From Streptomyces lunaelactis (GTDB taxonomy: Bacteria > Actinomycetota > Actinomycetes > Streptomycetales > Streptomycetaceae), in assembly GCF_003054555.1 (NCBI RefSeq), contig NZ_CP026304.1, positions 7,502,001 to 7,566,000 on the forward strand: 64,000 bases of DNA, given 5' to 3'. Position numbers and translations under genes: made by a program. Below, piece by piece: positions 1 to 64,000 of the stretch. The notes below the pieces were generated by a model that was given only the letters and a program-made list of their open reading frames with translations, was not told the origin of the DNA and did not search any database. Position 1 is the stretch's first letter. Each line of letters begins with the position of its first letter.

Positions 1-4
1 GACT

Positions 5-1081
5 GTGCCCTCGGCGAACCCGGCTGATGACACCGCAGCTGGCGGAGAGAGCCTGGACATCCTCGCGCTGCTGGAGCGCGGGCGGACCATGTCCACCCCG
101 GTGCTTCGCGCCGCCGTGGACCGGCTCGCGCCGCCCATGGACACCGTCGCCGCCTACCACTTCGGCTGGATCGACGCGGAGGGACAGCCCTCCGCCGGCG
201 ACGGCGGCAAGGCCGTACGCCCGGCGCTCGCGCTGCTCTCCGCCGAGGTGGCCGGAGCCGCGCCCGAGGTCGGTGTCCCCGGCGCGGTCGCCGTCGAGCT
301 GGTGCACAACTTCTCGCTGCTGCACGACGACCTGATGGACGGCGACGAGCAGCGCCGCCACCGCGACACCGTATGGAAGGTGCACGGCCCCGCCCAGGCG
401 ATCCTCGTCGGCGACGCCCTCTTCGCCCTCGCCAACGAGGTTCTCCTCGAGCTCGGCACCGTCGAGGCCGGGCGTGCCACGCGCCGGCTGACCACCGCAT
501 CGCGCAAGCTGATCGACGGCCAGGCCCAGGACATCTCCTACGAGCACCGCGAGCGGGTCACCGTCGAGGAGTGCCTGGAGATGGAGGGCAACAAGACCGG
601 CGCGCTGCTGGCCTGCGCCGTCTCCATCGGCGCGGTGCTCGGCGGGGCCGACGACAAGACCGCCGACACGCTGGAGGCGTACGGCTACCACCTCGGCCTC
701 GCCTTCCAGGCCGTCGACGATCTGCTCGGCATCTGGGGCGACCCTGTCTCCACCGGCAAGCAGACCTGGAGCGATCTGCGCCAGCGCAAGAAGTCCCTGC
801 CGGTCGTCGCCGCGCTCGCTGCCGGCGGACCGGCCTCCCAGCGTCTCGGGGAGCTGCTCGCGGCCGACGCCAAGAGCAATGACTTCGACAGCTTCTCCGA
901 GGCGGAATTCGCCACGAGGGCGGCCCTGATCGAGGAGGCGGGCGGCCGCGAGTGGACCTCCCAGGAGGCCCGCAGGCAGCACGCCGTCGCGATCGAGGCC
1001 CTCAGCGGTGTCGACATGCCGGAACAGGTCCGTACGCAGCTCGTCGCGCTCGCGGACTTCGTCGTCGTACGAAAGAGATGA
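5..1081 (+). CDS. polyprenyl diphosphate synthase, hopanoid cluster
   Basis: Trans-isoprenyl diphosphate synthase that condenses IPP with allylic diphosphates, here presumably making farnesyl diphosphate for squalene. Both Asp-rich motifs are visible: DDLMD at about residues 108-112 and DDLLG near 238-242, the latter in the family context FQAVDDLLG. The 358 aa length is normal for the family. A GTG at position 5 is the first possible start seen, but the window begins 4 bases earlier, so the true start could lie outside. It is the first gene here of a plus-strand run ending at the aminotransferase at 9389; squalene synthase-type genes would be expected just upstream, outside the window. Product chain length cannot be read from sequence alone. 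Confidence 0.9.
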   Translation: MPSANPADDTAAGGESLDILALLERGRTMSTPVLRAAVDRLAPPMDTVAAYHFGWIDAEGQPSAGDGGKAVRPALALLSAEVAGAAPEVGVPGAVAVELVHNFSLLHDDLMDGDEQRRHRDTVWKVHGPAQAILVGDALFALANEVLLELGTVEAGRATRRLTTASRKLIDGQAQDISYEHRERVTVEECLEMEGNKTGALLACAVSIGAVLGGADDKTADTLEAYGYHLGLAFQAVDDLLGIWGDPVSTGKQTWSDLRQRKKSLPVVAALAAGGPASQRLGELLAADAKSNDFDSFSEAEFATRAALIEEAGGREWTSQEARRQHAVAIEALSGVDMPEQVRTQLVALADFVVVRKR

Positions 1082-1221
1082 TCGCTATCGCCCGTATATG
1101 CGTGTCTTCTGGGGGCTAGCCCCCCTCAGGCCCTCAAGCAGTCGCCGGCCGGTGCCCCTTCGTGGTACCGGCCGACGGAGACCCCAGCACAGCAGAGAAC
1201 CACTGCACCGAAGGGGAAGCC

Positions 1222-3222
1222 ATGACAGCGACGACCGACGGAAGCGCCGGGCCCGTGAGGGCCGGCGCAGCCGCGGCCAGCAGGACAACGGACACGACTT
1301 CCGCCGCGAGCGACATCCTCGAGGCTGCCGGGCGGGCCGCGGAACGCTCCGTCCAGCATCTGCTGGGCCGCCAGGACGCCGAGGGCTGGTGGAAGGGCGA
1401 TCTCGAGACCAATGTGACGATGGACGCGGAGGATCTCCTCCTGCGCCAGTTCCTCGGCATCCAGGACGCGACGACCACCGAGGCGTCCGCCCGCTTCATC
1501 CGGGGCGAGCAGCGCGAGGACGGGACCTGGGCCACCTTCTATGGCGGTCCCGGTGAACTCTCCGCCACCATCGAGGCGTACGTCGCGCTGCGGCTGGCCG
1601 GGGACCGGCCGGACGAAGCGCACATGGCACGCGCCTCCGCCTGGATCCGCGAGCAGGGCGGCATCGCCGCCGGCCGGGTCTTCACCCGGATCTGGCTCGC
1701 GCTGTTCGGCTGGTGGAAGTGGGACGACCTGCCCGAGCTGCCGCCCGAGCTGATCTTCTTCCCCAAGTGGATGCCGCTGAACATCTACGACTTCGGCTGC
1801 TGGGCGCGCCAGACGATCGTGCCGCTCACCGTCGTCTCCGCGAAGCGGCCGGTACGGCCGGCGCCGTTCCCCCTCGACGAGCTGCACACCGACGCCCGGG
1901 TGCCGAACCCGCCCAAGCCGATGGCGCCCGCCGCGAGTTGGGACGGCTTCTTCCAGCGCGCGGACAAGGCACTGCACGTGTACCACCGGTTCGCGCCGCG
2001 CCGGCTGCGCCGCGTCGCTATGAACGCCGCCGCGCGCTGGATCATCGAGCGACAGGAGAACGACGGCTGCTGGGGCGGTATCCAGCCGCCCGCCGTGTAC
2101 TCCGTGATCGCCCTGCACCTGCTCGGCTACGACCTCCAGCACCCTGTGATGCGTGCGGGACTTGAGTCGCTGGATCGTTTCGCCGTGTGGCGGGACGACG
2201 GCGCCCGCATGATCGAGGCCTGTCAGTCGCCGGTCTGGGACACCTGCCTCGCCACCATCGCGCTCGCCGACGCGGGACTGCCGGCCGACCACCCGGCGCT
2301 CGTCAAGGCCGCCGACTGGATGCTGGGCGAGCAGATCGTTCGGCCGGGCGACTGGTCCGTACGCCGGCCCGGACTCACCCCGGGCGGCTGGGCGTTCGAG
2401 TTCCACAACGACAACTACCCCGACATCGACGACACGGCCGAGGTCGTCCTCGCCCTGCGGCGGGTCAAGCACCACGACCCCCGGCGGGTGGACTCGGCGG
2501 TCGAGCGTGGTGCGCGCTGGACGCTGGGCATGCAGTCCAGGAACGGTGCCTGGGGCGCGTTCGACGCCGACAACACGAGCTCGTTCCCCAACCGGCTGCC
2601 GTTCTGCGACTTCGGCGAGGTCATCGACCCGCCGTCGGCGGACGTCACCGCGCATGTCGTCGAGATGCTGGCGTACGAGGGCAAGACGCATCACCCCCGT
2701 ACCCGCCGCGGCATCGAGTGGCTCCTCGCCGAACAGGAGACGAACGGCCCCTGGTTCGGGCGCTGGGGCGTCAACTACGTATACGGGACGGGGTCGGTGG
2801 TGCCCGCGCTGATCGCGGCCGGGATGCCCGCCGCGCACCCCGCGATCCGCCGTGCCGTCCGCTGGCTCGAATCCGTCCAGAACGACGACGGAGGCTGGGG
2901 CGAGGACCTGCGCTCCTACCGCGAGGACAAGTGGATCGGTCACGGCGCCTCCACCGCGTCCCAGACCGGCTGGGCGCTGCTTGCCCTGCTCGCGGCGGGG
3001 GAGCGGGAGACCAAACCGGTGGAGCGGGCCGTGGCCTGGCTCGCCGAGACCCAGCGGGCGGACGGCTCCTGGGACGAGCCGTACTTCACCGGCACCGGCT
3101 TCCCCTGGGACTTCTCCATCAACTACCACCTGTACCGGCAGGTCTTCCCGCTCACCGCGCTCGGCCGCTATGTGCACGGGGAGCCCTTCGCCGGCCGCAC
3201 GGACAACCGTGAGGGGGGCTGA
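1222..3222 (+). CDS. shc: squalene-hopene cyclase
   Basis: Membrane-associated class II triterpene cyclase converting squalene to hopene/hopanol, the committed step of hopanoid synthesis. The catalytic acid motif DIDDTA (DXDD type) is at about residues 401-406, and several QW-type repeats (GxWG and GAWG contexts) are spread over the protein. At 666 aa it has normal length. ATG at 1222 was chosen because a GAAGGGGAAG purine run precedes it; a longer reading from 1162 lacks one. The 140-nt gap before it holds a 14-nt perfect palindrome (1111-1124), possibly a small attenuator or processing hairpin. The stop codon overlaps the next ATG by one base. Confidence 0.95.
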   Translation: MTATTDGSAGPVRAGAAAASRTTDTTSAASDILEAAGRAAERSVQHLLGRQDAEGWWKGDLETNVTMDAEDLLLRQFLGIQDATTTEASARFIRGEQREDGTWATFYGGPGELSATIEAYVALRLAGDRPDEAHMARASAWIREQGGIAAGRVFTRIWLALFGWWKWDDLPELPPELIFFPKWMPLNIYDFGCWARQTIVPLTVVSAKRPVRPAPFPLDELHTDARVPNPPKPMAPAASWDGFFQRADKALHVYHRFAPRRLRRVAMNAAARWIIERQENDGCWGGIQPPAVYSVIALHLLGYDLQHPVMRAGLESLDRFAVWRDDGARMIEACQSPVWDTCLATIALADAGLPADHPALVKAADWMLGEQIVRPGDWSVRRPGLTPGGWAFEFHNDNYPDIDDTAEVVLALRRVKHHDPRRVDSAVERGARWTLGMQSRNGAWGAFDADNTSSFPNRLPFCDFGEVIDPPSADVTAHVVEMLAYEGKTHHPRTRRGIEWLLAEQETNGPWFGRWGVNYVYGTGSVVPALIAAGMPAAHPAIRRAVRWLESVQNDDGGWGEDLRSYREDKWIGHGASTASQTGWALLALLAAGERETKPVERAVAWLAETQRADGSWDEPYFTGTGFPWDFSINYHLYRQVFPLTALGRYVHGEPFAGRTDNREGG

Positions 3223-3875
3223 TGCACGATTCCCCGGAGCCGTCCGGCTCTGCCGCGCCGCTGCTGATCGCCTGTGCGCTCGGCATCGAGAAGCTCGCCC
3301 TGCGAAGCGGCGACCGCAGTGGCGCCCGCGGCCAGGTGACCGTGCTCCGTACGGGCATGGGGCCGGACAACGCGGAACGTGCCCTGCTCGGCGCGCTGGC
3401 CGGCGGTCCGCTCAGGGACGCGGCGGTCGTCGCGTCCGGCTTCTGCGCGGGGCTGGCCCCAGGGATGCACCCCGGGGACCTGGTCGTCGCCGACGAGACC
3501 CGTGGCGCGGCCGGTGCCACGGTCTGCACCAGCACGGAACTGCTGGTCAAGGCGGTCGCCAGGGCTGTCCCGGGACGCACCGTGCACACCGGCCCGCTGA
3601 CCGGGTCCGACCATGTCGTACGCGGGCATGAGCGGGCCGAGCTGCGTGCCACCGGGGCGATCGCGGTGGACATGGAATCGGCCGCCACCCTGCGCAGCGC
3701 TCTGAGCGCCGGGCCCCGCCCGGTTGCGGCCGTCCGGGTGGTCGTGGACGCTCCAGAGCATGAGCTGGTCCGTATTGGCACGGTGCGCGGTGGAATATCA
3801 GCCTTCCGTGTTCTTCGCGCCGTCCTTCCTGCTTTCTATGAATGGCACCGTTCTTTGCTGCTCCCCAGGAGGTGA
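3222..3875 (+). CDS. hpnG: HpnG-like adenosylhopane phosphorylase/nucleosidase
   Basis: Purine nucleoside phosphorylase-fold protein of 217 aa. In hopanoid pathways HpnG releases adenine from adenosylhopane, made by HpnH, yielding ribosylhopane or its phosphate. Visible family features are the N-terminal strand LLIACALGIEKLAL, the Gly-rich segment around TGMGPDN, and the VDMES motif at about residues 149-153, which in this superfamily holds the ribose-binding Glu. The ATG overlaps the shc stop by one base (TGATG), so translation is coupled. The neighbours shc and hpnH are the main support for HpnG over the generic MTA/SAH nucleosidase label. Confidence 0.82.
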   Translation: MHDSPEPSGSAAPLLIACALGIEKLALRSGDRSGARGQVTVLRTGMGPDNAERALLGALAGGPLRDAAVVASGFCAGLAPGMHPGDLVVADETRGAAGATVCTSTELLVKAVARAVPGRTVHTGPLTGSDHVVRGHERAELRATGAIAVDMESAATLRSALSAGPRPVAAVRVVVDAPEHELVRIGTVRGGISAFRVLRAVLPAFYEWHRSLLLPRR

Positions 3876-3880
3876 GCTAG

Positions 3881-4903
3881 ATGGCCATGCCGCTCCGCCA
3901 GACCATCAGGGTCGGGACGTACCTCTTTGAACAAAAGCTCCGCAAGCGTGAGAAGTTCCCGCTCATCGTCGAGCTGGAACCCCTCTTCGCCTGCAATCTG
4001 GCGTGTGAGGGGTGTGGGAAGATCCAGCATCCGGCCGGAGTCCTGAAGCAGCGCATGCCGGTCGCCCAGGCCGTCGGGGCGGTGCTCGAGTCCGGTGCCC
4101 CGATGGTCTCCATCGCGGGCGGCGAGCCGCTGATGCACCCTCAGATCGATGAGATCGTCCGGCAGCTGGTGGCCAAGAAGAAGTACGTCTTCCTGTGCAC
4201 CAACGCGATGCTGCTGCGCAAGAAGATCGAGAATTTCACCCCTTCTCCCTACTTCGCGTTTGCCGTGCACATCGACGGGCTGCGGGAGCGCCACGATGAA
4301 TCGGTCGCCAAGGAAGGGGTGTTCGACGAGGCCGTGGAGGCGATCAAGGAGGCCAAGAAGCGCGGCTTCCGGGTCACCACCAACTCCACCTTCTTCAACA
4401 CCGACACCCCGCAGACCGTCATCGAGGTGCTCAACTACCTCAATGACGATCTGAAGGTCGACGAGATGATGATCTCGCCCGCGTACGCCTACGAGAAGGC
4501 GCCGGACCAGGAACACTTCCTGGGTGTCGAGCAGACCCGCGAGCTGTTCAAGAAGTCCTTCGCGGGCGGCAACAGGCGGCGCTGGCGGCTCAACCACTCA
4601 CCGCTCTTCCTCGACTTCCTCGAGGGCAAGGTCGACTTCCCGTGCACGGCGTGGGCGATCCCCAACTACTCGCTCTTCGGCTGGCAGCGACCCTGCTATC
4701 TGATGGCCGACGGATACGTCCCCACCTACCGGGAGCTCATCGACGACACCGACTGGAGCAAGTACGGCCGCGGCAAGGACCCGCGTTGCGCCAACTGCAT
4801 GGCGCACTGCGGCTACGAGCCCACCGCCGTCCTCGCCACCATGGGCTCCCTCAAGGAGTCCCTCAGGGCGGCACGGGACACCGTCTCGGGAAACCGCGGG
4901 TGA
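3881..4903 (+). CDS. hpnH: adenosyl-hopene transferase HpnH (radical SAM)
   Basis: Radical SAM enzyme that joins the 5'-deoxyadenosyl group to diploptene, giving adenosylhopane, the first C35 side-chain step. The 4Fe-4S motif CNLACEGC gives Cys38, Cys42 and Cys45, followed by the GGEPLMHP segment typical of SAM binding. The C-terminal region has further Cys (CANCMAHCG, about residues 306-313) consistent with a second cluster or structural role. The 340 aa length is standard. It lies between hpnG and ispG with 5-nt and 4-nt gaps, and the GTG/ATG start of ispG follows the TGA immediately, so the run is probably one transcript. Confidence 0.92.
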
Positions 4904-4907
4904 CGTG

Positions 4908-6074
4908 ATGTCCCAAGGAGAGCCGGTCGCACTGGGGCTCCCGGAGCTGCCGGCCCGGCCGATCGCGATGCGCCGCACCTCGCGGCGCATCCAGGTCGGC
5001 ACCGTGGCCGTCGGTGGGGACGCGCCGGTGTCGGTGCAGTCGATGACGACGACGCGTACCTCGGACATCGGGGCGACGCTGCAGCAGATCGCCGAGCTGA
5101 CGGCGTCGGGCTGTCAGATCGTGCGGGTGGCCTGTCCCACGCAGGACGACGCCGACGCGCTCGCCACGATCGCGCGCAAGTCGCAGATTCCGGTGATCGC
5201 GGACATTCACTTCCAGCCGAAGTACGTGTTCGCGGCGATCGACGCGGGCTGCGCGGCGGTGCGGGTGAACCCGGGCAACATCAAGCAGTTCGACGACAAG
5301 GTCAAGGAGATCGCGAAGGCGGCCTCGGCCACCGGCACCCCGATCCGTATCGGGGTGAACGCCGGTTCGCTGGACGCGCGGCTGCTGAAGAAGTACGGCA
5401 GGGCGACGCCGGAGGCGCTGGTGGAGTCCGCGCTGTGGGAGGCGTCCCTCTTCGAGGAGCACGGCTTCCGCGACATCAAGATCTCGGTCAAGCACAACGA
5501 CCCGGTGGTGATGGTGGGCGCCTACCGGCAGCTGGCGGCCGCCTGCGACTATCCGCTGCATCTGGGGGTGACGGAGGCGGGACCGGCGTTCCAGGGGACG
5601 ATCAAGTCCGCCGTGGCCTTCGGTGCGCTGCTCAGTGAGGGCATCGGCGACACGATCCGGGTCTCGCTCTCGGCTCCGCCCGCCGAAGAGGTCAAGGTCG
5701 GCATCCAGATCCTGGAATCCCTGAATCTGAGGCAGCGGCGGCTGGAGATCGTCTCCTGCCCGTCCTGCGGGCGGGCGCAGGTGGATGTGTACAAGCTCGC
5801 CGACCAGGTCACGGCGGGACTCGAGGGCATGGAGGTGCCGTTGCGCGTCGCCGTCATGGGGTGTGTCGTCAACGGTCCTGGCGAGGCGAGGGAAGCGGAC
5901 CTCGGTGTGGCGTCGGGCAATGGGAAGGGTCAGATCTTCGTGAAGGGCGAGGTCATCAAGACCGTGCCCGAGTCGAGGATCGTCGAGACCCTCATCGAAG
6001 AGGCGATGAAGATCGCCGAATCCATGGAGGACGCAGGGGTGGCCTCCGGGCGGCCCGCCGTCACCGTGAGCTGA
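4908..6074 (+). CDS. ispG: 4-hydroxy-3-methylbut-2-enyl diphosphate synthase (IspG/GcpE)
   Basis: 4Fe-4S enzyme of the MEP pathway that converts MEcPP to HMBPP. The three cluster Cys are visible as CPSC (Cys284, Cys287) and CVVNGPGEA (Cys319). An N-terminal TIM barrel with SVQSMTTT is typical, and length is 388 aa. ATG at 4908 is used; an in-frame GTG three bases earlier is equally possible, both very close to the hpnH stop. A second, housekeeping ispG usually exists elsewhere in Streptomyces genomes, so this copy is probably a hopanoid-dedicated paralogue raising C5 precursor supply; that part is inference. Confidence 0.93.
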
Positions 6075-6098
6075 ACAGCATGTGAAGGGGGTCCGACC

Positions 6099-7973
6099 GT
6101 GACGATTCTTGAGAGCATCCGGGGGCCGCGCGATCTGAAGGCGCTGACCGAAGCGGAACTCGACGAACTCGCCGAGGAGATCAGGGAGTTCCTGGTCCAG
6201 GCGGTGGCCAGAACAGGGGGCCATCTGGGACCGAACCTCGGGGTGGTGGAGCTGACCGTGGCCCTGCACCGGGTCTTCGACTCGCCCGTCGACCGCATCC
6301 TGTGGGACACCGGGCACCAGAGCTACGTGCACAAGCTGCTCACCGGCCGGCAGGACTTCTCCAAACTGCGCGGCAAGGGCGGACTCTCGGGCTATCCCTC
6401 CCGCGAGGAGTCCGAGCACGACGTCATCGAGAACTCCCACGCCTCCACCGTCCTCGGCTGGGCGGACGGCTTTGCCAAGGCGCATCAGGTGCTGGGCAGC
6501 AGCGGTCATGTCGTCGCGGTCATCGGGGACGGCGCGCTCACCGGCGGCATGGCCTGGGAGGCGCTCAACAACATCGCCGCGGCGAAGGACCGGCCGCTGA
6601 TCATCGTCGTCAACGACAACGAGCGGTCCTACGCGCCGACGATAGGCGGCCTCGCCAACCACCTCGCCACGCTGCGTACGACGGACGGCTACGAGCGGGT
6701 GCTGGCCTGGGGCAAGGACGTCCTGCAGCACACGCCCGTCATCGGTCAGCCGCTGTACGAATCACTGCACGGTGCGAAAAAGGGCTTCAAGGACGCCTTC
6801 GCACCGCAGGGGATGTTCGAGGACCTGGGCCTTAAGTACGTCGGGCCGATCGACGGGCACGACATCGCGGCCGTCGAGTCGGCGCTGCGGCGCGCGAAAC
6901 GCTTCCACGGGCCCGTGCTGGTGCACTGTCTGACCGAGAAGGGGCGGGGCTACCAGCCCGCGCTGGAGGACGAGGCGGACCGCTTCCACACCGTCGGTGT
7001 GATGGACCCGCTCACCTGTGAGCCGCTCGCGCCCTCCAACGGGCCTTCCTGGACCTCGGTGTTCGGGGACGAGATCGCCGACATCGGTGGGCGGCGGCCG
7101 GACGTCGTGGCGATCACCGCGGCGATGCTGCATCCCGTCGGTCTGACGAAGTTCGCGGAGCGCTTCCCCGAGCGGGTGTGGGATGTCGGGATCGCCGAGC
7201 AGCATGCCGCGGTCTCCGCGGCCGGGCTCGCCACCGGCGGGCTGCACCCGGTCGTCGCCGTCTACGCCACCTTCCTCAACCGAGCCTTCGACCAGCTGCT
7301 GATGGATGTCGCCCTGCACAAGTGCGGAGTGACCTTCGTCCTCGACAGGGCGGGCATCACAGGTGTCGATGGGGCATCGCACAACGGCATGTGGGACATG
7401 TCGATCCTGCAGGTCGTACCCGGGCTGCGGATCGCCGCGCCGCGCGACGCCGAACGGCTGCGCCAGGAACTGCGCGAGGCCGTCGAGGTGGCCGACGCGC
7501 CGACCGTAGTGCGCTTCCCCAAGGAGTCGGTGGGGGAACCCGTCGATGCGATCGGGCGGATCGGCGGGATGGACGTACTGCACCGGGCGGACGACGCGGA
7601 GGTGCTGCTGGTGTCGGTCGGCGCACTCGCCTCTGTCTGTCTGCAGACGGTGGAGCTGCTCGGGGGGCGCGGGATCCGCTGCACCGTCGTGGACCCGCGC
7701 TGGGTCAAGCCAGTCGACGAGCAGCTCGCGCCGCTCGCGGCCCAGCACCGGCTGGTGGCGGTCGTGGAGGACAACAGCCGCAACGGCGGTGTGGGTTCGG
7801 CCGTCGGACAGGCGTTGCGCGACGCGGACGTGGATGTGCCGCTGCGTACCTTCGGCATCCCCGAGCAGTTCCTCGCGCACGCGAAACGCGGCGAGGTGCT
7901 GGCCGACATCGGCCTCACACCGGTCGAGATCGCGGGGCGTATCAGTGCCTCGATGGCAGTCAAGGAGAGCTGA
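6099..7973 (+). CDS. dxs: 1-deoxy-D-xylulose-5-phosphate synthase
   Basis: TPP-dependent transketolase-like enzyme condensing pyruvate with glyceraldehyde 3-phosphate, the entry and control step of the MEP pathway. The TPP motif begins GDGALTGG near residue 143 and ends in VVNDN; the transketolase pyrimidine domain shows DRAGITG, followed by a C-terminal domain ending near residue 620. At 624 aa it is full length. The start is GTG at 6099 after an AAGGGGG-type ribosome site. Three bases separate its stop from the aminotransferase ATG. Together with ispG it makes this hopanoid operon partly self-supplying for isoprenoid precursors. Confidence 0.94.
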
Positions 7974-7976
7974 GGA

Positions 7977-9389
7977 ATGACCGAGCCGGCCACGGGCAGC
8001 GAGCCGCTCAAGGGCTTCGATCTGGCGAGGCTCCTCGCGGAACGCGGGGCAGAACGCTATGAGCTGCATGCGCGGCATCTCAACCACCAGCTGCCGCGCA
8101 TGCTGCACACCATCGGCTTCGACAAGGTCTACGAACGGGCCGAGGGCGCGTACTTCTGGGACGCCGATGGCAACGACTATCTCGACATGCTCGCGGGCTT
8201 CGGGGTGATGGGGCTCGGCCGGCATCACCCCGTCGTACGCAAGGCGCTGCACGACGTCCTCGACGCTTCGCTCGCGGACCTCACCCGTTTCGACTGCCAG
8301 CCGCTACCGGGGCTCCTCGCGGAGAAGCTGCTCGTGCACAGCCCGCATCTGGACCGGGTGTTCTTCGGCAACAGCGGTACGGAGGCGGTGGAGACCGCGC
8401 TGAAGTTCGCCCGGTACGCGACCGGGAAGCCGAGGATCCTGTACTGCTCGCACGCCTTCCACGGGCTGACCACCGGGTCACTGTCGGTCAACGGCGAGTC
8501 GGGCTTCCGCGACGGATTCGCGCCGCTGCTGCCCGACACGGCGATCGAGCTCGGTGATCTGGCCGCGCTGGAGCGGGAGTTGAGGCGGGGCGATGTCGCG
8601 GGCTTCGTCGTGGAGCCCATCCAGGGCAAGGGCGTGCAGGCGAGCCCGCCCGGATTCCTGTACGCCGCACAGGAGTTGCTGCACAGGCACAAGGCGCTGC
8701 TGATCGCCGACGAGGTGCAGACCGGCCTGGGCAGGACCGGAGACTTCTACGCGTACCAGTACGAGGCAGGGGTCGAGCCGGATCTGGTCTGCGTCGCGAA
8801 GGCGCTCTCGGGCGGGTACGTACCGGTCGGGGCGACCCTCGGCAAGGACTGGATCTTCAAGAAGGTCTACTCGTCGATGGACCGGGTGCTGGTGCACTCG
8901 GCCAGCTTCGGCTCCAACGCCCAGGCGATGGCCGCCGGGCTCGCGGTGCTCTCGGTGCTGGAGGACGAGCACGTCGTCGCGAACGCGCGCGTGACCGGGG
9001 AGCTGCTGAGGTCACGGCTGGCCGCGCTCGTCGAGCGCTATGAGCTGCTGCACGATGTGCGGGGGCGAGGCCTGATGATCGGCATCGAGTTCGGCCGCCC
9101 GGACTCGATCAAGCTGCGCAGCCGCTGGACCATGCTGCAGGCCGCCCGCAAGGGTCTCTTCGCGCAGATGGTGGTGGTGCCGCTGTTGCAGAAGCACCGG
9201 ATCCTCACCCAGGTCTCCGGCGACCATCTCGAAGTGATCAAGCTGATTCCGCCGCTGACGATCGGGGAACGGGAGGTCGAGCGGTTCGTGGCGGCCTTCA
9301 CCGAGGTCATGGACGATGCGCACGGCGGTGGCGGGCTGATGTGGGACTTCGGCAGGACGCTGGTCAAGCAGGCGGTCTCCAACCGCTGA
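7977..9389 (+). CDS. class III aminotransferase, HpnO-like (aminobacteriohopanetriol)
   Basis: PLP-dependent class III (ornithine/acetylornithine-type) aminotransferase of 470 aa. The PLP lysine is in CVAKALSGG (Lys275), preceded by the IADEVQTGLGR motif whose Asp contacts the PLP nitrogen. Its place at the end of the hopanoid run makes it the likely enzyme placing the terminal amino group of aminobacteriohopanetriol, the role of HpnO in other bacteria. The N-terminal 50 residues and the C-terminal MWDFGRTLVKQ segment look specific to this subfamily. Substrate is inferred from context; other omega-aminotransferase activities cannot be excluded. Confidence 0.8.
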   Translation: MTEPATGSEPLKGFDLARLLAERGAERYELHARHLNHQLPRMLHTIGFDKVYERAEGAYFWDADGNDYLDMLAGFGVMGLGRHHPVVRKALHDVLDASLADLTRFDCQPLPGLLAEKLLVHSPHLDRVFFGNSGTEAVETALKFARYATGKPRILYCSHAFHGLTTGSLSVNGESGFRDGFAPLLPDTAIELGDLAALERELRRGDVAGFVVEPIQGKGVQASPPGFLYAAQELLHRHKALLIADEVQTGLGRTGDFYAYQYEAGVEPDLVCVAKALSGGYVPVGATLGKDWIFKKVYSSMDRVLVHSASFGSNAQAMAAGLAVLSVLEDEHVVANARVTGELLRSRLAALVERYELLHDVRGRGLMIGIEFGRPDSIKLRSRWTMLQAARKGLFAQMVVVPLLQKHRILTQVSGDHLEVIKLIPPLTIGEREVERFVAAFTEVMDDAHGGGGLMWDFGRTLVKQAVSNR

Positions 9390-9398
9390 GCTCCTTTG

Positions 9399-9427
9399 CC
9401 TCCGGGGCAAAAAATTTGCCCCTGAGG
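9399..9427. promoter_or_regulatory. inverted repeat upstream of XRE-cupin gene
   Basis: Arms GGGGCAAA and TTTGCCCC are separated by AAA, and the symmetry continues outward as CCTC/GAGG after one mismatch. The site lies 10 nt after the aminotransferase stop and 24 nt before the regulator ATG. Its size and position fit an operator for autoregulation by the XRE protein. It could instead be a weak terminator for the hopanoid operon, although the arms are short and no T-run follows. Confidence 0.5.
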
Positions 9428-9450
9428 AAGGAACCTGGCGCAATGGACTC

Positions 9451-10071
9451 ATGCTGAGCCATCCCGGGGGGCACCCCCCGGACCCCCGGTCTCCTGACCC
9501 GGAGGCGGCGCCCGCGCTGCCTGAGGTCGCGCCACGGCTGCGTGAACTGCGCCGCCGTCGCGGCCTCACTCTGGAGGCCGCCGCGCAGCGCGCGGGGCTT
9601 TCCCCGGCGCATCTGTCCCGGCTGGAGACGGGCCGCCGGCAGCCGTCGCTGCCGATGCTGCTCGGTCTCGCCAGGATCTACGGTACGACGGTCGCCGAGC
9701 TCCTCGGCGAGCCGGCGCCGGAGCGCGACCCGGTCATCCGCGCCGACCGCCGGGAACCCGCGGCGGCCGACGGCTGGACCTACCACCGGGCCGGCGGCCC
9801 CGGCCGGGCGATGCAGGCCCTGCGGCTGGTGGTCCCGTACGGCACCCAGGGCGATCTCGTGCGGGTGCACCCCGGCGAGGAGTGGCTGTACGTCATGAAC
9901 GGACGGCTGCGGCTGAGCCTGGGGGACACGGTCCACGAGCTGGCCCCCGGGGACAGTGCGCACTTCGACTCGCTGACGCCGCACCGCATCGCGGCGGCGA
10001 CGCGCGAGGGGGCCGAGCTGCTGTTCGTCCACACGCTGCTGCAGAGCCCCGAGCTCCATCCGCACCGCTGA
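9451..10071 (+). CDS. XRE-family regulator with C-terminal cupin
   Basis: Transcription factor of 206 aa with an N-terminal helix-turn-helix (about residues 30-85; recognition region AGLSPAHLSRLETGRR) and a C-terminal cupin barrel (about 115-195; HPGEEWLYVMNGRLRL and the later FDSLTPHRI). XRE-cupin proteins usually repress or activate a neighbouring metabolic gene in response to a small ligand bound in the cupin. It starts 61 nt after the hopanoid operon and is followed 20 nt later by a small membrane peptide gene, an arrangement recalled from other Streptomyces. The inverted repeat just upstream is a candidate binding site. Ligand unknown. Confidence 0.85.
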   Translation: MLSHPGGHPPDPRSPDPEAAPALPEVAPRLRELRRRRGLTLEAAAQRAGLSPAHLSRLETGRRQPSLPMLLGLARIYGTTVAELLGEPAPERDPVIRADRREPAAADGWTYHRAGGPGRAMQALRLVVPYGTQGDLVRVHPGEEWLYVMNGRLRLSLGDTVHELAPGDSAHFDSLTPHRIAAATREGAELLFVHTLLQSPELHPHR

Positions 10072-10091
10072 GATCAGAAGAGAGGTCCGCC

Positions 10092-10223
10092 ATGTCCGGA
10101 CACAACGAGGAGAAGTCGTTCCCCCGGGGGCTGGTGATCCGGCTCTTCGCCTATCTGGTGGCGGGCCATCTGTTCGCCGGGTTCCTCTTCCTGCTGTTCA
10201 CGCTGGGCGGCCAGGGCCACTAG
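10092..10223 (+). CDS. small one-helix membrane peptide (DUF6126-like)
   Basis: A 43-residue protein, too short for most gene finders, with a charged N-terminus and one hydrophobic helix (about residues 14-39) in which FAYLVAGHLFAGFLFLLF is nearly all apolar or aromatic. The start ATG is preceded by AGAGGTCC at suitable spacing. It is probably co-transcribed with the XRE-cupin gene 20 nt upstream. I recall similar peptides paired with XRE-cupin regulators in Streptomyces, which supports a real gene; the function is unknown. Confidence 0.75.
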   Translation: MSGHNEEKSFPRGLVIRLFAYLVAGHLFAGFLFLLFTLGGQGH

Positions 10224-10240
10224 CGGTCGCCCGCCTGAGG

Positions 10241-11056
10241 TCACACCTCGTCGAGGAGGCGGTCGCGCAGGCGCTCGCGCGTCTCGGGCGCGAGCCCCAG
10301 GCCCTCCGCCAGATACCGGTCCGTCGTGCCCCAGGTCCGGTCGATCGTCTCGAAGGCCGCGGCCAGGTACTCGGCGCGCGCGTCGAACAGCGGGCTCAGC
10401 AGTTCCATCACTTCGGGGGACATCCCGGCCGGGGAGTTGTCGCTGCGGCGGACCAGGTAACGGCGGTGCGGGTCATTGGACTTGAGGTAGTCCGCCTCGA
10501 TCGCTTCGCGCTCCACACCCACCGCGAGCAGGGACACCGCGATCGAGATACCGGCGCGGTCCTTGCCGGCCGCGCAGTGCATCAGGGCCGGGACGCTGTC
10601 CTCCGCCAGGGCGTGCAGCACGCGGCTGTGCTCGGCCGTGCGCTCCTTGACGATCCGCCGGTACGACTCCGACATCCGGCCTGCCGCCTTGCCGTCCGCG
10701 AGGATCGACTTCAGCTGGTCGAGGTTGCCGTCCCGCACCATCTTCCAGAACTCGGCGCCGTCGGCCGGGTCGGAGAGCGGCAGGTTCACATTGCGTACGC
10801 CGGGCAGCTCGACGTCCTGGCCCTCCAGCCGGTGGTCCGCGGCGTTGCGGAAGTCGAAGATCGTGTGCAGGCCCAGGGTGGACAGGAACGCCGCGTCGCT
10901 CTCCGTGGCGTGCGCGAGATGGCCGCTGCGGAAGAGGCTGCCGTACCGCACTCGCCGGCCGTCCGCGGTCGACAGGCCGCCCACGTCCCGGAAGTTGCGC
11001 ACTCCCGACAGCTCCGGCTCTGTCGACGGGACCTGCGGCGGCAGCTGCTGCGTCAC
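10241..11056 (-). CDS. tyrosine/dual-specificity protein phosphatase
   Basis: DSP-like phosphatase of 271 aa with the HCxxGxxR signature HCAAGKDRAG near residue 160 and the upstream family motif NFRDVGGL near residues 21-28. Such proteins dephosphorylate phosphotyrosine or phosphoinositides. GTG at 11056 is preferred because AGGAG lies six bases upstream; a longer reading to ATG 11140 would add 28 low-complexity residues. It is convergent with the small membrane peptide gene and divergent from the alpha-galactosidase gene. No secretion signal is visible. Confidence 0.85.
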   Translation of the reverse strand: MTQQLPPQVPSTEPELSGVRNFRDVGGLSTADGRRVRYGSLFRSGHLAHATESDAAFLSTLGLHTIFDFRNAADHRLEGQDVELPGVRNVNLPLSDPADGAEFWKMVRDGNLDQLKSILADGKAAGRMSESYRRIVKERTAEHSRVLHALAEDSVPALMHCAAGKDRAGISIAVSLLAVGVEREAIEADYLKSNDPHRRYLVRRSDNSPAGMSPEVMELLSPLFDARAEYLAAAFETIDRTWGTTDRYLAEGLGLAPETRERLRDRLLDEV

Positions 11057-11237
11057 GGGGGGCTCCTGAAGTGACTGCCGTCGGCGCTGCTCGCCGACGA
11101 TGGCGCTTTCCCGACGATACGACATGGATTCCTGGGGCAATCATCTCGGCCGTGCCCGCAAGGGCGTTGCACAGGCAGCGGTCGCGGTCGGATGATGTGC
11201 GGGCCTGTGCGGACCTGTGAGTATCTGAGGGGTCGGG

Positions 11238-13331
11238 ATGATTGAGAGCGTTGGCAAGGGTCGTACGTGGGTTCTCTCCGGAACGGCGAGCAGCTATGGG
11301 CTGCACCTCACCGACGGCGACGAACTGCTGCATCTTCATTGGGGACCACGGATCTCGGGCGCCGATGCGGAGGCACTCGCGGCCCAGGGCCTGCCGCCCT
11401 GCTGGCCGTTCGAGTCGCAGCTCGACGGGCACGAGGAGTATCCCGTCGAGGGCGGGCCCCGCTTCGTACGGCCCGCGCTTTCCGTCCGTACGGACATGGT
11501 CCGCGGCACCCAGTGGACCTTCGCCGGCGCCGAGGTGATCGACGGCGACGAGCTGCGGCTCCGCTTCACCGACGCGCTGCACGGCCTCGGGCTCACCCTG
11601 CACCACCGGATGCGCGGCGACGCGGACGTCATCGAGCGCTGGGTCACCGTCACCCACGAAGGCGAAGGACCGGACCTGGAGCTGCTGCGGGCCGATGCCG
11701 CCACCTGGACACTGCCGCAGCGCGGCCACTGGCGGCTCAGCCAGCTGCACGGCCGCTGGGCGGCCGAGTCCCTGCTCGTACGGTCGGAGCTGACGTACGG
11801 CGAGAAGGTACTGAGCAGCCGGCGCGGGCACACCGGTCACCAGCACCTGCCGTGGGTCGCCCTCGACGCCGAAGGCGCCACTGAGGAGCACGGAGAGGTG
11901 TACGGCTGCGCGCTCGCCTGGTCCGGGTCATGGCGGATCGCCGTACAGCGGCTGCCCGACGGACTCGTCCAGATCACCGGCGGCGCGGGCTACGACGACT
12001 CCGGACTGCTGCGGCTCGCGCCCGGCCAGTCCTACACCTCGCCCGTCTTCGCCGGTCTGTGGAGCGACGGCGGATTCGGCGGAGCCAGCCGGGCCTGGCA
12101 CGCCTGGCAGCTGGCGCACGTCATCCCGGACGCCGCGAGCGAGCGTCCGGTGCTCTACAACTCCTGGGAGGCCACCGGCTTCGACATCTCCGAGGAACAG
12201 CAGCGGGCGCTCGCGCGGCGGGCCGCCGCCATGGGCATCGAGCTGTTCGTCGTCGACGACGCGTGGTTCGGGCAGCGCACCAGCGACCGGGCCGGACTCG
12301 GCGACTGGACCCCCAACGCCGAACGCTTCCCGCAGGGACTGAAGCCGCTCGCCGACGAAGTGCACGCGCTGGGCATGCAGTTCGGGATCTGGGTCGAGCC
12401 GGAGATGGTCAACGCCGACAGCGATCTCTACCGCGCGCATCCCGACTGGGTGCAGCACCACCCGGGCCGGGCCCGCACGGAGTTCCGCAACCAGCTCGTA
12501 CTGAACCTCGCCCGCGAGGACGTACAGGCCTGTCTCTGGGAACAGCTGGACGGACTGCTCAGCAGCGCGCCCATCGACTATGTGAAGTGGGACTTCAACC
12601 GCTGCTTCACGGACGTCGGCTGGCCCGGTGAGGAGTATCCGCAGAAGCTGTGGGTCGAGCATGTGCACGCGCTGTACGCACTCCTCGACCGGCTGCGGGC
12701 CGCGCACCCGACGGTGGCGTTCGAGTCCTGCTCCGGCGGCGGCGGCCGGATCGACCTCGGCATCCTCTCCCGTACCGACCAGGTATGGACGTCCGACAAC
12801 ACCGATCCGCTGGACCGGCTCGGCATCCAGCAGGGCTTCACCCAGCTGCACCCGGCACGGGTCATGGCGGCCTGGGTGACCGACAGCCCCAATGTCCAGC
12901 TCAACGGCCGCTTCAGCACGCTGCGCTTCCGCTTTGTCAGCGCGATGGCCGGAGTGCTCGGAGTCGGCGGCGACCTGACCGAATGGAGCGAGGGGGAGCT
13001 CACCGAGGCGCGCGGCTGGGCGGAGCTCTACAAGAAGATCAGGCCGGTGGTGCAGCACGGCGGGCTGTACCGGCTGCGGGCCCCGGAGGGCGGGCTGAGC
13101 GCCGTGCAGTACGTGCGCGGCGACGAGACCGTCGTGCTCGCCTGGCTCCAGGCACAGCACTACGGCGAGCTGCCGCCCAGGCTCCGGCTGCGGGGGCTCG
13201 ACCCGGCGGCCGCGTACGAGTGCCTGGACACCGGCGCCGTGCACCGTGGCTCCGTACTCCTGCACCACGGGCTGCACACCGGGCTGAAGGGTGACATGGA
13301 CGCCACGGTGATCCGGCTGCGCCGCCGCTGA
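11238..13331 (+). CDS. alpha-galactosidase, glycoside hydrolase family 36
   Basis: Cytoplasmic GH36 enzyme of 697 aa that hydrolyses terminal alpha-galactosides such as melibiose and raffinose. It shows the N-terminal beta-sandwich domain, a central (beta/alpha)8 barrel with WVEPEMVNADSDLYRAHP, the nucleophile Asp452 in YVKWDFNR, and the acid/base Asp520 in TSDNTDPLDR, preceded by ESCSGGGGR. No signal peptide is present. It stands alone with no transporter beside it, so it probably acts on imported oligosaccharides. A long hairpin lies downstream at 13477-13507. A short imperfect repeat of GCTGATCCGA units follows the stop (13328-13365). Confidence 0.93.
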   Translation: MIESVGKGRTWVLSGTASSYGLHLTDGDELLHLHWGPRISGADAEALAAQGLPPCWPFESQLDGHEEYPVEGGPRFVRPALSVRTDMVRGTQWTFAGAEVIDGDELRLRFTDALHGLGLTLHHRMRGDADVIERWVTVTHEGEGPDLELLRADAATWTLPQRGHWRLSQLHGRWAAESLLVRSELTYGEKVLSSRRGHTGHQHLPWVALDAEGATEEHGEVYGCALAWSGSWRIAVQRLPDGLVQITGGAGYDDSGLLRLAPGQSYTSPVFAGLWSDGGFGGASRAWHAWQLAHVIPDAASERPVLYNSWEATGFDISEEQQRALARRAAAMGIELFVVDDAWFGQRTSDRAGLGDWTPNAERFPQGLKPLADEVHALGMQFGIWVEPEMVNADSDLYRAHPDWVQHHPGRARTEFRNQLVLNLAREDVQACLWEQLDGLLSSAPIDYVKWDFNRCFTDVGWPGEEYPQKLWVEHVHALYALLDRLRAAHPTVAFESCSGGGGRIDLGILSRTDQVWTSDNTDPLDRLGIQQGFTQLHPARVMAAWVTDSPNVQLNGRFSTLRFRFVSAMAGVLGVGGDLTEWSEGELTEARGWAELYKKIRPVVQHGGLYRLRAPEGGLSAVQYVRGDETVVLAWLQAQHYGELPPRLRLRGLDPAAAYECLDTGAVHRGSVLLHHGLHTGLKGDMDATVIRLRRR

Positions 13332-13476
13332 CCCGAGCCCGCTGATCCGAACCCGCTGATCCGAGCCGGAAGGCCGCCGAATTCCGCCCGCAAGGCGGGA
13401 ATGAGGTGTATGTGATGGCGATAAGCCACCTCGTCAATAAATGACGCTTCTGTCCGAATTGGTCGATTCGGCATAA

Positions 13477-13507
13477 CGTGCCCCGTCTGCAATGCAGATG
13501 GGGCACG
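13477..13507 (+). terminator. hairpin terminator after alpha-galactosidase
   Basis: A 14-bp stem with one G-U pair and a 3-nt AAT loop; the arms begin CGTGCCCCGTCTGC. No T-run follows, which is usual in Streptomyces. It lies 145 nt past the alpha-galactosidase stop and 230 nt before the riboswitch, so it probably separates the two transcripts. Confidence 0.65.
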
Positions 13508-13704
13508 ACCCGTGAGCAGGATCATATTCGTGACGGTGTGTGGCGGTACGGCGGAAGCCAATTCCGCTGCCAGGCGGCGAGCCAAGGACTTCGATTCACG
13601 GAGGGTGACCGGAATTCCCCGGCAATATCAAAGGGATCATTGACCGGGGAAAGGGGCAGCTTGTTTCCGGTCGGTTTGCCGGTTTACGGTCACGACCAAT
13701 CCGG

Positions 13705-13880
13705 ACGGAACGCCTAATCCTGCCGCCGCCCGGAATTCCACCCACCCACGTGTGGCAGGAGCGGGGGACCCAGGTAAGTACGCCGATTCCGGAGGTCCGG
13801 AGACGGCTTGGGGTTAAGTCGCGCAACTGCGCGGCCGGGCATCTCCAGCCCGAACCCGACAGCTCACCTCGTAGGCGCCG
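13705..13880 (+). ncRNA. cyclic-di-AMP (ydaO/yuaA) riboswitch
   Basis: The segment carries the conserved blocks of the ydaO-yuaA class in order: GCCTAATCCTG (from 13712), GGAGCGGGGGACCCA (13758-13772), TTGGGGTTAAGT (about 13808-13819), and GAACCCGACAGCTCACCTC followed by GTAGGC (13852-13876). Between them are the expected variable helices. The ATG of the LysM/M23 peptidase lies 15 nt beyond the last block, with a GAGAGGA ribosome site in the gap. In actinomycetes this OFF-type riboswitch is typically found before cell-wall hydrolases and germination factors, so c-di-AMP should lower expression of the downstream gene. Edges are approximate. Confidence 0.92.
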
Positions 13881-13894
13881 GAGAGGAATTCGCC

Positions 13895-14836
13895 ATGCCC
13901 GCGAAGGGTAAGCACCGCCGTCCCAAGGTCAACCCGATCACGCGCGGATTCGTCGCCGCCGCCGGTACGGGTGGCGCCGTCATCGCACTTCCGCTCATGG
14001 GTGCCACCGGCGCCCACGCCGCCGACAAGGCCGCGCCCGCCGCGGCTTCGCACACGGTGGCAGTGACCGCCGCCGCGGCTCCGGCACCCGCCAAGAAGGC
14101 CGCCCCCACCACGTACTCCGTCGTCTCCGGCGACTACCTGGCCAAGATCGCCGACAAGCACGATGTCCGCGGCGGCTGGAAGAAGCTGTACGAGGACAAC
14201 CGTGCGGTCGTCGGCGAGAACCCCTCGCTGATCCACCCGGGCCTCAAGCTCACCCTCGGCGCGAAGGCGAAGGCGAAGGCCCCCGCGCAGGAGAAGCCGA
14301 AGCCCAGCTCCGAGGGCCCGGCCAAGTCCTCTTCGAGTGGCTCCCCGGACTCCTCCTCGAAGCCGGCCAAGCCGGCAAAGCAGGCGTCGTCCAAGGGCAC
14401 GGGCAGCACCGCCGCGCAGACCAGCGGCTCCGGCTTCACCTCGCCCGTCTCCGGCGCGACCATCAGCACCCCGTACCACCTCGCCGGTGGCATGTGGTCC
14501 AGCGGCTACCACACCGGTGTCGACTTCGCGGCGTCCTCCGGCACCACCGTCAAGTCCGTCGGCCCGGGCACCGTCGTCTCCGCCGGGTGGGGCGGCGCGT
14601 ACGGCAACGAGGTCGTCATCCAGCACACCGACGGCACCTACTCGCAGTACGCCCACCTCTCCTCCCTGTCCGTCTCCTCCGGCCAGAACGTGAGCGGCGG
14701 CCAGCAGATCGGCCTCTCCGGCTCCACGGGCAACTCCACCGGTCCGCACCTCCACTTCGAGATCCGCACCGGCCCGGGCTACGGCTCGGACATCGACCCG
14801 CTGGCCTACCTGCGCAGCCACGGCGTCAGCATCTGA
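13895..14836 (+). CDS. secreted LysM/M23 peptidoglycan endopeptidase
   Basis: Secreted cell-wall hydrolase of 313 aa. The N-terminus has a Lys/Arg-rich start followed by a hydrophobic stretch (about residues 24-40, ending near THAHA-like AHAADKA), consistent with a signal peptide. A LysM domain covers about 68-117 (TYSVVSGDYLAKIA), then a Lys/Pro/Ser-rich linker, then an M23 domain with zinc ligands His206 and Asp210 (HTGVDF) and HLH at 285-287. ATG 13895 is chosen because GAGAGGA precedes it and upstream codons belong to the riboswitch. It should cut peptide cross-bridges during growth or spore germination under c-di-AMP control. Confidence 0.93.
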   Translation: MPAKGKHRRPKVNPITRGFVAAAGTGGAVIALPLMGATGAHAADKAAPAAASHTVAVTAAAAPAPAKKAAPTTYSVVSGDYLAKIADKHDVRGGWKKLYEDNRAVVGENPSLIHPGLKLTLGAKAKAKAPAQEKPKPSSEGPAKSSSSGSPDSSSKPAKPAKQASSKGTGSTAAQTSGSGFTSPVSGATISTPYHLAGGMWSSGYHTGVDFAASSGTTVKSVGPGTVVSAGWGGAYGNEVVIQHTDGTYSQYAHLSSLSVSSGQNVSGGQQIGLSGSTGNSTGPHLHFEIRTGPGYGSDIDPLAYLRSHGVSI

Positions 14837-14897
14837 CGCGCTGGTGAACTGACGCGCTGATGAACGGGCCGATGCCCTGACGCCCGACGAATCCAGC

Positions 14898-14946
14898 ACG
14901 CCGAATCCCCCCGCGCCGTCCTGAGTGGCGCGGGGGGATTCGGCGT
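14898..14946 (+). terminator. strong hairpin terminator after M23 peptidase
   Basis: A perfect 20-bp stem (core CCGAATCCCCCCGCGCC and its complement) with a 9-nt loop, 61 nt after the peptidase stop. The symmetry is long enough to work on either strand. Confidence 0.85.
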
Positions 14947-15047
14947 ATTCCGGCGTGGGCGAAACGTGACCGGTGGCAAAGATCACCCCTCGTCAACCCC
15001 TCCTTACGGTCGCGTAGGTCACATCCGTAAGGGAAAGATGAGGTCTC

Positions 15048-15839
15048 GTGGCAGACGATTCGAGAACAGAAGAAGATGGCGCATTCGGGTCGTACGCGGC
15101 GATCGGTGACAGCTTCACCGAGGGCGTCGGCGACCCGGGCCCCGATGGGATGTACGTCGGCTGGGCGGACCGTTTCGCGGTCCTGCTGGACGACCGGATG
15201 CCGGAGCACACCTTCAGGTACGCCAATCTCGCCGTACGCGGCCGTCTCCTCGATCAGATCGTCGAGGAACAGGTCCCGAGGGCGAGGGAACTCGCCCCGG
15301 ATCTGGTGACGTTCTGCGCGGGGGGCAACGACATCATCCGGCCCGGCACCGACCCCGACGATGTGGCCGAGCGCTTCGAGCGCGCCGTCGCCGACCTCGC
15401 GGGCTCGGTCGGCACCGTCATGGTGACCACCGGATTCGATACGCGTGGGGTGCCGGTACTGCGCCATCTGCGCGGCAAGATCGCCACGTACACCGCGCAC
15501 GTACGGGCCATCGCCGATCGCTACGACTGTCCCGTACTCGATCTGTGGTCGCTCAAATCCGTCCAGGACAGGCGGGCTTGGGACGGCGACAGACTGCATC
15601 TGTCACCCGAGGGCCACACCAGGGTCGCGTTGCGCGCCGCCCAGGTGCTCGGCCTGGAGGTGCCCGCCGACCCCGACCAGTCGTGGCCGCCCCTGCCGCC
15701 GCGCGGCCCGCTCGAAGTGCGCCGCGACGACATCCACTGGGCGCGCGAGCACCTGGTGCCGTGGATCGGACGGAGGCTGCGCGGCGAGAGCTCCGGCGAC
15801 CATGTGGAAGCCAAGCGGCCGAATCTGCTGCCCCTGTGA
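15048..15839 (+). CDS. SGNH/GDSL hydrolase
   Basis: Esterase-family protein of 263 aa with block I GDSFTEG (nucleophile Ser22), block III GGND (FCAGGNDI), and the C-terminal catalytic Asp/His in DRLHLSPEGH. It may cleave acyl or acetyl esters of small molecules or polymers. No signal peptide is visible, so an intracellular role is likely. Start is GTG 15048 after GAAAGATGAGG. It is convergent with the STM4011 gene, with 33 nt between stops. Substrate unknown. Confidence 0.85.
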   Translation: MADDSRTEEDGAFGSYAAIGDSFTEGVGDPGPDGMYVGWADRFAVLLDDRMPEHTFRYANLAVRGRLLDQIVEEQVPRARELAPDLVTFCAGGNDIIRPGTDPDDVAERFERAVADLAGSVGTVMVTTGFDTRGVPVLRHLRGKIATYTAHVRAIADRYDCPVLDLWSLKSVQDRRAWDGDRLHLSPEGHTRVALRAAQVLGLEVPADPDQSWPPLPPRGPLEVRRDDIHWAREHLVPWIGRRLRGESSGDHVEAKRPNLLPL

Positions 15840-15872
15840 CGGCGACGGGGTGCGGGTACGGGCCGGTGAGTA

Positions 15873-16874
15873 CTACGGCCCTTCCCCTCTCGGCTTCTTC
15901 ACGGGCGTCCCGAAGCTGACGGCGTTCTCGGCGCGGGTGCAGGACGAGGCGGTGGCGCGCCGACTGGGGGATGAGCCGGCGAGGCTGACGGGGATCGGCC
16001 TTCCGGCTCCGTACGACGCCTGAGAAGCGGCGGGCACGGCCGGGATCCGCTCCAGGACACCACCCGCGAACACGTCGTACAGCGGCAGCGCCTCCAGATG
16101 GACATAGCCGATATGGCAGTCGCAGACGGCCGACGGGCAGTCGCGCGGACGCAGCGCCCGCCGGTAGGAGCCGTCGTAGAGATTGCCGAGCTCGTCCGGG
16201 ACGAAGTGGCAGCGCCGCACCGTGCCGTCGCCGTCCACCGAGATCACCGACTCGCCCGTCCGGCACGGGAGTCCTGCCGAGCGGTGCGGATCGCGGCTGT
16301 ACGCGAAGAGCGGATCCAGCTCTGTCCACTCGGCTGCCTCGGCGTCGCTGTAGCTGCGTCCCTCGGCCGCGTTCACCCAGAGGTAGACGTGGGCGGGCAG
16401 ATCGGCGCGCAGGCGACGGGCGTCGGCCAGGTGCTCGGGGAACCCCACGACGCCGACGCTGAACCGGACCCCGCGCCCGGACAGGTCACGGCACTTGCCG
16501 AGGAATCGGTCGTACGGGGTCTGGCCCGGGTGGTACGTGCACCAGAGTGCGAGGGTGTCGGGATCGGCGTCCGCGACCCAGCCGGTGCGGCAGCTGAGGT
16601 TCGTCTGGATGGCCACCCGGCGGATGTGCGGCAGCCGGGAGAGCTCGGTGAGGGTGCGGCGGTACCAGGAGCGGACCAGGCCCTCGCCCCACGGCGTGAA
16701 CAGAATCGACAACTGGTCGTCCGTCTGCTCGGACGCCCAGTCGGCGAAGCGTTCGAGCGCGGAACGGTCGGCACGCAGCTGATCGGGGCTGTCGTGCCGC
16801 TTGGCGAAGGGACAGTACGGGCAGTCGTAGTCGCAGGAGGCGAGCGGGCCACGGTAGAGGATCGTCAGGTCCAC
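15873..16874 (-). CDS. STM4011-family radical SAM protein
   Basis: Radical SAM protein of 333 aa. The 4Fe-4S motif is Cys14, Cys18 and Cys21 (CDYDCPYC), unusually close to the N-terminus. A Cys-rich C-terminal half (CRTGE, RRCHF and CPSAVCDCHIGYVH) resembles a SPASM-type auxiliary cluster region and includes a DELGNLYD segment seen in SPASM proteins. The last 60 residues are low in pattern and Ser/Arg-rich. It is last in the five-gene operon, 9 nt after the STM4012 stop. Function is not known; it should generate a 5'-deoxyadenosyl radical to modify a peptide or small molecule. Confidence 0.85.
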   Translation of the reverse strand: MDLTILYRGPLASCDYDCPYCPFAKRHDSPDQLRADRSALERFADWASEQTDDQLSILFTPWGEGLVRSWYRRTLTELSRLPHIRRVAIQTNLSCRTGWVADADPDTLALWCTYHPGQTPYDRFLGKCRDLSGRGVRFSVGVVGFPEHLADARRLRADLPAHVYLWVNAAEGRSYSDAEAAEWTELDPLFAYSRDPHRSAGLPCRTGESVISVDGDGTVRRCHFVPDELGNLYDGSYRRALRPRDCPSAVCDCHIGYVHLEALPLYDVFAGGVLERIPAVPAASQASYGAGRPIPVSLAGSSPSRRATASSCTRAENAVSFGTPVKKPRGEGP

Positions 16875-16883
16875 AGCTGAACC

Positions 16884-18233
16884 TCACTTGAGTTCGTACG
16901 CGGCCATGTCGGCGCGCACGGCGGGGGAGAAGAGTTCGGGGCCCAGAGCGTCCGAGTACGCCAGACCGTCGGCACTCAGCCTCAGCCGGTCGGGCCCGGC
17001 GCTCTCGTCGAGCCAGCCGAGGGAACCGAAATGGTCGAGCTCGGACGGGAAGTCCTCGACCGGGTGGCGGCCGAACCGTTCACGGTATCCGGCCACTTCC
17101 ATGCCCTCGGCCCGGAGGAGTGACTGGAGGAGATGGCGGCGGCGCGCCTCGTCCTCGTCGACCTCGCGTCCCACTTCGGCGCGGCTGAAGTCCTCGGTCG
17201 CCGTGTAGGTGTCGATGATGCCGCGTATCTCGCGCATGTCGACGGCGTAGTCGAAGGAGTAGTGCAGGGTCGAGGTGTAGGAGCGGGCACCGCAGCCGAG
17301 ACCGATCATGCCGTCGGTCTGGCAGGCGTAGTCGTCCGGGCCCTGCGGCGGCGCGTCCGAGCGGCGGAACATCCGCATCGACACCTGCTCGTAGCCGTGC
17401 GAGAGAAGATGGTCGCGGCCCTCGCGGTACAGGCGCAGACGCTGGGCGTCCCAGGCCCGGTCGGCCGTCTCTCCGGCACGGCCGAGCCCGGTCAGCGGAC
17501 GCACATACAGAGGGTAGAGATACAGCTCCTCGGGCTGCCAGGCGAGCGCGGCGTCCAGTGACAGCCGCCAGGTGCGCTCGGTCTGGCCGGCTATGCCGTA
17601 GATGAGATCGATGTTGAGGACGGGTGTGCGGGCGTCGCGGATGCGGGCCAGGGCCGACTCGACATCGGCGCGGCGCTGCGGGCGCACGGCCGCCCTCGCC
17701 TCCTCGTCGACGAAGCTCTGCACGCCGATGCTGAGCCGGGTGGCGCCCCGCTCGACGAGGACGGTGAGCCGGTCGGCGGTGGCGGTGGCGGGGGACGTCT
17801 CGACGGAGAGCGGGACAGCGCGCAGATCGGCGCCCATCCGCTTCTCGGCGATGTCACAGAGCCGGTCCAGCTCCCCGGCGGTGAGGAAGGTGGGGGTGCC
17901 GCCCCCGAACGCGGCCGCGGCGAAACGCACCGGCTCGTCGTCGCCGAGGGCGTCGCGCACGGCGGTCCCCTGGCGGTCGAGCGCGTCGAGATAGCGCGTG
18001 GTGAGCTCGTCGGGCGCGCCGATCCGCGTGAAGAGATTGCAGAAGCCGCAACGGACCTCGCAGAACGGTATGTGGAGATAGAGGGAGAGCGCGTCCTTGC
18101 GTTCCCCCGCCCAGCGCTCGCTCAGCGCGGGCCGTCCGCCCTCCGGGAAGGGCCGGTAGGCCGTCTTGTGCGGATAGGCGTAGACGTAACTCTGGTACGG
18201 GCGCGGTGCGCTGCTCCGAAAACTGCTGCTCAT
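16884..18233 (-). CDS. STM4012-family radical SAM protein (HemN-like)
   Basis: Radical SAM protein of 449 aa resembling the HemN/coproporphyrinogen dehydrogenase class. The cluster motif CEVRCGFC uses Cys58, Cys62 and Cys65 in the family context LYLHIPFC; GGGTP (AAAFGGGTPTF) and SVETSPATATADRL follow as in HemN-like enzymes. A HemN-type C-terminal helical domain is present (about 370-440). The STM4012 family is consistently linked to STM4011/4013/4014/4015 and is not a heme enzyme by context. Its ATG overlaps the STM4013 stop by 4 nt. The reaction is unknown. Confidence 0.87.
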   Translation of the reverse strand: MSSSFRSSAPRPYQSYVYAYPHKTAYRPFPEGGRPALSERWAGERKDALSLYLHIPFCEVRCGFCNLFTRIGAPDELTTRYLDALDRQGTAVRDALGDDEPVRFAAAAFGGGTPTFLTAGELDRLCDIAEKRMGADLRAVPLSVETSPATATADRLTVLVERGATRLSIGVQSFVDEEARAAVRPQRRADVESALARIRDARTPVLNIDLIYGIAGQTERTWRLSLDAALAWQPEELYLYPLYVRPLTGLGRAGETADRAWDAQRLRLYREGRDHLLSHGYEQVSMRMFRRSDAPPQGPDDYACQTDGMIGLGCGARSYTSTLHYSFDYAVDMREIRGIIDTYTATEDFSRAEVGREVDEDEARRRHLLQSLLRAEGMEVAGYRERFGRHPVEDFPSELDHFGSLGWLDESAGPDRLRLSADGLAYSDALGPELFSPAVRADMAAYELK

Positions 18234-19117
18234 GCTGCGGCCTCGAGGAAGAAGTGGGCGTACGGAACCGTCCAGACCACGTCATGGCCGAGCCGGTGGC
18301 CGGTGAAGCCGTCGTCCCCGTACGCCGTGCCATGGTCGGAGCAGACGATCGCGAAGCAGCGGCGCCGGCCGCTCGCGGCGGCGAAGAGCCGCCCGATGTG
18401 CCGGTCGACGTACTCAAGTGCGGCAGCGTGCGTCTCGCGCGAATCACCAGCGTCCCGGGTGGCGCCGGGTAGGTGGAACCAGTTCGGCTGGTGCAGCGAT
18501 GGCACGTTGACGAACAGGAACAGCCGCTGGTCGTACGGGAGTCCGGCGACGACCTTCTCGGCCAGGTCCACCTGGCCCTCGAACGAGGTGGGTGACGCCA
18601 CCCCGAACTCCGGCTCCCAGTGGCTCTCCTGGAACATTCCCGGCAGTACGGAGCCGAGCGGTCCCAGCTTGTTGAAGAACCCGACTCCGCCGATGCACAC
18701 CGTGCGGTATCCGGCGTCCGCGAGACCCGAGACAAGGTCCGGGGTGTCGAAGACGAAGGTACGGGCCGCGGTGGTCTCACTGCCCGCGAAGCGTGCGGCG
18801 AACAGCCGTGGATGCGGCCCCGGTGCGGCCGGAGTGGGCAGGAAGCCGGCGAAAATCGCCTGGTGGGAGGCGTAGGTGAAACTGCCCGGAGCGTGCCGCT
18901 TCTCCCAGACCCCGCCGGGCAGATGGCGGGCGAGATTCGGGATCCGGCCCGCGGCGGCGAGCTCGGCGGCGACGTCGAAGCGCAGTGTGTCGAGAGTGAC
19001 GAGCAGCAGGTCGTCGCGGCCGACGACCTCGGTCATGTCGGGGGTGGCGGGGGTGGTCGGGATGTCGCGGGTGGCCGGCCCGTCCTGGCGTGCGGGACTG
19101 TCAGGCGCTTGCACCAT
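18230..19117 (-). CDS. STM4013/SEN3800-family hydrolase (alkaline phosphatase fold)
   Basis: Alkaline-phosphatase/sulfatase-superfamily hydrolase of 295 aa. Metal-binding segments are LLVTLDTLRFD at the N-terminal strand and CSDHGTAYGDDGF with a following His (GHRLGH). The expected nucleophile region reads SFTYASHQAIFAGF, so Thr or Ser, not the Cys that becomes formylglycine in true sulfatases; a phospho- or ester-hydrolase role is more likely. ATG 19117 is chosen for its AAGGAACC ribosome site, giving a 17-nt overlap with the STM4014 gene; an internal ATG at 19036 is possible. It lies between the ATP-grasp and radical SAM genes. Confidence 0.85.
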   Translation of the reverse strand: MVQAPDSPARQDGPATRDIPTTPATPDMTEVVGRDDLLLVTLDTLRFDVAAELAAAGRIPNLARHLPGGVWEKRHAPGSFTYASHQAIFAGFLPTPAAPGPHPRLFAARFAGSETTAARTFVFDTPDLVSGLADAGYRTVCIGGVGFFNKLGPLGSVLPGMFQESHWEPEFGVASPTSFEGQVDLAEKVVAGLPYDQRLFLFVNVPSLHQPNWFHLPGATRDAGDSRETHAAALEYVDRHIGRLFAAASGRRRCFAIVCSDHGTAYGDDGFTGHRLGHDVVWTVPYAHFFLEAAA

Positions 19118-20255
19118 GGCGGTTCCTTGCTCTCCGTAGTACAGCGGCGACCTGCGCCGCGTAGGTGTCCTGGCCCTCGGCGCCGCTGCCCGGGAGGCCG
19201 GTGAGGCGCGGCAGGAGATCCCCGAAGGCGTTGACCTCGCCGACGGCGAAGCGCCGCCACCCGGTGGCGGGCAGCAGATCGACGCCCACCCGCAGGGCCC
19301 CGGGGAAGCAGGCCGCGGCCCGCTCGCACAGGTCGAGCATGCCGGCCCAGCTGCCGCCGGCTGCTTCGGTGGCCGCTCGTGCCGCCGCGAGGTCTCCCCG
19401 GCTGCCGCCGAGGTGGAGATTGGTGATGGGGGAGCGGCTCGTCCTGACGACGGCGTGGGTGGCGCGGCCCCCGATGACGACGACCCGCAGATCCGCGGAA
19501 CGGCCGTTCTGCGAGGCCTTGGGCAGCCAGCGCTCGATGTGCAGACCGTCCGGCGCCAGGGCATCGATGAGTGCGCCGACTTCCGACTCGGTTGAATAGC
19601 GGTGAACCCGCAGGGAGTTGAAGAGTCGGCCGTCGGCGTCACGCTCGACCGAGGTGGTGGCCTGCACGCGGCCCCGGCCCGCCGTCTCCACGGCGAGCAC
19701 GCCGGAGGCCGACGAGCCGTGCGCCGGCTTGACGAACATCCGGTGAAGACCGCTCAGCTCCTGCAGCGCACGGACGTCGTCCCAGCCGCGCACGGCGGGG
19801 ACGTCGGCACCGGACGTGGGCGACTGTGGCACAGTCACCCCGGTCTGGCGCAGCACGCCATGGCACAGCCGCTTGTCGAACAGCACCGCGAGCTCGTGCG
19901 GATCATCCAGCAACGTCGCCCCGCCGACCACCGCCAGGCCTTCCACCTCCCGCACGGCGGAAGTGAAGCGCGCGTACCAGCGGGCTGTCCCCTCCACCCG
20001 GGTCGGGTCGTCCGTACCGCGCAACTCCCGCTCCACCAGGGGGTCCTCGCCGGGCGAGTCGATCCGCACCTGCTCGCCCGGCCGGAACTCCGCCCGCCCG
20101 CGCAGCACGTCGAGCCAGGGCACAACGCGGGCCACGGGCAGCCCTGCGGCGTGCACCGCATCCTGGAAGAGCGCGACGCGGCGGTTGGCCGGATTGCCGA
20201 CGACGGCGAGACGGAGGTCTGTTCCAAGGCCCGGGAGGTCCCGCATCCCGGTCAT
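19101..20255 (-). CDS. STM4014-family protein (ATP-grasp-like)
   Basis: Protein of 384 aa matching the STM4014 family. It has a Rossmann-like N-terminal part (RLAVVGNPANRR), then a region resembling ATP-grasp ligases: FDKRLCHGVL, the Lys of MFVKPAHGSSASGV, and the late GVDLLPATGWRRFAVGEVNAFGD with acidic and Asn residues typical of Mg-ATP binding. ATP-grasp enzymes join carboxylates to amines via acyl phosphates, so this may be the bond-forming partner of the radical SAM pair. It overlaps the STM4015 stop by 4 nt. No substrate is known. Confidence 0.83.
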   Translation of the reverse strand: MTGMRDLPGLGTDLRLAVVGNPANRRVALFQDAVHAAGLPVARVVPWLDVLRGRAEFRPGEQVRIDSPGEDPLVERELRGTDDPTRVEGTARWYARFTSAVREVEGLAVVGGATLLDDPHELAVLFDKRLCHGVLRQTGVTVPQSPTSGADVPAVRGWDDVRALQELSGLHRMFVKPAHGSSASGVLAVETAGRGRVQATTSVERDADGRLFNSLRVHRYSTESEVGALIDALAPDGLHIERWLPKASQNGRSADLRVVVIGGRATHAVVRTSRSPITNLHLGGSRGDLAAARAATEAAGGSWAGMLDLCERAAACFPGALRVGVDLLPATGWRRFAVGEVNAFGDLLPRLTGLPGSGAEGQDTYAAQVAAVLRRARNRHGASA

Positions 20256-21205
20256 TCCGCGACAGAGGTATAGCGGTCTTCCCGGCCTTCGGAGTCCCGC
20301 TCCGCAGCCTGGCCCTCGGAGAGGTCGATCTCCACGCCCGTGGCTTCGAAGGTCTTGGTCAGCCGCTGCACCATCGGCTCGCTGAGGAAGTGATGGTGGA
20401 GGTCGAGCTTCTCCAGATGAGTCAGCGGCTGTCCGTTCAGCAGGGCTTCCGCTCCCTCATCGCCAAGGGTGCCCATCGACAGATCCAGCGTGCTGAGACG
20501 GGGGACGACCGGCGCGCCGGAGAGCGCGACGGCTATCTGGTCCTGGATCTCGCTGTTGCGCAGGGCCAGAGACCGCAGACGAGGAAGGCGGACGCCGGTC
20601 AGGATGGGCTCCAGGTCCGACACCTCGGCGTTCGCTCCGTACCAGGAGGTGCCGAGCCATACGTCGAGATGCTCCAGCGCGGGCAGGTCGCTGGCAGCGA
20701 TGCCGCGCACGACCTGCGCGTCGAGCCCGCCCGCCTCGACGGTCAGCGAGCGGAGCTTGTCGTGCCGTACGGCGGGGAACTCCAGCTCCTGGCCGCCGCG
20801 TACCCCGAATTCCAGCAGTTCGGGGAAGGCGTCGAGCAGCGGCGTCACCAGCCCCTGGTTGATCCAGGAGATCTCGCACTCCTCAAAGGTGATGTCACCG
20901 AGGAAGATTGCCCGCAGGCCGGGCAACTGCTCCTTCGCGTCGAGCAGGGCGGTGATCACGGCGTCGGGCGGCGAGTCGTACACATCGCTCCACGCCCCGA
21001 CAACCAGCGCCCGCACCTCGGTGGTGTCCACCGCAGCGAGGAAGCGGGCGAGCGCTTCCTCCCACGCCTCACCGCTCTCGTACGCCTCGACGGCAATCCG
21101 CCAGGCCACGGAGGCAGCTTGGGGCAGCTCGGCCTTCGACTCGGCGTCGGGGAAGTCGAACACGGGCAGGCCGTGCAGCTCCTGCAGATGGTCCGAAATG
21201 GTCAT
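20252..21205 (-). CDS. STM4015-family leucine-rich-repeat protein
   Basis: First gene of the operon, 317 aa. The N-terminal 130 residues are helical and acidic. The rest shows leucine-rich-repeat periodicity, for example LPALEHLDVWLG, LPRLRSLALRNSEI, VPRLSTLDLSMGTLGDEG and LTHLEKLDLHHHFLSEP, each about 25-30 residues apart. The C-terminal tail is charged. LRR proteins usually bind other proteins, so it may be a scaffold or substrate-recognition subunit for the enzymes downstream. ATG 21205 is chosen at the start of the MTISDHLQ consensus. A divergent promoter region of 192 nt separates it from the gene at 21398. Confidence 0.85.
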   Translation of the reverse strand: MTISDHLQELHGLPVFDFPDAESKAELPQAASVAWRIAVEAYESGEAWEEALARFLAAVDTTEVRALVVGAWSDVYDSPPDAVITALLDAKEQLPGLRAIFLGDITFEECEISWINQGLVTPLLDAFPELLEFGVRGGQELEFPAVRHDKLRSLTVEAGGLDAQVVRGIAASDLPALEHLDVWLGTSWYGANAEVSDLEPILTGVRLPRLRSLALRNSEIQDQIAVALSGAPVVPRLSTLDLSMGTLGDEGAEALLNGQPLTHLEKLDLHHHFLSEPMVQRLTKTFEATGVEIDLSEGQAAERDSEGREDRYTSVAE

Positions 21206-21328
21206 GACGGGCTCCAGACACCGGACGGTCTTGATCGGCTGATGTGCCAGCAGTTCTACCAAGCCGCACTGACAGCAGCCGTCACGGGGGCAGGTGAGGG
21301 GACGGCTGGGTGCCACGGCCAAGCCCGT

Positions 21329-21350
21329 TGTCAGACCCTCCCGTTAGCGT
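21329..21350 (+). promoter_or_regulatory. imperfect DNA-damage-type (RecA-NDp-like) promoter
   Basis: TGTCAGAC, then exactly 8 nt, then TAGCGT. The consensus of the PafBC-dependent actinobacterial RecA-NDp promoter is TGTCRGTG-N8-TAnnnT; here the last two bases of the upstream box differ while spacing and the -10 box fit. It lies 48 nt before the ATG at 21398. Confidence 0.45.
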
Positions 21351-21397
21351 CGTTTCCAGGTTCGGCGCACTCGGCGCCGGGCGTGGAGAGGAGAGCC

Positions 21398-21724
21398 ATG
21401 TACCGGCAGGGAGACGTGCTCATCGTGCCCATCACGGACGAAGCCGTGCCGTCGCATGCCGTGGACGCGCCGAGTGAGGCAAGGGATGCCCGGGGGCGTC
21501 TGGTACTCGCGCTGGGTGAGGTCACGGGTCACGCGCACGCCGTGACCGGCCCGGGCCGACTGGTGTGCGAGCCGGGCCCGTTCGGCCCGATGCTTCTGCA
21601 TCTGCCCGAAGGCGGCCGGGTGGTGCACGAGGAGCATGCGGCCATACCGCTGACGAAGGGCTGGTACCGCGTGGTGCGGCAGCGAGAGTACCTGCCGGGC
21701 GCGGTCCGCATCGTCGCCGACTGA
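21398..21724 (+). CDS. conserved small protein, phage-type MYRQGDV family
   Basis: 108-aa protein of predicted beta-rich fold: YRQGDVLIVPI, LALGEVTGHAHAV, RVVHEEHAAIPLTKGWYRVVRQREY. I recall very similar proteins (RQGDVL, GEVTGHAHA, HEEHAPI, YRVVRQREY) in phages and in bacterial neighbourhoods next to DUF6745 proteins; the His-rich conserved segments could bind metal. GAGAGGAGAG gives a strong ribosome site before ATG 21398. The gene is 58 nt upstream of the DUF6745 gene and divergent from the STM4015 operon. Function unknown. Confidence 0.75.
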   Translation: MYRQGDVLIVPITDEAVPSHAVDAPSEARDARGRLVLALGEVTGHAHAVTGPGRLVCEPGPFGPMLLHLPEGGRVVHEEHAAIPLTKGWYRVVRQREYLPGAVRIVAD

Positions 21725-21782
21725 ATGACGACGAGCGGCAGAGCAACAGACTGATTCGGACAAGCAGGGGACGGGGCATCAC

Positions 21783-22817
21783 ATGCAGTACGTGGACAAG
21801 TGGCGGGCCGTTGCGGCGGCGACCGGACCGGCGGACCGGGCCGCCGCCGAGGAAGGCGTGTGTCTCGCCTACCGCACGGCAGGGCTCGCCGAGCCGGAGC
21901 GGATCGTGTGGGCGGACTCTCCGCGGGCGGCCGTTGCCGTCGTCCGCTCGCTCGACGACCCCGGGCGCTCGGTGCGCGACGAGGTGCGCACCCGCGCGTG
22001 GGCGGAGGAACGCCGCCGTATCCACGACGAGTTGGGGCCGACCGGCTGGGCCGAGCTGTGGAGCCTCACCGGCGCCCGGCTCTGGGACACCACGCGGGCA
22101 CTGGCCGAGCGGATACGGACGGGGGTGGTGGACGCGCCGGCCGTTCAGGACACGGCGGACACGGCGGACACCAGCGACGTGACGGCGAGGGAGACGGAGA
22201 TCCGGCTGACCTTGCTCGACGCGGTGCTCGGCCAGCACGACGCGGCCTGGCTCTGCGCGTTCGACGGCCGTAGCGACCGGCTCCAGGGGCTCGCCACGGT
22301 CGCCGCGCACGCAGGCTGGTGGTGGCCGTACGAGAAGTCGGTGGTGATCTGCGAGCGGCCGGCGGAGCTCCACCGGGACGAGGCCGGCAGGCTCGACAGG
22401 GGCGACGGTCCGGCTCTGGAATTCCCCGACGGCTTCGCCCTGTACGCATGGCGTGGCATGCCGGTGCCCGCGGACTTCCTCGGCGGACTGACCTCGCTCA
22501 CCCCGCAGCGCATACGCAGCGAGGAGAACGCCGAGCTGCGCCGCGTGATGCTCGAGTACTACGGCTACGACCGCTATCTCGCCGAGTCGGAAGCCCAGCC
22601 TGTGCATCGCGACGAGACAGGCATCCTCTGGCGGATCGCGCTGGACGACGACGAGGACGTGGCGATGGTCGAAGTGGTCAACTCCACCCCCGAGCCGGAC
22701 GGCAGCCACCGTACCTATTGGCTGCGGGTGCCGCCCACGACCCGGACGGCGAAGGAGGGCGTCGCCTGGACCTTCGGGCTGCAGGCCGAGGCGTACGAAC
22801 CGGTGCGTCAGACCTGA
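21783..22817 (+). CDS. DUF6745-domain protein
   Basis: 344-aa soluble protein. The N-terminal half is helical (AWAEERRRIHDELGPTGWAELW); the C-terminal half carries the pattern shared by DUF6745 proteins: GWWWPYEKSVVICERP, HRDEAGRLDRGDGPAL, FPDGFALYAWRGMPVP and the tail RTYWLRVPP. Paralogues of this family tend to co-occur with LRR proteins, matching the neighbouring STM4015 gene. ATG 21783 follows AGCAGGGGACGGG. Its end overlaps the convergent PfkB gene by 10 nt. Function is unknown; a DTADTADT repeat near residues 122-129 is probably a flexible loop. Confidence 0.82.
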   Translation: MQYVDKWRAVAAATGPADRAAAEEGVCLAYRTAGLAEPERIVWADSPRAAVAVVRSLDDPGRSVRDEVRTRAWAEERRRIHDELGPTGWAELWSLTGARLWDTTRALAERIRTGVVDAPAVQDTADTADTSDVTARETEIRLTLLDAVLGQHDAAWLCAFDGRSDRLQGLATVAAHAGWWWPYEKSVVICERPAELHRDEAGRLDRGDGPALEFPDGFALYAWRGMPVPADFLGGLTSLTPQRIRSEENAELRRVMLEYYGYDRYLAESEAQPVHRDETGILWRIALDDDEDVAMVEVVNSTPEPDGSHRTYWLRVPPTTRTAKEGVAWTFGLQAEAYEPVRQT

Positions 22818-23737
22818 TGCGGTACGAGATCGGCGGGGCTGATAAGCGACGAGCTGCCCTCGCTCGTGCAGGCGTGGGCGCCCGCCACCGCGCCCAGCCT
22901 GGCGCTCTCCTCCAGGTCACGGCCGGACAGCCGCCCGTAGAGAAAGCCGCAGACGTAGGCGTCACCCGCGCCGTTGGAGTCCACCACGCGAGCGGGCGGG
23001 ACGGCCGCCGGGATCGGGCGCGGGGTGCTGCCGCCGTCCCGGGTCAGGAGGTACGAGCCGCCGGCGCCCGCCATCGCGACCACCGCCCGCGCCCGCCCGT
23101 CGCGCAGGATCTCCCGCATGACGGACGCAATGCGCTCGCCCGCGCCGGCCGCGCTGAGGAAGACCACGTCCGAGCGGAGGGCGAACTCCCGGTGGTGGTC
23201 GGCCAGTCCGTCCCAGTCGTGCAGATCGGTGGAGACCGGGACGCCCAGCTCCTCGATGTCGTCGTAGAGGAACCGCGCGAAGTTCACGATCGAGAGATGG
23301 ACATGGCGGGCGCGCCGCAGATGCGGGAGGTAGACCTCGCGCGGCATCCGCAGCTCACCGGGATCGCGGGCGTCGTAGAAGGACATCCGGCGGCCCGCCG
23401 GGTCGACGAGATTGACCGCGCGCCGGGTCCCGGCCGGGGAGATCAGCGCCTCGAAGTCCACGCCGCCCGCGGCGAGGCGTTCACGGACCTGGCGCCCCGG
23501 CCAGTCGTCGCCGATGTAGTCGAGGAGCGTGACATTCAGGCCCAGGGCCCGGCAGCCCAGGGCCACGTTGCCGCCGGTGTGGCCCGGCGATTCGCGGATC
23601 GGGCCCACCCCGACGGAGTCGGCGAGCGGGACCGGCAGGGAGTCGACGCGGACGACGGTGTCCACCCCGCTGCCGCCGATCACCAGCACATCGTGAGGGG
23701 GGTGATCCGTCTGCTGGTCCTGCGGCTGCTGAGACAC
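22808..23737 (-). CDS. PfkB/ribokinase-family carbohydrate kinase
   Basis: 309-aa sugar or nucleoside kinase. The N-terminal glycine motif GHTGGNVALG and the C-terminal anion-hole/catalytic motif NGAGDAYVCGF (Asp as base) are both intact. Members phosphorylate ribose, fructose 1-phosphate, adenosine and similar substrates; the substrate cannot be told here because no transporter or isomerase lies nearby. It stands in front of the TetR gene at 23785 with 47 nt between them, so the two may be co-transcribed (TetR first). Confidence 0.88.
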   Translation of the reverse strand: MSQQPQDQQTDHPPHDVLVIGGSGVDTVVRVDSLPVPLADSVGVGPIRESPGHTGGNVALGCRALGLNVTLLDYIGDDWPGRQVRERLAAGGVDFEALISPAGTRRAVNLVDPAGRRMSFYDARDPGELRMPREVYLPHLRRARHVHLSIVNFARFLYDDIEELGVPVSTDLHDWDGLADHHREFALRSDVVFLSAAGAGERIASVMREILRDGRARAVVAMAGAGGSYLLTRDGGSTPRPIPAAVPPARVVDSNGAGDAYVCGFLYGRLSGRDLEESARLGAVAGAHACTSEGSSSLISPADLVPHQV

Positions 23738-23784
23738 AGTTGCCCAGTATGGGGGGTGGAGTGTGCTCGCGGGTGGCCGGGGTG

Positions 23785-24405
23785 TCAGCGTGCGGCCGCG
23801 GTCAACGCGTCGCGGTCCACGCCGAGTTCACGAGCGAGCGCGTCGTCGGTCCACTCCAGCATCGCCGCGCGCGACAGGGACCCCGCGTACGAGGTCATCT
23901 GCACGGCGAGTCCGTCCAGGAACGCCGTCAGCCGCCAGGCCGTCGCCGCCGGGTCCTCGCACGGGAACTCGCCCGCGGCCGCGCCCTCCGCGATGACCTC
24001 GGTCAGAGCGGCTTTCCACTGCTGGTCGAGATCCCGGGTGACGTCCCGCAGCGCCGGCTCGCGCAGCGCGGCGGCCCAGCCCTCGATCCACAGCCGCCAG
24101 CCCTTGGCCTGACCGGTCGGGGCGTACCAGCGGACGGCGGCACGCAGGCGGCGCAGCGCGGAGGTGCGGCGGCCCAGCAGCTTGCGCAGATGGGCGAGAT
24201 CGCCGTCGGCGGCGTGCGTGAACGCGGCCGCGACGAGCTTCTCCTTCGTTGAAAAGTGGTAGAGCACCAGGGCGTTGCTCACGCCGAGGGCCGCGGCGAC
24301 ATCGGCGATCCGCACCGCCGCCACACCGCGTTCCTCGATCTGCTCGACGGCGGCGCCCAGCAGTTCTTCACGCCGCTCCGCCACACTCAACCGGACTCTT
24401 GCCAC
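23785..24405 (-). CDS. TetR-family transcriptional regulator
   Basis: 206-aa regulator with the N-terminal TetR helix-turn-helix (about residues 8-55; AALGVSNALVLYHFSTKEKL) and a helical ligand-binding C-terminal domain containing several Trp. The start VARVRLSVAERR is typical. It is divergent from the gene at 24457, with about 50 nt between, so it may control that gene, itself and the kinase. A TetR-type palindrome exists farther away at 28252-28269; no link is shown. Confidence 0.9.
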   Translation of the reverse strand: MARVRLSVAERREELLGAAVEQIEERGVAAVRIADVAAALGVSNALVLYHFSTKEKLVAAAFTHAADGDLAHLRKLLGRRTSALRRLRAAVRWYAPTGQAKGWRLWIEGWAAALREPALRDVTRDLDQQWKAALTEVIAEGAAAGEFPCEDPAATAWRLTAFLDGLAVQMTSYAGSLSRAAMLEWTDDALARELGVDRDALTAAAR

Positions 24406-24456
24406 GTCGTCACCCTACACAGCCGATCTTGGATACCGTCCGTGCCATGGATTGCC

Positions 24457-25044
24457 ATGGGTGAGGGGTACGTATGGGTGGCCGACACGGACGCCCGGCC
24501 GCAGGACGCGGAGGCGCTCGCCGGGCGGGTGGTGCACTGGCTCGAGGAGCAGGGCGTCGTGGCGGGCGAGTTGACGCACTGCCTGCTCGGCGACGAGCTG
24601 GGACGGGCGCCCGGGCCGCGGTACGCGCACGCCCTCGGTGCGCACGACGGAGCGTTCGCGCTGATGGGCGGGGCGAACGGGGTGAGCGTGGACATCGAAC
24701 GCCGCGTCTATGTCTGCGTGGACATCTGGACGGCCCGCTGCCCGCACTGTGCCGCGCGCACGGAGGAGTCGGCGGCGGACGGGCACGGGCGGTGGACCGA
24801 TGAGTGGCTGCCGCTGCTGGACGCGCTCTACGCGTGGTTCGGCGGGAGCGGTCCGGACCACGCCTCGTGCGTACGGTGCGGACGGCAGGCCGGTTTCATC
24901 GACTGGAACTTCTCCCCGCCGGTCGCGGTGGCGCAGCTCGGACTGACCTTCTGGAACTGGCCGATGCTCTCGGCGGCCTTCCTCGCCGAGCTCTCCGCGG
25001 TGCTGGACGGCCACCGCCTGGTGGCAGCCCGCACGCGGGTCTAG
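24457..25044 (+). CDS. hypothetical protein with two CxxC pairs
   Basis: 195-aa protein of unknown function. Two Cys pairs (CPHC near residue 94 and CVRC near 132) could form one zinc site. The middle section has WLPLLDALYAWFGG and a Trp-rich C-terminal segment (DWNF, FWNWP). No signal peptide or membrane segment is visible. The second ATG of two is chosen because the first (24447) is out of frame and closes after a few codons. It is divergent from TetR and convergent with the dehydrogenase gene. Confidence 0.7.
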   Translation: MGEGYVWVADTDARPQDAEALAGRVVHWLEEQGVVAGELTHCLLGDELGRAPGPRYAHALGAHDGAFALMGGANGVSVDIERRVYVCVDIWTARCPHCAARTEESAADGHGRWTDEWLPLLDALYAWFGGSGPDHASCVRCGRQAGFIDWNFSPPVAVAQLGLTFWNWPMLSAAFLAELSAVLDGHRLVAARTRV

Positions 25045-25083
25045 GGCCTCTCGTTTGGATCTTGCCGGGCTCGAGCGAAGCCG

Positions 25084-26262
25084 TCATCCGTACCAGCCGA
25101 AGCGCTCGGCGATCACCGGCAGCCGGTCCGCGACGATCGCGTGCGCGGCGCCCCGCGCCGTCGTCCCGTCCGCCTCCGCGCGGGCCAGCATCTGACCGAT
25201 CAGCTCGCGCATCGAGCGACGGGTGTACGCGAACGCCTCCTCCGCGTCGGCGCCGATGTCCCCGAACAACGTCCACCACCACCAAGCGTTCGTACCGGAG
25301 TTGACGACGACATCCGGCAGTACGGTGATCCCGCGCCGCGCGAGCAGCTCCTCCGCGTCCGGCAGCACCGGCATGTTCGCCGCCTCGACGATCCAACGGG
25401 CCGTGATCTGCGCCTGGTTGGCGGTGTCCACGGCGTACGAGACCGCGGCGGGTACCAGCACCTCCGCGTCGGCCGACAGCCATGCGTCGCCCGGCAGCTC
25501 CAGATCCTCCGGCCGCAGCGCCGTACGGTCGACCGTCCCGTACGAGTCACGGGCCGCGAGCAGCGCGTCGACGTCGAGCCCGGCCGGGTTGGCGACGGTT
25601 CCCTTGATGTCGGCGACGGCGACGATCTTCAGCCCGGCGCGGGCGAGGAACCGGGCCGTGGCCCCGCCCATCGTGCCGAGCCCCTGGACGGACACACGCG
25701 TCCCCTCGTACGCCACGCCCGCCCGGTCGAGCGCGACCAGCACCGACTCGGCGACGCCGCAGCCGCCGACGAGCTCGTCGAGCCCGATGCCGTCCACCTC
25801 GACGGCGAAGGCGTCCGCGAGCCGCCGGCGCGCCGTCGCCTCGTCGTCGAGCAGCGGATAGACCGCCTGGATGGAGGAGACCAGACCGGCTTCGGCCGCG
25901 GCCCTGTCGACGATGTCCTGGGTGAGGCCGAGGTCCTCGCCGGTGGTCCACATGTTCTCGATGTACGGGCGCACGGCGCGCAGATAGCGGACCAGGATCC
26001 CGTACGCCCGCGGGTCCTGCGGGTCGCAGTCGATACCGCCCTTGGCGCCGCCGAGCGGGATGTAGCGGCCCTCGGGGTTGTAGTGCAGGGCCTCCTTCAT
26101 CGTCATCCCGCGGGCGAGGCCCGCCACCTCCTCCAGCGTGCAGCCCTCGCGCATCCGCAGTCCGCCGCTGGAGACGCCGCGCACGAGCCGGTCGACGACC
26201 AGATGGCCCTGGCGGCCGGTGACATGGTCGGTCCAGGTGAGCGACAGCAGGGGTGTGGTCAT
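25084..26262 (-). CDS. Glu/Leu/Phe/Val dehydrogenase family protein
   Basis: 392-aa NAD(P)-dependent amino acid dehydrogenase. The glycine-rich catalytic segment PLGGAKGGIDCDP holds the Lys that activates the substrate, followed by the TTGEDLG segment and the Rossmann motif GLGTMGG (about residues 201-207). These enzymes oxidatively deaminate branched-chain, aromatic or acidic amino acids. ATG 26262 overlaps the stop of the TPP enzyme gene by 4 nt, so the two are coupled. A 2-oxo acid product could feed a TPP-dependent enzyme, which makes the pairing chemically sensible; the exact amino acid is unknown. Confidence 0.87.
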   Translation of the reverse strand: MTTPLLSLTWTDHVTGRQGHLVVDRLVRGVSSGGLRMREGCTLEEVAGLARGMTMKEALHYNPEGRYIPLGGAKGGIDCDPQDPRAYGILVRYLRAVRPYIENMWTTGEDLGLTQDIVDRAAAEAGLVSSIQAVYPLLDDEATARRRLADAFAVEVDGIGLDELVGGCGVAESVLVALDRAGVAYEGTRVSVQGLGTMGGATARFLARAGLKIVAVADIKGTVANPAGLDVDALLAARDSYGTVDRTALRPEDLELPGDAWLSADAEVLVPAAVSYAVDTANQAQITARWIVEAANMPVLPDAEELLARRGITVLPDVVVNSGTNAWWWWTLFGDIGADAEEAFAYTRRSMRELIGQMLARAEADGTTARGAAHAIVADRLPVIAERFGWYG

Positions 26263-28067
26263 CGGGCGGTCTCCTCGGGAACGGTGATCACGGTGGGGCC
26301 TGGAGTGGTGAGTGCCCGTGCGAGTGCGGCGGCGAGCGCTTCGGGCGTCGTGGCGTGCTCGCCGTGGCCGCCGTAGGCACGGGCGAGGGCGGGCAGATCG
26401 ACGGGCGCGAGGTCGACGGCTGCGGGGGCGTCGCCGCGCGCGGTCATCTCGTCGCGGATCTCGCCGTAGCCGCCGTTGTCGAACACCACGACGGGCAGCG
26501 GGAGTTGGAGCTGGGCAGCGGTGGCGAGCTCCTGCACGCTGAACTGCAGCCCGCCGTCCCCGCTGAGCGCGATCACCTGCCGGTCCGGGGCAGCGGTCTT
26601 CGCGCCGATCGCGGCGGGCAGCGCGTAGCCGAGGGTGCCGAAGCCGGTTGGATGCAGATAGCGGCCGTCCGGGGCGACGGGGAGGTGCGGGATCGCGCCG
26701 TAGTAGCAGCACTGGGCGCTGTCGGAGGTGATGACGGCGTCGGTGTCGAGGGTGGCGCGGATCGCCGCGAGGTACGGCAGCCAGCGCGCGTCCCGGTCGC
26801 GGGTCTCGGCGTCCCGCTCGCGGCGCAGCCCGGCGACGCCCCGGTGGGCGCCGGCCAGGGCCTCCGCGTGGGCGTCCCGCGCGATCCGCAGCTCGGTGAC
26901 GGCCTCGCGGGCGGAGGCGAGGGCTTCGGCGCGTGCGTCCCCGTCACCGGGCCCGGTGTCCCGTACGAGCCGCAGCTCCGCGGCACGCGGCGGTACGGCA
27001 CCGGTCTCGCCCTCCCGCGCCACGCGCGGCTCGGCGGTGCACTGGCGACCGGCGCCCCCGCCGAGAGGTCCGCGGCTCCGGTACGCGGCCAGCAGTTCGC
27101 GCAGCGACTGGCGTGCGTCGCCGACCAGCGCCACGTCCGCCGGCACCTCCGCGTACATCTGGGCCGGGTCCACGTCGACACGCACCAGCGTGCCGCTCAA
27201 CTCCGGTGGCGCGGACCACAGATCGGACTCGGCCAGCTCCGTACCGACGGCCAGCACCACATCCCGGTCGGCCAGCCACTTCTGCACGGCCGGGCTGTGC
27301 AGCGACACACCCAGCGACAGCGGATGGGACTCGTCCACGATGCCCTTGCCGTTGGCGGTGGTGACCACGGGCGCGGCCAACTCCTCGGCCAGGGCGAGCA
27401 GTTCCGCGGCGGCTTCGCGCGCACCGCCGCCGAGCACGAGCGCGGGACGGCTCGCCGCGCGCAGAGCGTCGGCGGCCCGCCGGAGCTCGGCGGGCGCCGG
27501 GAGAGCCGGCCCGGCCTGCGGTGCGATCCGTACCCGGCCCACCGGCTCCGCCGCCTCCAGCAGATCGAGCGGAATCTCGATGTGCACGGGCCGGGGCCGC
27601 CCGGTCGTGAAGAGCGTGAAGGCCCGCGCGAGCGCCGCGGCGATCTCCTCGACCGCCGACACCCGGTGGCTGAAGGCCGCGACGCCGCGCAGCGCCTCCG
27701 TCTGGCTGCGCATCTCGTGCAGCAGCCCGGTCGGCTGCCGCGGGTGGCGCAGCGGCATCCCGGGGGAGACGACGAGCAGCGGCACGCTGTCCGAGTACGC
27801 CTGGCCGACCGCCGCCGCGATGTTCAGCAGCGCGGGACCGGTCGTGGTGATCGCGACTCCGGGCCGGCCGCTCACCCGGGCATAGGCGTCTGCCGCGTAC
27901 CCCGCGCCCTGCTCGTGACGCGGTGTCACATGCGCGACTCCATAGGCGGCGAGATGCCGGTAGATCTCCAGATTGTGCGTGCCCGGAATCCCGAAGGCCT
28001 GAGTGACGCCGTGCGCCGCCAGCGCCCGTACGACTGCTTCGCCGCCGGTCAGAACGGTCGCAGCCAT
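26259..28067 (-). CDS. acetolactate-synthase-like TPP enzyme with internal insertion
   Basis: 602-aa member of the ThDP-dependent decarboxylase/carboligase family. Visible are the catalytic Glu in RHEQGAGYAADAYAR, the middle domain, and the ThDP-Mg motif beginning GDGGLQFS and ending VVFDN. Between the middle and C-terminal domains, at about residues 328-425, is a stretch of some 98 residues rich in Ala, Arg, Glu and Asp (EALASAREAVTELRIARDAH) that looks helical or coiled-coil and is not part of the usual fold. It follows the 50-codon relic at 28069 by one base and is coupled to the dehydrogenase downstream. It may act on 2-oxo acids; true acetolactate synthase is unlikely without a small subunit. 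Confidence 0.83.
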   Translation of the reverse strand: MAATVLTGGEAVVRALAAHGVTQAFGIPGTHNLEIYRHLAAYGVAHVTPRHEQGAGYAADAYARVSGRPGVAITTTGPALLNIAAAVGQAYSDSVPLLVVSPGMPLRHPRQPTGLLHEMRSQTEALRGVAAFSHRVSAVEEIAAALARAFTLFTTGRPRPVHIEIPLDLLEAAEPVGRVRIAPQAGPALPAPAELRRAADALRAASRPALVLGGGAREAAAELLALAEELAAPVVTTANGKGIVDESHPLSLGVSLHSPAVQKWLADRDVVLAVGTELAESDLWSAPPELSGTLVRVDVDPAQMYAEVPADVALVGDARQSLRELLAAYRSRGPLGGGAGRQCTAEPRVAREGETGAVPPRAAELRLVRDTGPGDGDARAEALASAREAVTELRIARDAHAEALAGAHRGVAGLRRERDAETRDRDARWLPYLAAIRATLDTDAVITSDSAQCCYYGAIPHLPVAPDGRYLHPTGFGTLGYALPAAIGAKTAAPDRQVIALSGDGGLQFSVQELATAAQLQLPLPVVVFDNGGYGEIRDEMTARGDAPAAVDLAPVDLPALARAYGGHGEHATTPEALAAALARALTTPGPTVITVPEETAR

Positions 28068-28068
28068 G

Positions 28069-28221
28069 TCACATGCTCCTCGAGATGATCAGCCGCATCA
28101 TGTCCGAGGTGCCTTCCTCGATCTCCTCCGGCTTGGCGTCACGCATCCACTGCTCCACGGGAAACTCGGGGTCGCGCCGCTCCGTTGTGAGCGGGACCGG
28201 CTCGGTGGGGAGCTCGGACAT
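28069..28221 (-). pseudogene. mini-ORF ending like acyl-CoA dehydrogenase
   Basis: A 50-codon reading frame with ATG at 28221 after GGAGGCAGC, an excellent ribosome site. Its last 25 residues (QWMRDAKPEEIEEGTSDM plus RLIIS) match the C-terminal catalytic EGT segment of acyl-CoA dehydrogenases; the first 24 residues look like an N-terminal peptide. This suggests an in-frame deletion that removed the enzyme core but left start and stop. It stops one base before the TPP enzyme ATG, so it could act as a translated leader. Alternatively it is a conserved small protein of its own. Confidence 0.6.
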
Positions 28222-28251
28222 GCTGCCTCCAGGCGCGACGACGACAGATTA

Positions 28252-28269
28252 ACTGAACCGTCGGTCAGT
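28252..28269 (-). promoter_or_regulatory. TetR-type palindromic operator candidate
   Basis: ACTG-A-ACCG-T-CGGT-CAGT: arms ACTG/CAGT and ACCG/CGGT around a central T, with one extra A in the left arm. This resembles many TetR-family operators. It lies 30 nt upstream of the mini-ORF and TPP enzyme operon, a good place for repression. The controlling protein is not identified; the TetR gene 4 kb away is one option. Confidence 0.5.
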
Positions 28270-28343
28270 ATCTGGAGGAGTGAGCTCCCCTGTCAACATG
28301 ATCGTCAACGAAGTTGGCGGGCGGCTGACCCGTTACGCGTGGA

Positions 28344-28913
28344 TCAGCGGGCGGCGGCGTCCGGACGAGCCGGAATCTCGCACTGGTCCTTGAAACCCTG
28401 GCTGGTCAGACCCAGCGCGGCGTTCATCCGCGAGCGCAGGTTCTCCACCGCCACCATCGCCGTCAGTTCGACGTACGCAGCCTCGCCGAGGGTGGCGACC
28501 AGCCGCTCCGCCAGCTCGTCCCCGACCACGGGCGGACTGGCGGACATCGCCTCCGCGTACTCCATGACGTCGCGCTCCAGCGGGGTGTAGACGTCGCTGT
28601 CACGCCACACGGGCACATCGTGCAGCTTGCGCACGTCCATGCCGCGCTCCTGGCTCTCCCAGTGGCCGAAATCCATGCACCAGCTGCACCCGATCGCCGC
28701 CGCCGAGGCCATCACGGCCAGTGCCTTCAGATCGGCGTCGAGACTCTTCCACTTGGCCACCGACTGCTCGAAGCGCAGATCGGACCAGAGAACCCGGGGG
28801 TTGTGGGCCATGGCCCGGGCGGGGTCGAGGACCTTGCCGTACGTGCGCTTGGAGTACCACTCGGTGACGCGGAACAGGAGCGAGCGGCGCGGGGTGAGTG
28901 AAACACGGGCCAT
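28344..28913 (-). CDS. carboxymuconolactone decarboxylase-family protein
   Basis: 189-aa CMD/AhpD-like protein. The Cys-rich core IGCSWCMDFGHW holds the CxxC redox pair with a downstream His, typical of AhpD-type peroxidase or disulfide activity, not of true lactone decarboxylases. The surroundings are helical (LKALAVMASAAA, VELTAMVAVENLRSRMNAALG). ATG 28913 is preceded by GGAGGCCC. It is divergent from the F420-type gene; both may be part of a redox response. Partner unknown. Confidence 0.85.
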   Translation of the reverse strand: MARVSLTPRRSLLFRVTEWYSKRTYGKVLDPARAMAHNPRVLWSDLRFEQSVAKWKSLDADLKALAVMASAAAIGCSWCMDFGHWESQERGMDVRKLHDVPVWRDSDVYTPLERDVMEYAEAMSASPPVVGDELAERLVATLGEAAYVELTAMVAVENLRSRMNAALGLTSQGFKDQCEIPARPDAAAR

Positions 28914-29051
28914 GACGGGCCTCCGGAGGTGTGGTGGATGTCCTTTCACGCGTACGACGGACGGGGTGCCCCGGGATGTGACATCGGGGAGCGCGGAATT
29001 CTCAGGAACACCGGAAGGAACACCGGAGCGGGGACAGGCGTTGCTTGGGAC

Positions 29052-29498
29052 ATGACGGAAACGGAAGCCGACGTTACGGAGGACGCCCTGCTGAAGCTCG
29101 TCGCCGAGCACAGCGGTGGGGTGCTCGTCACGATCAAGCGGGACGGCAGGCCCCAGCTCTCCAATGTGAACCACGCGTACTACCCGGACGAGCGGACCAT
29201 CAGGGTGTCCATCACCGACGGCCGGGCCAAGACCGCGAATCTGCGCCGCGACCCCCGCGCCGGATACCACGTCACCAGCGGCGACCGCTGGGCCTGGACC
29301 GTCGTCGAGGGCACCGCCGAGCTCTCCCCGGTCGCCGCCGACCCGCACGACGCCACGGTCGAAGAGCTGATCACGCTCTACCGCGACGTCCAGGGGGAGC
29401 ACCCGGACTGGGACGACTACCGGCAGGCCATGGTCCGCGACAAGCGCATTGTGCTGCGGCTGCGCGTCGAGCGGGCCTATGGCCAGCCGCGCGGCTGA
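29052..29498 (+). CDS. PPOX-class F420-dependent oxidoreductase
   Basis: 148-aa split-barrel flavin/F420-binding protein. The opening segment (GVLVTIKRDGRPQLSNVNHAYY), the RAKTANLRRDPRAGY motif and the tail (DKRIVLRLRVERAYG) are characteristic of the F420-binding PPOX class in actinobacteria. It probably reduces a small substrate with F420H2; no substrate is indicated. ATG 29052 is used; the upstream 138 nt contains no other gene. Just past the stop a 15-nt unit (GCGCGGCTGAGACCC) is repeated 2-3 times (29488-29530). Confidence 0.85.
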   Translation: MTETEADVTEDALLKLVAEHSGGVLVTIKRDGRPQLSNVNHAYYPDERTIRVSITDGRAKTANLRRDPRAGYHVTSGDRWAWTVVEGTAELSPVAADPHDATVEELITLYRDVQGEHPDWDDYRQAMVRDKRIVLRLRVERAYGQPRG

Positions 29499-29608
29499 GA
29501 CCCGCGCGGCTGAGACCCGCGCGGCCGAGCCCGGCGCCGTAACCAGGCCGTTCCCGCACTGTCGTACCCCCCGCACATAATGGAAGAAATCCAACATCAG
29601 GAGGTGCC

Positions 29609-30793
29609 GTGACCGGCGCTGGTTCCCCCCACTCGCCGCTCAGCTCCCGGCTGCGCGCGCTGCGACCCGCCGCGTTCGGCGCCGATCCGTCGGGAGAGCG
29701 GTGGGAGCGGATCCGCCGCTCGCCGAATTTCCTCGACGGTGTCTTCCAGAACCCCGTGGGTGCCCGGACCAGACCCTCCGGCGGCTCCATGGTCGAATTC
29801 GCCAAGATCTACTTCCGGAAGGAAGCGCGGGCGCACCGGTCCCCGGTCGGACTCGTGCCCCTGCACGCCACCACGCTCGCCGATATCGCCAAGCCCCCGG
29901 CCTCCGGACTGCGGCTCACCTGGATGGGACACTCCAGCGTCCTCGCCGAGATCGACGGCCGGCGGGTGCTCTTCGACCCGGTCTGGGGCGAGCGCTGCTC
30001 ACCCTTCCCCTTCGCCGGACCCAAGCGGCTGCATCCCGTGCCCGTGCCGCTGGCCGCCCTCGGCCCGGTCGACGTCGTCGTGATCTCCCACGACCACTAC
30101 GACCACCTCGATCTGCCCACCATCCGCGCCCTGGCCTCGACGGACACGGTCTTCGCGGTGCCGCTCGGCGTCGGAGCACACCTGGAGCGCTGGGGCGTGC
30201 CCGCCGACCGGCTGCGCGAGCTGGACTGGAACGAGTCGACGGAGGTGGCCGGTCTCCGGCTGACCGCCACCCCCGCGCGCCACTTCTGCGGCCGCGGCAT
30301 CCGCAACAAGCAGCACACCCTCTGGGCGTCCTGGGCCGTCGCCGGGTCCGAGCACCGGATCTACCACAGCGGCGACACCGGATACTTCCCCGGCTTCAAG
30401 GACATCGGCGCCGAGCACGGCCCCTTCGACGCCACGATGATCCAGATCGGCGCGTACAGCGAGTACTGGCCCGACATCCACATGACGCCCGCCGAAGGCA
30501 TTCGCGCCCACCTCGACCTTCAGGGCGGGCAGCCGTCCGGTGCGATGCTGCCGATCCACTGGGGGACCTTCAACCTCGCACCGCACCCGTGGGCGGAGCC
30601 GGGCGAGGGCACGGTAGCGGCGGCGGCCGCCGAAGGCGCGCGCATCGCCCTGCCGCAGCCCGGTGAGCCCTTCGAGCCGACCGCCGAAGGAATTCCGTCC
30701 GAGCCGTGGTGGCGTGCTGTCGCCACGGCGCCCGCCGCGGGATGGTCCCCCACGGCCGGTACGGGCAGCCCCGAGGTGGCGCCCAGCGCCTGA
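29609..30793 (+). CDS. metallo-beta-lactamase fold hydrolase (NAPE-PLD/UlaG-like)
   Basis: 394-aa MBL-fold protein. The zinc motif is ISHDHYDHLDLPT (HxHxDH), followed by a later HFCGRG site, HSGDTGYFPGF and the C-terminal PIHWGTF. This arrangement matches the NAPE-PLD/L-ascorbate-lactonase-like branch, often phospholipase D-like or phosphodiesterase enzymes. GTG 29609 follows CAGGAGGTGCC. No signal peptide is visible. It is followed by a GC-rich hairpin at 30836-30864. Confidence 0.87.
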   Translation: MTGAGSPHSPLSSRLRALRPAAFGADPSGERWERIRRSPNFLDGVFQNPVGARTRPSGGSMVEFAKIYFRKEARAHRSPVGLVPLHATTLADIAKPPASGLRLTWMGHSSVLAEIDGRRVLFDPVWGERCSPFPFAGPKRLHPVPVPLAALGPVDVVVISHDHYDHLDLPTIRALASTDTVFAVPLGVGAHLERWGVPADRLRELDWNESTEVAGLRLTATPARHFCGRGIRNKQHTLWASWAVAGSEHRIYHSGDTGYFPGFKDIGAEHGPFDATMIQIGAYSEYWPDIHMTPAEGIRAHLDLQGGQPSGAMLPIHWGTFNLAPHPWAEPGEGTVAAAAAEGARIALPQPGEPFEPTAEGIPSEPWWRAVATAPAAGWSPTAGTGSPEVAPSA

Positions 30794-30835
30794 ATCGTGG
30801 CGCCCGACCTCTGCGTTTGACCCTGCGGTGCCCGG

Positions 30836-30864
30836 CCCCGCCGCCCGTCCCTGCGGCGGCGGGG
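30836..30864 (+). terminator. GC hairpin after MBL-fold gene
   Basis: Arms CCCCGCCGC and GCGGCGGGG with an 11-nt loop that can shorten by extra pairing. It lies 43 nt after the stop codon and before the conservon promoter region. Confidence 0.55.
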
Positions 30865-31086
30865 TCAATCCAGCATTTTCGGGCTTGGGTGCGAAGCCTC
30901 ATACCAGAGCGGGACGAATGACGGGCAAGTTTGTCAACTGCCCGTCGCAAGTGCCTGCTTGGCGACTACCGTGTGTGGCCGGTGATCAACGGTGGGCTCA
31001 AATGGTGAACAACGAGCCCTTCGCTGCGCCGAAGCTGACCGCATGCTCTACGCCGATTCCTGGGGCCCCACGTACCAAGGACGCTG

Positions 31087-32955
31087 ATGTCTCAACTACG
31101 CGCACCCGCCGCGCGGCCCGACCGCCGCGAGGGCGGGCGCCACGGCCGGCCAGGCACCCGCTCCCTGTCGTCATCGGGGAAGCCGCATCCCGTGCCCTCT
31201 TCGCCGGAAGCCCGTATACGCCCTCAACTCCTGCGCACCGCAGTCCTGCCCGCAGTCGTCGCCGCGCTCAGCGGCATGGCCGCGGTGATAGTCGCCATCC
31301 GTTCCGCCGACGCCCAGCCCTCCACCGGCCTGTGGGCCGTGCTGACCGGCTCCGCCGTGCTGGCCATCGCCTCCGTGGCGGCGGCGGCGGTGGGGGCGGA
31401 CCGGATGGCCAAGTCCGTACTCGACCGCTGTGCCACCCTGCGCCGTTCCACCGCGCGCGGGCAGGCCGACCTGCGCACCGTGGTCGACCGGCTCAGACGG
31501 GGTGAAGGCCCGCCCGTCCGGCCCACATCACAGTCGGCACCGCCCGGTGGCGATGAATTCGATCTGCTGACAGAGGAGTTGAGCCGGTCCCACGAGGCCG
31601 CCGTGGTGGCGGTGGTGCAGGCCTCCCGGCTCTCCAGCAGCGTCGGCAACGAACAGAAGGTCGAAGTCTTCGTCAATCTGGCCCGGCGGCTCCAGTCGCT
31701 GGTCCACCGCGAGATCCAGCTCCTCGACGAGCTGGAGAACGAGGTCGAGGACCCCGAGCTGCTCAAGGGCCTCTTCCATGTGGACCACCTGGCCACCCGT
31801 ATCCGCAGGCATGCCGAGAACCTCGCCGTTCTCGGCGGCGCCATGTCCCGGCGGCAGTGGTCCAACCCGGTCACCATGACCGAGGTGCTCCGGTCCGCCA
31901 TCGCCGAGGTGGAGCAGTATCCGAGGGTCAAGCTGGTGCCGCCGATCGACGGCACCCTGCGCGGCCACGCCGTCGCCGACGTGATCCACCTGCTCGCCGA
32001 ACTGGTCGAGAACGCCACGCTGTTCTCCGCCCCGCACACCCAAGTGCTGCTGCGCGCCCAGCACGTCACGGCCGGACTCGCGGTCGAGGTCGAGGACCGC
32101 GGCCTCGGTATGCCCGCCGACGAGCAGCACAAGATGAACGCGCTGCTCGCCGACCCCGATCAGGTGAATGTCGCCCATATGCTGCAGGACGGCAGGATCG
32201 GACTCTTCGTCGTCTCCGCGCTGGCCCGCAGACACGGCATCGCGGTACGGCTCCAGTCCAATATCTACGGCGGCGTCCAGGCCATCCTCGTACTGCCACA
32301 GGGACTGCTCGGCACCGAACCCGGGGGATTCTCGCGGGCCGAAGCCGCCCCGTCGTCGTCCGACTCGGCGACCGGGGTGCAGAGCGCCGTCGTACCGACA
32401 GCCTGGGTACAGCCGGCCGCGGCGGCGCCGTCGATACCGCAGCAACCGCACTCGACGCCGGAGCAGGCACCGGTCTTCCGGCAGCTTCAGCCACCGCTGC
32501 AACAGCAGCAGCCGCAGCGCGAGCCGGTGACCGCCACCCTCGGCGCCGGGCCCCTCCCCGTACGCGGGGAACAGAGCGACCGCCCCAACCCGGCCGCCGC
32601 CCGCCCGGGCGTCAGCCATGCGTCGCTGCCCAACCAGCCGTCACCGCCCGACCACACCTCACCGCCCAACCACTCGGCACCTGCGAACGGTTCGGCACCG
32701 GCCAACCGCTCGGCACCATCGGAGAACTCCGACGGGATGGGCCGGCCCCAACTGCCCAAGCGCCGCAGTCAGGAACACCTCGTCCCTCAGCTCAGGGACG
32801 CCCCGGCGCCCCGCAAGGACGACGACCAGGCCATCCACGACCCGGGCCTGATGGCGGCCTTCCAGCGGGGCATCGGCCTCGCCGAGTCCCAGCCCCTCGC
32901 GGACCCCGCGGCGCAGCCTCAGCCCCAGCACTTCGACAACACCTCCAAGGAGTAG
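31087..32955 (+). CDS. conservon CvnA: membrane sensor-like ATPase
   Basis: 622-aa first component of a conservon. Two hydrophobic segments at about residues 45-65 and 75-100 should anchor it in the membrane; a helical linker follows (LTEELSRSHEAAVVAVVQ), then a HATPase_c domain (about 295-400) with the N box LAELVENATLFSAP and G boxes EDRGLGMP and GRIGLFVVS. It lacks a normal phospho-acceptor His domain, as is typical of CvnA proteins. The last 200 residues are Pro/Gln/Ser-rich and disordered. It probably binds ATP and controls the GTPase CvnD. Its stop is 7 nt before the CvnB ATG. Confidence 0.9.
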   Translation: MSQLRAPAARPDRREGGRHGRPGTRSLSSSGKPHPVPSSPEARIRPQLLRTAVLPAVVAALSGMAAVIVAIRSADAQPSTGLWAVLTGSAVLAIASVAAAAVGADRMAKSVLDRCATLRRSTARGQADLRTVVDRLRRGEGPPVRPTSQSAPPGGDEFDLLTEELSRSHEAAVVAVVQASRLSSSVGNEQKVEVFVNLARRLQSLVHREIQLLDELENEVEDPELLKGLFHVDHLATRIRRHAENLAVLGGAMSRRQWSNPVTMTEVLRSAIAEVEQYPRVKLVPPIDGTLRGHAVADVIHLLAELVENATLFSAPHTQVLLRAQHVTAGLAVEVEDRGLGMPADEQHKMNALLADPDQVNVAHMLQDGRIGLFVVSALARRHGIAVRLQSNIYGGVQAILVLPQGLLGTEPGGFSRAEAAPSSSDSATGVQSAVVPTAWVQPAAAAPSIPQQPHSTPEQAPVFRQLQPPLQQQQPQREPVTATLGAGPLPVRGEQSDRPNPAAARPGVSHASLPNQPSPPDHTSPPNHSAPANGSAPANRSAPSENSDGMGRPQLPKRRSQEHLVPQLRDAPAPRKDDDQAIHDPGLMAAFQRGIGLAESQPLADPAAQPQPQHFDNTSKE

Positions 32956-32962
32956 ATGCACC

Positions 32963-33397
32963 ATGGTGAGCGATGTGCCGAACGGCCATGTCTCGGACCT
33001 CGACTGGCTGCTGAGCGGCCTGGTCCAGCGTGTGCCGTACACCCGCAACGCCGTTCTGCTCTCCTCCGACGGGCTGGTGAAATCCGTACACGGTCTGGAC
33101 CCGGACAGCGCCGACCATATGGCGGCGCTCGCCTCCGGCCTGTACTCACTGGGGCGCAGCGCCGGAGCCCGCTTCGGCGACGGCGGTGAGGTGCGCCAGG
33201 TGGTGGTGGAGCTCGACTCCACCCTGCTGTTCGTCTCCACCGCCGGGTCCGGCACCTGTCTCGCCGTGCTCGCCGGGCGCGAGGCGGACGCCGCCGTCCT
33301 CGGCTATGAGATGGCGATGCTGGTCAAGAGCGTACGGCCGTATCTGACCACCCCGGCCAGACAGTCGGCGGGGGCGCGGACCGCCGCGGGGCAATGA
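32963..33397 (+). CDS. conservon CvnB: roadblock/LC7 protein
   Basis: 144-aa protein with the roadblock/LC7 fold: the N-terminal helix LDWLLSGLVQRVPYTRNAVLLSSDG and strands around GSGTCLAVLAGREADAAVLGYEM. In conservons these proteins pair with the DUF742 protein and the small GTPase, probably as its GAP or scaffold. It overlaps the CvnC gene by 4 nt. Confidence 0.92.
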   Translation: MVSDVPNGHVSDLDWLLSGLVQRVPYTRNAVLLSSDGLVKSVHGLDPDSADHMAALASGLYSLGRSAGARFGDGGEVRQVVVELDSTLLFVSTAGSGTCLAVLAGREADAAVLGYEMAMLVKSVRPYLTTPARQSAGARTAAGQ

Positions 33398-33771
33398 GAG
33401 TGCCGGCCCCGATGGACGGGCCGTTGCTCGACGACGCGGCCGGCCGGCTCATCCGCCCGTACACGGTGAGCGGCGGCCGCACCCGTCCCACGGCCGCACT
33501 GGATCTGCTCTCGCTGGTGATGGCCACGGGGACCGTGCCGCAGACGCATCTGGGCCCCGAACACGCCGTGGCGCTCGGGCTCTGCGGCGGGCCGACCTCG
33601 GTCGCCGAGATCTCGGCGCACCTCAGGCTCCCCGCGGTCGTCACCAAGGTGCTGCTCTCCGATCTCGTGGACTGCGGCGCGGTCACCGCGCGTGCGCCCC
33701 GCTTCTACGACACACCCACCGACCGTTCTTTGCTGGAGGCGGTGCTCGATGGCCTACGACGACGGCTCTGA
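33394..33771 (+). CDS. conservon CvnC: DUF742 winged-helix protein
   Basis: 125-aa DUF742 protein. It starts with GPLLDDAAGRLIRPYTVSGGRT, followed by the helices LDLLSLVMATG and a winged-helix region (LCGGPTSVAEISAHLRLP). It is the third conservon component; DUF742 proteins associate with roadblock proteins. ATG 33394 overlaps the CvnB stop by 4 nt, and its own 3' end overlaps the CvnD start by 23 nt. Confidence 0.92.
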   Translation: MRVPAPMDGPLLDDAAGRLIRPYTVSGGRTRPTAALDLLSLVMATGTVPQTHLGPEHAVALGLCGGPTSVAEISAHLRLPAVVTKVLLSDLVDCGAVTARAPRFYDTPTDRSLLEAVLDGLRRRL

Positions 33772-34363
33772 ACTCGACGAGCTCTTCCCCACCGCGCTGA
33801 AGATCCTGGTCGCGGGCGGCTTCGGGGTGGGCAAGACCACCCTCGTGGGAGCGGTCAGTGAGATCGAACCGCTGAGTACGGAGGAGCTGCTGACCCAGGT
33901 CAGCGTGGCGACCGACAGCCTGGACGGCATCGAGTCCAAGACCACCACCACGGTCGCCATGGACTTCGGCCGGATCACGCTGGACGAGCGACATGTGCTC
34001 TATCTCTTCGGCACGCCCGGCCAGGAGCGCTTCTGGTTCATGTGGGACGAGCTCTCCGAGGGAGCGCTCGGCGCGATCATCCTCGCCGACACCCGCCGTC
34101 TCGAGGACTCCTTCTCCGCAGTGGACTTCTTCGAGCGGCGCGGCATCGGATTCGTCGTCGCCGTCAACGAGTTCGACGGCGCCTACCGCTATGACCCGGA
34201 CGAAGTACGGGCCGCGATCGACCTCAAGCCGGAGGTGCCGGTCGTGCTGTGCGACGCGCGGATCGCCAGCTCGGGGATCGGGACCCTGGTCACCCTCGTT
34301 CAGCATCTGCTCACCACCACCGCGGTGCCCGCCCCGGCACCGAGCTATGGAGCACCGACATGA
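33749..34363 (+). CDS. conservon CvnD: MglA/Ras-like GTPase
   Basis: 204-aa small GTPase. P-loop GGFGVGKTT at residues 23-31, the switch II motif FGTPGQERF, and the base-recognition region VVAVNEFDGA (NxxD-like). Conservon GTPases cycle under control of CvnA-C and influence development or metabolism in Streptomyces. ATG 33749 inside the CvnC end is the only start that retains the MAYDDGSELDELFPTALKIL opening typical of this family. Its stop overlaps the GAF gene ATG by 4 nt. Confidence 0.93.
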   Translation: MAYDDGSELDELFPTALKILVAGGFGVGKTTLVGAVSEIEPLSTEELLTQVSVATDSLDGIESKTTTTVAMDFGRITLDERHVLYLFGTPGQERFWFMWDELSEGALGAIILADTRRLEDSFSAVDFFERRGIGFVVAVNEFDGAYRYDPDEVRAAIDLKPEVPVVLCDARIASSGIGTLVTLVQHLLTTTAVPAPAPSYGAPT

Positions 34364-34932
34364 CGTACGACCCGACCGGCCATCTGCTGCTGACCCCCGT
34401 CGACCGCGAGGCGCCCGTCCGGGTGCGGCGGCTGCGCCAACTGGGCTTCGGGGACCGGCCGGACCCGGCGTTCGACGAATTCGCGCACAAGCTGGCCAAG
34501 GTGACCGGGGCGCCGTACTCCATGGTCAACTTCATTGACGAGAACCGGCAGTTCTTCGCCGGGCTGCACACCCCGACCGGTACGCACTCCGGCGCCGATC
34601 TGGGTGCCACGGCCGCGGCGAGCGGTGACGTCAGCCGCTTCATGGCGCGTGACCACGGCTACTGCCCGCATGTGGTCGTACGGCGCAAAGCGCTCGTCCT
34701 GGAGGACGTCTGCGACTATCCGCGGTTCGCGGGGAACCCGGTTGTGGACGAGATCGGTATCCGTTCCTATCTCGGGGCGCCGCTGATCGACCGTACGGGG
34801 ATCGCGCTCGGCACGATCTGTGTCGTCGACACCGAGCCGCGGCCGTGGGGCCGGGCGGGCCTGGAGACCATCAAGTCGCTGGCGGCGGAGCTGATCGAGC
34901 AGATCCACCGCCGCGAGGAAGGCGGCTTCTAG
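34360..34932 (+). CDS. GAF-domain protein appended to the conservon
   Basis: 190-aa protein made of a single GAF domain (about residues 30-180): APYSMVNFIDENRQFFAGL, DHGYCPHVVVRRKALVLED and SYLGAPLIDRTGIALGTICVVD. Other conservons end in a cytochrome P450; here the fifth gene is a GAF sensor, probably an input domain for a ligand or redox signal to the GTPase module. The 4-nt ATGA overlap with CvnD indicates coupled translation. A strong hairpin follows at 34999-35025. Confidence 0.88.
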   Translation: MTYDPTGHLLLTPVDREAPVRVRRLRQLGFGDRPDPAFDEFAHKLAKVTGAPYSMVNFIDENRQFFAGLHTPTGTHSGADLGATAAASGDVSRFMARDHGYCPHVVVRRKALVLEDVCDYPRFAGNPVVDEIGIRSYLGAPLIDRTGIALGTICVVDTEPRPWGRAGLETIKSLAAELIEQIHRREEGGF

Positions 34933-34952
34933 CGAGAGGCCCCAGGTCGTCC

Positions 34953-34976
34953 TGTCCTCAACCGCCGGACGGGCTG
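34953..34976 (+). repeat. intergenic repeat, copy 1
   Basis: TGTCCTCAACCGCCGGACGG followed by GCTG. A second copy with one change lies at 37391. This short motif is a common Streptomyces intergenic sequence, usually found with nearby GGGGGTCC/GGAGCCCC-type GC hairpins, as here. Confidence 0.6.
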
Positions 34977-34998
34977 CAGCGTCAGTCCCGCTGGGGGT

Positions 34999-35025
34999 CC
35001 CCCCACGCCCGCAGGGCGTGGGGGG
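34999..35025. terminator. bidirectional hairpin terminator
   Basis: A perfect 12-bp stem (CCCCCCACGCCC and its complement) with a GCA loop between the convergent GAF and acyl-CoA dehydrogenase genes, 66 nt past one stop and 41 nt past the other, so it can serve both strands. Confidence 0.8.
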
Positions 35026-35065
35026 AGTTTGAGGCGCTGGGGGTCCGGGGGCGGAGCCCCAGGGT

Positions 35066-36319
35066 TCAGACCGCCGCCTCCAAGCGGACCGCGTCGGACA
35101 GCCGTTCGGACCACTGGCCCTTCGCGGTGCCCAGCGCCACCTCCGCCAGGCGCAGCAGCTGTATGTCGGAAGTGCCGGCCGGGGCGAACAGGTGCAGCGC
35201 GTCCCGCAGATAACGCTCGATGGGGCGGTCGGTGAAGAGACCGGCCGCGGCATGGATCTCCATGGCGTTGCGCGCGGAGTCGATCGCCGACTCGACATTC
35301 ACCAGCTTGGCGTTCATCAGCTCCGCATCGCACGGCAATCCCTGGTCCAGCAGATGCACGGCGTGGTAAGCGGCGAGTCTGGCGGTCATCAGCCGTGACT
35401 GCAGCGCTCCCAACTTCAGTTTGATGGAGGGCAGCTCATGGAGCTGCTCGCCGTAGCGGTTCCGTTCCGCGCAGAACCTCGTGGTCTCCTCCAGGATCGC
35501 CTGATGGATGCCGAGTGATACGGCGGTGAGGTTGGCGCGCCCGTAGAGCACGCTGGAGGAGTACGCCACGGCCAGTCCGTCGCCCTCGTCGCCGAGCCGG
35601 TTCGGCGCGGGGATGCGGCAGTTGTCGAAGTGCAGCTCGCCGAAGCTGAAGCCGTGCAGTCCCATGGTCGGCTTCTGCTCGCCGATGCGGAAACCGGGCC
35701 GGTCCGACTCCACCAGGAAGGCCGTGAGCCCCTTGGATCCGGGCCCTGTCCGCACCACCACGCCGTGCAGATCGCCGACATGACTGTTTCCGACGAAAAT
35801 CTTTCGGCCATTGAGGATGTAATCGTCGCCGTCCCGTACGGCGGTGGCGCTCATGCCCAGGACATGGCCGCCCGAATCGGGTTCGGTGACCGCGATCGTC
35901 GGCAGGCATTCGCCGGCGGCGATGGCGGGAAGCCAGGTCTTCTTCTGCTCGTCGCTGCCGAAGTGAACAATTTTGGCCACACCGAGCTGGGAGGCCTGAA
36001 CCATCGCTCCCATGGCCCCGCTGACCCGGGACAGTTCCTCAATGATGATGGTCTTGGCGAGATGTCCCATTCCTAACCCGCCGTGGTCCTTGCTTATTGT
36101 GGCGCCGAGCCAGCCCTGCCGCGCGATCAGCCGGGACAGATCGTGGTGTACCGAGCGGGCTGCTTCCATCGCGGGGATCCGCGGACGCACCTCGCTCTCG
36201 GCGAATTCACGGACATGATCGCGTAGTTGATGATGCATTCGACTGGCGAAATAGCCGTCCATCGCGAGCCTTCCTCTGCGAAACGCCTGCTCGGGCGGTT
36301 GTTCGAGCAGGTGGTGCAT
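35066..36319 (-). CDS. acyl-CoA dehydrogenase family protein, atypical active site
   Basis: 417-aa flavoprotein with the acyl-CoA dehydrogenase architecture: N-terminal helical domain, beta domain with the FAD motif AVTEPDSGG and later GFSFGELHFDNCRIP, and C-terminal helices. In most members the catalytic Glu is in the EGT motif near the C-terminus; here that place reads FAPAGTSDIQ, so Ala replaces Glu. It may use a different base, as some subfamilies do, or act as a monooxygenase or hydroxylase. ATG 36319 or the internal ATG 36262 may be used. It stands alone under a region with several inverted repeats. Confidence 0.85.
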   Translation of the reverse strand: MHHLLEQPPEQAFRRGRLAMDGYFASRMHHQLRDHVREFAESEVRPRIPAMEAARSVHHDLSRLIARQGWLGATISKDHGGLGMGHLAKTIIIEELSRVSGAMGAMVQASQLGVAKIVHFGSDEQKKTWLPAIAAGECLPTIAVTEPDSGGHVLGMSATAVRDGDDYILNGRKIFVGNSHVGDLHGVVVRTGPGSKGLTAFLVESDRPGFRIGEQKPTMGLHGFSFGELHFDNCRIPAPNRLGDEGDGLAVAYSSSVLYGRANLTAVSLGIHQAILEETTRFCAERNRYGEQLHELPSIKLKLGALQSRLMTARLAAYHAVHLLDQGLPCDAELMNAKLVNVESAIDSARNAMEIHAAAGLFTDRPIERYLRDALHLFAPAGTSDIQLLRLAEVALGTAKGQWSERLSDAVRLEAAV

Positions 36320-36898
36320 CGGCAGTGGTCCCGTCCCGAACAGGCCGACGACATCATGGTGTTGATCGTTTCAAGGTGGCACAAGATCGATGCCAACGTT
36401 GTCCGAAACGTAGATCATTGACGTTTGATTGGGATTGTCTGTTGCGTGGTACAGGACCGTCCGGTCCTGCCGTACCACATTCCCCCTCTGCCTCTTTCTG
36501 CCACATGCCATCGGCAAAGGTTTCGTGGGCATATGGCACTGAGGGACATTGAGGCACGTCAGATGTGCACAGCTGTGACATCAAGGAACATCAGCAGAAC
36601 CGATACGGCTCTTACCCGGACCGAAAAGAACGCACTGCCGGAGGGGAATGTGGGCAGGGATCCGGCGCGCGGAGGTGTGATCAGGCGCTCGGAGCACACG
36701 AGAGGTGCGAGAGGCGTGCGCCCCGGCGCGCGAAACGGCCGGGCCAGTCACGCCACGCGCGGGAGCCCCCGGCTCTCACGCCCGGTGCTCCATAGAAAGC
36801 GCTTTCCGAATGCGTCGCACAGCGTAGGTTCCGGCTCTAGAGGGGGTCAATGGGTCGGAAGAGCCCTCCGTGGCACGGCGTCCCGAACCCGGGGCGAC
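36320..36898. other. gene-poor region with several inverted repeats
   Basis: No convincing gene in 579 nt; open frames here lack Streptomyces codon bias. It holds nested arms TGATC-GTTTC/GAAAC-GTA-GATCA (36363-36417) around TGGCA/TGCCA; TGGTACAGGACCG paired with CGGTCCTGCCGTACCA (36447-36477); a CACAGCTGTG palindrome with GATGT/ACATC flanks (36562-36582); and GAAAGCGCTTTC (36795-36806), a LacI-type operator look-alike. The first two are within 160 nt of the acyl-CoA dehydrogenase start and are likely its control region. Confidence 0.55.
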
Positions 36899-36920
36899 TG
36901 TCAGTGCCACGTCGTACCGT
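36899..36920 (+). promoter_or_regulatory. RecA-NDp (PafBC-type) DNA-damage promoter
   Basis: TGTCAGTG, exactly 8 nt, then TACCGT: a full match to TGTCRGTG-N8-TAnnnT. The -10 box ends 6 nt before the ATG at 36927, predicting a leaderless or nearly leaderless mRNA. Confidence 0.72.
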
Positions 36921-36926
36921 CGTCAC

Positions 36927-37295
36927 ATGGCCACTGCCGACGACGTACGCAGACTCGCGCTCTCCCTTCCCGGCGCGATGGAGAAGCTCGCCTGGGGTAT
37001 GCCCACCTTCCGTCTGGAGAGCGGCGGGAAGATCTTCGCCTCGCTCGATGACGATGACAGGGCGATGGGTGTGAAGTGCCCCAAGGAGGACCGGGAGGAG
37101 CTGATCGCCTCCGAGCCGGAGAAGTTCTTCATGCGCGCGGGGCACGACGACAACTACGCCTGGCTGCGGGTGCGGCTGGCGGCCGTCGAGGACGACGAGG
37201 AGCTGTACGCGATCCTGCTCGACTCCTGGCGCCAGGCGGCGCCGCGCAGACTGCTGGACGCGCACCCGGACCTGGCGCGGCCGGGGGCGCCTTGA
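36927..37295 (+). CDS. MmcQ/YjbR-family DNA-binding-fold protein
   Basis: 122-aa protein of the YjbR/CyaY-like superfamily: DDVRRLALSLPGAMEKLAWGMPTFRL, then KIFASL, VKCPKEDREELIASEP and the C-terminal helix LLDSWRQAAPRRLLDAH. The biochemical role of the family is unsettled. The RecA-NDp-type promoter directly before the ATG suggests induction after DNA damage. The gene is followed by an intergenic repeat and a transketolase scrap. Confidence 0.88.
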   Translation: MATADDVRRLALSLPGAMEKLAWGMPTFRLESGGKIFASLDDDDRAMGVKCPKEDREELIASEPEKFFMRAGHDDNYAWLRVRLAAVEDDEELYAILLDSWRQAAPRRLLDAHPDLARPGAP

Positions 37296-37390
37296 GGGGG
37301 CGGGGGCGGTACGGGTTGCCTGTAGTTCCCCCTGCCCGCGCCTTCCCGAACCGGGGGCAGGCCCCCAGACCCCCATACGCGCTTCGCGCG

Positions 37391-37414
37391 TGTCCTCAAT
37401 CGCCGGACGGGCTG
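37391..37414 (+). repeat. intergenic repeat, copy 2
   Basis: TGTCCTCAATCGCCGGACGG followed by GCTG, identical to the copy at 34953 except C to T. It sits in the 230-nt space between the YjbR gene and the transketolase fragment, along with GC-rich inverted segments (37340-37375). Confidence 0.6.
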
Positions 37415-37524
37415 GATGTTCCGCCCAGGAAGCCCGTGATCCCTTCCTGCAAGCCCCCCGCGTCCGGGCCGAGGATCCGCTGCGGGATATCCGCCCCACG
37501 TTGATCACTCGGTCCGGGTGCCGG

Positions 37525-37683
37525 CTACGAGCCGAAGCGGGGCAGCCACTCCTCGGGGACGAACCCCTTGGAGGCGAGGACGGCGTAGTACGCCATCGGC
37601 CCGTGCCCCTTGGACAGCAGGAATCTGTCCCGGCCGGGTGCGTCCACGGCCGCGGGCGCGTAAAGCGGTTCGTGACCATCGGC
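37525..37683 (-). pseudogene. transketolase N-terminal fragment
   Basis: A minus-strand stretch of about 52 codons reads like the ThDP-binding start of transketolase: RDRFLLSKGHGPMAYYAVLA followed by WLPRFGS and a TAG. The SKGH motif is clear. Both the preceding and the following parts of the enzyme are missing, so this is a short relic. It lies 60 nt from tRNA-Pro 1, a common site of insertion and deletion. Confidence 0.72.
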
Positions 37684-37744
37684 CGAAGTGCGGTATTGTT
37701 CTGATGCGCGTTCGGCCGGGGGAAACCCCAGGTCAGGCGGGCAC

Positions 37745-37821
<77 letters not shown>

Positions 37822-37838
37822 GCGTTTATGCAGGTCAG

Positions 37839-37868
37839 AGGTCGTATCGGAATCATCCGATACGACCT
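37839..37868 (+). terminator. tRNA-Pro 1 terminator hairpin
   Basis: A perfect 13-bp stem AGGTCGTATCGGA with loop ATCA, 18 nt after the tRNA, followed by a short T-rich stretch (GGTTTTC). The layout is the same as after copy 2, though the stem sequence has changed by compensating substitutions. Confidence 0.88.
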
Positions 37869-37904
37869 CGCCGGTTTTCTGGGGGCATGGCACCAGCTCC
37901 TGGC

Positions 37905-38120
37905 ATGAACATCATCATCAGCCGGGAACGGGCCGTGCTCGCCGCGGCATCCGCACTCCTCAGGTTCCCGAAGACCGCTGTGAGCGGTGCTGACACGGTC
38001 GGCCTCGCGATCTTCGCGGCATTGCTGCGGGCACGCGAGTCGCTGCGACCGTGCTCGGCGCTCTGCAACTCCTCCTGTTCCAGCGGGTCCGGAAGCAGCC
38101 GGACGTCACGGTGCCTCCGT
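37905..38120 (+). pseudogene. TauE/SafE (TSUP) permease relic 1
   Basis: The first 46 codons resemble the opening of TSUP-family membrane transporters (FPKTAVSGADTVGLAIFAA, then RARES), after which the frame changes. A second frame (GALQLLLFQRVRK) may be the C-terminal end. Most of the 8-helix protein is missing. It is clearly related to the relic at 39724, so the two may be remnants of one duplicated gene. The second part is less certain. Confidence 0.55.
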
Positions 38121-38222
38121 GCGTGAACCGTTTGGCCGCCGACTCCGTAGTGCCCGGATGCGGCGGCACGGAGCGCGTCGTCACGGATCAGCCGTCGTCA
38201 CAGATCAACGGAGGGAACCGGC

Positions 38223-38516
38223 ATGAGCAACATCAAGGTCAGCCCGGAGGAGATGCGGGAAGCCGCGAGCTGGATGGACAACCAGCGGGAACGGATGCAG
38301 GAGGCCATCAGGGAGGCGAAGAACAAGATCGACCATGTCGTCGACAACTCCTATGACACTCCGCAGTCCAAGGCGAAGTTCGAGCCCATGTGGGACAACT
38401 ACCAGCGCGAACTCGAGTCGGGCGTCGAAGAGATGCGGCAGATCAGCGAATTCCTGAAGAAGACCGCCGACGCGTTCGTCGACACCGACGACCAGACGAC
38501 GGCCGGAATGAACTGA
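38223..38516 (+). CDS. WXG100-like (Esx-type) small helical protein
   Basis: 97-aa, all-helical, acidic protein with the size and helix-turn-helix hairpin of WXG100/ESAT-6 proteins: helix 1 to about residue 42, a turn at NSYDTPQSKAKFEPMW, then helix 2 to about 85. The central WxG is replaced by SYD, as in some actinobacterial variants. Substrates of type VII secretion have this fold, but no secretion genes are nearby. GGAGGGAACCGGC gives a good ribosome site before ATG 38223. It lies intact among relics. Confidence 0.75.
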   Translation: MSNIKVSPEEMREAASWMDNQRERMQEAIREAKNKIDHVVDNSYDTPQSKAKFEPMWDNYQRELESGVEEMRQISEFLKKTADAFVDTDDQTTAGMN

Positions 38517-38828
38517 CCCCACGGCACTGGCCGGCCCCCGGCCCCGGATCGCCCCGAGCCTTCCGGGGCCGGCCGGCCCCTGCGGAAGGAATCCGGGGGT
38601 TCAGTGAATCGAGGCCTGCGTTGCGGTGGACGGACGGGGTCGGCAAGTGGTTCACCGAATGTCGTGCGGGGCGGCCGGGCAGATGTGCGGACTGACCTGC
38701 GGGTCATGGTGGATGTGATGTGCAGCCATCTGAACGGGCGCCGAATGGGCCCCTGTTGGCCCCTATCGAGCAGCTACGGCCGCCCCAGCGCCCCTGTTCG
38801 GCGACGGCCAGCGGCAATGCCCGGTGGC

Positions 38829-38920
38829 GAACGGGCAAGAACGGGCAGGATCGCCGCCGTTGACGGTCTGTGCGAGGCCGTGCCGCGCCGATACAAACAA
38901 CGCACAAGCCCGAACGGGCA
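38829..38920 (+). repeat. three direct GAACGGGCA repeats before the DeoR pseudogene
   Basis: GAACGGGCA at 38829-38837, 38839-38847 and 38912-38920. The first two are one helical turn apart and the third is 73 nt on, about seven turns. DeoR-type regulators often bind such direct repeats, so this may be a leftover operator. The rest of the 438-nt interval after the WXG100 gene shows no gene. Confidence 0.5.
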
Positions 38921-38954
38921 GGGGAGCCGCGACCGAAGAACGGGGAAGTGAGCC

Positions 38955-39715
38955 ATGGACACCGAAGAACGCAGACGGGACATTCTGCAACTCGCCCGGC
39001 GAGCAGGCTCCGTGGAGGTCGCCACCCTGGCCGTGGACCTGAAGGTGGCCAAGGAAACGATCCGCCGGGACCTGCACGTACTGGAGGAACACTGACTGGT
39101 CCGGCGTTCGCACGGCGGGGCCTACCCCGTCGAGAGCGCCGGATTCGAGACCACGCTTGCCATACGCACCACCCGCTCTGTGCCGCAGAAGGGCCGGATC
39201 GCCGCTGCCGCCGTCCGCCTGCTCGGCGACGCGGAGACCGTCTTCGTCGACGAGGGCTTCACTCCTCAGCTGATCGCGAGCGCGCTGCCGAGGGACCGGC
39301 CGCTGACCGTCGTCACAGCCTCGCTGACCGTCGCCCACGCCCTGTCCGGCGCCGACAACGCCACCGTCCTGCTGCTCGGCGGCCGGGTACGCGGCGGCAC
39401 CATGCCACCGTCGACCACTGGGCCACCCGGATGCTCTCCGGTTTCGTCATCGACCTGGCCTATATCGGCGCCAACTGGATCTCCCGCGAGCACGGGCTCA
39501 CCACACCCGACCCGGCGGTCAGCGAGGTCAAGTCCCAGGCGGTGCGCGCAGCCAGGCGCCGGGTATTCGTCGGTGTGCACAGCAAGTTCGGCGCGGTCAG
39601 CTTCTGTCACTTCGCCGATGTGCGCGATGTGGAGGCCATCGTGACCGACACCGGTTTGCCGGTGGCCGAGGCCCAGCGCTACACCCTGCTCGGCCCTCAG
39701 GTCATCAGGGTGTAA
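38955..39715 (+). pseudogene. DeoR-family regulator, nonsense codon and frameshift
   Basis: The reading starts normally (ATG 38955) with a DeoR helix-turn-helix: VEVATLAVDLKVAKETIRRD. At about 39093 an in-frame TGA stands where a Gly codon is expected (LEEH-stop-LVRRSHGG), a single-base change from GGA. The frame then continues through the sugar-phosphate-binding domain until about 39400, where a shift moves the remainder (DHWATRMLSGFVIDLAYIGA to QVIRV) to another frame. Both ends are present, so the loss is recent. Intact homologues would control the transporter gene that follows. Confidence 0.88.
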
Positions 39716-39723
39716 TTCCTGGC

Positions 39724-40044
39724 TTGGGCATCACCTTCTGGGGACTGGCCGCACTCGCCGCGGCGGCGATGCTCGTCGGCTTCTCGAAGGCCGCCGTGAG
39801 TGGCGTGAACACGGTCAGCCTCGCGATCTTCGCGGCGGTGCGGCCCGCCCGTGAGTCGACCGGGGTGCTGCTGCCGGTACTCACCGCCGGTGATGTGTTC
39901 GCCGTGCTCACCTGTCGGCGGCACGCCCACTGGCGCCCGCAGGCTGCCCGGTCTGCGGCTCGCCGACGGCCGGCCGCCGGCCGTGATGCGGCCCACCATG
40001 ATCCACCGCTCGCCCGAAGCGCTCCATCTCTCCTGGTGAACTGA
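39724..40044 (+). pseudogene. TauE/SafE (TSUP) permease relic 2
   Basis: TTG start eight bases after the DeoR stop; the first 70 codons are a good TSUP N-terminus (VGFSKAAVSGVNTVSLAIFA to TCRRHAHW). Downstream of 39934 the similarity ends and the frame runs into Arg-rich nonsense, so at least six membrane helices are lost. DeoR plus TSUP as neighbours fits an ancestral regulator and transporter unit. Confidence 0.78.
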
Positions 40045-40108
40045 TCCGTTCCGGAAAGAGTGTGTCCGCCCTCTGGGCACCGCCTATGGCATGTGACATT
40101 GTACTGCC

Positions 40109-40558
40109 GTGAACACTCGTATGACCTGCGACGTTGTGATCGTCGGGGCCGGAATGGTCGGCGCCGCATGCGCTCTGTACGCGAGCCGGGCCGGACTTCG
40201 CGCGGTGCTGGTGGACCGCGGGCCCGTCGCCGGCGGGACCACCGGAGCCGGTGAGGGCAATCTGCTGGTCTCCAACAAGGAGCCGGGACCCGAGCTCCAA
40301 CTCGCCCTGCTCTCCCTGACGTTGTGGCGCCGGCTCGCCGTCGAGCTGGGAGGCCGCCTCGAGTACCGGGCCAAGGGCGGTCTGGTGGTCGCCGCCAGGC
40401 CCGCCGGCCTCGCCGCCCTGGCCGGGTTCGCCGACGGCCAGAAGTCGGCCGGAGTCGAGGCGACACCGGTCGCGGCAGATCAACTGGCGGATCTGGAACC
40501 GCACCTGGCGCCAGGGCTCGCGGGCGGCATCCACTACCCCCACACCTCGTTTCCCTGA
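40109..40558 (+). pseudogene. FAD-dependent amino acid oxidoreductase, C-terminal half lost
   Basis: 149 codons of a DAO-type flavoprotein with an intact dinucleotide-binding start (VVIVGAGMVGAACALYASRA) and the GAGEGNLLVSNKEPGPEL segment recalled from D-hydroxyproline dehydrogenase-like subunits. It stops after GGIHYPHTSFP, where intact proteins continue for about 230 residues. The remaining protein would have no substrate domain. The DHDPS-family gene starts 12 nt later, as in hydroxyproline catabolic clusters. Confidence 0.75.
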
Positions 40559-40570
40559 AGGCAGGCAGTC

Positions 40571-41464
40571 ATGACGCGTATCCGAAGGCCCTGGCACGGG
40601 GTCATGGTCGCCACCGCGCTCCCGTTCCGCGACGACCTGAGCGTCGATCACGACGCGTACGCCGCGCACTGCGCCTGGCTCATCGACCAGGGCTGTGACG
40701 GCGTCGTCCCCAACGGCTCGCTCGGCGAGTACCAGGTCCTCACCCCCGAGGAGCGGGCCCGGGTCGTCGAGACCGCCGTCGCCGCGGTCGGCGGCGAGCG
40801 GGTGATGCCGGGCGTCTCGGCGTACGGATCGGCGGAGGCCCGCCGCTGGGCCGAGCACGCCCGCGACGCCGGCTGCGCCTGCGTGATGCTGCTGCCGCCG
40901 AACGCCTACCGCGCCGACGAGCGGTCCGTACGAGCCCACTACGCCGAGGTCGCGAAGGCGGACCTCCCGGTCGTCGCCTACAACAACCCGCACGACACCA
41001 AGGTCGACCTCACCCCCGAACTCCTCGCCGCGCTCTACACCGACGGTCACATCCAGGCCGTCAAGGAGTTCAGCGGGGATGTTCGCCGGGCCTACCGCAT
41101 CGCGGAACTCGCTCCGGAACTGGACCTGCTGGCCGGGGCCGACGACGTCCTGCTGGAGCTCGCCGTCGCCGGGGCCAAGGGCTGGGTGTCGGGCTACCCC
41201 AACGCCCTGCCCGCCTCCACCGTCGAGCTCTACCGCGCGGCCACCTCCGGTGACCTGACCCGCGCCTCCCAGCTCTACCGGCAGCTGCATCCGCTGCTGC
41301 GCTGGGACTCCCGTAGCGAGTTCGTCCAGGCGATCAAGCTCTCCATGGATCTGGCCGGACGCCACGGCGGTCCGTGCCGGCCGCCCCGTACTCCCCTCCT
41401 CCCCGAGCAGGAGGCCGCCGTGCGCGCGGCCACCGGCAAGGCACTCGCCGCCGGCCTCAACTGA
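40571..41464 (+). CDS. dihydrodipicolinate synthase (DHDPS)-family aldolase/deaminase
   Basis: 297-aa TIM-barrel enzyme with the family Schiff-base Lys in IQAVKEFSGD and Tyr in VVAYNNP. The close flavoprotein relic upstream and the GntR relic downstream suggest the 1-pyrroline-4-hydroxy-2-carboxylate deaminase of hydroxyproline degradation instead of lysine biosynthesis. The reading frame is intact, but the partner genes (epimerase, complete dehydrogenase, aldehyde dehydrogenase) are not in the neighbourhood, so the enzyme may have no pathway. ATG 40571 follows AAGGCAGGCAG. Confidence 0.82.
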   Translation: MTRIRRPWHGVMVATALPFRDDLSVDHDAYAAHCAWLIDQGCDGVVPNGSLGEYQVLTPEERARVVETAVAAVGGERVMPGVSAYGSAEARRWAEHARDAGCACVMLLPPNAYRADERSVRAHYAEVAKADLPVVAYNNPHDTKVDLTPELLAALYTDGHIQAVKEFSGDVRRAYRIAELAPELDLLAGADDVLLELAVAGAKGWVSGYPNALPASTVELYRAATSGDLTRASQLYRQLHPLLRWDSRSEFVQAIKLSMDLAGRHGGPCRPPRTPLLPEQEAAVRAATGKALAAGLN

Positions 41465-41490
41465 CCCCGCCCACCTAAGGGAGAAGCGAG

Positions 41491-41862
41491 ATGCGCAGCA
41501 AGGTCGTAGCCCTCGCGGCGGACGCGGACCCGGCGGCGCTCGAAGCCTTGCGCCCGGCCGCAGACGAGATCGTCACGACCGCCGCGGCCGGCGACCTCAT
41601 CGGCTACGTCGAGGCCGACCGCCGCTTCCACCTCGGACTGCTGGCGCCGGCCGGAAACGAGCATCTGGTCCATGTGGTCGGCGATCTGCGCAAGCGCTCA
41701 CGGCTGTACGGACTGACGGCCCTGGTGGAGCGCGGTCTGCTGGAGGAATCCGCCGAGGAACACCACGAACTGCTCGACGCGCTGCCGGCCAGGGACGAGG
41801 AGGCGGTACGTGCCGTGATGACCCGGCACCTCGGCCACGTACGCGATCTGTGGGCGAAGTAG
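41491..41862 (+). pseudogene. GntR-family regulator, FCD domain only
   Basis: 123 codons match the FCD ligand-binding domain of GntR regulators: EADRRFHLGLL, RKRSRLYG, EEHHELLDAL and MTRHLGHVRDLW. The DNA-binding winged helix is absent, although an RBS-like AAGGGAGAAG lies before the ATG. It is probably a decayed regulator of the adjacent catabolic gene; a free FCD protein with a new role is possible but less likely. Confidence 0.75.
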
Positions 41863-41872
41863 CATCCATGCC

Positions 41873-42700
41873 ATGCCCGGCACGCACATCCTGATCCTCG
41901 GCGGCACGGCCGAAGCCCGGCAGCTCGCCGCCGAGCTGACCGAGCTGACCGAGCCGACCGAGCCGACCGAGCTGACGGGGCTTACCGGGCTGACCGGGCG
42001 CGGCGGTTTCCGTGTGACGACCTCGCTCGCCGGGCGCGTGTCCCAGCCCCGGCTGCCCGCCGGAGAAGTACGCATCGGCGGCTTCGGCGGACCCGAAGGC
42101 CTCGCCCACTGGCTGCGCGAGCAGAGCGTGGACGCCGTCGTCGACGCCACCCACCCCTTCGCCGCCGCCATCAGCGCCGGCGCCGCGCAGGCCGCGACCG
42201 CCGTCGGTGTCCCGCTCTGCGCGCTGCGGCGGCCCGGCTGGAGTGCCGGTCCGGGCGACCGCTGGTATCCGGCCGCCTCGCTCGCCGACGCGGCCGCGCA
42301 GCTTCCCGCGCTGGGGCGGCGTATCTTCCTCACCACCGGGCGGCTCGGCCTCGTCGCCTTCGCGGACCTCGGTCAACTGCGTTTTCTCGTACGGTCCGTC
42401 GAGCCCCCCGAGCCGCCGCTGCCCCGCCACACCCACATCCTGCTGGACCGTGGGCCCTTCACCGTCGACGGCGAGCGGGAGCTGCTGCGTACGCACGAGA
42501 TCGACGTCCTCGTCACCAAGGACAGCGGCGGACCCGCCACCGCCGCCAAGCTCACCGCCGCGCGCGAGCTGGAGGTGCCCGTCGTGGTGGTGCGCCGGCC
42601 GCCGGCGCCGCCGGACGTGCCGGTCGCGCCGGATGTGGCGGGGGTGCTCGGACTGCTCGGCGTACTGCTCAGCCGCGCCGCAGCAGATAGGTGTCCATGA
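41873..42700 (+). CDS. cobK: precorrin-6A reductase
   Basis: 275-aa CobK/CbiJ-type enzyme that reduces precorrin-6A with NADPH in corrin ring synthesis. It opens with ILILGGTAEARQLAAEL and shows VDATHPFAAAISA and LVTKDSGG, all characteristic. A run of nine-base units (41939-42000) encodes a Thr/Leu/Glu/Pro-rich loop that other CobK proteins lack. The 3' end overlaps the convergent cobF gene by 32 nt. Confidence 0.92.
   Translation: MPGTHILILGGTAEARQLAAELTELTEPTEPTELTGLTGLTGRGGFRVTTSLAGRVSQPRLPAGEVRIGGFGGPEGLAHWLREQSVDAVVDATHPFAAAISAGAAQAATAVGVPLCALRRPGWSAGPGDRWYPAASLADAAAQLPALGRRIFLTTGRLGLVAFADLGQLRFLVRSVEPPEPPLPRHTHILLDRGPFTVDGERELLRTHEIDVLVTKDSGGPATAAKLTAARELEVPVVVVRRPPAPPDVPVAPDVAGVLGLLGVLLSRAAADRCP
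41939..42000 (+). repeat. in-frame tandem repeat within cobK
   Basis: About seven copies of a 9-nt unit of type GAGCTGACC, drifting to GAGCCGACC and GGGCTGACC, encoding ELTELTEPTEPTELTGLTG. The unit is a multiple of three, so length changes keep the frame. It lies directly after the first strand-helix of the Rossmann fold, in a likely surface loop. Confidence 0.85.
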
Positions 42701-43424
42701 TCCAGCCCTTGCGGGCGCGCGCCTCGGCCCGCAGTTCCTCGATCCGGCCGGACACCTCCGACAACCGCCCCGAGACCAGGATCTCGTCCTCGGTGCCCAC
42801 ATAGGCGCCCCAGTAGATGAACAGGTCCTGGTCGAGATGGCGGGTGAAGGCCTGCCGGGCATCCAGCATCACGACCACATCGTCGACCCCCTCCGGCCAG
42901 CCCTCGGCGAGCCGCCGGCCCGTGGTGATCTGCACAGGGCGCGCGACGCGGTTGAGACCCGTACGGTGCCTGGCCAGCAGTGCCGAGACACTGCTGATGC
43001 CGGGAACCACCTCATGATCGAAGGTGACCGCGCCCCGCTCCAGGATCTCCTGAAGGATGCCGAGGGTCGAGTCGTACAGCGCCGGATCGCCCCAGACGAG
43101 GAACGCACCGCACTCCTCCTCGCCCAGTTCCTCGGCGATGAACCGCTCGTAGAGATCGGCCCGTCGGCGGCGCCAGTCGTCGACCGCGGGGGAGTAGTCC
43201 GATGTCTGCCGGTCCCGCTCCGGATCACGCGCCTCGATCAGACGGTACGAAGGGTCCTCGATGTGCGCGTCCAGGATGTCGTGCCGCAGTCGGGTCAGAT
43301 CCGACTTCTCCTCGCCCTTGTCGAGGATGAAGAACGCATCCGCCTTGTTCAGCGCCTTGACCGCCTGCAGCGTCAGATGGTCGGGGTCGCCCGCACCGAT
43401 GCCGATCACATAGATCTTTCTCAC
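42669..43424 (-). CDS. cobF: precorrin-6A synthase (deacetylating)
   Basis: 251-aa SAM-dependent tetrapyrrole methylase. The N-terminal motif KIYVIGIGAGDPDHLTLQA and the glycine-rich VPGISSVSALLA are typical, and VWGDPALYDS is the family substrate loop. CobF methylates C-1 and removes the acetyl group in the aerobic cobalamin route, just before CobK. GTG 43424 is chosen as the first start of the VRKIYVIG opening. It is convergent with cobK; the two consecutive pathway genes face each other. Confidence 0.92.
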   Translation of the reverse strand: MRKIYVIGIGAGDPDHLTLQAVKALNKADAFFILDKGEEKSDLTRLRHDILDAHIEDPSYRLIEARDPERDRQTSDYSPAVDDWRRRRADLYERFIAEELGEEECGAFLVWGDPALYDSTLGILQEILERGAVTFDHEVVPGISSVSALLARHRTGLNRVARPVQITTGRRLAEGWPEGVDDVVVMLDARQAFTRHLDQDLFIYWGAYVGTEDEILVSGRLSEVSGRIEELRAEARARKGWIMDTYLLRRG

Positions 43425-43495
43425 CCTTCGAGTCTGCCGTACCCGGAGGATCGTGGGACCTACCGGGGGCGCCGGTAGCGGCATATCCTCCGATC

Positions 43496-44206
43496 ATGCG
43501 TGTCGCACTCTTCGTCACCTGCGTCAATGACGCTGTGTATCCGGCAACCGGCATCGCCACGGTGAGACTCCTGGAGCGGCTGGGGGTGGAGGTGGACTTC
43601 CCGGCGGCGCAGACCTGTTGCGGACAGCCGCAGTTCAACACGGGCTACCGGCGCGAGACAGAGCCCCTGGTACGGCGCACGACCCGGGCCTTCGAGGGAT
43701 ACGAGTATGTGGTGACCCCGTCAGGTTCGTGCGCGGCGATGGTGCGTGAGCACTACCCGAAGTTCGGGGAGACGGCGCTCCCGTCCCGTACGTACGAACT
43801 GACCGAGTTCCTGTCCGACGTCCTCGGCGTCACCGATGTCGGCGCCTACTTCCCGCACACCGTCACCTACCACCCCTCCTGCCACGGGCTGCGGGCGCTG
43901 GGCCTGGGGGAGCGGCCGCTCAAGCTCCTCGGGGCGGTCAAGGGCCTGGAGCTGCGCGAACTGCCCGGGGCCGAGGAGTGCTGCGGCTTCGGCGGCACCT
44001 TCGCCGTCAAGAACGCCGAGGTCTCCGCCGCCATGGGCCAGGACAAGGTACGCAACGCCGCCTCCACCGGAGCCGACGTGCTGTGCGGCGCCGACAACTC
44101 CTGCCTGATGCACATCGGCGGCATCCTCCGGCGTCAGGACGAACCGCTGCGGGCCCTGCACATCGCCGACATCCTCGCGAGCACCGAAGAGGAGCCTCTG
44201 CTGTGA
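43496..44206 (+). CDS. lutA: lactate utilisation protein A, Fe-S subunit
   Basis: 236-aa CCG-domain protein. Two cysteine-rich motifs are visible, CCGQPQFNTGY and CCGFGGTFAVKN. With LutB and LutC it forms the iron-sulfur L-lactate dehydrogenase that turns lactate into pyruvate. It starts the three-gene operon, and its TGA overlaps the GTG of lutB by 4 nt. Confidence 0.93.
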   Translation: MRVALFVTCVNDAVYPATGIATVRLLERLGVEVDFPAAQTCCGQPQFNTGYRRETEPLVRRTTRAFEGYEYVVTPSGSCAAMVREHYPKFGETALPSRTYELTEFLSDVLGVTDVGAYFPHTVTYHPSCHGLRALGLGERPLKLLGAVKGLELRELPGAEECCGFGGTFAVKNAEVSAAMGQDKVRNAASTGADVLCGADNSCLMHIGGILRRQDEPLRALHIADILASTEEEPLL

Positions 44207-45621
44207 GCGGTACGTATCTCGGGATGCCGTCCTTCCCCGAGGCGGCCAAGGACGCCGTGCACAACGTGACGCTGCGCGCCAACCTGCGGCACGCCACCCA
44301 CACCATCCGCGACAAGCGGGCACGGGCGGTCGCGGAGCTCGCCGACTGGGCGCAGCTGCGCGAGGCTGGCAAGCAGATCAAGAACCGCACACTGCGTCAT
44401 CTCGACCGCTATCTGGAGCAGTTGGAGACCGCGGTCACCGAGGCCGGCGGAACCGTGCACTGGGCGGCCGACGCCGAGGAGGCCAACCGGATCGTCGCCG
44501 ATCTCGTGAAGGCGACCGGCGAACGCGAGGTCGTCAAGGTCAAGTCGATGGCCACCCAGGAGATCGGCCTCAACGAAGCGCTCGAGGCCGAAGGCATCTC
44601 GGCGTACGAGACCGACCTCGCCGAACTGATCGTGCAGCTCGGCGACGACCGGCCGTCGCACATCCTGGTGCCCGCCATCCACCGCAACCGCGGCGAGATC
44701 CGCGACATCTTCGCGGAGAAGATGGGGAGCTGGGGGCGGCCCGCCCCCGACGGTCTCTCCGACACCCCCACCGAACTCGCCGAAGCGGCACGCCTGCACC
44801 TCCGGGAGAAGTTCCTGCGGGCCAAGGTCGGCATCTCCGGTGCCAACTTCATGGTCGCCGAGACCGGCACCCTCGTCGTCTTCGAGTCCGAGGGCAACGG
44901 CCGGATGTGCCTGACCCTCCCCGAGACGCTGATCTCGGTCGTGGGCATCGAAAAGGTGGTGCCGAGCTGGCGTGATCTGGAGGTGTTCCTGCAGACGCTG
45001 CCCCGCTCATCGACCGCCGAGCGGATGAATCCGTACAACTCCATGTGGACCGGCACCGTGGACGCCGACGGCCCGCAGACCTTCCACCTGGTCCTCCTCG
45101 ACAACGGCAGGACCGACACGCTGGCCGACGAGGTCGGGCGGCAGGCGCTGCGCTGCATCCGCTGCTCCGCCTGCCTCAACGTCTGCCCGGTGTACGAGCG
45201 GGCCGGCGGGCATGCGTACGGCTCCGTCTACCCGGGCCCGATCGGCGCCATCCTCAGCCCCCAACTGCGTGGTATCCAGAGCGAGATCGACGCCTCCCTG
45301 CCGTACGCCTCCTCCCTCTGCGGAGCCTGCTACGAGGTGTGCCCGGTCGCCATCGACATCCCCGAGGTCCTCGTCCACCTCCGGGAGAAGGTCGCAGACC
45401 AAGGCGGAAAGGGTCACCGGCTGGAGAAAGCGGCGATCAAGGCCGCCGGGTGGGTGCTGAACCATCCCGCCGCGCTCGCCGCCGGGGAACGCGTCGCGTC
45501 CAGGACCCGCAAGCTGCACCCGAAGAAGCCGCCGGGCGCCGGTGCCTGGACGGCCAGCCGTGAACTCCCGGAACTGCCCGCCGAATCCTTCCGTGACTGG
45601 TGGAAGAAGAACCGCACATGA
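44203..45621 (+). CDS. lutB: lactate utilisation protein B, 4Fe-4S ferredoxin-type
   Basis: 472-aa protein with an N-terminal LUD domain and two C-terminal 4Fe-4S sites: CIRCSACLNVCPVY and CGACYEVCPVAI. It is the electron-transferring core of LutABC. The GTG start at 44203 is coupled to lutA by overlap and gives the MSGTYLGMPSFPEAAKDAV opening. Overlap with lutC is 4 nt. Confidence 0.93.
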   Translation: MSGTYLGMPSFPEAAKDAVHNVTLRANLRHATHTIRDKRARAVAELADWAQLREAGKQIKNRTLRHLDRYLEQLETAVTEAGGTVHWAADAEEANRIVADLVKATGEREVVKVKSMATQEIGLNEALEAEGISAYETDLAELIVQLGDDRPSHILVPAIHRNRGEIRDIFAEKMGSWGRPAPDGLSDTPTELAEAARLHLREKFLRAKVGISGANFMVAETGTLVVFESEGNGRMCLTLPETLISVVGIEKVVPSWRDLEVFLQTLPRSSTAERMNPYNSMWTGTVDADGPQTFHLVLLDNGRTDTLADEVGRQALRCIRCSACLNVCPVYERAGGHAYGSVYPGPIGAILSPQLRGIQSEIDASLPYASSLCGACYEVCPVAIDIPEVLVHLREKVADQGGKGHRLEKAAIKAAGWVLNHPAALAAGERVASRTRKLHPKKPPGAGAWTASRELPELPAESFRDWWKKNRT

Positions 45622-46250
45622 GCGCCTCACGCGAGCGCATCCTCGCCCGTGTCCGTGCGGCTGTGGCCGACGCCCCCGAGGCGCCCGAGCCCACCCGCGA
45701 CTACCTCACCACCCACACCCCGGACGATCCGGCCGCGATCCTCGATCTGCTGCACGAGAACCTCGCGGACTACCGGGCCATCGTGCACCGGACGACCGCG
45801 GACGAACTGCCGTTGCTGCTCATGCGGCTGCTCGCGGAGCGCGGCTCCGCGACCGTGCTCGTACCGCCCGGACTACCGCCCGAGTGGCTTTCCGCTGCCG
45901 ACGCGACCCGGATCCACGACCGTTCGGTCTCCACCGCACAGGAACTCGACGCCGTCGACAGTGTCGTCACAGGATGCGCGCTCGCCATCGCCGAGACCGG
46001 CACGATCGTGCTCGACGCAGGTCCCGGACAGGGCCGTCGGCGCATCACGCTCATCCCCGACCACCACATCTGTGTCGTACGCGTGCCGGACCAGATCGTC
46101 GCGTCCGTACCGCAGGCGATGCCCCGTCTCGACCCGACCCGCCCGCTGACCTGGATCTCCGGACCCTCGGCCACGAGCGACATCGAACTCGACCGGGTCG
46201 AGGGCGTGCACGGCCCCCGCACATTGGAGGTCGTTCTGCTACGTGACTGA
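45618..46250 (+). CDS. lutC: lactate utilisation protein C
   Basis: 210-aa LUD-domain protein, third subunit of the lactate dehydrogenase complex. Typical segments are ASRERILARVRAA, VTGCALAIAETGTIVLDAGPGQG and SGPSATSDIELDRVEGVHGP. ATG 45618 overlaps the lutB stop. The gene ends inside the 3' end of the convergent DUF309 gene by 12 nt. No GntR-type regulator adjoins the operon. Confidence 0.93.
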   Translation: MSASRERILARVRAAVADAPEAPEPTRDYLTTHTPDDPAAILDLLHENLADYRAIVHRTTADELPLLLMRLLAERGSATVLVPPGLPPEWLSAADATRIHDRSVSTAQELDAVDSVVTGCALAIAETGTIVLDAGPGQGRRRITLIPDHHICVVRVPDQIVASVPQAMPRLDPTRPLTWISGPSATSDIELDRVEGVHGPRTLEVVLLRD

Positions 46251-46712
46251 GGTCAGCCGGGGCGCCTCGCTGCCCGCGTCCACCGGTCCTTCGACGCGGG
46301 CGGCGAGCGCGCGCGCCCACGCGGTCAGCCCGGTCACATCGATGCCGTACGGGTCGGGGTAAGCGGCGATCCGGTCCGCGCCCCTGAGCAGCAGCCGCGC
46401 GCCGCCCGCCGTATTGCCGCGGGCGACGTGCGTGAGCCCCACCGCGAGCTGCGCGAGCCCCCGCCACAGCTCGCGCTCCGCCTCGGGGCCGGACTTCCAC
46501 GCGTCCTCGAAGACCTCGTGCGCGTGGAAGGGCATGCCCGCGTCGAGCAGCCGCTGCGCCTCGTCAAGTGTCTGACCGGGGCTGCGCAGCACGCCCTCGG
46601 GCTGCCGCTCCACGCCTGTCGTGCCGTAAGGAAGCGGGCGTCCCAGCCCGTCGCGGGGGCGTGCGTTGCGTGCGCGCCCTTCGGCGTCGCGGTCCCTCCG
46701 TGCCTTGTCCAC
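46239..46712 (-). CDS. DUF309 protein
   Basis: 157-aa helical protein. DUF309 signature: the FHAHEVFEDAWKSGP segment with His and Glu positioned as metal ligands, then LWRGLAQLAVGLTHVARGN and a third helix ending in ADRIAAYPDPYGI. The molecular role is unknown. The N-terminal 40 residues are Arg-rich and poorly defined. It is divergent from the HxlR gene, with 81 nt between. Confidence 0.85.
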   Translation of the reverse strand: MDKARRDRDAEGRARNARPRDGLGRPLPYGTTGVERQPEGVLRSPGQTLDEAQRLLDAGMPFHAHEVFEDAWKSGPEAERELWRGLAQLAVGLTHVARGNTAGGARLLLRGADRIAAYPDPYGIDVTGLTAWARALAARVEGPVDAGSEAPRLTSVT

Positions 46713-46793
46713 GCCTCGATTGTCCCCCGCGCCGTGGCCCGCAGGCCTACAGGCGATCGGTGCGAGTGAGTTTGATGTGGCAACCTAGTAGGC

Positions 46794-47291
46794 ATGAAGG
46801 CACGTACCACGCGGGACGGCACGCTTCCCGCCCTGCCCCTGGACTCGCGCGGCAGGCCGTGCTCCGTCGCGGCCTCGCTGCAGGCCGTCGGCGAGAAATG
46901 GGCCCTGCTGGCCGTGCGGGAGATCAGCTTCGGCAATCACCGCTTCGGCGCGATCGCCCGTAACACCGGCGCGCCCCGCGATGTCCTCACCGTGCGCCTG
47001 CGCCATCTGGAGACCATCGGTGTACTCGTACGGCGGCAGTACAGCGAGCACCCCCCGCGCTTCGAATACCACCTCACCGAGGCGGGCAGGGACCTGCTGG
47101 TCGTGCTGACCACGCTGCGCGCCTGGGGCGACCGATGGCTGGTCGACGAGCCCCCGGCGGTCTTCACGCACTCCTGCGGCGAGGAGCTGGACATGGTCCA
47201 CAGCTGCCGCCACTGCGGTCGGGAGGTCGTGTCCGACGATCTGCGTCTGCGGGTGAGCAGCCCCGGCTGGGACGCGCACGGTCCCGTATGA
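46794..47291 (+). CDS. HxlR-family winged-helix regulator
   Basis: 165-aa MarR-like winged-helix protein of the HxlR type. The start CSVAASLQAVGEKWALLAVRE, the wing FGAIARNTGAPRDVLTVRLRHLETIGVL and EYHLTEAGRDL are characteristic. A C-terminal CRHC pair (residues 138-141) with an earlier Cys may bind metal or sense redox state. Control of the DUF309 gene or a nearby reductase is possible. Confidence 0.88.
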   Translation: MKARTTRDGTLPALPLDSRGRPCSVAASLQAVGEKWALLAVREISFGNHRFGAIARNTGAPRDVLTVRLRHLETIGVLVRRQYSEHPPRFEYHLTEAGRDLLVVLTTLRAWGDRWLVDEPPAVFTHSCGEELDMVHSCRHCGREVVSDDLRLRVSSPGWDAHGPV

Positions 47292-47377
47292 CCGCAGGCC
47301 GGACGTCCGGCGGCCCGCGGGGAGTGGGGTAAAGTTCCCCCTGCGTGCTCGGCCGGGAATCCGGCGGAACCGCGCAT

Positions 47378-47451
<74 letters not shown>

Positions 47452-47470
47452 CTTGAGAGAGTCGCAGGTC

Positions 47471-47504
47471 AGGGCCGGTTTCGGAGGCATCCGAAACCGG
47501 CCCT
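47471..47504 (+). terminator. tRNA-Pro 2 terminator hairpin
   Basis: A perfect 15-bp stem AGGGCCGGTTTCGGA with loop GGCA, 20 nt after the tRNA, followed by GCCGTTTCTT. Same layout as after copy 1. Confidence 0.9.
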
Positions 47505-47551
47505 TGGCCGTTTCTTGGGGACCAGTTGGGGACCAGTGTCCTTGACCGGCG

Positions 47552-48676
47552 TCAGCGGGTGACGACGATCGGGCTCGGCAGGGAGCGCGGGGCGCGGAGC
47601 ACGCTGAGGTGTGCGGAGAGCGCCGCTCCGGCGGCCGTGATCTTGCGTACGTCCGGGTGTAGGTAGCGCTTCGTGGTGGTCAGCGAGCCGTGGCCGGCGA
47701 TCCGTCGCAGGACGTGGACCTGCACTCCTGCGTCGGCGAACCAGGTCAGGCCGGTGTGCCTGAGGTCGTGGCGACGCAGGTGTTCGTAGCCGAGTTTGGT
47801 GACCACCCCGTCCCAGTGGGTCGCGTCGCGCAGGACGGCGGTGGAGATGCGTCCGCCGCGCGGGCCGGTGAACAGGCGGGCATCGGGATCGGGGCCGGCG
47901 GAAAGGATGCGCTGGGCGACGAGGGGGCGGATTTCCTCGACGATGGGAACCTTGCGGGCGCGCTTGCCCTTGGTGCCCTTGTCGGTCAGCCCGCCGGGTG
48001 AGGGTGTGGTCTGACGCCGCACGGTCCAGATCCACTGGCTGGTGTCGATGTCACCAACGCGGCATCCGGAGACCTCGCCGATGCGGGCGGCGGTGCAGGC
48101 GGCGAAGAGGACGACGTCTCCCCAGCCGCGGTACTGGTCGTGGGAGGCGGCCACGAGTGCGTCGGCCAGTTGGACGAAGGTCTCCCAGTCGGGCAGGGCC
48201 AACGCGCGTGGGTCGAGGAGTTCGTCCTCGGCCTGCTTATATAGCTTCTGCCAGCCGGTCACCCGGGCGGGGTTGACCTTGATGATGCCGTCACGGACTG
48301 CCTGCTCCATGACGCGGACCAGGACGGCGATGGTGTTCTTCACCGTCGAGCGGCTGTGCTCGTCGGCGATCCAGTTCTGCACGGTGCGGTCGACGACGCC
48401 GTTGGTGATCATCGGGACCGCGAGGTGGCCCAGGGCGGGGACCACACGCATCCGCCACCCCGCGAGGTAGGGGTCCAGCGTCTTCAACTCCAGGCCGCGC
48501 AGGGCAAGGCCCATATTTGCTTCGCCGTATTCGGCGAGCTTCATGGTGGCGAGCGACGGGCTCAGGCCGGCCTGTGCGGCCTCGATGATGCCCTGGAGCC
48601 ACTCCTGCGCTTCTTCTTCGCTGTCTTTCCCGCCTCGATCTCCCCCGGGAATCAAGCCCAGGGCGTCCTCAAGCAC
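47552..48676 (-). CDS. tyrosine site-specific integrase, degraded N-terminus
   Basis: The C-terminal 355 residues are a full tyrosine recombinase: core-binding domain (EYGEANMGLALRGLELKTLD), then catalytic Arg in CTAARIGEVSGCR, HxxR in RRHDLRHTGLTWFADAG, and Tyr in TTTKRYLHP. In relatives a 50-60-residue N-terminal DNA-arm-binding part precedes residue EEAQEWL; here that part is replaced by an unrelated stretch and no good start is seen. GTG 48676 is a nominal start. It points away from tRNA-Pro 2, 100 nt from it, so it probably came from an element integrated there. Confidence 0.8.
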   Translation of the reverse strand: MLEDALGLIPGGDRGGKDSEEEAQEWLQGIIEAAQAGLSPSLATMKLAEYGEANMGLALRGLELKTLDPYLAGWRMRVVPALGHLAVPMITNGVVDRTVQNWIADEHSRSTVKNTIAVLVRVMEQAVRDGIIKVNPARVTGWQKLYKQAEDELLDPRALALPDWETFVQLADALVAASHDQYRGWGDVVLFAACTAARIGEVSGCRVGDIDTSQWIWTVRRQTTPSPGGLTDKGTKGKRARKVPIVEEIRPLVAQRILSAGPDPDARLFTGPRGGRISTAVLRDATHWDGVVTKLGYEHLRRHDLRHTGLTWFADAGVQVHVLRRIAGHGSLTTTKRYLHPDVRKITAAGAALSAHLSVLRAPRSLPSPIVVTR

Positions 48677-48804
48677 CCGGCCCTTCCGGTCTCGCCACCG
48701 ACCCGGCCGGTCAGACCGGCCGTGGTCAAGCTCGACAACGAGACGCGCGGCGCGCTCCGGATTCGTGGACTGTGGGAACTCCTGCTTAACGGTGACCGTA
48801 TCGA

Positions 48805-49206
48805 GTGCTGGAGGCCGTTCAAAGCAGGGAAGGCGAGGAGCGGGCCAGGGCGGAGCGTGAAGTCCGCTGGCGGGCGGCCATGGAAGAGGCGAAGGAGCGA
48901 GCAGTTCAGGATCAACTCGCCGAGGTGCTTCGCGAAGAGGCCGAACGCTGGCGGGAGGCCGCTGTGCTCGGTGAGTACTGCACGGCACTGGAACGTCGTC
49001 TCGGCGAGCTGGGCGGTGCCATGGACGAGTCGGCTCTGGACTCGGCCCGGCGCTGGTTGCAGTGGGCGTACGGCTACGCGCGGGCGATCGACCCCTTGAC
49101 CCGGCTTCCGGGGATGCCGAACACGCGTGAACCGACGCCGGACGACCTCGAACCACATCTGAAGGGGTGGAGCCCTTACCGGCCGGAACGACGGGACGGA
49201 CGGTGA
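48805..49206 (+). pseudogene. C-terminal part of a mobile-element-type coiled-coil protein
   Basis: 133 codons rich in Glu, Arg and Ala (REGEERARAEREVRWRAAME) ending in RRWLQWAYGYARAIDPLTRL and EPHLKGWSP. This tail is recalled from proteins of about 300-400 aa common in Streptomyces accessory regions. The N-terminal part is absent, or lies in a shifted frame upstream (LRIRGLWELLLNGDRIECW, from about 48755). It meets the damaged 5' end of the integrase, so one deletion may have removed both starts. Confidence 0.65.
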
Positions 49207-49389
49207 CTTGGGAGCGAGCGACCCGCCGAATGCACCCGGGGAGCGAAAGGCTCTCTGCATCACCTCCCCGTCATCCAATGGCGCCCTTCGGCTTCTGTGG
49301 CGTCGGACCACGCTTCCCGGCGGTGAATGCGCGCGGTAGTTGGGCGAGCAGGAAGGGCAGGGGGTCCGGACTTTGGGGATCGGCCCTGA

Positions 49390-49411
49390 TGTCAGTGCCC
49401 CGTCCTAGGCT
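49390..49411 (+). promoter_or_regulatory. RecA-NDp (PafBC-type) DNA-damage promoter
   Basis: TGTCAGTG, exactly 8 nt, then TAGGCT: a full match to TGTCRGTG-N8-TAnnnT. The ATG of the gene at 49418 follows after 6 nt, predicting a leaderless mRNA. Confidence 0.72.
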
Positions 49412-49417
49412 TGGTTC

Positions 49418-49786
49418 ATGGCATCAAGTAGCCGCAAGGAGATCGTGGTGCCGGTCACCAACCGGTTGTTCAGGGTGCTTTGGGGCACGGAGCACATGCG
49501 GCTGTGGGCGACCCGTCCCTACCCCGTCCTCGCCGACGACGAGCTGGACCCGCGGCTGCGCGCACAGATCACCGACTGCCGTGCCGCCACGGGCGTAGAG
49601 ATCCCCCAGGGCGCACTGATCGTCATGCTCTCCTGCGGGCACTCCATGTACAGCCAGGTGGCCCTGGAGGTGTTCGACCACTTCACACCGCTGATCACCG
49701 ACCAGGAGCTGATGTTCGAGCTGCTGATGCTGGAGTTGGTGACCCGGATGGGACTGGGGATGGAGTACCGCTCTCCCGAGCCATGA
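49418..49786 (+). CDS. hypothetical protein under a DNA-damage-type promoter
   Basis: 122-aa soluble protein with no recognised domain. It has a basic start (SSRKEIVVPVTNRLFRVLWG), a Tyr/Pro/Asp-rich centre and a helical acidic C-terminus (LMFELLMLELVTRMGLGMEY). ATG 49418 is set by the promoter whose -10 box lies 6 nt away; no ribosome site is seen, in line with a leaderless transcript. Third-position GC is high, so it is probably a real gene. It sits just outside the integrase remnant. Confidence 0.65.
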   Translation: MASSSRKEIVVPVTNRLFRVLWGTEHMRLWATRPYPVLADDELDPRLRAQITDCRAATGVEIPQGALIVMLSCGHSMYSQVALEVFDHFTPLITDQELMFELLMLELVTRMGLGMEYRSPEP

Positions 49787-50057
49787 GTCACGTCCGGCGC
49801 TCGGGCCGGGCTGCCGCTGAATCTGGTTCACGAATAAGGTCTTCAGGCTGAGTGGAGTCGATTCACCGTCACCCTCGCATCCCTGCTGATGTGGGCGTGA
49901 CACGTAGCAACAACCCGTAGCAGCCGCCCGCAGGGGGCCCACCACCGGCTGCCCCGCCTCCGCACGGCAGGACGCGCGCACCGCCCGCCGGTGAGCGCGG
50001 GCGTTCTACTGCGTGAGGGGCACCGCCCTTTATCCGACCAGCAAGGAGCAGCAGGCT

Positions 50058-51011
50058 GTGAAGGTCGAAATCCAGCCGGACGTACGCGACATCGCCGCCC
50101 AGCTCGGGGCAGGCGTTCCCTACGCGCTGAAGGTCCTGGCCGGCCAGCTGGCCGACGACCCTGACATGGGCCGGCCCTCGGGGCTGCCCGGCATCCTGAC
50201 CGTGACGGTTGACGGCGACGTGTTCGAGGACTGCCCCGACCTGTCCGTCGGCTACATCCGCGAGCCGGACCGGATCGAGATCCGGTTTCTGAGAGCGGCT
50301 CCCTCCACCGAGCCCTCCACGGACGCCCAGGACCAGGACCAGGAGCAGGGCCGAGACCAGGACCAGTCCGCCGACCCTGCTGCCGCCGCGGTCACCGTAC
50401 GGGAGGTCGCCGATGCCTGGCGGCGCATCACTGGCTGGCTGAAGCACAACGCACCCGACTCCTACGCTGCGCTCCGCGCCGGTGTCGGCCCCGCTGCCAT
50501 CGCTGCCGTGGAAGGCGACCTCGGCATCCGGATACCCGTCGAGCTGCACGTCCTGTGGTTGCTGACCGCGGGCGACGACGGGGGCGATGGATGGGGATGC
50601 CTTCCGGGCAATAAGGCTCTGATGACCCTGGACGCCGTGGCCGCCGTCTACCGGGTGAGGATGGACTCCCAGGCCCACGAGGACGCCCTCAATGCCGACC
50701 GTCCCGAAGACGAGCGGATCACGGTGTGGAAGGCAACCTGGATTCCGGTTGTGGCCTTGGGCCCGGCTGACAGCACCTCGGGCCTGTACCTGGACGCCGA
50801 GAGTGGCTACCTGGGCCGGTGGTCCCGCTACAACGAAGGCCCCGATGAAGTACTCGACACCCTGGTCACCTACCTGGAAGAGGCTGCCGACATGCTCGAA
50901 GCCCCTGCCCTGGCCACGCGGGACAAGCCCGGCCTGATCGGCGGGGCGCTGGTGTGGCTCAGCAGTATCGACCCGGCACAGGAAGACCGGTGGCAGCCCT
51001 GGACCGGCTGA
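50058..51011 (+). CDS. SUKH (SMI1/KNR4)-family protein with extra N-terminal domain
   Basis: 317-aa two-part protein. Residues 1-80 form a small domain (VKVEIQPDVRDIAAQLGAGV to DRIEIRFL) found alone in some actinobacteria; a Gln/Asp-rich linker (DAQDQDQEQGRDQDQS) follows; residues about 120-300 are a SUKH domain (LKHNAPDSYAALRAGV, GIRIPVELHVLWLLTAGDDG, IPVVALGPADSTSGLYLD). SUKH proteins are often immunity proteins against polymorphic toxins, but no toxin gene is seen here. GTG 50058 is chosen because AAGGAG lies 9 nt upstream. A strong hairpin follows. Confidence 0.82.
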   Translation: MKVEIQPDVRDIAAQLGAGVPYALKVLAGQLADDPDMGRPSGLPGILTVTVDGDVFEDCPDLSVGYIREPDRIEIRFLRAAPSTEPSTDAQDQDQEQGRDQDQSADPAAAAVTVREVADAWRRITGWLKHNAPDSYAALRAGVGPAAIAAVEGDLGIRIPVELHVLWLLTAGDDGGDGWGCLPGNKALMTLDAVAAVYRVRMDSQAHEDALNADRPEDERITVWKATWIPVVALGPADSTSGLYLDAESGYLGRWSRYNEGPDEVLDTLVTYLEEAADMLEAPALATRDKPGLIGGALVWLSSIDPAQEDRWQPWTG

Positions 51012-51021
51012 CCACACACGA

Positions 51022-51056
51022 GAAGGGGGGCCAGCCCTGCGGGCTGGCCCCCCTTC
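51022..51056 (+). terminator. strong hairpin terminator after SUKH gene
   Basis: A perfect 15-bp stem GAAGGGGGGCCAGCC with a CTGCG loop, 11 nt past the SUKH stop. It may also serve the convergent fragment at 51087. Confidence 0.9.
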
Positions 51057-51086
51057 CGGCTTTCACGTGCTGGTGCTCAGGCTATG

Positions 51087-51392
51087 TCAGCCGATCTTGC
51101 GCCAGGTGCAGGTAGTTGCGGTCGACGTGCAGTGCTCGAACCCCGGAAGGGTCACGAAGAACCCGTCACCGTCCAGCATCCGCCACGTCGGGGCCGGGAA
51201 CCCGCTGAACGCCTTCTGGTTCTGCACGCTCGGGATCGCCGCACGCCCGCACCGCTCCGTACCGCTCGGCCCGTTCGTCGCCGTGCGGGTGTCCGCGAGG
51301 ATGCCGAAGTTCGCCGAGCCGTCGCCCATCTTGTCGGTGAACAACTGGGCGCACTTGGTGCCCGACGTCACGAGGTTGACGCTGTCGAAGTC
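51087..51392 (-). pseudogene. C-terminal fragment of an unknown protein
   Basis: About 100 codons on the minus strand end normally (TATTCTWRKIG-stop) with four to five Cys (KCAQLF, ERCGRAA, EHCTS, TTCTW) and a compact beta pattern, suggesting a secreted disulfide-bonded domain. The reading has no start of its own: its 5' side is replaced at about 51393 by the tail of a transposase on the other strand. Family not recognised. Confidence 0.5.
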
Positions 51393-51491
51393 AACCTGTT
51401 CCGCCACACCTACAACACTCTGCGACCCCACCAGGCCCTCGGCGAACGCACACCACGCGCGGCTTACCTCGCCGTTGAACACTGCGATTAG
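51393..51491 (+). mobile_element. IS transposase C-terminal scrap (rve-type)
   Basis: 33 codons ending in TAG: LFRHTYNTLRPHQALGERTP followed by RAAYLA. The YNxxRPHQALGxxTP pattern is the hallmark C-terminus of IS3/IS481-type transposases. The rest of the element and its terminal repeats are gone. It truncates the minus-strand fragment beside it. Confidence 0.78.
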
Positions 51492-51536
51492 CGTGTGGCC
51501 TTTGGCGGACCCGCTACTTCACTGGGAGTTCCTGAC

Positions 51537-51926
51537 ATGACCAGTAAGTTCACCGAGCTTGCGATCGACTGTGCCGATCCCCACGGTCTCGCCCGGTTCT
51601 GGTGCTCGGTCCTTGACTACGAGGTACAAGACGAAGGCGACGGAATTGTCACAATTGGCTCCCCTGTGGTGCCTGAAGGCAAGAACCACCTTGGCCCAGT
51701 GCCACCGACGTTGACATTCGCGCACGTGCCCGAGGGCAAGACCGTCAAGAACAGGCTCCACCTCGACGTCAACCCAACCGACAGGGAGCAGGACGAAGAG
51801 GTCCGTCGCCTGCTCGACCTAGGTGCTCGACACGCCGACGTCGGCCAAACGGGCGATGAGAGCTGGGTGACACTTGCCGACCCAGAGGGGAACGAGTTCT
51901 GCGTCCTTGCGGACCGCCGCCCCTGA
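51537..51926 (+). CDS. VOC-family (glyoxalase/bleomycin-resistance fold) protein
   Basis: 129-aa VOC protein: TELAIDCADPHGLARFWCSV, LHLDVNPTDREQDEEVRRLL and the C-terminal metal-side motif DPEGNEFCVLAD. It could be a small-molecule lyase, dioxygenase or resistance protein. Codon use is unlike its neighbours (ATT, ACA, GGA, CTA present) and GC is visibly lower, suggesting recent transfer, in line with the transposase scrap 46 nt upstream. About 200 nt with no clear gene follow. Confidence 0.85.
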   Translation: MTSKFTELAIDCADPHGLARFWCSVLDYEVQDEGDGIVTIGSPVVPEGKNHLGPVPPTLTFAHVPEGKTVKNRLHLDVNPTDREQDEEVRRLLDLGARHADVGQTGDESWVTLADPEGNEFCVLADRRP

Positions 51927-52130
51927 TCGGAGGCCGCACACCGCGCCAGACCAACGTGGGCAGCCTGCGCGATCTCAAGGTCACGGGCAGGCCCGCCGGG
52001 AGCTGACCCGACGCGGCCGGGGCCCGTCCTTCGCCGGGGCGGGCCCCCGACGGGCGAGTCCGCGCGGCAGGGCGAACGCCACGTCCGATTTCCGCCAGCC
52101 CGGTCCCCGCGCGGTGCCCATACTGGCCGT

Positions 52131-53597
52131 ATGACGGTCGAGGACAGCAGGTACGAGGCGGTGAGCAGCCGGGACGCCCGGTTCGACGGAGTGTTCTTCT
52201 TCGCCGTCGCCACCACCGGGATCTACTGCCGGCCCAGCTGCCCCGCGATCACTCCCAAGCGCCGGAACGTGTCGTTCTACCGGACGGCCGCGGCCGCCCA
52301 GGGCGCGGGCTTCCGCGCCTGCCGCCGCTGCCGCCCCGACGCCGTGCCGGGCTCCGCCGAGTGGAACGCCCGTGCGGACGTCGTCGGGCGCGCCATGCGG
52401 CTGATCGGCGACGGGATCGTGGACCGCGAGGGCGTCGCGGGCCTCGCCGACCGGCTGGGCTACAGCGCCCGGCAGGTGCAGCGGCAGCTCAACGCCGAAC
52501 TCGGCGCGGGCCCCATCGCCCTGGCGCGGGCCCAGCGCGGACACACCGCACGGGTACTGCTGCAGACCACCACGCTGCAGGCGGCGGAGATCGCCTTCGC
52601 GGCGGGGTTCGCGAGCGTTCGGCAGTTCAACGACACGATGCGGGAGATCTACGCGGCCACCCCCACCGAACTCCGCTCCGCCAGGCCCGGCCGCACCTCG
52701 CGCTTCGGACCGGTCGCCCATGAGAACGGCGCGGCCGCCGGAGTGCCGCTGCGGCTGGCCCACCGCGGTCCGTACGCCTCCGTGGAAGTCTTCGACTACC
52801 TCGGCAGCCGCGCGATCACCGGCATCGAGGAGATCGTCGGCGAACGCGGCTCCCGCACCTACCGGCGCACTCTGCGCCTGCCGGGCGGCCCCGGCGTCGC
52901 CGAGGTCGGCGAACAGCCGGGCGCGGGAGGCTGGCTGGAGTGCCGGCTGCACCTCGCGGACCTGCGCGATCTGACGACGGCCACGCAGCGGATGCGCCGC
53001 CTCTTCGACCTGGACGCCGACCCGTGCGCCGTGGCCGAACGCCTCGGTGCGGACCCGGCACTGGCCCCGCTGGTCGCCGCCCGCCCGGGACTGCGCGCCC
53101 CCGGCACGGCGGACCCGCACGAACTCGCCGTACGGGCCGTGCTAGGGCAGCAGGTGTCGGTGGCGGCAGGGCGGCGGCGCGGCGACGCGCTGGTGGCCGC
53201 GTACGGAGAGCCGGTGCCCGAGCCGAGAGGCGGCCTCACCCATCTGTTCCCGCAGGCGGACCACCTCGCCGAGGCCGAGTTGGGGGAGCTCGGGATGCCC
53301 GACGCGCGGCGCGCCACCCTGCGTACGCTCACCGTCGCGCTCGCCGAGGGCGCCGTCACCCTCGACCCGGGCGCCGACCGCGACGAGACCGAGCGGCACC
53401 TGCTCGCGCTGCCCGGCATCGGCCCTTGGACGGCCGGCTACATCCGGATGCGCGGCCTCGGCGACCCGGACGTCCTGCTGGCCGCAGACGTGGCCGTGCA
53501 GGCCGGGATGCGACGCGCGGGCACATCGACGGCCGACGCGGAAGGGTGGCGACCGTGGAGTTCGTACGCCATGCACCACTTCTGGAACACGCCCTGA
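52131..53597 (+). CDS. Ada N-domain/AraC/AlkA fusion, 3-methyladenine DNA glycosylase
   Basis: 488-aa repair protein in three parts: an Ada zinc domain with Cys33, Cys37, Cys64 and Cys67 (GIYCRPSCP and ACRRC; one Cys can accept methyl from phosphotriesters), an AraC-type helix-turn-helix (about 95-185; GYSARQVQRQL), and an AlkA-type glycosylase (about 200-480) with helix-hairpin-helix LPGIGPWTAGYI and catalytic Asp in LLAADVAVQ. It lacks the O6-methylguanine transferase domain of classical Ada. It removes alkylated bases and may induce itself when methylated. ATG 52131 begins the MTVEDSRYEAV opening. Confidence 0.9.
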   Translation: MTVEDSRYEAVSSRDARFDGVFFFAVATTGIYCRPSCPAITPKRRNVSFYRTAAAAQGAGFRACRRCRPDAVPGSAEWNARADVVGRAMRLIGDGIVDREGVAGLADRLGYSARQVQRQLNAELGAGPIALARAQRGHTARVLLQTTTLQAAEIAFAAGFASVRQFNDTMREIYAATPTELRSARPGRTSRFGPVAHENGAAAGVPLRLAHRGPYASVEVFDYLGSRAITGIEEIVGERGSRTYRRTLRLPGGPGVAEVGEQPGAGGWLECRLHLADLRDLTTATQRMRRLFDLDADPCAVAERLGADPALAPLVAARPGLRAPGTADPHELAVRAVLGQQVSVAAGRRRGDALVAAYGEPVPEPRGGLTHLFPQADHLAEAELGELGMPDARRATLRTLTVALAEGAVTLDPGADRDETERHLLALPGIGPWTAGYIRMRGLGDPDVLLAADVAVQAGMRRAGTSTADAEGWRPWSSYAMHHFWNTP

Positions 53598-53604
53598 CGG
53601 GTCC

Positions 53605-54027
53605 TCAGGCGATGGACGCCGAAACGATCGCGGACACCGCGATATTGCAGGACGCGGTCACCCACACCGCCGGGTGCGGCTCCGTCTCGACCAGCGTCGC
53701 TCCCAGCCTGCCCGGCGTGACCAGGTCCACGACCAGGAACGCCACCGCCATCATCACCAGGCCCAGCAGGCCGAAGGCGGCGGTCGAGGCCAGGCCCTTG
53801 CCGAAATCGTCGTACGTCGTCCAGATCGAGGTGAACACGATGCCGCCGATGCCCAGGAGCGCCGAGCTGAGCAGCAGCGCGGCATTGCGGTTGCGCTCCT
53901 CCCATATCTGACGGCCGAGCTTTCCGGGCGTCAGCAGGTCGACCAGGACGATGCCGAGGATCAGGAGGACCACACCGAGGGCGCCATATGCGCTCGCGCG
54001 GCCAAGTCCGTTGACGATGTCGCTCAT
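53605..54027 (-). CDS. DUF350 membrane protein
   Basis: 140-aa protein with four predicted transmembrane helices (about 12-31, 46-66, 80-102, 120-140) in two similar halves, each containing VDLLTPGKLG or VDLVTPGRLG at the cytoplasmic loop; this duplication is the DUF350 pattern. The role is unknown; homologues often lie by stress or toxin-export genes. It is convergent with the Ada/AlkA gene (7 nt between stops). Confidence 0.88.
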   Translation of the reverse strand: MSDIVNGLGRASAYGALGVVLLILGIVLVDLLTPGKLGRQIWEERNRNAALLLSSALLGIGGIVFTSIWTTYDDFGKGLASTAAFGLLGLVMMAVAFLVVDLVTPGRLGATLVETEPHPAVWVTASCNIAVSAIVSASIA

Positions 54028-54229
54028 TGAGGGGCCAGTCTCCGTGTCTCAAAGGTGGTGCCGGTCAAGGGCGCGCAAAATCTACCGCACGGTTCCGGCC
54101 AGTGGATCACCGGTCCCGCGTCACCCGTACGGCGCAGCACCGAGGCGGACGGCGGCCCGGCGCAGGAGAGTGGATCCCGTACGTCCCCGACCCGTCCGCC
54201 GACCGATCGCATCCGCACCGGGAGACCCC

Positions 54230-54811
54230 ATGGCCTGCCTCACCCGTCGTGACCTCGGCCTGCTCGTCCTGCGCGTGGGCACCGGCGCGGTCCTCGCCGC
54301 GCACGGCTCGCAGAAGCTGTTCGGCTGGTTCGGAGGCGGCGGCCTCGAAGGGACCGCAAAGGGCATGGAGGCCATGGGATTCCACCCGGGCCGGGAGAGC
54401 GCCATCGCCGCGGGGCTCGGCGAGGCGGGCGGCGGGGCGCTGCTCGCCCTGGGCCTGGCCACTCCGGCCGCCGGTGCGGCGGCCGCGGGCGCCATGGCCG
54501 GGGCGGTTTCGGTGCACGTGCCCGCCGGATTCTTCAACCAGGGCGGTGGCTTCGAGTACCCCGCCTTCCTCGGCTTCACCGCGGCCGCCATCGGAGTCGC
54601 CGGGGCGGGCCGGTACTCCCTCGACCACGCGACCGGCCACCGCTTCGACCGGCCGTGGGTGGTGGCCGTGGCCTTCCTCGGCAGTGCGCTCGCCGCGGCC
54701 GCCGTGCTCGGCAGGCGGGCGCAGGGCCAGGGCGAGGCCCAGCCCGAGGACGACCAGGAGCCGTCCGAGGACGCGTTCTCGGGCGGCCGCCCGGAAGGCG
54801 TCGAGGAGTAG
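54230..54811 (+). CDS. DoxX-family membrane protein
   Basis: 193-aa integral membrane protein with the DoxX core: LLVLRVGTGAVLAAHGSQKL followed by FGWFGGGG, then three further helices rich in Ala/Gly. DoxX proteins are linked to thiosulfate oxidation or redox balance. The C-terminal 35 residues are a charged cytoplasmic tail (EAQPEDDQEPSEDAFSGGRP). ATG 54230 starts just before helix 1. Confidence 0.87.
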   Translation: MACLTRRDLGLLVLRVGTGAVLAAHGSQKLFGWFGGGGLEGTAKGMEAMGFHPGRESAIAAGLGEAGGGALLALGLATPAAGAAAAGAMAGAVSVHVPAGFFNQGGGFEYPAFLGFTAAAIGVAGAGRYSLDHATGHRFDRPWVVAVAFLGSALAAAAVLGRRAQGQGEAQPEDDQEPSEDAFSGGRPEGVEE

Positions 54812-55396
54812 TCGGACTCTGTCCGGCGTCGGCGCGTACCCCGCCCGGGGACGCGACCCTCTGTCCCACAGGAGTGTGCCGCCGTGCTGCGCACCAGGTG
54901 ACGGCGACCTCGCACGTGGAGTGCGTGGCCATCCTGGAACCTGCGAACAAGGGTGCCTGTCGTAGCGTCCCTGAAGCCAGGACAGCGGCCGCTGCGCAGC
55001 CGGAGTCCTGCAGGAGGGCGTCATCCACGACGTATGTTGACCCGCGGACCGTCCGACGGCGGTTTGCCGCGACCGCATTGTTGGGCAGTGTTGCCGCGCG
55101 CAGCCCGTACATCTGACGTCCCGGCCATGTCGATGCCGTTTCGGACCTGCCCGCGGGAGCCGAGGTACTGACGGGACACATACGCCGTGGCGTGCCCGGA
55201 CTTACGGTCACCGGAGTCGTCCGGGAACAACGCCCCGCCGTCGTGGGGCGCGGTCGGAAACAGGAAGAGCTGATTCATGGCTGTCCACCGGTCCGATGAA
55301 GGGCCGCACCCTCACCCTGCCTCAAGAAATCAAGACCCGGAACACCATCCACCGATCACGGCAAACCACCGCAGGTCAACCGGCCGCGGTGGGCGT
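54812..55396. other. intergenic, nothing assignable
   Basis: 585 nt between the DoxX and PAP2 genes. A plus-strand stretch near 55115-55300 has partly coding-like composition (SDLPAGAEVLTGHIRRGVPG in one frame), but I recognise no family and find no credible start. No strong hairpin, repeat or tRNA is seen. Confidence 0.4.
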
Positions 55397-56083
55397 GTGA
55401 CCGGCCGGCCGGCGCCCGCGGTGCTGCCCCCATCGCTGCGCGTGCGGCTCGGGTTGATCGCGGCCTTCGCCGCACTGGTGGTCGTCGTGCTCGGGGTCCT
55501 GTCCGCCGGCCACAGCGAGCCCGGCAGGGTGGACAGGTGGATCATCCAGCCGACGGCGGACAGTGTGCAGCCGCCGTGGCGGTACGTCGCTCTGGCCACG
55601 GACTTCTTGGGGGAGCCCGCCGGAGCGGCGGCGCTGGTCGTGGCCGCCGTGACGGGCTGCCTGCTGCTGCGGCGTCCTCGCGCGGCGGTGCTCGTCGTTG
55701 CCGGCGCCGGCATGACCGTGGGGACGGCGACGCTGCTCAAGCACCTGGTGGGACGCACCATCCACGGCGACGGCAACCTGTCCTACCCGAGCGGGCACAC
55801 CGCCTTCTTCACCGCGCTCGCCCTCGTGGTGGCGCTGCTCGCGACCTGCCGGCTCAGCCTCGGCAGGACGGCCGGCACGTCAGTCGTGCTCGCCGCGGGG
55901 CTGGTTGCCGGCGTCGCCATGGGCTGGGCGCAGGTCGCCCTGGGCGCGCACTACCCGACCGACGTTCTCGGCGGCTGGTGCACCGCGCTGGCGGTGACAC
56001 CGGCGACCGCGTGGCTGGTCGACCGGATGGCCGACCGGCTGGTCGATCGGATGGCCGACGCCGGTCGGCGGGAGCTTCGCTGA
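55397..56083 (+). CDS. PAP2-family membrane phosphatase
   Basis: 228-aa membrane phosphatase with three motifs of the family: KHLVGRTIHGD, SYPSGHTAFF, and AHYPTDVLGGW (catalytic His and Asp). Five to six hydrophobic helices. It probably removes phosphate from a lipid diphosphate such as undecaprenyl pyrophosphate. GTG 55397 is preferred; an upstream ATG at 55277 would add 40 polar residues without a clear purpose. The C-terminal nine-residue unit LVDRMADR is repeated twice in tandem. It ends 7 nt from the convergent glycan operon. Confidence 0.85.
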   Translation: MTGRPAPAVLPPSLRVRLGLIAAFAALVVVVLGVLSAGHSEPGRVDRWIIQPTADSVQPPWRYVALATDFLGEPAGAAALVVAAVTGCLLLRRPRAAVLVVAGAGMTVGTATLLKHLVGRTIHGDGNLSYPSGHTAFFTALALVVALLATCRLSLGRTAGTSVVLAAGLVAGVAMGWAQVALGAHYPTDVLGGWCTALAVTPATAWLVDRMADRLVDRMADAGRRELR

Positions 56084-56090
56084 CGTCACG

Positions 56091-57446
56091 TCACGCCAAG
56101 CGGCGGAATACGGGCTTCACCGGTCGCCCGGCCAGCCAGGGGGTGGGGTCAGCGGCGTCCAGTGCCTTCCGGTACACCGCACATGCCTGGGCCACCACGT
56201 CGACGGTGCGGTCGATGTCGGCGTCGCCGAGCGCGCTGCTCACCACGAACGACGGGGCCAGCACCCCGCCCGCGAGGAGCCGGCGCAGGAACAGGGTGCG
56301 GTACTGCTGCGACGGCTGCCGGTTCTCGTCGAGGGTGGCGAAGACCAGGTTGCTGGCCCGGCCCCGGACGACGATGTGGTCGCCGACGCCCATGCCCGCC
56401 GCGGCCTCGCGGACACCGGCGGCCAACCGCTCGCCGAGGGCGTGCAGTTGCGCGGTGACGCCCTCCTCGACGTAGGTGGTCTGCACGGCCATCGCGGCTG
56501 CCAGGGAATGCGTTTCCGCACCGTGCGTGGTGGACAGCAGGAACACCCGGTCGCCGGAGTGACGCAGCCCGCCGCGCTCCATCAGCTCGCGGCGCCCGGC
56601 CAGCGCGGAGACGGCGAACCCGTTGCCCAGCGCCTTGCCGAACGTGGAGAGGTCGGGGACGACGCCGTACAGGCCCTGGGCGCCCGCCTCGGACCAGCGC
56701 AAGCCGGTGATCATCTCATCGAAGATCAGTACGCAGCCGTGCCGGTCGGCCAGCTCGCGCAGGCCGGTGAGGTAGCCCGGCGGAGGCTCGGTGTGGCCGG
56801 CGGGTTCGAGGATCAGGCAGGCGACCTCGTCCTGGTACCGGGTGAGCAGCTCCTGTGTGGCGGCCAGGTCCCCGTAAGGGAAGGACACGGTGAGCTCGGT
56901 GGTCGCCGCCGGAATGCCGGCGGACATCGGCGTGGTGCCGATGAACCAGTCGTCGACGGAGAAGAACGGATGGTCGCCGCAGATGGCCACCCGCGGGCGC
57001 CCGGTGACGGCGCGGGCGAGGCGCACCGCGGCGGTGGTGACGTCGGAGCCGTTCTTCGCGAACTTCACCATCTCGGCGGTCGGCACGGTGGCAAGGAAGC
57101 GTTCCGCAGCCTCGACCTCCACGATGGACGGCCGGACGAAGTTGCTGCCGCGGTCGAGTTCCCGCCGCACCGCCTCGATCACGCGTGGGTGGGCGTGGCC
57201 GAGGCTGACCGACCGCAGGCCGGAGCCGTACTCGATGTAGCGGTTGCCGTCGATGTCCCACACATGCGCACCGCGGCCGTGGCTGATGACCGGGGCCAGG
57301 TTTTCGGGGTACTGGTCGTCGCCCTTGGCGTAGGTGTGCGCGCCCCCGGGGATCATCGCGTGCAGCCGCTCATTCGCCGTCCGCGACCGGGGCAGGAGGA
57401 ACTCCTCGGTCTCTTCGGTGTGTTCGGTGTCCACGCCGACCCTCAC
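56091..57446 (-). CDS. GSA-aminotransferase-like class III enzyme, sugar operon
   Basis: 451-aa PLP enzyme related to glutamate-1-semialdehyde aminomutase. Lys in STFGKALGNGF binds PLP, and IFDEMITG precedes it. It retains the GSA-type opening IPGGAHTYAKGDDQYPENLA. As the final gene of the glycan operon it may transaminate a keto-sugar or side-chain precursor; the heme role of true HemL is unlikely given the context. GTG 57446 overlaps the RmlC-like stop by 4 nt. Confidence 0.8.
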   Translation of the reverse strand: MRVGVDTEHTEETEEFLLPRSRTANERLHAMIPGGAHTYAKGDDQYPENLAPVISHGRGAHVWDIDGNRYIEYGSGLRSVSLGHAHPRVIEAVRRELDRGSNFVRPSIVEVEAAERFLATVPTAEMVKFAKNGSDVTTAAVRLARAVTGRPRVAICGDHPFFSVDDWFIGTTPMSAGIPAATTELTVSFPYGDLAATQELLTRYQDEVACLILEPAGHTEPPPGYLTGLRELADRHGCVLIFDEMITGLRWSEAGAQGLYGVVPDLSTFGKALGNGFAVSALAGRRELMERGGLRHSGDRVFLLSTTHGAETHSLAAAMAVQTTYVEEGVTAQLHALGERLAAGVREAAAGMGVGDHIVVRGRASNLVFATLDENRQPSQQYRTLFLRRLLAGGVLAPSFVVSSALGDADIDRTVDVVAQACAVYRKALDAADPTPWLAGRPVKPVFRRLA

Positions 57447-57994
57447 TTCTCTCTGTGCTTCAGGACCTCGGCGAGGCTCGGCGCCTCCCGGTCCCGCTGG
57501 GACATCGATGTGACCGGCAGCGGCCAGGGAATGGCGAGCTCCGGGTCGTCGAAGGCGATCGTCACGTCCTCGGCCGGATCGTGCGGGCGGTCGATCCGGT
57601 ACGAGGTGTCAGCGGTTTCGGTCACCGCCTGGAAGCCGTGCGCGCACCCCGCCGGGATGTACAGGGTCACCTGCGTCTCGTCGGACAGCTCGAAGAAGGC
57701 CCGGTTGCGGTAGGTCGGCGAGTCCGTTCGCAGGTCCACGACGACGTCGAAGATCCTCCCGTACGAGCACCGCACCAGCTTGGCCTCGCCGGCGCCGGAG
57801 CGCAGGTGCAGGCCGCGCAGCACGCCCCGTACCGAGCGGGACACGCTGTCCTGGACGAAAGCGTCCGGGTCGAGGCCCACCGAGCGGACCACGTCGGCGT
57901 CGAAGGTGCGGCAGAAGAAGCCGCGCTCGTCGGCGTACGGCGTCGACTCGAACAGGTACGCGCCGACGATCGCCGGGACTTCGGTCGCCTTCAT
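57443..57994 (-). CDS. dTDP-4-dehydrorhamnose 3,5-epimerase-like protein
   Basis: 183-aa RmlC-type cupin: DERGFFCRTFD, RGVLRGLHLRSG with the catalytic His, DLRTDSPTY and the later YIPAGCAHGF. It epimerises a nucleotide-4-keto-sugar at C3 and/or C5. No rmlA, rmlB or rmlD lies in view, so its sugar may not be rhamnose. ATG 57994 overlaps the pyruvyltransferase-like stop by 4 nt. Confidence 0.87.
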   Translation of the reverse strand: MKATEVPAIVGAYLFESTPYADERGFFCRTFDADVVRSVGLDPDAFVQDSVSRSVRGVLRGLHLRSGAGEAKLVRCSYGRIFDVVVDLRTDSPTYRNRAFFELSDETQVTLYIPAGCAHGFQAVTETADTSYRIDRPHDPAEDVTIAFDDPELAIPWPLPVTSMSQRDREAPSLAEVLKHREK

Positions 57995-59223
57995 GGAGCC
58001 TCCCGCAGGGCGTGGGCGTGGTCGGCCGCAGGGAACAGGGCCGTGGTCAAGGCGGTGAACTGGTGCTCAAGTTGCCGGGCGGCGGCCAGGTTCCGCTCGG
58101 CGAGGGTCCGCCGCAGCTCCGCCGAGTGCTTCTCCAGGGCCCGGAACCGTTCGAGCAGCCGGTCTGCGTCCACCTCGCGAGCCGGGTGACAGTACGCGGC
58201 AAGACCCATCTCCGCCATGAGCGCGTCGCTCTTCGCCGCATAGCTGAGTGCGAGCGTCGGTGTGCCGACCTTCAGCGCGCAGATCAGGTTGTGGTACCGG
58301 GTCGCCACCACGGTGTCGGCAGCCGCCGTCTCCTTCATCAGGTCGGCCAGCGAGGCCGCCTCGGCGGCGGTGACCAGCGGCGAGTCCACCGCGTCGAGGA
58401 TCGCCGCGACCACCGGCGCATCGCACTCGTCGCCGGTGAGCAGCCGGACCGCCCTGCCCTCCTCAACCAGCGTGCGAACGAAGCGGGTGGTCCCGTCGAG
58501 GTAGCGCCGGTGGATCTCCTCGGCCCGGGCGCGGTCGTCGTTGCCGCCGTGGAAGTCCATGACACCGACGCAGACCGGGCCCGGCGGGCCCGAGGGTCCG
58601 CCCGCCCGCGGCGTCGGCAGGGCGAATGCGAGGTCCGGGTAGACCTCGTCGCGCGCGGTGTTCACGCCCATCGCCCGCATCGCGTCGCGGGACAGGGCGT
58701 CGCGGTACGACCGGTAGGTGGCCAGCCGTGCCGACCAGCGCACCAGGGCCCGGGTCGGCCGGTTGCCGATCGCGTCCGCGCCGACGCTGACCAGCGCGAC
58801 CCGGGTGCCGAACAGTCGGCCGGTCGCGCAGAGCAGGAACAGCGAGTACGGGAAGCCCCACGGCCGCAGCGGCAGCGTGGCCTCCAGGACGCCCATACCG
58901 GGCACGATCACCACGTCGTGCCGGCGCACCCAGGCAGCGGTGCGGAAGGCGTCGACGAGTTTGCCCAGGCCCTTCGCCGCGATCGCGCCCGCACGCAACG
59001 CGGTCCGGTACTCCCCGCGGTACCAGTGCAGCCGCGTCGCGGGGATCCCGTACCGGGCCGTGACGACCTCGGGTCCGCCGCACAGCGCGTCCACGACCGC
59101 CTCCGGGTGCTCTGCGCGGAGGTACCCGAGCACGGCCTCGAGCGACCCGTCGTTGCCGAGGTTGCCGGAGCCGAGCAGGCCGAACACCCCGACGCGCACC
59201 GGAGTTTCGTCAGCGGACGTCAT
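57991..59223 (-). CDS. polysaccharide pyruvyl transferase family protein
   Basis: 410-aa protein of the CsaB/WcaK type. It begins with VGVFGLLGSGNLGNDGSLEA and carries MGVLEATLPLRPWG, SVGADAIGNRP, and VVATRYHNLICAL in the C-terminal half, where the HN pair is diagnostic. Members transfer pyruvate ketals from PEP to sugar units, which adds charge to surface glycans. It is coupled to the GT2 gene upstream by a 4-nt overlap. Confidence 0.85.
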   Translation of the reverse strand: MTSADETPVRVGVFGLLGSGNLGNDGSLEAVLGYLRAEHPEAVVDALCGGPEVVTARYGIPATRLHWYRGEYRTALRAGAIAAKGLGKLVDAFRTAAWVRRHDVVIVPGMGVLEATLPLRPWGFPYSLFLLCATGRLFGTRVALVSVGADAIGNRPTRALVRWSARLATYRSYRDALSRDAMRAMGVNTARDEVYPDLAFALPTPRAGGPSGPPGPVCVGVMDFHGGNDDRARAEEIHRRYLDGTTRFVRTLVEEGRAVRLLTGDECDAPVVAAILDAVDSPLVTAAEAASLADLMKETAAADTVVATRYHNLICALKVGTPTLALSYAAKSDALMAEMGLAAYCHPAREVDADRLLERFRALEKHSAELRRTLAERNLAAARQLEHQFTALTTALFPAADHAHALREAP

Positions 59224-60167
59224 GCCTGCCTCCCCTCACGGCCGGCGACGAGGGCGTCGACGGAGACGGTGAGCCGGCCCGGGTCGACCGGGGCGCGGTC
59301 CTCGACCCGCTCGCCGGCGCCCGGCCGGACCCGGCTGGTCATCCATGCGGCCAGGTGGCGGTAGCACGCGCGCCGGTCGGCCGGGGACAACGGCGCCCGC
59401 CGGATCGCCGAGGCGAAGCCCCAGACGTACTCGGCGAGCAGCCGGGGCGTCGGGTGCAGCGGGCCGGCCCGGCGCGGGTCCAGGTTGACGCACCGGGCGC
59501 GCTTGCCGGGGTTCGCCCGCTCGGCGCGGGTGGGATGGTCGCGGCGGAAGTACAGCAGCTCCGGCACCTGGTGGAAGGGTCCGTGCAGGGTGATCTCGGC
59601 GACGAACGTGCGGTCCGCGTGGTGGTAGCTGTCGTGCGGCTTCACCCGGCGCAGCACGTCTGCCCGCATCACCCCGTAGAAGTCGTCGCCACCGGGCTCG
59701 AAGAGCAGGCTGCGGAAGCGCTCGGGCGGGTGCGGCGAGTCGGTGGCGAGTCGGTACTCGTACGGGACCTTCACCTGGCCGTCGCCGTCGATGACCGCCT
59801 GGCCGCTGTGCGCGAGGATCACGTCCGGCCGCTCGTCCAGCGCCTGAACGCAGCGCCGCAGCAGGTCCCGGGCGTAAAGATCGTCGTGCGAGGCCCACTT
59901 GAACAGCTCGCCGCGGCACTCGGTGAACACGTAGTTGTGGTTCGGGGCGGCGCCGATGTTGCGGGGCAGCCGGATGTACCGGATGCGCGAGTCCTGCGCG
60001 GCGTACTTGCGGCAGATCTCCTGAGTCCCGTCGGTCGAGGCGTTGTCGGAGATGACCAGCTCGAAGTCCTCGTAGGTCTGGCCGAGCAGGGCGTCGAGCG
60101 ACTCGGCCAGGTACTCCTCGCCGTTGTACACGGGCAGGCCGATGCTCAGCCGGGGTTGGGCGGTCAT
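59220..60167 (-). CDS. family 2 glycosyltransferase
   Basis: 315-aa GT-A fold enzyme: LSIGLPVYNGEEYLAESLDA, the donor segment ELVISDNASTDGTQ and FKWASHDDLYA with the DD metal site. It has no membrane helices. Likely adds a sugar to the lipid-linked or secreted acceptor of this operon. ATG 60167 was chosen at the start of the canonical PRLSIGLPVYN opening; upstream in-frame codons are not GT-like. Confidence 0.87.
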   Translation of the reverse strand: MTAQPRLSIGLPVYNGEEYLAESLDALLGQTYEDFELVISDNASTDGTQEICRKYAAQDSRIRYIRLPRNIGAAPNHNYVFTECRGELFKWASHDDLYARDLLRRCVQALDERPDVILAHSGQAVIDGDGQVKVPYEYRLATDSPHPPERFRSLLFEPGGDDFYGVMRADVLRRVKPHDSYHHADRTFVAEITLHGPFHQVPELLYFRRDHPTRAERANPGKRARCVNLDPRRAGPLHPTPRLLAEYVWGFASAIRRAPLSPADRRACYRHLAAWMTSRVRPGAGERVEDRAPVDPGRLTVSVDALVAGREGRQA

Positions 60168-61462
60168 GACGTCCTCACTTCGGGGATGGGGTTGTGGTGG
60201 CGCTCGCGCAGGGCGGACCGCAGCTGCAGCCACCACACGGCCGAGGCGCAGACGGTCGCGGCGGCGACGCCCCAGGCCGAGCCGATCGTGCCTGCCACGG
60301 CCGCGCCGCCGAGCCCGCCGCCGACGTAGCAGGCGGAGGCGAACAGCTGGCAGCGCAGGCTGCGCCGGGCCGCGGCGAGCGCGCGCAGTCCGGCTGCCGC
60401 GCCGCTGCCGAGGCCGGCGCCCGCGACGCCGAGCGTGGCCGGCACGATGAGCTCCGAGGCGGAGTGCCAGACGCCGCCGAGTACGAATTCGCCGACCCGG
60501 TCCGGCGTCAGCAGCAGCGCCGCACCCCAGAGCAGCGCGGCGGCGGCCTGCCCGCCGCCCAGCAGGAGGCAGAACCTGGCAAGGCGGTGTGGGGCCTGCC
60601 GCAGCACCCGTGCCGCCTCCGCGACGGTGACCAGCGAAAGACCCATCAGCACGGCGAGGAACGGGCCGAGCAGGTGCTCGGCACCCCGGACCGCGCCCAC
60701 CGCGCCGACCCCGACGATCGCGCCGAGCCCGTACGCCCGCAGCTGGCTCGCGCCGCTGAGGCTGACGTTCTCGACCAGGTACCGGTAGCCGAGGTCGCGC
60801 TGCTCGCGAAGCCACCCGCGCGCTTGGGTCATCGGGGGCCGGATGCCGGACTGGAGGCAGCCGTACCCCGCGGCCACCGCGGCGGACGCGCCCCAGGCGA
60901 GCACGAAAGCGGCCACGCTGCCCACGCGGGCCGCCACCACCATGGCCGGGACGAGCGCAACGCCCCACACCAGGTCGTTGGCGAACGCCTTCTGCCCGGT
61001 GCCGGCGGCGAAGAACGCGAACCGCCAGGCGTCCTGCAGCAAGAGCCCCGGCAGTACGACGCCGAGGCAGACGAACGCGGGCCCCACGCGGCCGCCGAGG
61101 CCGAGCCCGACCAGCAGACACACTGCGCCGAGAGCGGCACCGACGCCGAGCGCGGCACCCGACGACCGGGCCGCCGCCGCGCGCCAGGACGCGGCCGGCA
61201 CGCCACTGAAGCGCACCACGAGCGGGTCGGTGGCCAGCCCGCGGGAGACGTTGAGCACCACGCCGTAGGTCAGCCAGGCAAGGCTGAACACGCCGAACGC
61301 GGCCAGCCCCAGCGAGCGTGCCACGTAGATCCCCACCGCGAAGTTGGTCATGCTGGAGGCCGCCTGGTCGGCCAGTCCCCAGGACAGCCGGCCGACCATG
61401 GCCCGCTTGGCGGTCGCCGCCGTTGGCCTCGTGTTCTCCCCCTCGGTGGTCGTCGGCGTCAT
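60164..61462 (-). CDS. polysaccharide flippase-like membrane protein (MOP type)
   Basis: 432-aa integral membrane protein with about 12 predicted helices, rich in Gly/Ala; the opening LSWGLADQAASSMTNFAVGI followed by YVARSLG is typical of O-unit or teichuronic flippases (Wzx-like). It probably moves the lipid-linked oligosaccharide of this operon across the membrane. ATG 61462 overlaps the DUF4910 stop by 4 nt. Confidence 0.83.
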   Translation of the reverse strand: MTPTTTEGENTRPTAATAKRAMVGRLSWGLADQAASSMTNFAVGIYVARSLGLAAFGVFSLAWLTYGVVLNVSRGLATDPLVVRFSGVPAASWRAAAARSSGAALGVGAALGAVCLLVGLGLGGRVGPAFVCLGVVLPGLLLQDAWRFAFFAAGTGQKAFANDLVWGVALVPAMVVAARVGSVAAFVLAWGASAAVAAGYGCLQSGIRPPMTQARGWLREQRDLGYRYLVENVSLSGASQLRAYGLGAIVGVGAVGAVRGAEHLLGPFLAVLMGLSLVTVAEAARVLRQAPHRLARFCLLLGGGQAAAALLWGAALLLTPDRVGEFVLGGVWHSASELIVPATLGVAGAGLGSGAAAGLRALAAARRSLRCQLFASACYVGGGLGGAAVAGTIGSAWGVAAATVCASAVWWLQLRSALRERHHNPIPEVRTS

Positions 61463-62733
61463 GCCTTGATCAGCCCGGCGCCGTGCAGGGCGTCGGCCGC
61501 GGCGGCGACGGTGTCGAACGGCAGGCCGGACCGCTCGGCGACGTCCAGCAGACTGTGCTCGCCGTCGGAGAGGCTGAGCACCCAGAGCATGGCCATCTGG
61601 GCCTGCTTCGCGTCGCTGCGGCCGCCGAGCGAGTCGTACAACCCCCGTCGGCCCAGCTGTGGTTCGCCGTAGGGACTGAGGTTGAGGTACCGGCGGTTGC
61701 GGTCAAGGAGGGCGAACGCCTCACGGCAGACGGCGAGAGTGTCCTCCATCGCGTCCGGGAAGACGAAGTCCAGGTTGTCCGCCGAGGTGTGGTACTCGGG
61801 GTAACTGGCGTACGGGGTCCGGCTGAGCGAGCCCACGCCGAGATCGAACCCGGGCGAGCAGAACTGCCGCTCGTCGTAGCCGTACGGAGTGAACTTGGCG
61901 ACTTGGTGCGGGCGTTCGGAGGCGAGAAGCACGTGCCGCATCACCCGGTCGATCTCCGCGTCGCCGCGCCTGCTCTGCTTGTACGTCAGCCGGCCCGAGT
62001 CGCCGGCGCAGGCCAGCACCAGCCCGTGCTTGACCCGTTCGATCCGCTCCGCGTTGCGGGCCAGCCAGGTGATCGCCCCGATGGTGCCGGGCGCGAACAG
62101 GAACCGGTAGGTGTACCACGGCGTTTCCTCCGCCAGCGCCTGGGCCAGGAACGTCGCCACCGCGATGCCGGCCAGGTTGTCGTTGGCCAGCGACGGGTGG
62201 CAGACGTGGCAGGAGACGATCACCTCGTCGGGGACCTGCCCGGGGACCACGTGCTCGGCGTAGGTGAGGTGGCCATCGGTGAGTGTGGAGTCGATGAGCA
62301 CCTCGTAGTCGCCGTCCGGCAGTGCGTCCAAGGTCTCCTGGGCCAGGCAGAACCCCCATTCCGGCTGGTAGTAGCTGGTGCGGTACGGCACCCAGGCCGG
62401 GTGGTCCGGCAGGGTGTGCAGGTGTCCACGCAGCTCGGCCAGCGGCATGGTCGCCGACACCGGCACGCTGTAGCCGAGCACGTGCAGGCTGGACGCGGCG
62501 AAGTCGACGACCCGGTTGCCGGCGGTGTCGGCGATGTACGCGTCCCGGATGTTCCACTCCTGCGGCACCGTCCAGTCGAGCACCTGCGTCCCGGTCGGTA
62601 CCTCGTGCACCTGCAGCGGGACGTACTCGTCGACGATCTCCAGGGTGGCGCGCACACCGTCGCCGGTGATGCTCCGGCACAGCGGGTACAGCCGCTCCAC
62701 CAGCGCATGCATTTCTTCGCCGGACGAGGTCAT
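61459..62733 (-). CDS. DUF4910 aminopeptidase-like protein with C-terminal winged helix
   Basis: 424-aa protein. The DUF4910 part contains the zinc-site-like VSCHVCHPSLANDNLAGIAV, an ATWLARN-like helix (GAITWLARNAERI) and later SYPEYHTSADNLDFV, all as in M28-like amidohydrolases. The last 70 residues (SDAKQAQMAMLWVLSLSDGE to ADALHGAGLIKA) form a small winged-helix. DUF4910 proteins recur in sugar clusters of surface glycans, where they may deacylate or cut an amide. ATG 62733 overlaps the epimerase stop by 4 nt. Confidence 0.82.
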   Translation of the reverse strand: MTSSGEEMHALVERLYPLCRSITGDGVRATLEIVDEYVPLQVHEVPTGTQVLDWTVPQEWNIRDAYIADTAGNRVVDFAASSLHVLGYSVPVSATMPLAELRGHLHTLPDHPAWVPYRTSYYQPEWGFCLAQETLDALPDGDYEVLIDSTLTDGHLTYAEHVVPGQVPDEVIVSCHVCHPSLANDNLAGIAVATFLAQALAEETPWYTYRFLFAPGTIGAITWLARNAERIERVKHGLVLACAGDSGRLTYKQSRRGDAEIDRVMRHVLLASERPHQVAKFTPYGYDERQFCSPGFDLGVGSLSRTPYASYPEYHTSADNLDFVFPDAMEDTLAVCREAFALLDRNRRYLNLSPYGEPQLGRRGLYDSLGGRSDAKQAQMAMLWVLSLSDGEHSLLDVAERSGLPFDTVAAAADALHGAGLIKA

Positions 62734-63755
62734 CGGCGCCACCGCAGGGTGCCGTCGACGGCGCCGGCCTCGGACGCCGCGCGCAGCACGGCAAGGCGGG
62801 TGAAGCGTCGCTCGAAGTCCTCCCGGGTCAGCCCGAACTTCCGGTAGGCGTCGGCGAGTTCGAGCGCGCCCTGCTTCACCGTCCACTCGCAGTCGAAGCC
62901 GGGTATCGCGGCGCGGAACCGGGAGAAGTCCACCCGGTACGACCGCGGATCGGCACCGGTCTCCCCGGTGATCACCACCTTCGATCCGGATACCGCCTCG
63001 GCGACCTGCTCGGCGATCTCGGCGACCGTGACGTTGTTGATCTCGCTGCCGATGTTGAACGCCCGGTCGTGCACGGGTTCGCGCGGCGCGACCAGCGCGG
63101 CCGCGAAGGCCCGTGCGATGTCGGCGGCGTGCACCAGTGGGCGCCAGGGGGTGCCGTCGGAGAGCACAAGCACCTCGCCGGACAGGAGCGCGTGGCCCAC
63201 CAGGTTGTTCAGCACGATGTCGGCGCGCAGCCGGGGCGAGTAGCCGAAGGCGGTGGCGTTGCGCATGAACACCGGGCTGAAGTCGCCGTCGGACAGCGCG
63301 TGCAGGTCGTCCTCCACCCGCACCTTGGACTCCGCGTACGGCGTCACCGGGCGCAGCGGGGCGTCCTCGGTCACCAGGTCGTCCCCGCCGGCGGCGCCGT
63401 AGACCGAGCAGGTCGACGCGTACAGGAAGCGCCGCACTCCGGCGTCGCGGGCCAGCCGGGCAAGCCGTACGGACGCGTGGTGGTTGATGTCGTAGGTGAG
63501 ATCCGGCGCCAGCGATCCCAGCGGGTCGTTGGACAGCGCGGCCAGGTGGATCACGGCGTCCACCCCCGCCACGTGGTCGGCCGTGACGTCGCGCAGGTCC
63601 ACCCGATGTCCCGGCGGGTCCGCGGGCGGCGGGCCAAGGACGCAGTCGGCGAACAGGCCGGCGTCAAGACCGACGACCTCGTGTCCGGCGGCCGTGAGGA
63701 CCGGGGCCATCACGGTGCCCAGGTAGCCCTGGTGTCCGGTCAGTAGTACGCGCAA
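62730..63755 (-). CDS. NAD-dependent sugar epimerase/dehydratase
   Basis: 341-aa extended SDR: Rossmann motif TGHQGYLG, YASTCSVYG and catalytic YAESK, with GNIGSEINN-like (FNIGSEINN) nucleotide-sugar recognition. It probably converts a UDP-, GDP- or dTDP-sugar. The start is the TTG at 63755, three bases after the PIG-L stop; no ATG/GTG is better placed. The segment has one of the few CTA codons of the operon. Confidence 0.88.
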   Translation of the reverse strand: MRVLLTGHQGYLGTVMAPVLTAAGHEVVGLDAGLFADCVLGPPPADPPGHRVDLRDVTADHVAGVDAVIHLAALSNDPLGSLAPDLTYDINHHASVRLARLARDAGVRRFLYASTCSVYGAAGGDDLVTEDAPLRPVTPYAESKVRVEDDLHALSDGDFSPVFMRNATAFGYSPRLRADIVLNNLVGHALLSGEVLVLSDGTPWRPLVHAADIARAFAAALVAPREPVHDRAFNIGSEINNVTVAEIAEQVAEAVSGSKVVITGETGADPRSYRVDFSRFRAAIPGFDCEWTVKQGALELADAYRKFGLTREDFERRFTRLAVLRAASEAGAVDGTLRWRR

Positions 63756-63758
63756 GGT

Positions 63759-64000
63759 TCAGTCCCCCAGATTGAGCGTGAGTTTGGTGACGGCGAACGC
63801 CTCGGCGTAGCGCGCGTGGCATTCGATGCCGCGGATCCGCGCAAGGCCGAGGAAGGCCTCCCGGTCGTACCAGGGCCGGTGCCGCTGTGAGGGGTAGAGC
63901 TCCTGCAGCAGCCGCACCTTCCGTTCGGCGATCTCCGGCGAGAGCGGCTGGTACGCCGGCGGACGGACGAGATCACCGTCCCACTTGACGATCTCGTAGC
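63759..64000 (-). CDS. PIG-L deacetylase, C-terminal end (partial)
   Basis: Only the last 80 codons are inside the window: YEIVKWDGDLVRPP, LSPEIAERKVRLLQELYPSQ and IECHARYAEAF, ending in LTLNLGD. This C-terminal pattern (KWDGDL, PSQRH, GLARIRGIEC, YAEAF) matches PIG-L/LmbE-type de-N-acetylases. It runs off the end at 64000. As the gene before the sugar epimerase it may remove an acetyl group from an N-acetylated sugar of the same pathway. Confidence 0.7.
   Translation of the reverse strand, partial: YEIVKWDGDLVRPPAYQPLSPEIAERKVRLLQELYPSQRHRPWYDREAFLGLARIRGIECHARYAEAFAVTKLTLNLGD

Follow-up and report, generated by a model that had tools for sequence, protein, structure and literature searches.

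We propose that the LRR protein of the STM4011-4015 gene cluster probably holds the reaction site of the cluster, with its terminal Glu used by STM4014, the ATP-grasp ligase encoded beside it. The cluster was analyzed in a 64,000-nucleotide stretch of Streptomyces lunaelactis DNA, referred to as the window. The five families carry placeholder names only, although Salmonella and numerous bacteria of soil and gut have them. The literature searched yielded no function for them, in agreement with the preliminary description of this DNA, which knew family names alone; PMC2784778 and PMC3844500 name STM4015 and STM4013 in tables. The rule of a terminal Glu makes this orphan cluster testable, as it comes down to one ligase, one acceptor atom and one mass measurement.

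Gene layout of the locus

The window was placed on an 8.4-Mb contig of an 8.57-Mb genome, with Streptomyces as the closest relatives. Five minus-strand ORFs at 15873-21205 encode STM4015, STM4014, STM4013, STM4012 and STM4011 in this order. All five scored above their own NCBIfam cut-offs, confirming the family names given in the preliminary description. The features of the locus, including two genes on the opposite strand, are as follows.

20252..21205, minus strand: STM4015 family LRR protein, 317 aa, proposed carrier or substrate (NCBIfam 390.9 bits, cut-off 275)
20255..20275, minus strand: C-terminal heptapeptide RYTSVAE of STM4015 (terminal Glu codon GAA at 20255-20257, stop at 20252-20254)
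19101..20255, minus strand: STM4014 family ATP-grasp ligase, LysX/RimK-like (NCBIfam NF038074, 447.4 bits, cut-off 175)
18230..19036 (ORF opens at 19117), minus strand: STM4013 family alkaline-phosphatase-fold hydrolase (NCBIfam NF038075, 420.8 bits, cut-off 250; Pfam Sulfatase)
16884..18233, minus strand: STM4012 family HemN-like radical SAM protein (NCBIfam NF006067, 634.8 bits, cut-off 380)
15873..16874, minus strand: STM4011 family radical SAM protein with conserved C-terminal cysteines (NCBIfam NF038073, 415 bits, cut-off 200)
21398..21724, plus strand: 108-aa protein, no Pfam family, GEVTGHAH motif, divergent partner (phrog_27831)
21783..22817, plus strand: DUF6745 protein, divergent partner (Pfam PF20530, 390.9 bits)

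The 4-nt overlaps at STM4015/STM4014 and STM4013/STM4012 and the 9-nt gap at STM4012/STM4011 were found as described before. The 17-nt overlap reported between STM4014 and STM4013 appears only if STM4013 starts at ATG 19117 (ORF 18230-19117), a start without support from relatives; the start that matches the relatives, ATG 19036, leaves a 64-nt gap to STM4014.

Co-occurrence and spread of the five families

The distribution of the five families was measured in 98 genomes of the class, among them the genome of the window, counting profile matches above the family cut-off. Each family was found in 10 of the 98 genomes, always the same ten, and with such identical genome sets the association of these genes is not due to chance. 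In a second class, that of a Gemmata MAG (248 genomes), searched for STM4014, STM4011 and STM4013, the genome sets were nested: STM4014 was found in 33 genomes, STM4011 in 31 and STM4013 in 30 of these 33. Two of the 33 (G115 and G244) hold only a partial STM4014, and one genome of this class (G218) has STM4014 without an STM4013 match. In G126 about 0.9 Mb separate the ligase gene from STM4011, and in G275 each of the three genes has a contig of its own, indicating that the link between the families is more than physical. The preliminary description had treated the five genes as one set and had called for a co-occurrence check; the identical sets in the first class and the nested sets of three families in the second bear it out, and the families are distributed together, not independently.

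Gene order was compared among 88 loci, consisting of the window, 7 plasmid records and 80 genome loci, the last being the best 80 of at least 538 confirmed loci ranked by likeness to Methylobacterium STM4011. All five genes were present in 78 of the 88, and the order 4015-4014-4013-4012-4011 was kept in 72. By record titles, the cluster is spread over at least nine phyla: Actinomycetota, Pseudomonadota, Bacteroidota, Deinococcota, Bacillota, Chloroflexota, Myxococcota, Planctomycetota and Acidobacteriota. Seven genomes carried a locus lacking STM4014, and five of the seven encode STM4014 elsewhere in the genome; the remaining two are a Cytophagales MAG (L044, genome G099) and one fragmentary MAG. 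In the Cytophagales MAG, STM4011 and STM4012 look intact, STM4015 and STM4013 are in pieces and no STM4014 match was found, so that this gene set is possibly decaying. An STM4012-like radical SAM protein of 262.8 bits, below the cut-off, is encoded at L100:9118-10557 (G057), where the other four families did not rise above their cut-offs.

A phage origin was rejected, as merely three weak relatives (23-31%) of STM4011 were found among viral contigs. The 4.9-kb Salmonella set gave no near match among E. coli genomes by megablast. When seven proteins were scanned with the PADLOC defence models, the sole match was a weak one of STM4012 to PDC-M51A (3.7e-6, 90 residues).

The terminal glutamate of STM4015 proteins

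Glu is the last residue in 116 of 118 distinct STM4015 tails. In the wider set of loci, it was last in 152 of 155 LRR proteins scoring above 120 bits; the three others were two broken frames and one copy in locus L025, with a readable frame and the tail AVSEYLQD, which runs 4 residues beyond the Glu. Clustering at 60% identity left 43 clusters, 42 of them with Glu as the last residue. The tail logo of these 42 reads R-Y-(V/I/T)-A-V-(S/G)-E, with Tyr at position -6 in 34, and acidic residues make up 39% of positions -25 to -8 versus 14% in the body of STM4015. The protein itself has an LRR fold, and an alignment of 31 rows showed no Cys that is invariant or nearly so.

The LRR proteins adjoining STM4014 were of particular interest. 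All 115 distinct ones end in Glu, including seven of seven with a highly divergent LRR part (below 66 bits with the STM4015 profile); one of these low-scoring neighbors, from L019, was found by scanning to be a WGR plus LRR protein. In the second class, LRR ORFs upstream of STM4014 were chosen by position and LRR motif, with no regard to their tails, and Glu was last in 29 of 29. Some of these tails, such as GDYE, GDPE, GDIE, LHAE and VHGE, lack Arg-Tyr. This position-based set is the fairer test, because the STM4015 profile was trained on Glu-ending sequences. As a control, the STM4015 profile was used to score 19 other LRR ORFs, drawn from four genomes; one ended in Glu, and a terminal Glu as a general LRR property was rejected. 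An additional LRR ORF in L121 does not end in Glu either and would make the control 1/20. The difference between the seven divergent STM4014 neighbors and the other LRR ORFs gave a Fisher p of 1.2e-5, a value that overstates independence because the seven come from one STM4014 clade. Among the STM4011-4014 proteins, Glu was last in 7 of 367. That the Glu stems from an ATGA overlap with the following gene was also ruled out, since it is found in overlapping (64), spaced (56) and lone (7) copies alike. Given that Glu is found in divergent neighbors of STM4014 but not in other LRR ORFs, sequence comparison indicates that the terminal Glu tracks STM4014 rather than the LRR fold. On the other hand, tail type and ligase clade are neighbors on the DNA, so that shared history alone could link them.

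In L018 and L019, LRR proteins that resemble STM4015 but carry a WGR domain at the N-terminus replace or join STM4015, and their tails end in Glu. Six STM4015 copies stand in tandem in Actinomadura rifamycini (L049:928-6747), each ending in Glu.

Kinship of STM4014 with ATP-grasp ligases

In structural comparison, the nine best matches to STM4014 were all ArgX/LysX or RimK, with ArgX bound to LysW at the top; DcsG and glutathione synthetase came next, within 2.3 Z units. The best PDB profile matches were RimK and LysX. STM4014 shows the RimK/LysX-like ATP-grasp superfamily fold and the catalytic pattern DxR ... R ... TN ... D ... ExN. It scored 23.3 bits with NCBIfam rimK_fam (cut-off 143.4) and 16.5 bits with LysX_arch (cut-off 275.6), and it lacks the GSWGR motif, for which the aligned segment in the window is HGSSASG. 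The earlier suggestion that the ATP-grasp protein forms an amide-type bond fits these matches, as STM4014 groups with such ligases in both profile and structure. LysX and ArgX attach amino acids to the terminal Glu of a carrier protein (PMC10433800), and RimK-type ligases add amino acids to a protein C-terminus (PMC10092738). Kinship in fold and profile does not fix the reaction of STM4014. Overall, we consider it rather likely that STM4014 ligates an amine onto the terminal Glu of STM4015.

The radical SAM proteins and the hydrolase

Both radical SAM Cys motifs had been described as intact, and CX3CX2C was indeed invariant in the aligned relatives (8 rows for STM4011 and 22 for STM4012). STM4011 has five further invariant Cys downstream of the motif, and its sole PDB profile match was SkfB (6efn, residues 319-395, E 2.1e-4). 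STM4012 matched HemN (1olt, 2.6e-59) and the methyltransferase NocN (9p2u, 3e-37). A heme role for STM4012 was not favored, though still conceivable: HemN was its best PDB profile match, but it scored 124.4 bits with NCBIfam hemN, whose cut-off is 324.95. The second position after the third Cys is an invariant Leu in 22 rows of STM4012, where HemN has Cys.

STM4013 matched sulfatases and nucleotide phosphodiesterases among PDB profiles. It carries an alkaline-phosphatase-type pattern with Thr54 invariant in 22 of 22 rows and lacks the Cys/Ser of formylglycine sulfatases. From the pattern of the alkaline-phosphatase superfamily, we take Thr54 to be the nucleophile position, and the earlier remark that the hydrolase has no Cys where sulfatases have one holds. 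Reading of the loci also revealed a HAD hydrolase, a link missed by the flank screen described below. In Chitinophaga and Flammeovirga it separates STM4014 from STM4013, in Salmonella it follows STM4011, and in Bacteroides it is fused to STM4011; its presence in three different positions indicates a phosphate-related step.

A second STM4013 paralogue, of 338.7 bits and thus above the cut-off, is encoded at L098:8198-11691 (G000:C1, about 3155200-3158700). It adjoins radical SAM, thymidylate-kinase-like and NUDIX genes, and the paralogue and NUDIX occur together again in L099.

Genes beside the cluster

The divergent pair at 21398-21724 and 21783-22817 (plus strand) was absent from the preliminary description. 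The DUF6745 gene was present in 51 of the 88 loci, the 108-aa gene in 51 and both in 50 (80 of the loci being the best 80 of at least 538), and DUF6745 gave a strong match in five of the ten five-gene genomes of the class sample. Asp is the last residue of the His-rich 108-aa protein in 42 of 42 distinct tails, and Thr is last in 46 of 50 DUF6745 proteins. The two form a second module beside the five-gene cluster. Relatives of this module were seen in nine Microcystis/cyanophage records and two Edwardsiella phage records.

The flanks were screened with ORFs of 80 aa at E 1e-8. Loci of at least three lineage groups had nothing but general families in common (ABC, HTH, peptidase and similar); beside the cluster, the screen showed neither a protease or transporter nor any other recurring enzyme that could serve in release, and no further gene of constant company that could serve as a target. 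The ORF list of the window (ORFs of at least 50 aa) contained no candidate for a separate short precursor gene. In myxobacterial/deltaproteobacterial loci, a membrane-type protein is encoded between STM4014 and STM4013 (L021:5658-6812, with similar ORFs in L033 and L034); the L021 protein matches Pfam GIDE, E3 ubiquitin ligase.

A proposed reaction sequence and its alternatives

We infer the ligation itself, the order of the steps, what each later enzyme does and the kind of product as follows. STM4014 would activate the C-terminal Glu carboxylate of STM4015 for coupling to an amine, with an amino acid as the likeliest donor of the amino group. STM4015 would act as the carrier. Its folded part, together with the acidic stretch that precedes the tail, would present the attached group to STM4011 and STM4012 for remodeling. 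STM4013, together with the HAD phosphatase in some lineages, may remove or transfer a phosphate-type group. Finally, either a small molecule would be released from the carrier or the end of the LRR protein would stay permanently modified. That this amounts to a new carrier-protein biochemistry, with an exchangeable LRR body, a fixed C-terminal Glu and two radical SAM enzymes across at least nine phyla, is a tentative proposal, serious but short of probable.

The LRR proteins could themselves be the end product, in which a group made by the radical SAM enzymes sits on the C-terminus, the LRR surfaces guide it to targets and nothing is released. The copy number of STM4015 bears on this reading. 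Among the 88 loci, 80 of which are the best 80 of at least 538, several LRR copies were found in 33, with two STM4015 copies in 31, four in one and six in one, all ending in Glu. Lone copies elsewhere in 2 of the 10 cluster genomes also end in Glu, and the flank screen revealed no release enzyme. However, 47 of these loci have a single copy, which is sufficient for a carrier, and we regard the end-product reading as possible but doubtful.

The terminal Glu might instead be a structural or recognition signal, for example closing the LRR domain or binding a partner, while STM4014 acts elsewhere. In the STM4015 model, the last 7 residues have a pLDDT of 83, so the tail is predicted to be ordered rather than free, and the solved relative 2ra8 aligns as far as the last residue of the model; the Glu may therefore have a structural role. 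The tail is present in the 2ra8 structure, although the construct extends 8 residues past the Glu. Such a role would not explain why Glu is kept in all seven neighbors with a nearly unrecognizable LRR part while it is so rare in the control ORFs, and we consider it rather unlikely.

LRR folds commonly bind proteins, and the preliminary description had assigned the LRR protein the task of selecting a target to be modified by the ATP-grasp and radical SAM enzymes. The loci with several LRR copies would suit such an adaptor, but a near-invariant terminal Glu that tracks STM4014 across LRR architectures is not predicted by it, and no constant companion gene emerged as a target. This reading is improbable: the strongest signal, the near-invariant Glu, is at the LRR protein's own end, so the LRR protein is probably itself the reaction site, as substrate or carrier rather than selector of an external target. 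Also improbable is a RiPP-like route, in which the radical SAM enzymes and the ligase would crosslink or cyclise the conserved tail as a core peptide, with the large folded part as its leader; the SkfB match of STM4011, a peptide-modifying radical SAM enzyme, and the conserved tail with its frequent Tyr speak for it, but second-class tails such as GDYE, GDPE, LHAE and VHGE share only the Glu without the Tyr of RY, there is no constant partner side chain, and the flank screen showed no protease. A PQQ-like Tyr-Glu crosslink in the tail was likewise lowered, because several tails have no Tyr.

Comparison with known systems

One STM4015 family member has been solved, the structural-genomics entry 2RA8 (B. 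fragilis Q64V53), which matches the Bacteroides STM4015 of L011 with E 2.1e-176. It was deposited as uncharacterised, and no paper naming it turned up in the literature searched. Its sequence reads PMITE followed by the eight extra residues; C-terminal tags, as this construct probably has, would conceal the putative reactive end.

Glutamylation of RpsF (S6) by RimK is similar in that a related ligase uses a protein C-terminus as acceptor (PMC10092738). In contrast, STM4014 is far below the RimK cut-off, its putative acceptor is an LRR protein and four more enzymes accompany it. The pearlin (PEARL) pathways also build on a C-terminal carrier residue, one of them with a radical SAM step (PMC9303977), but there the residue comes from aminoacyl-tRNA and is added to a short peptide (PMC9016710), whereas the present system has an ATP-grasp protein and a folded LRR protein.

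The closest likeness is to LysW/ArgW with LysX/ArgX, where the C-terminal Glu of an acidic-tailed carrier protein accepts an amino acid through an ATP-grasp ligase (PMC10433800, PMC9303977). LysW and ArgW are small proteins that bind zinc through three or four conserved Cys, while STM4015 is a 317-aa LRR protein that ends in RYTSVAE in the window and lacks the EDWGE motif of LysW. The GSWGR of LysX/ArgX is GSSASG in STM4014, and the LysZ/Y/J/K set of later enzymes contrasts with radical SAM and phosphatase-fold proteins here. We propose that the system works like the LysW amino-group carriers, yet STM4015 is not a member of the LysW family. If true, radical chemistry would join the short list of pathways carried out on C-terminal carrier residues of proteins, and the cluster would point to a product.
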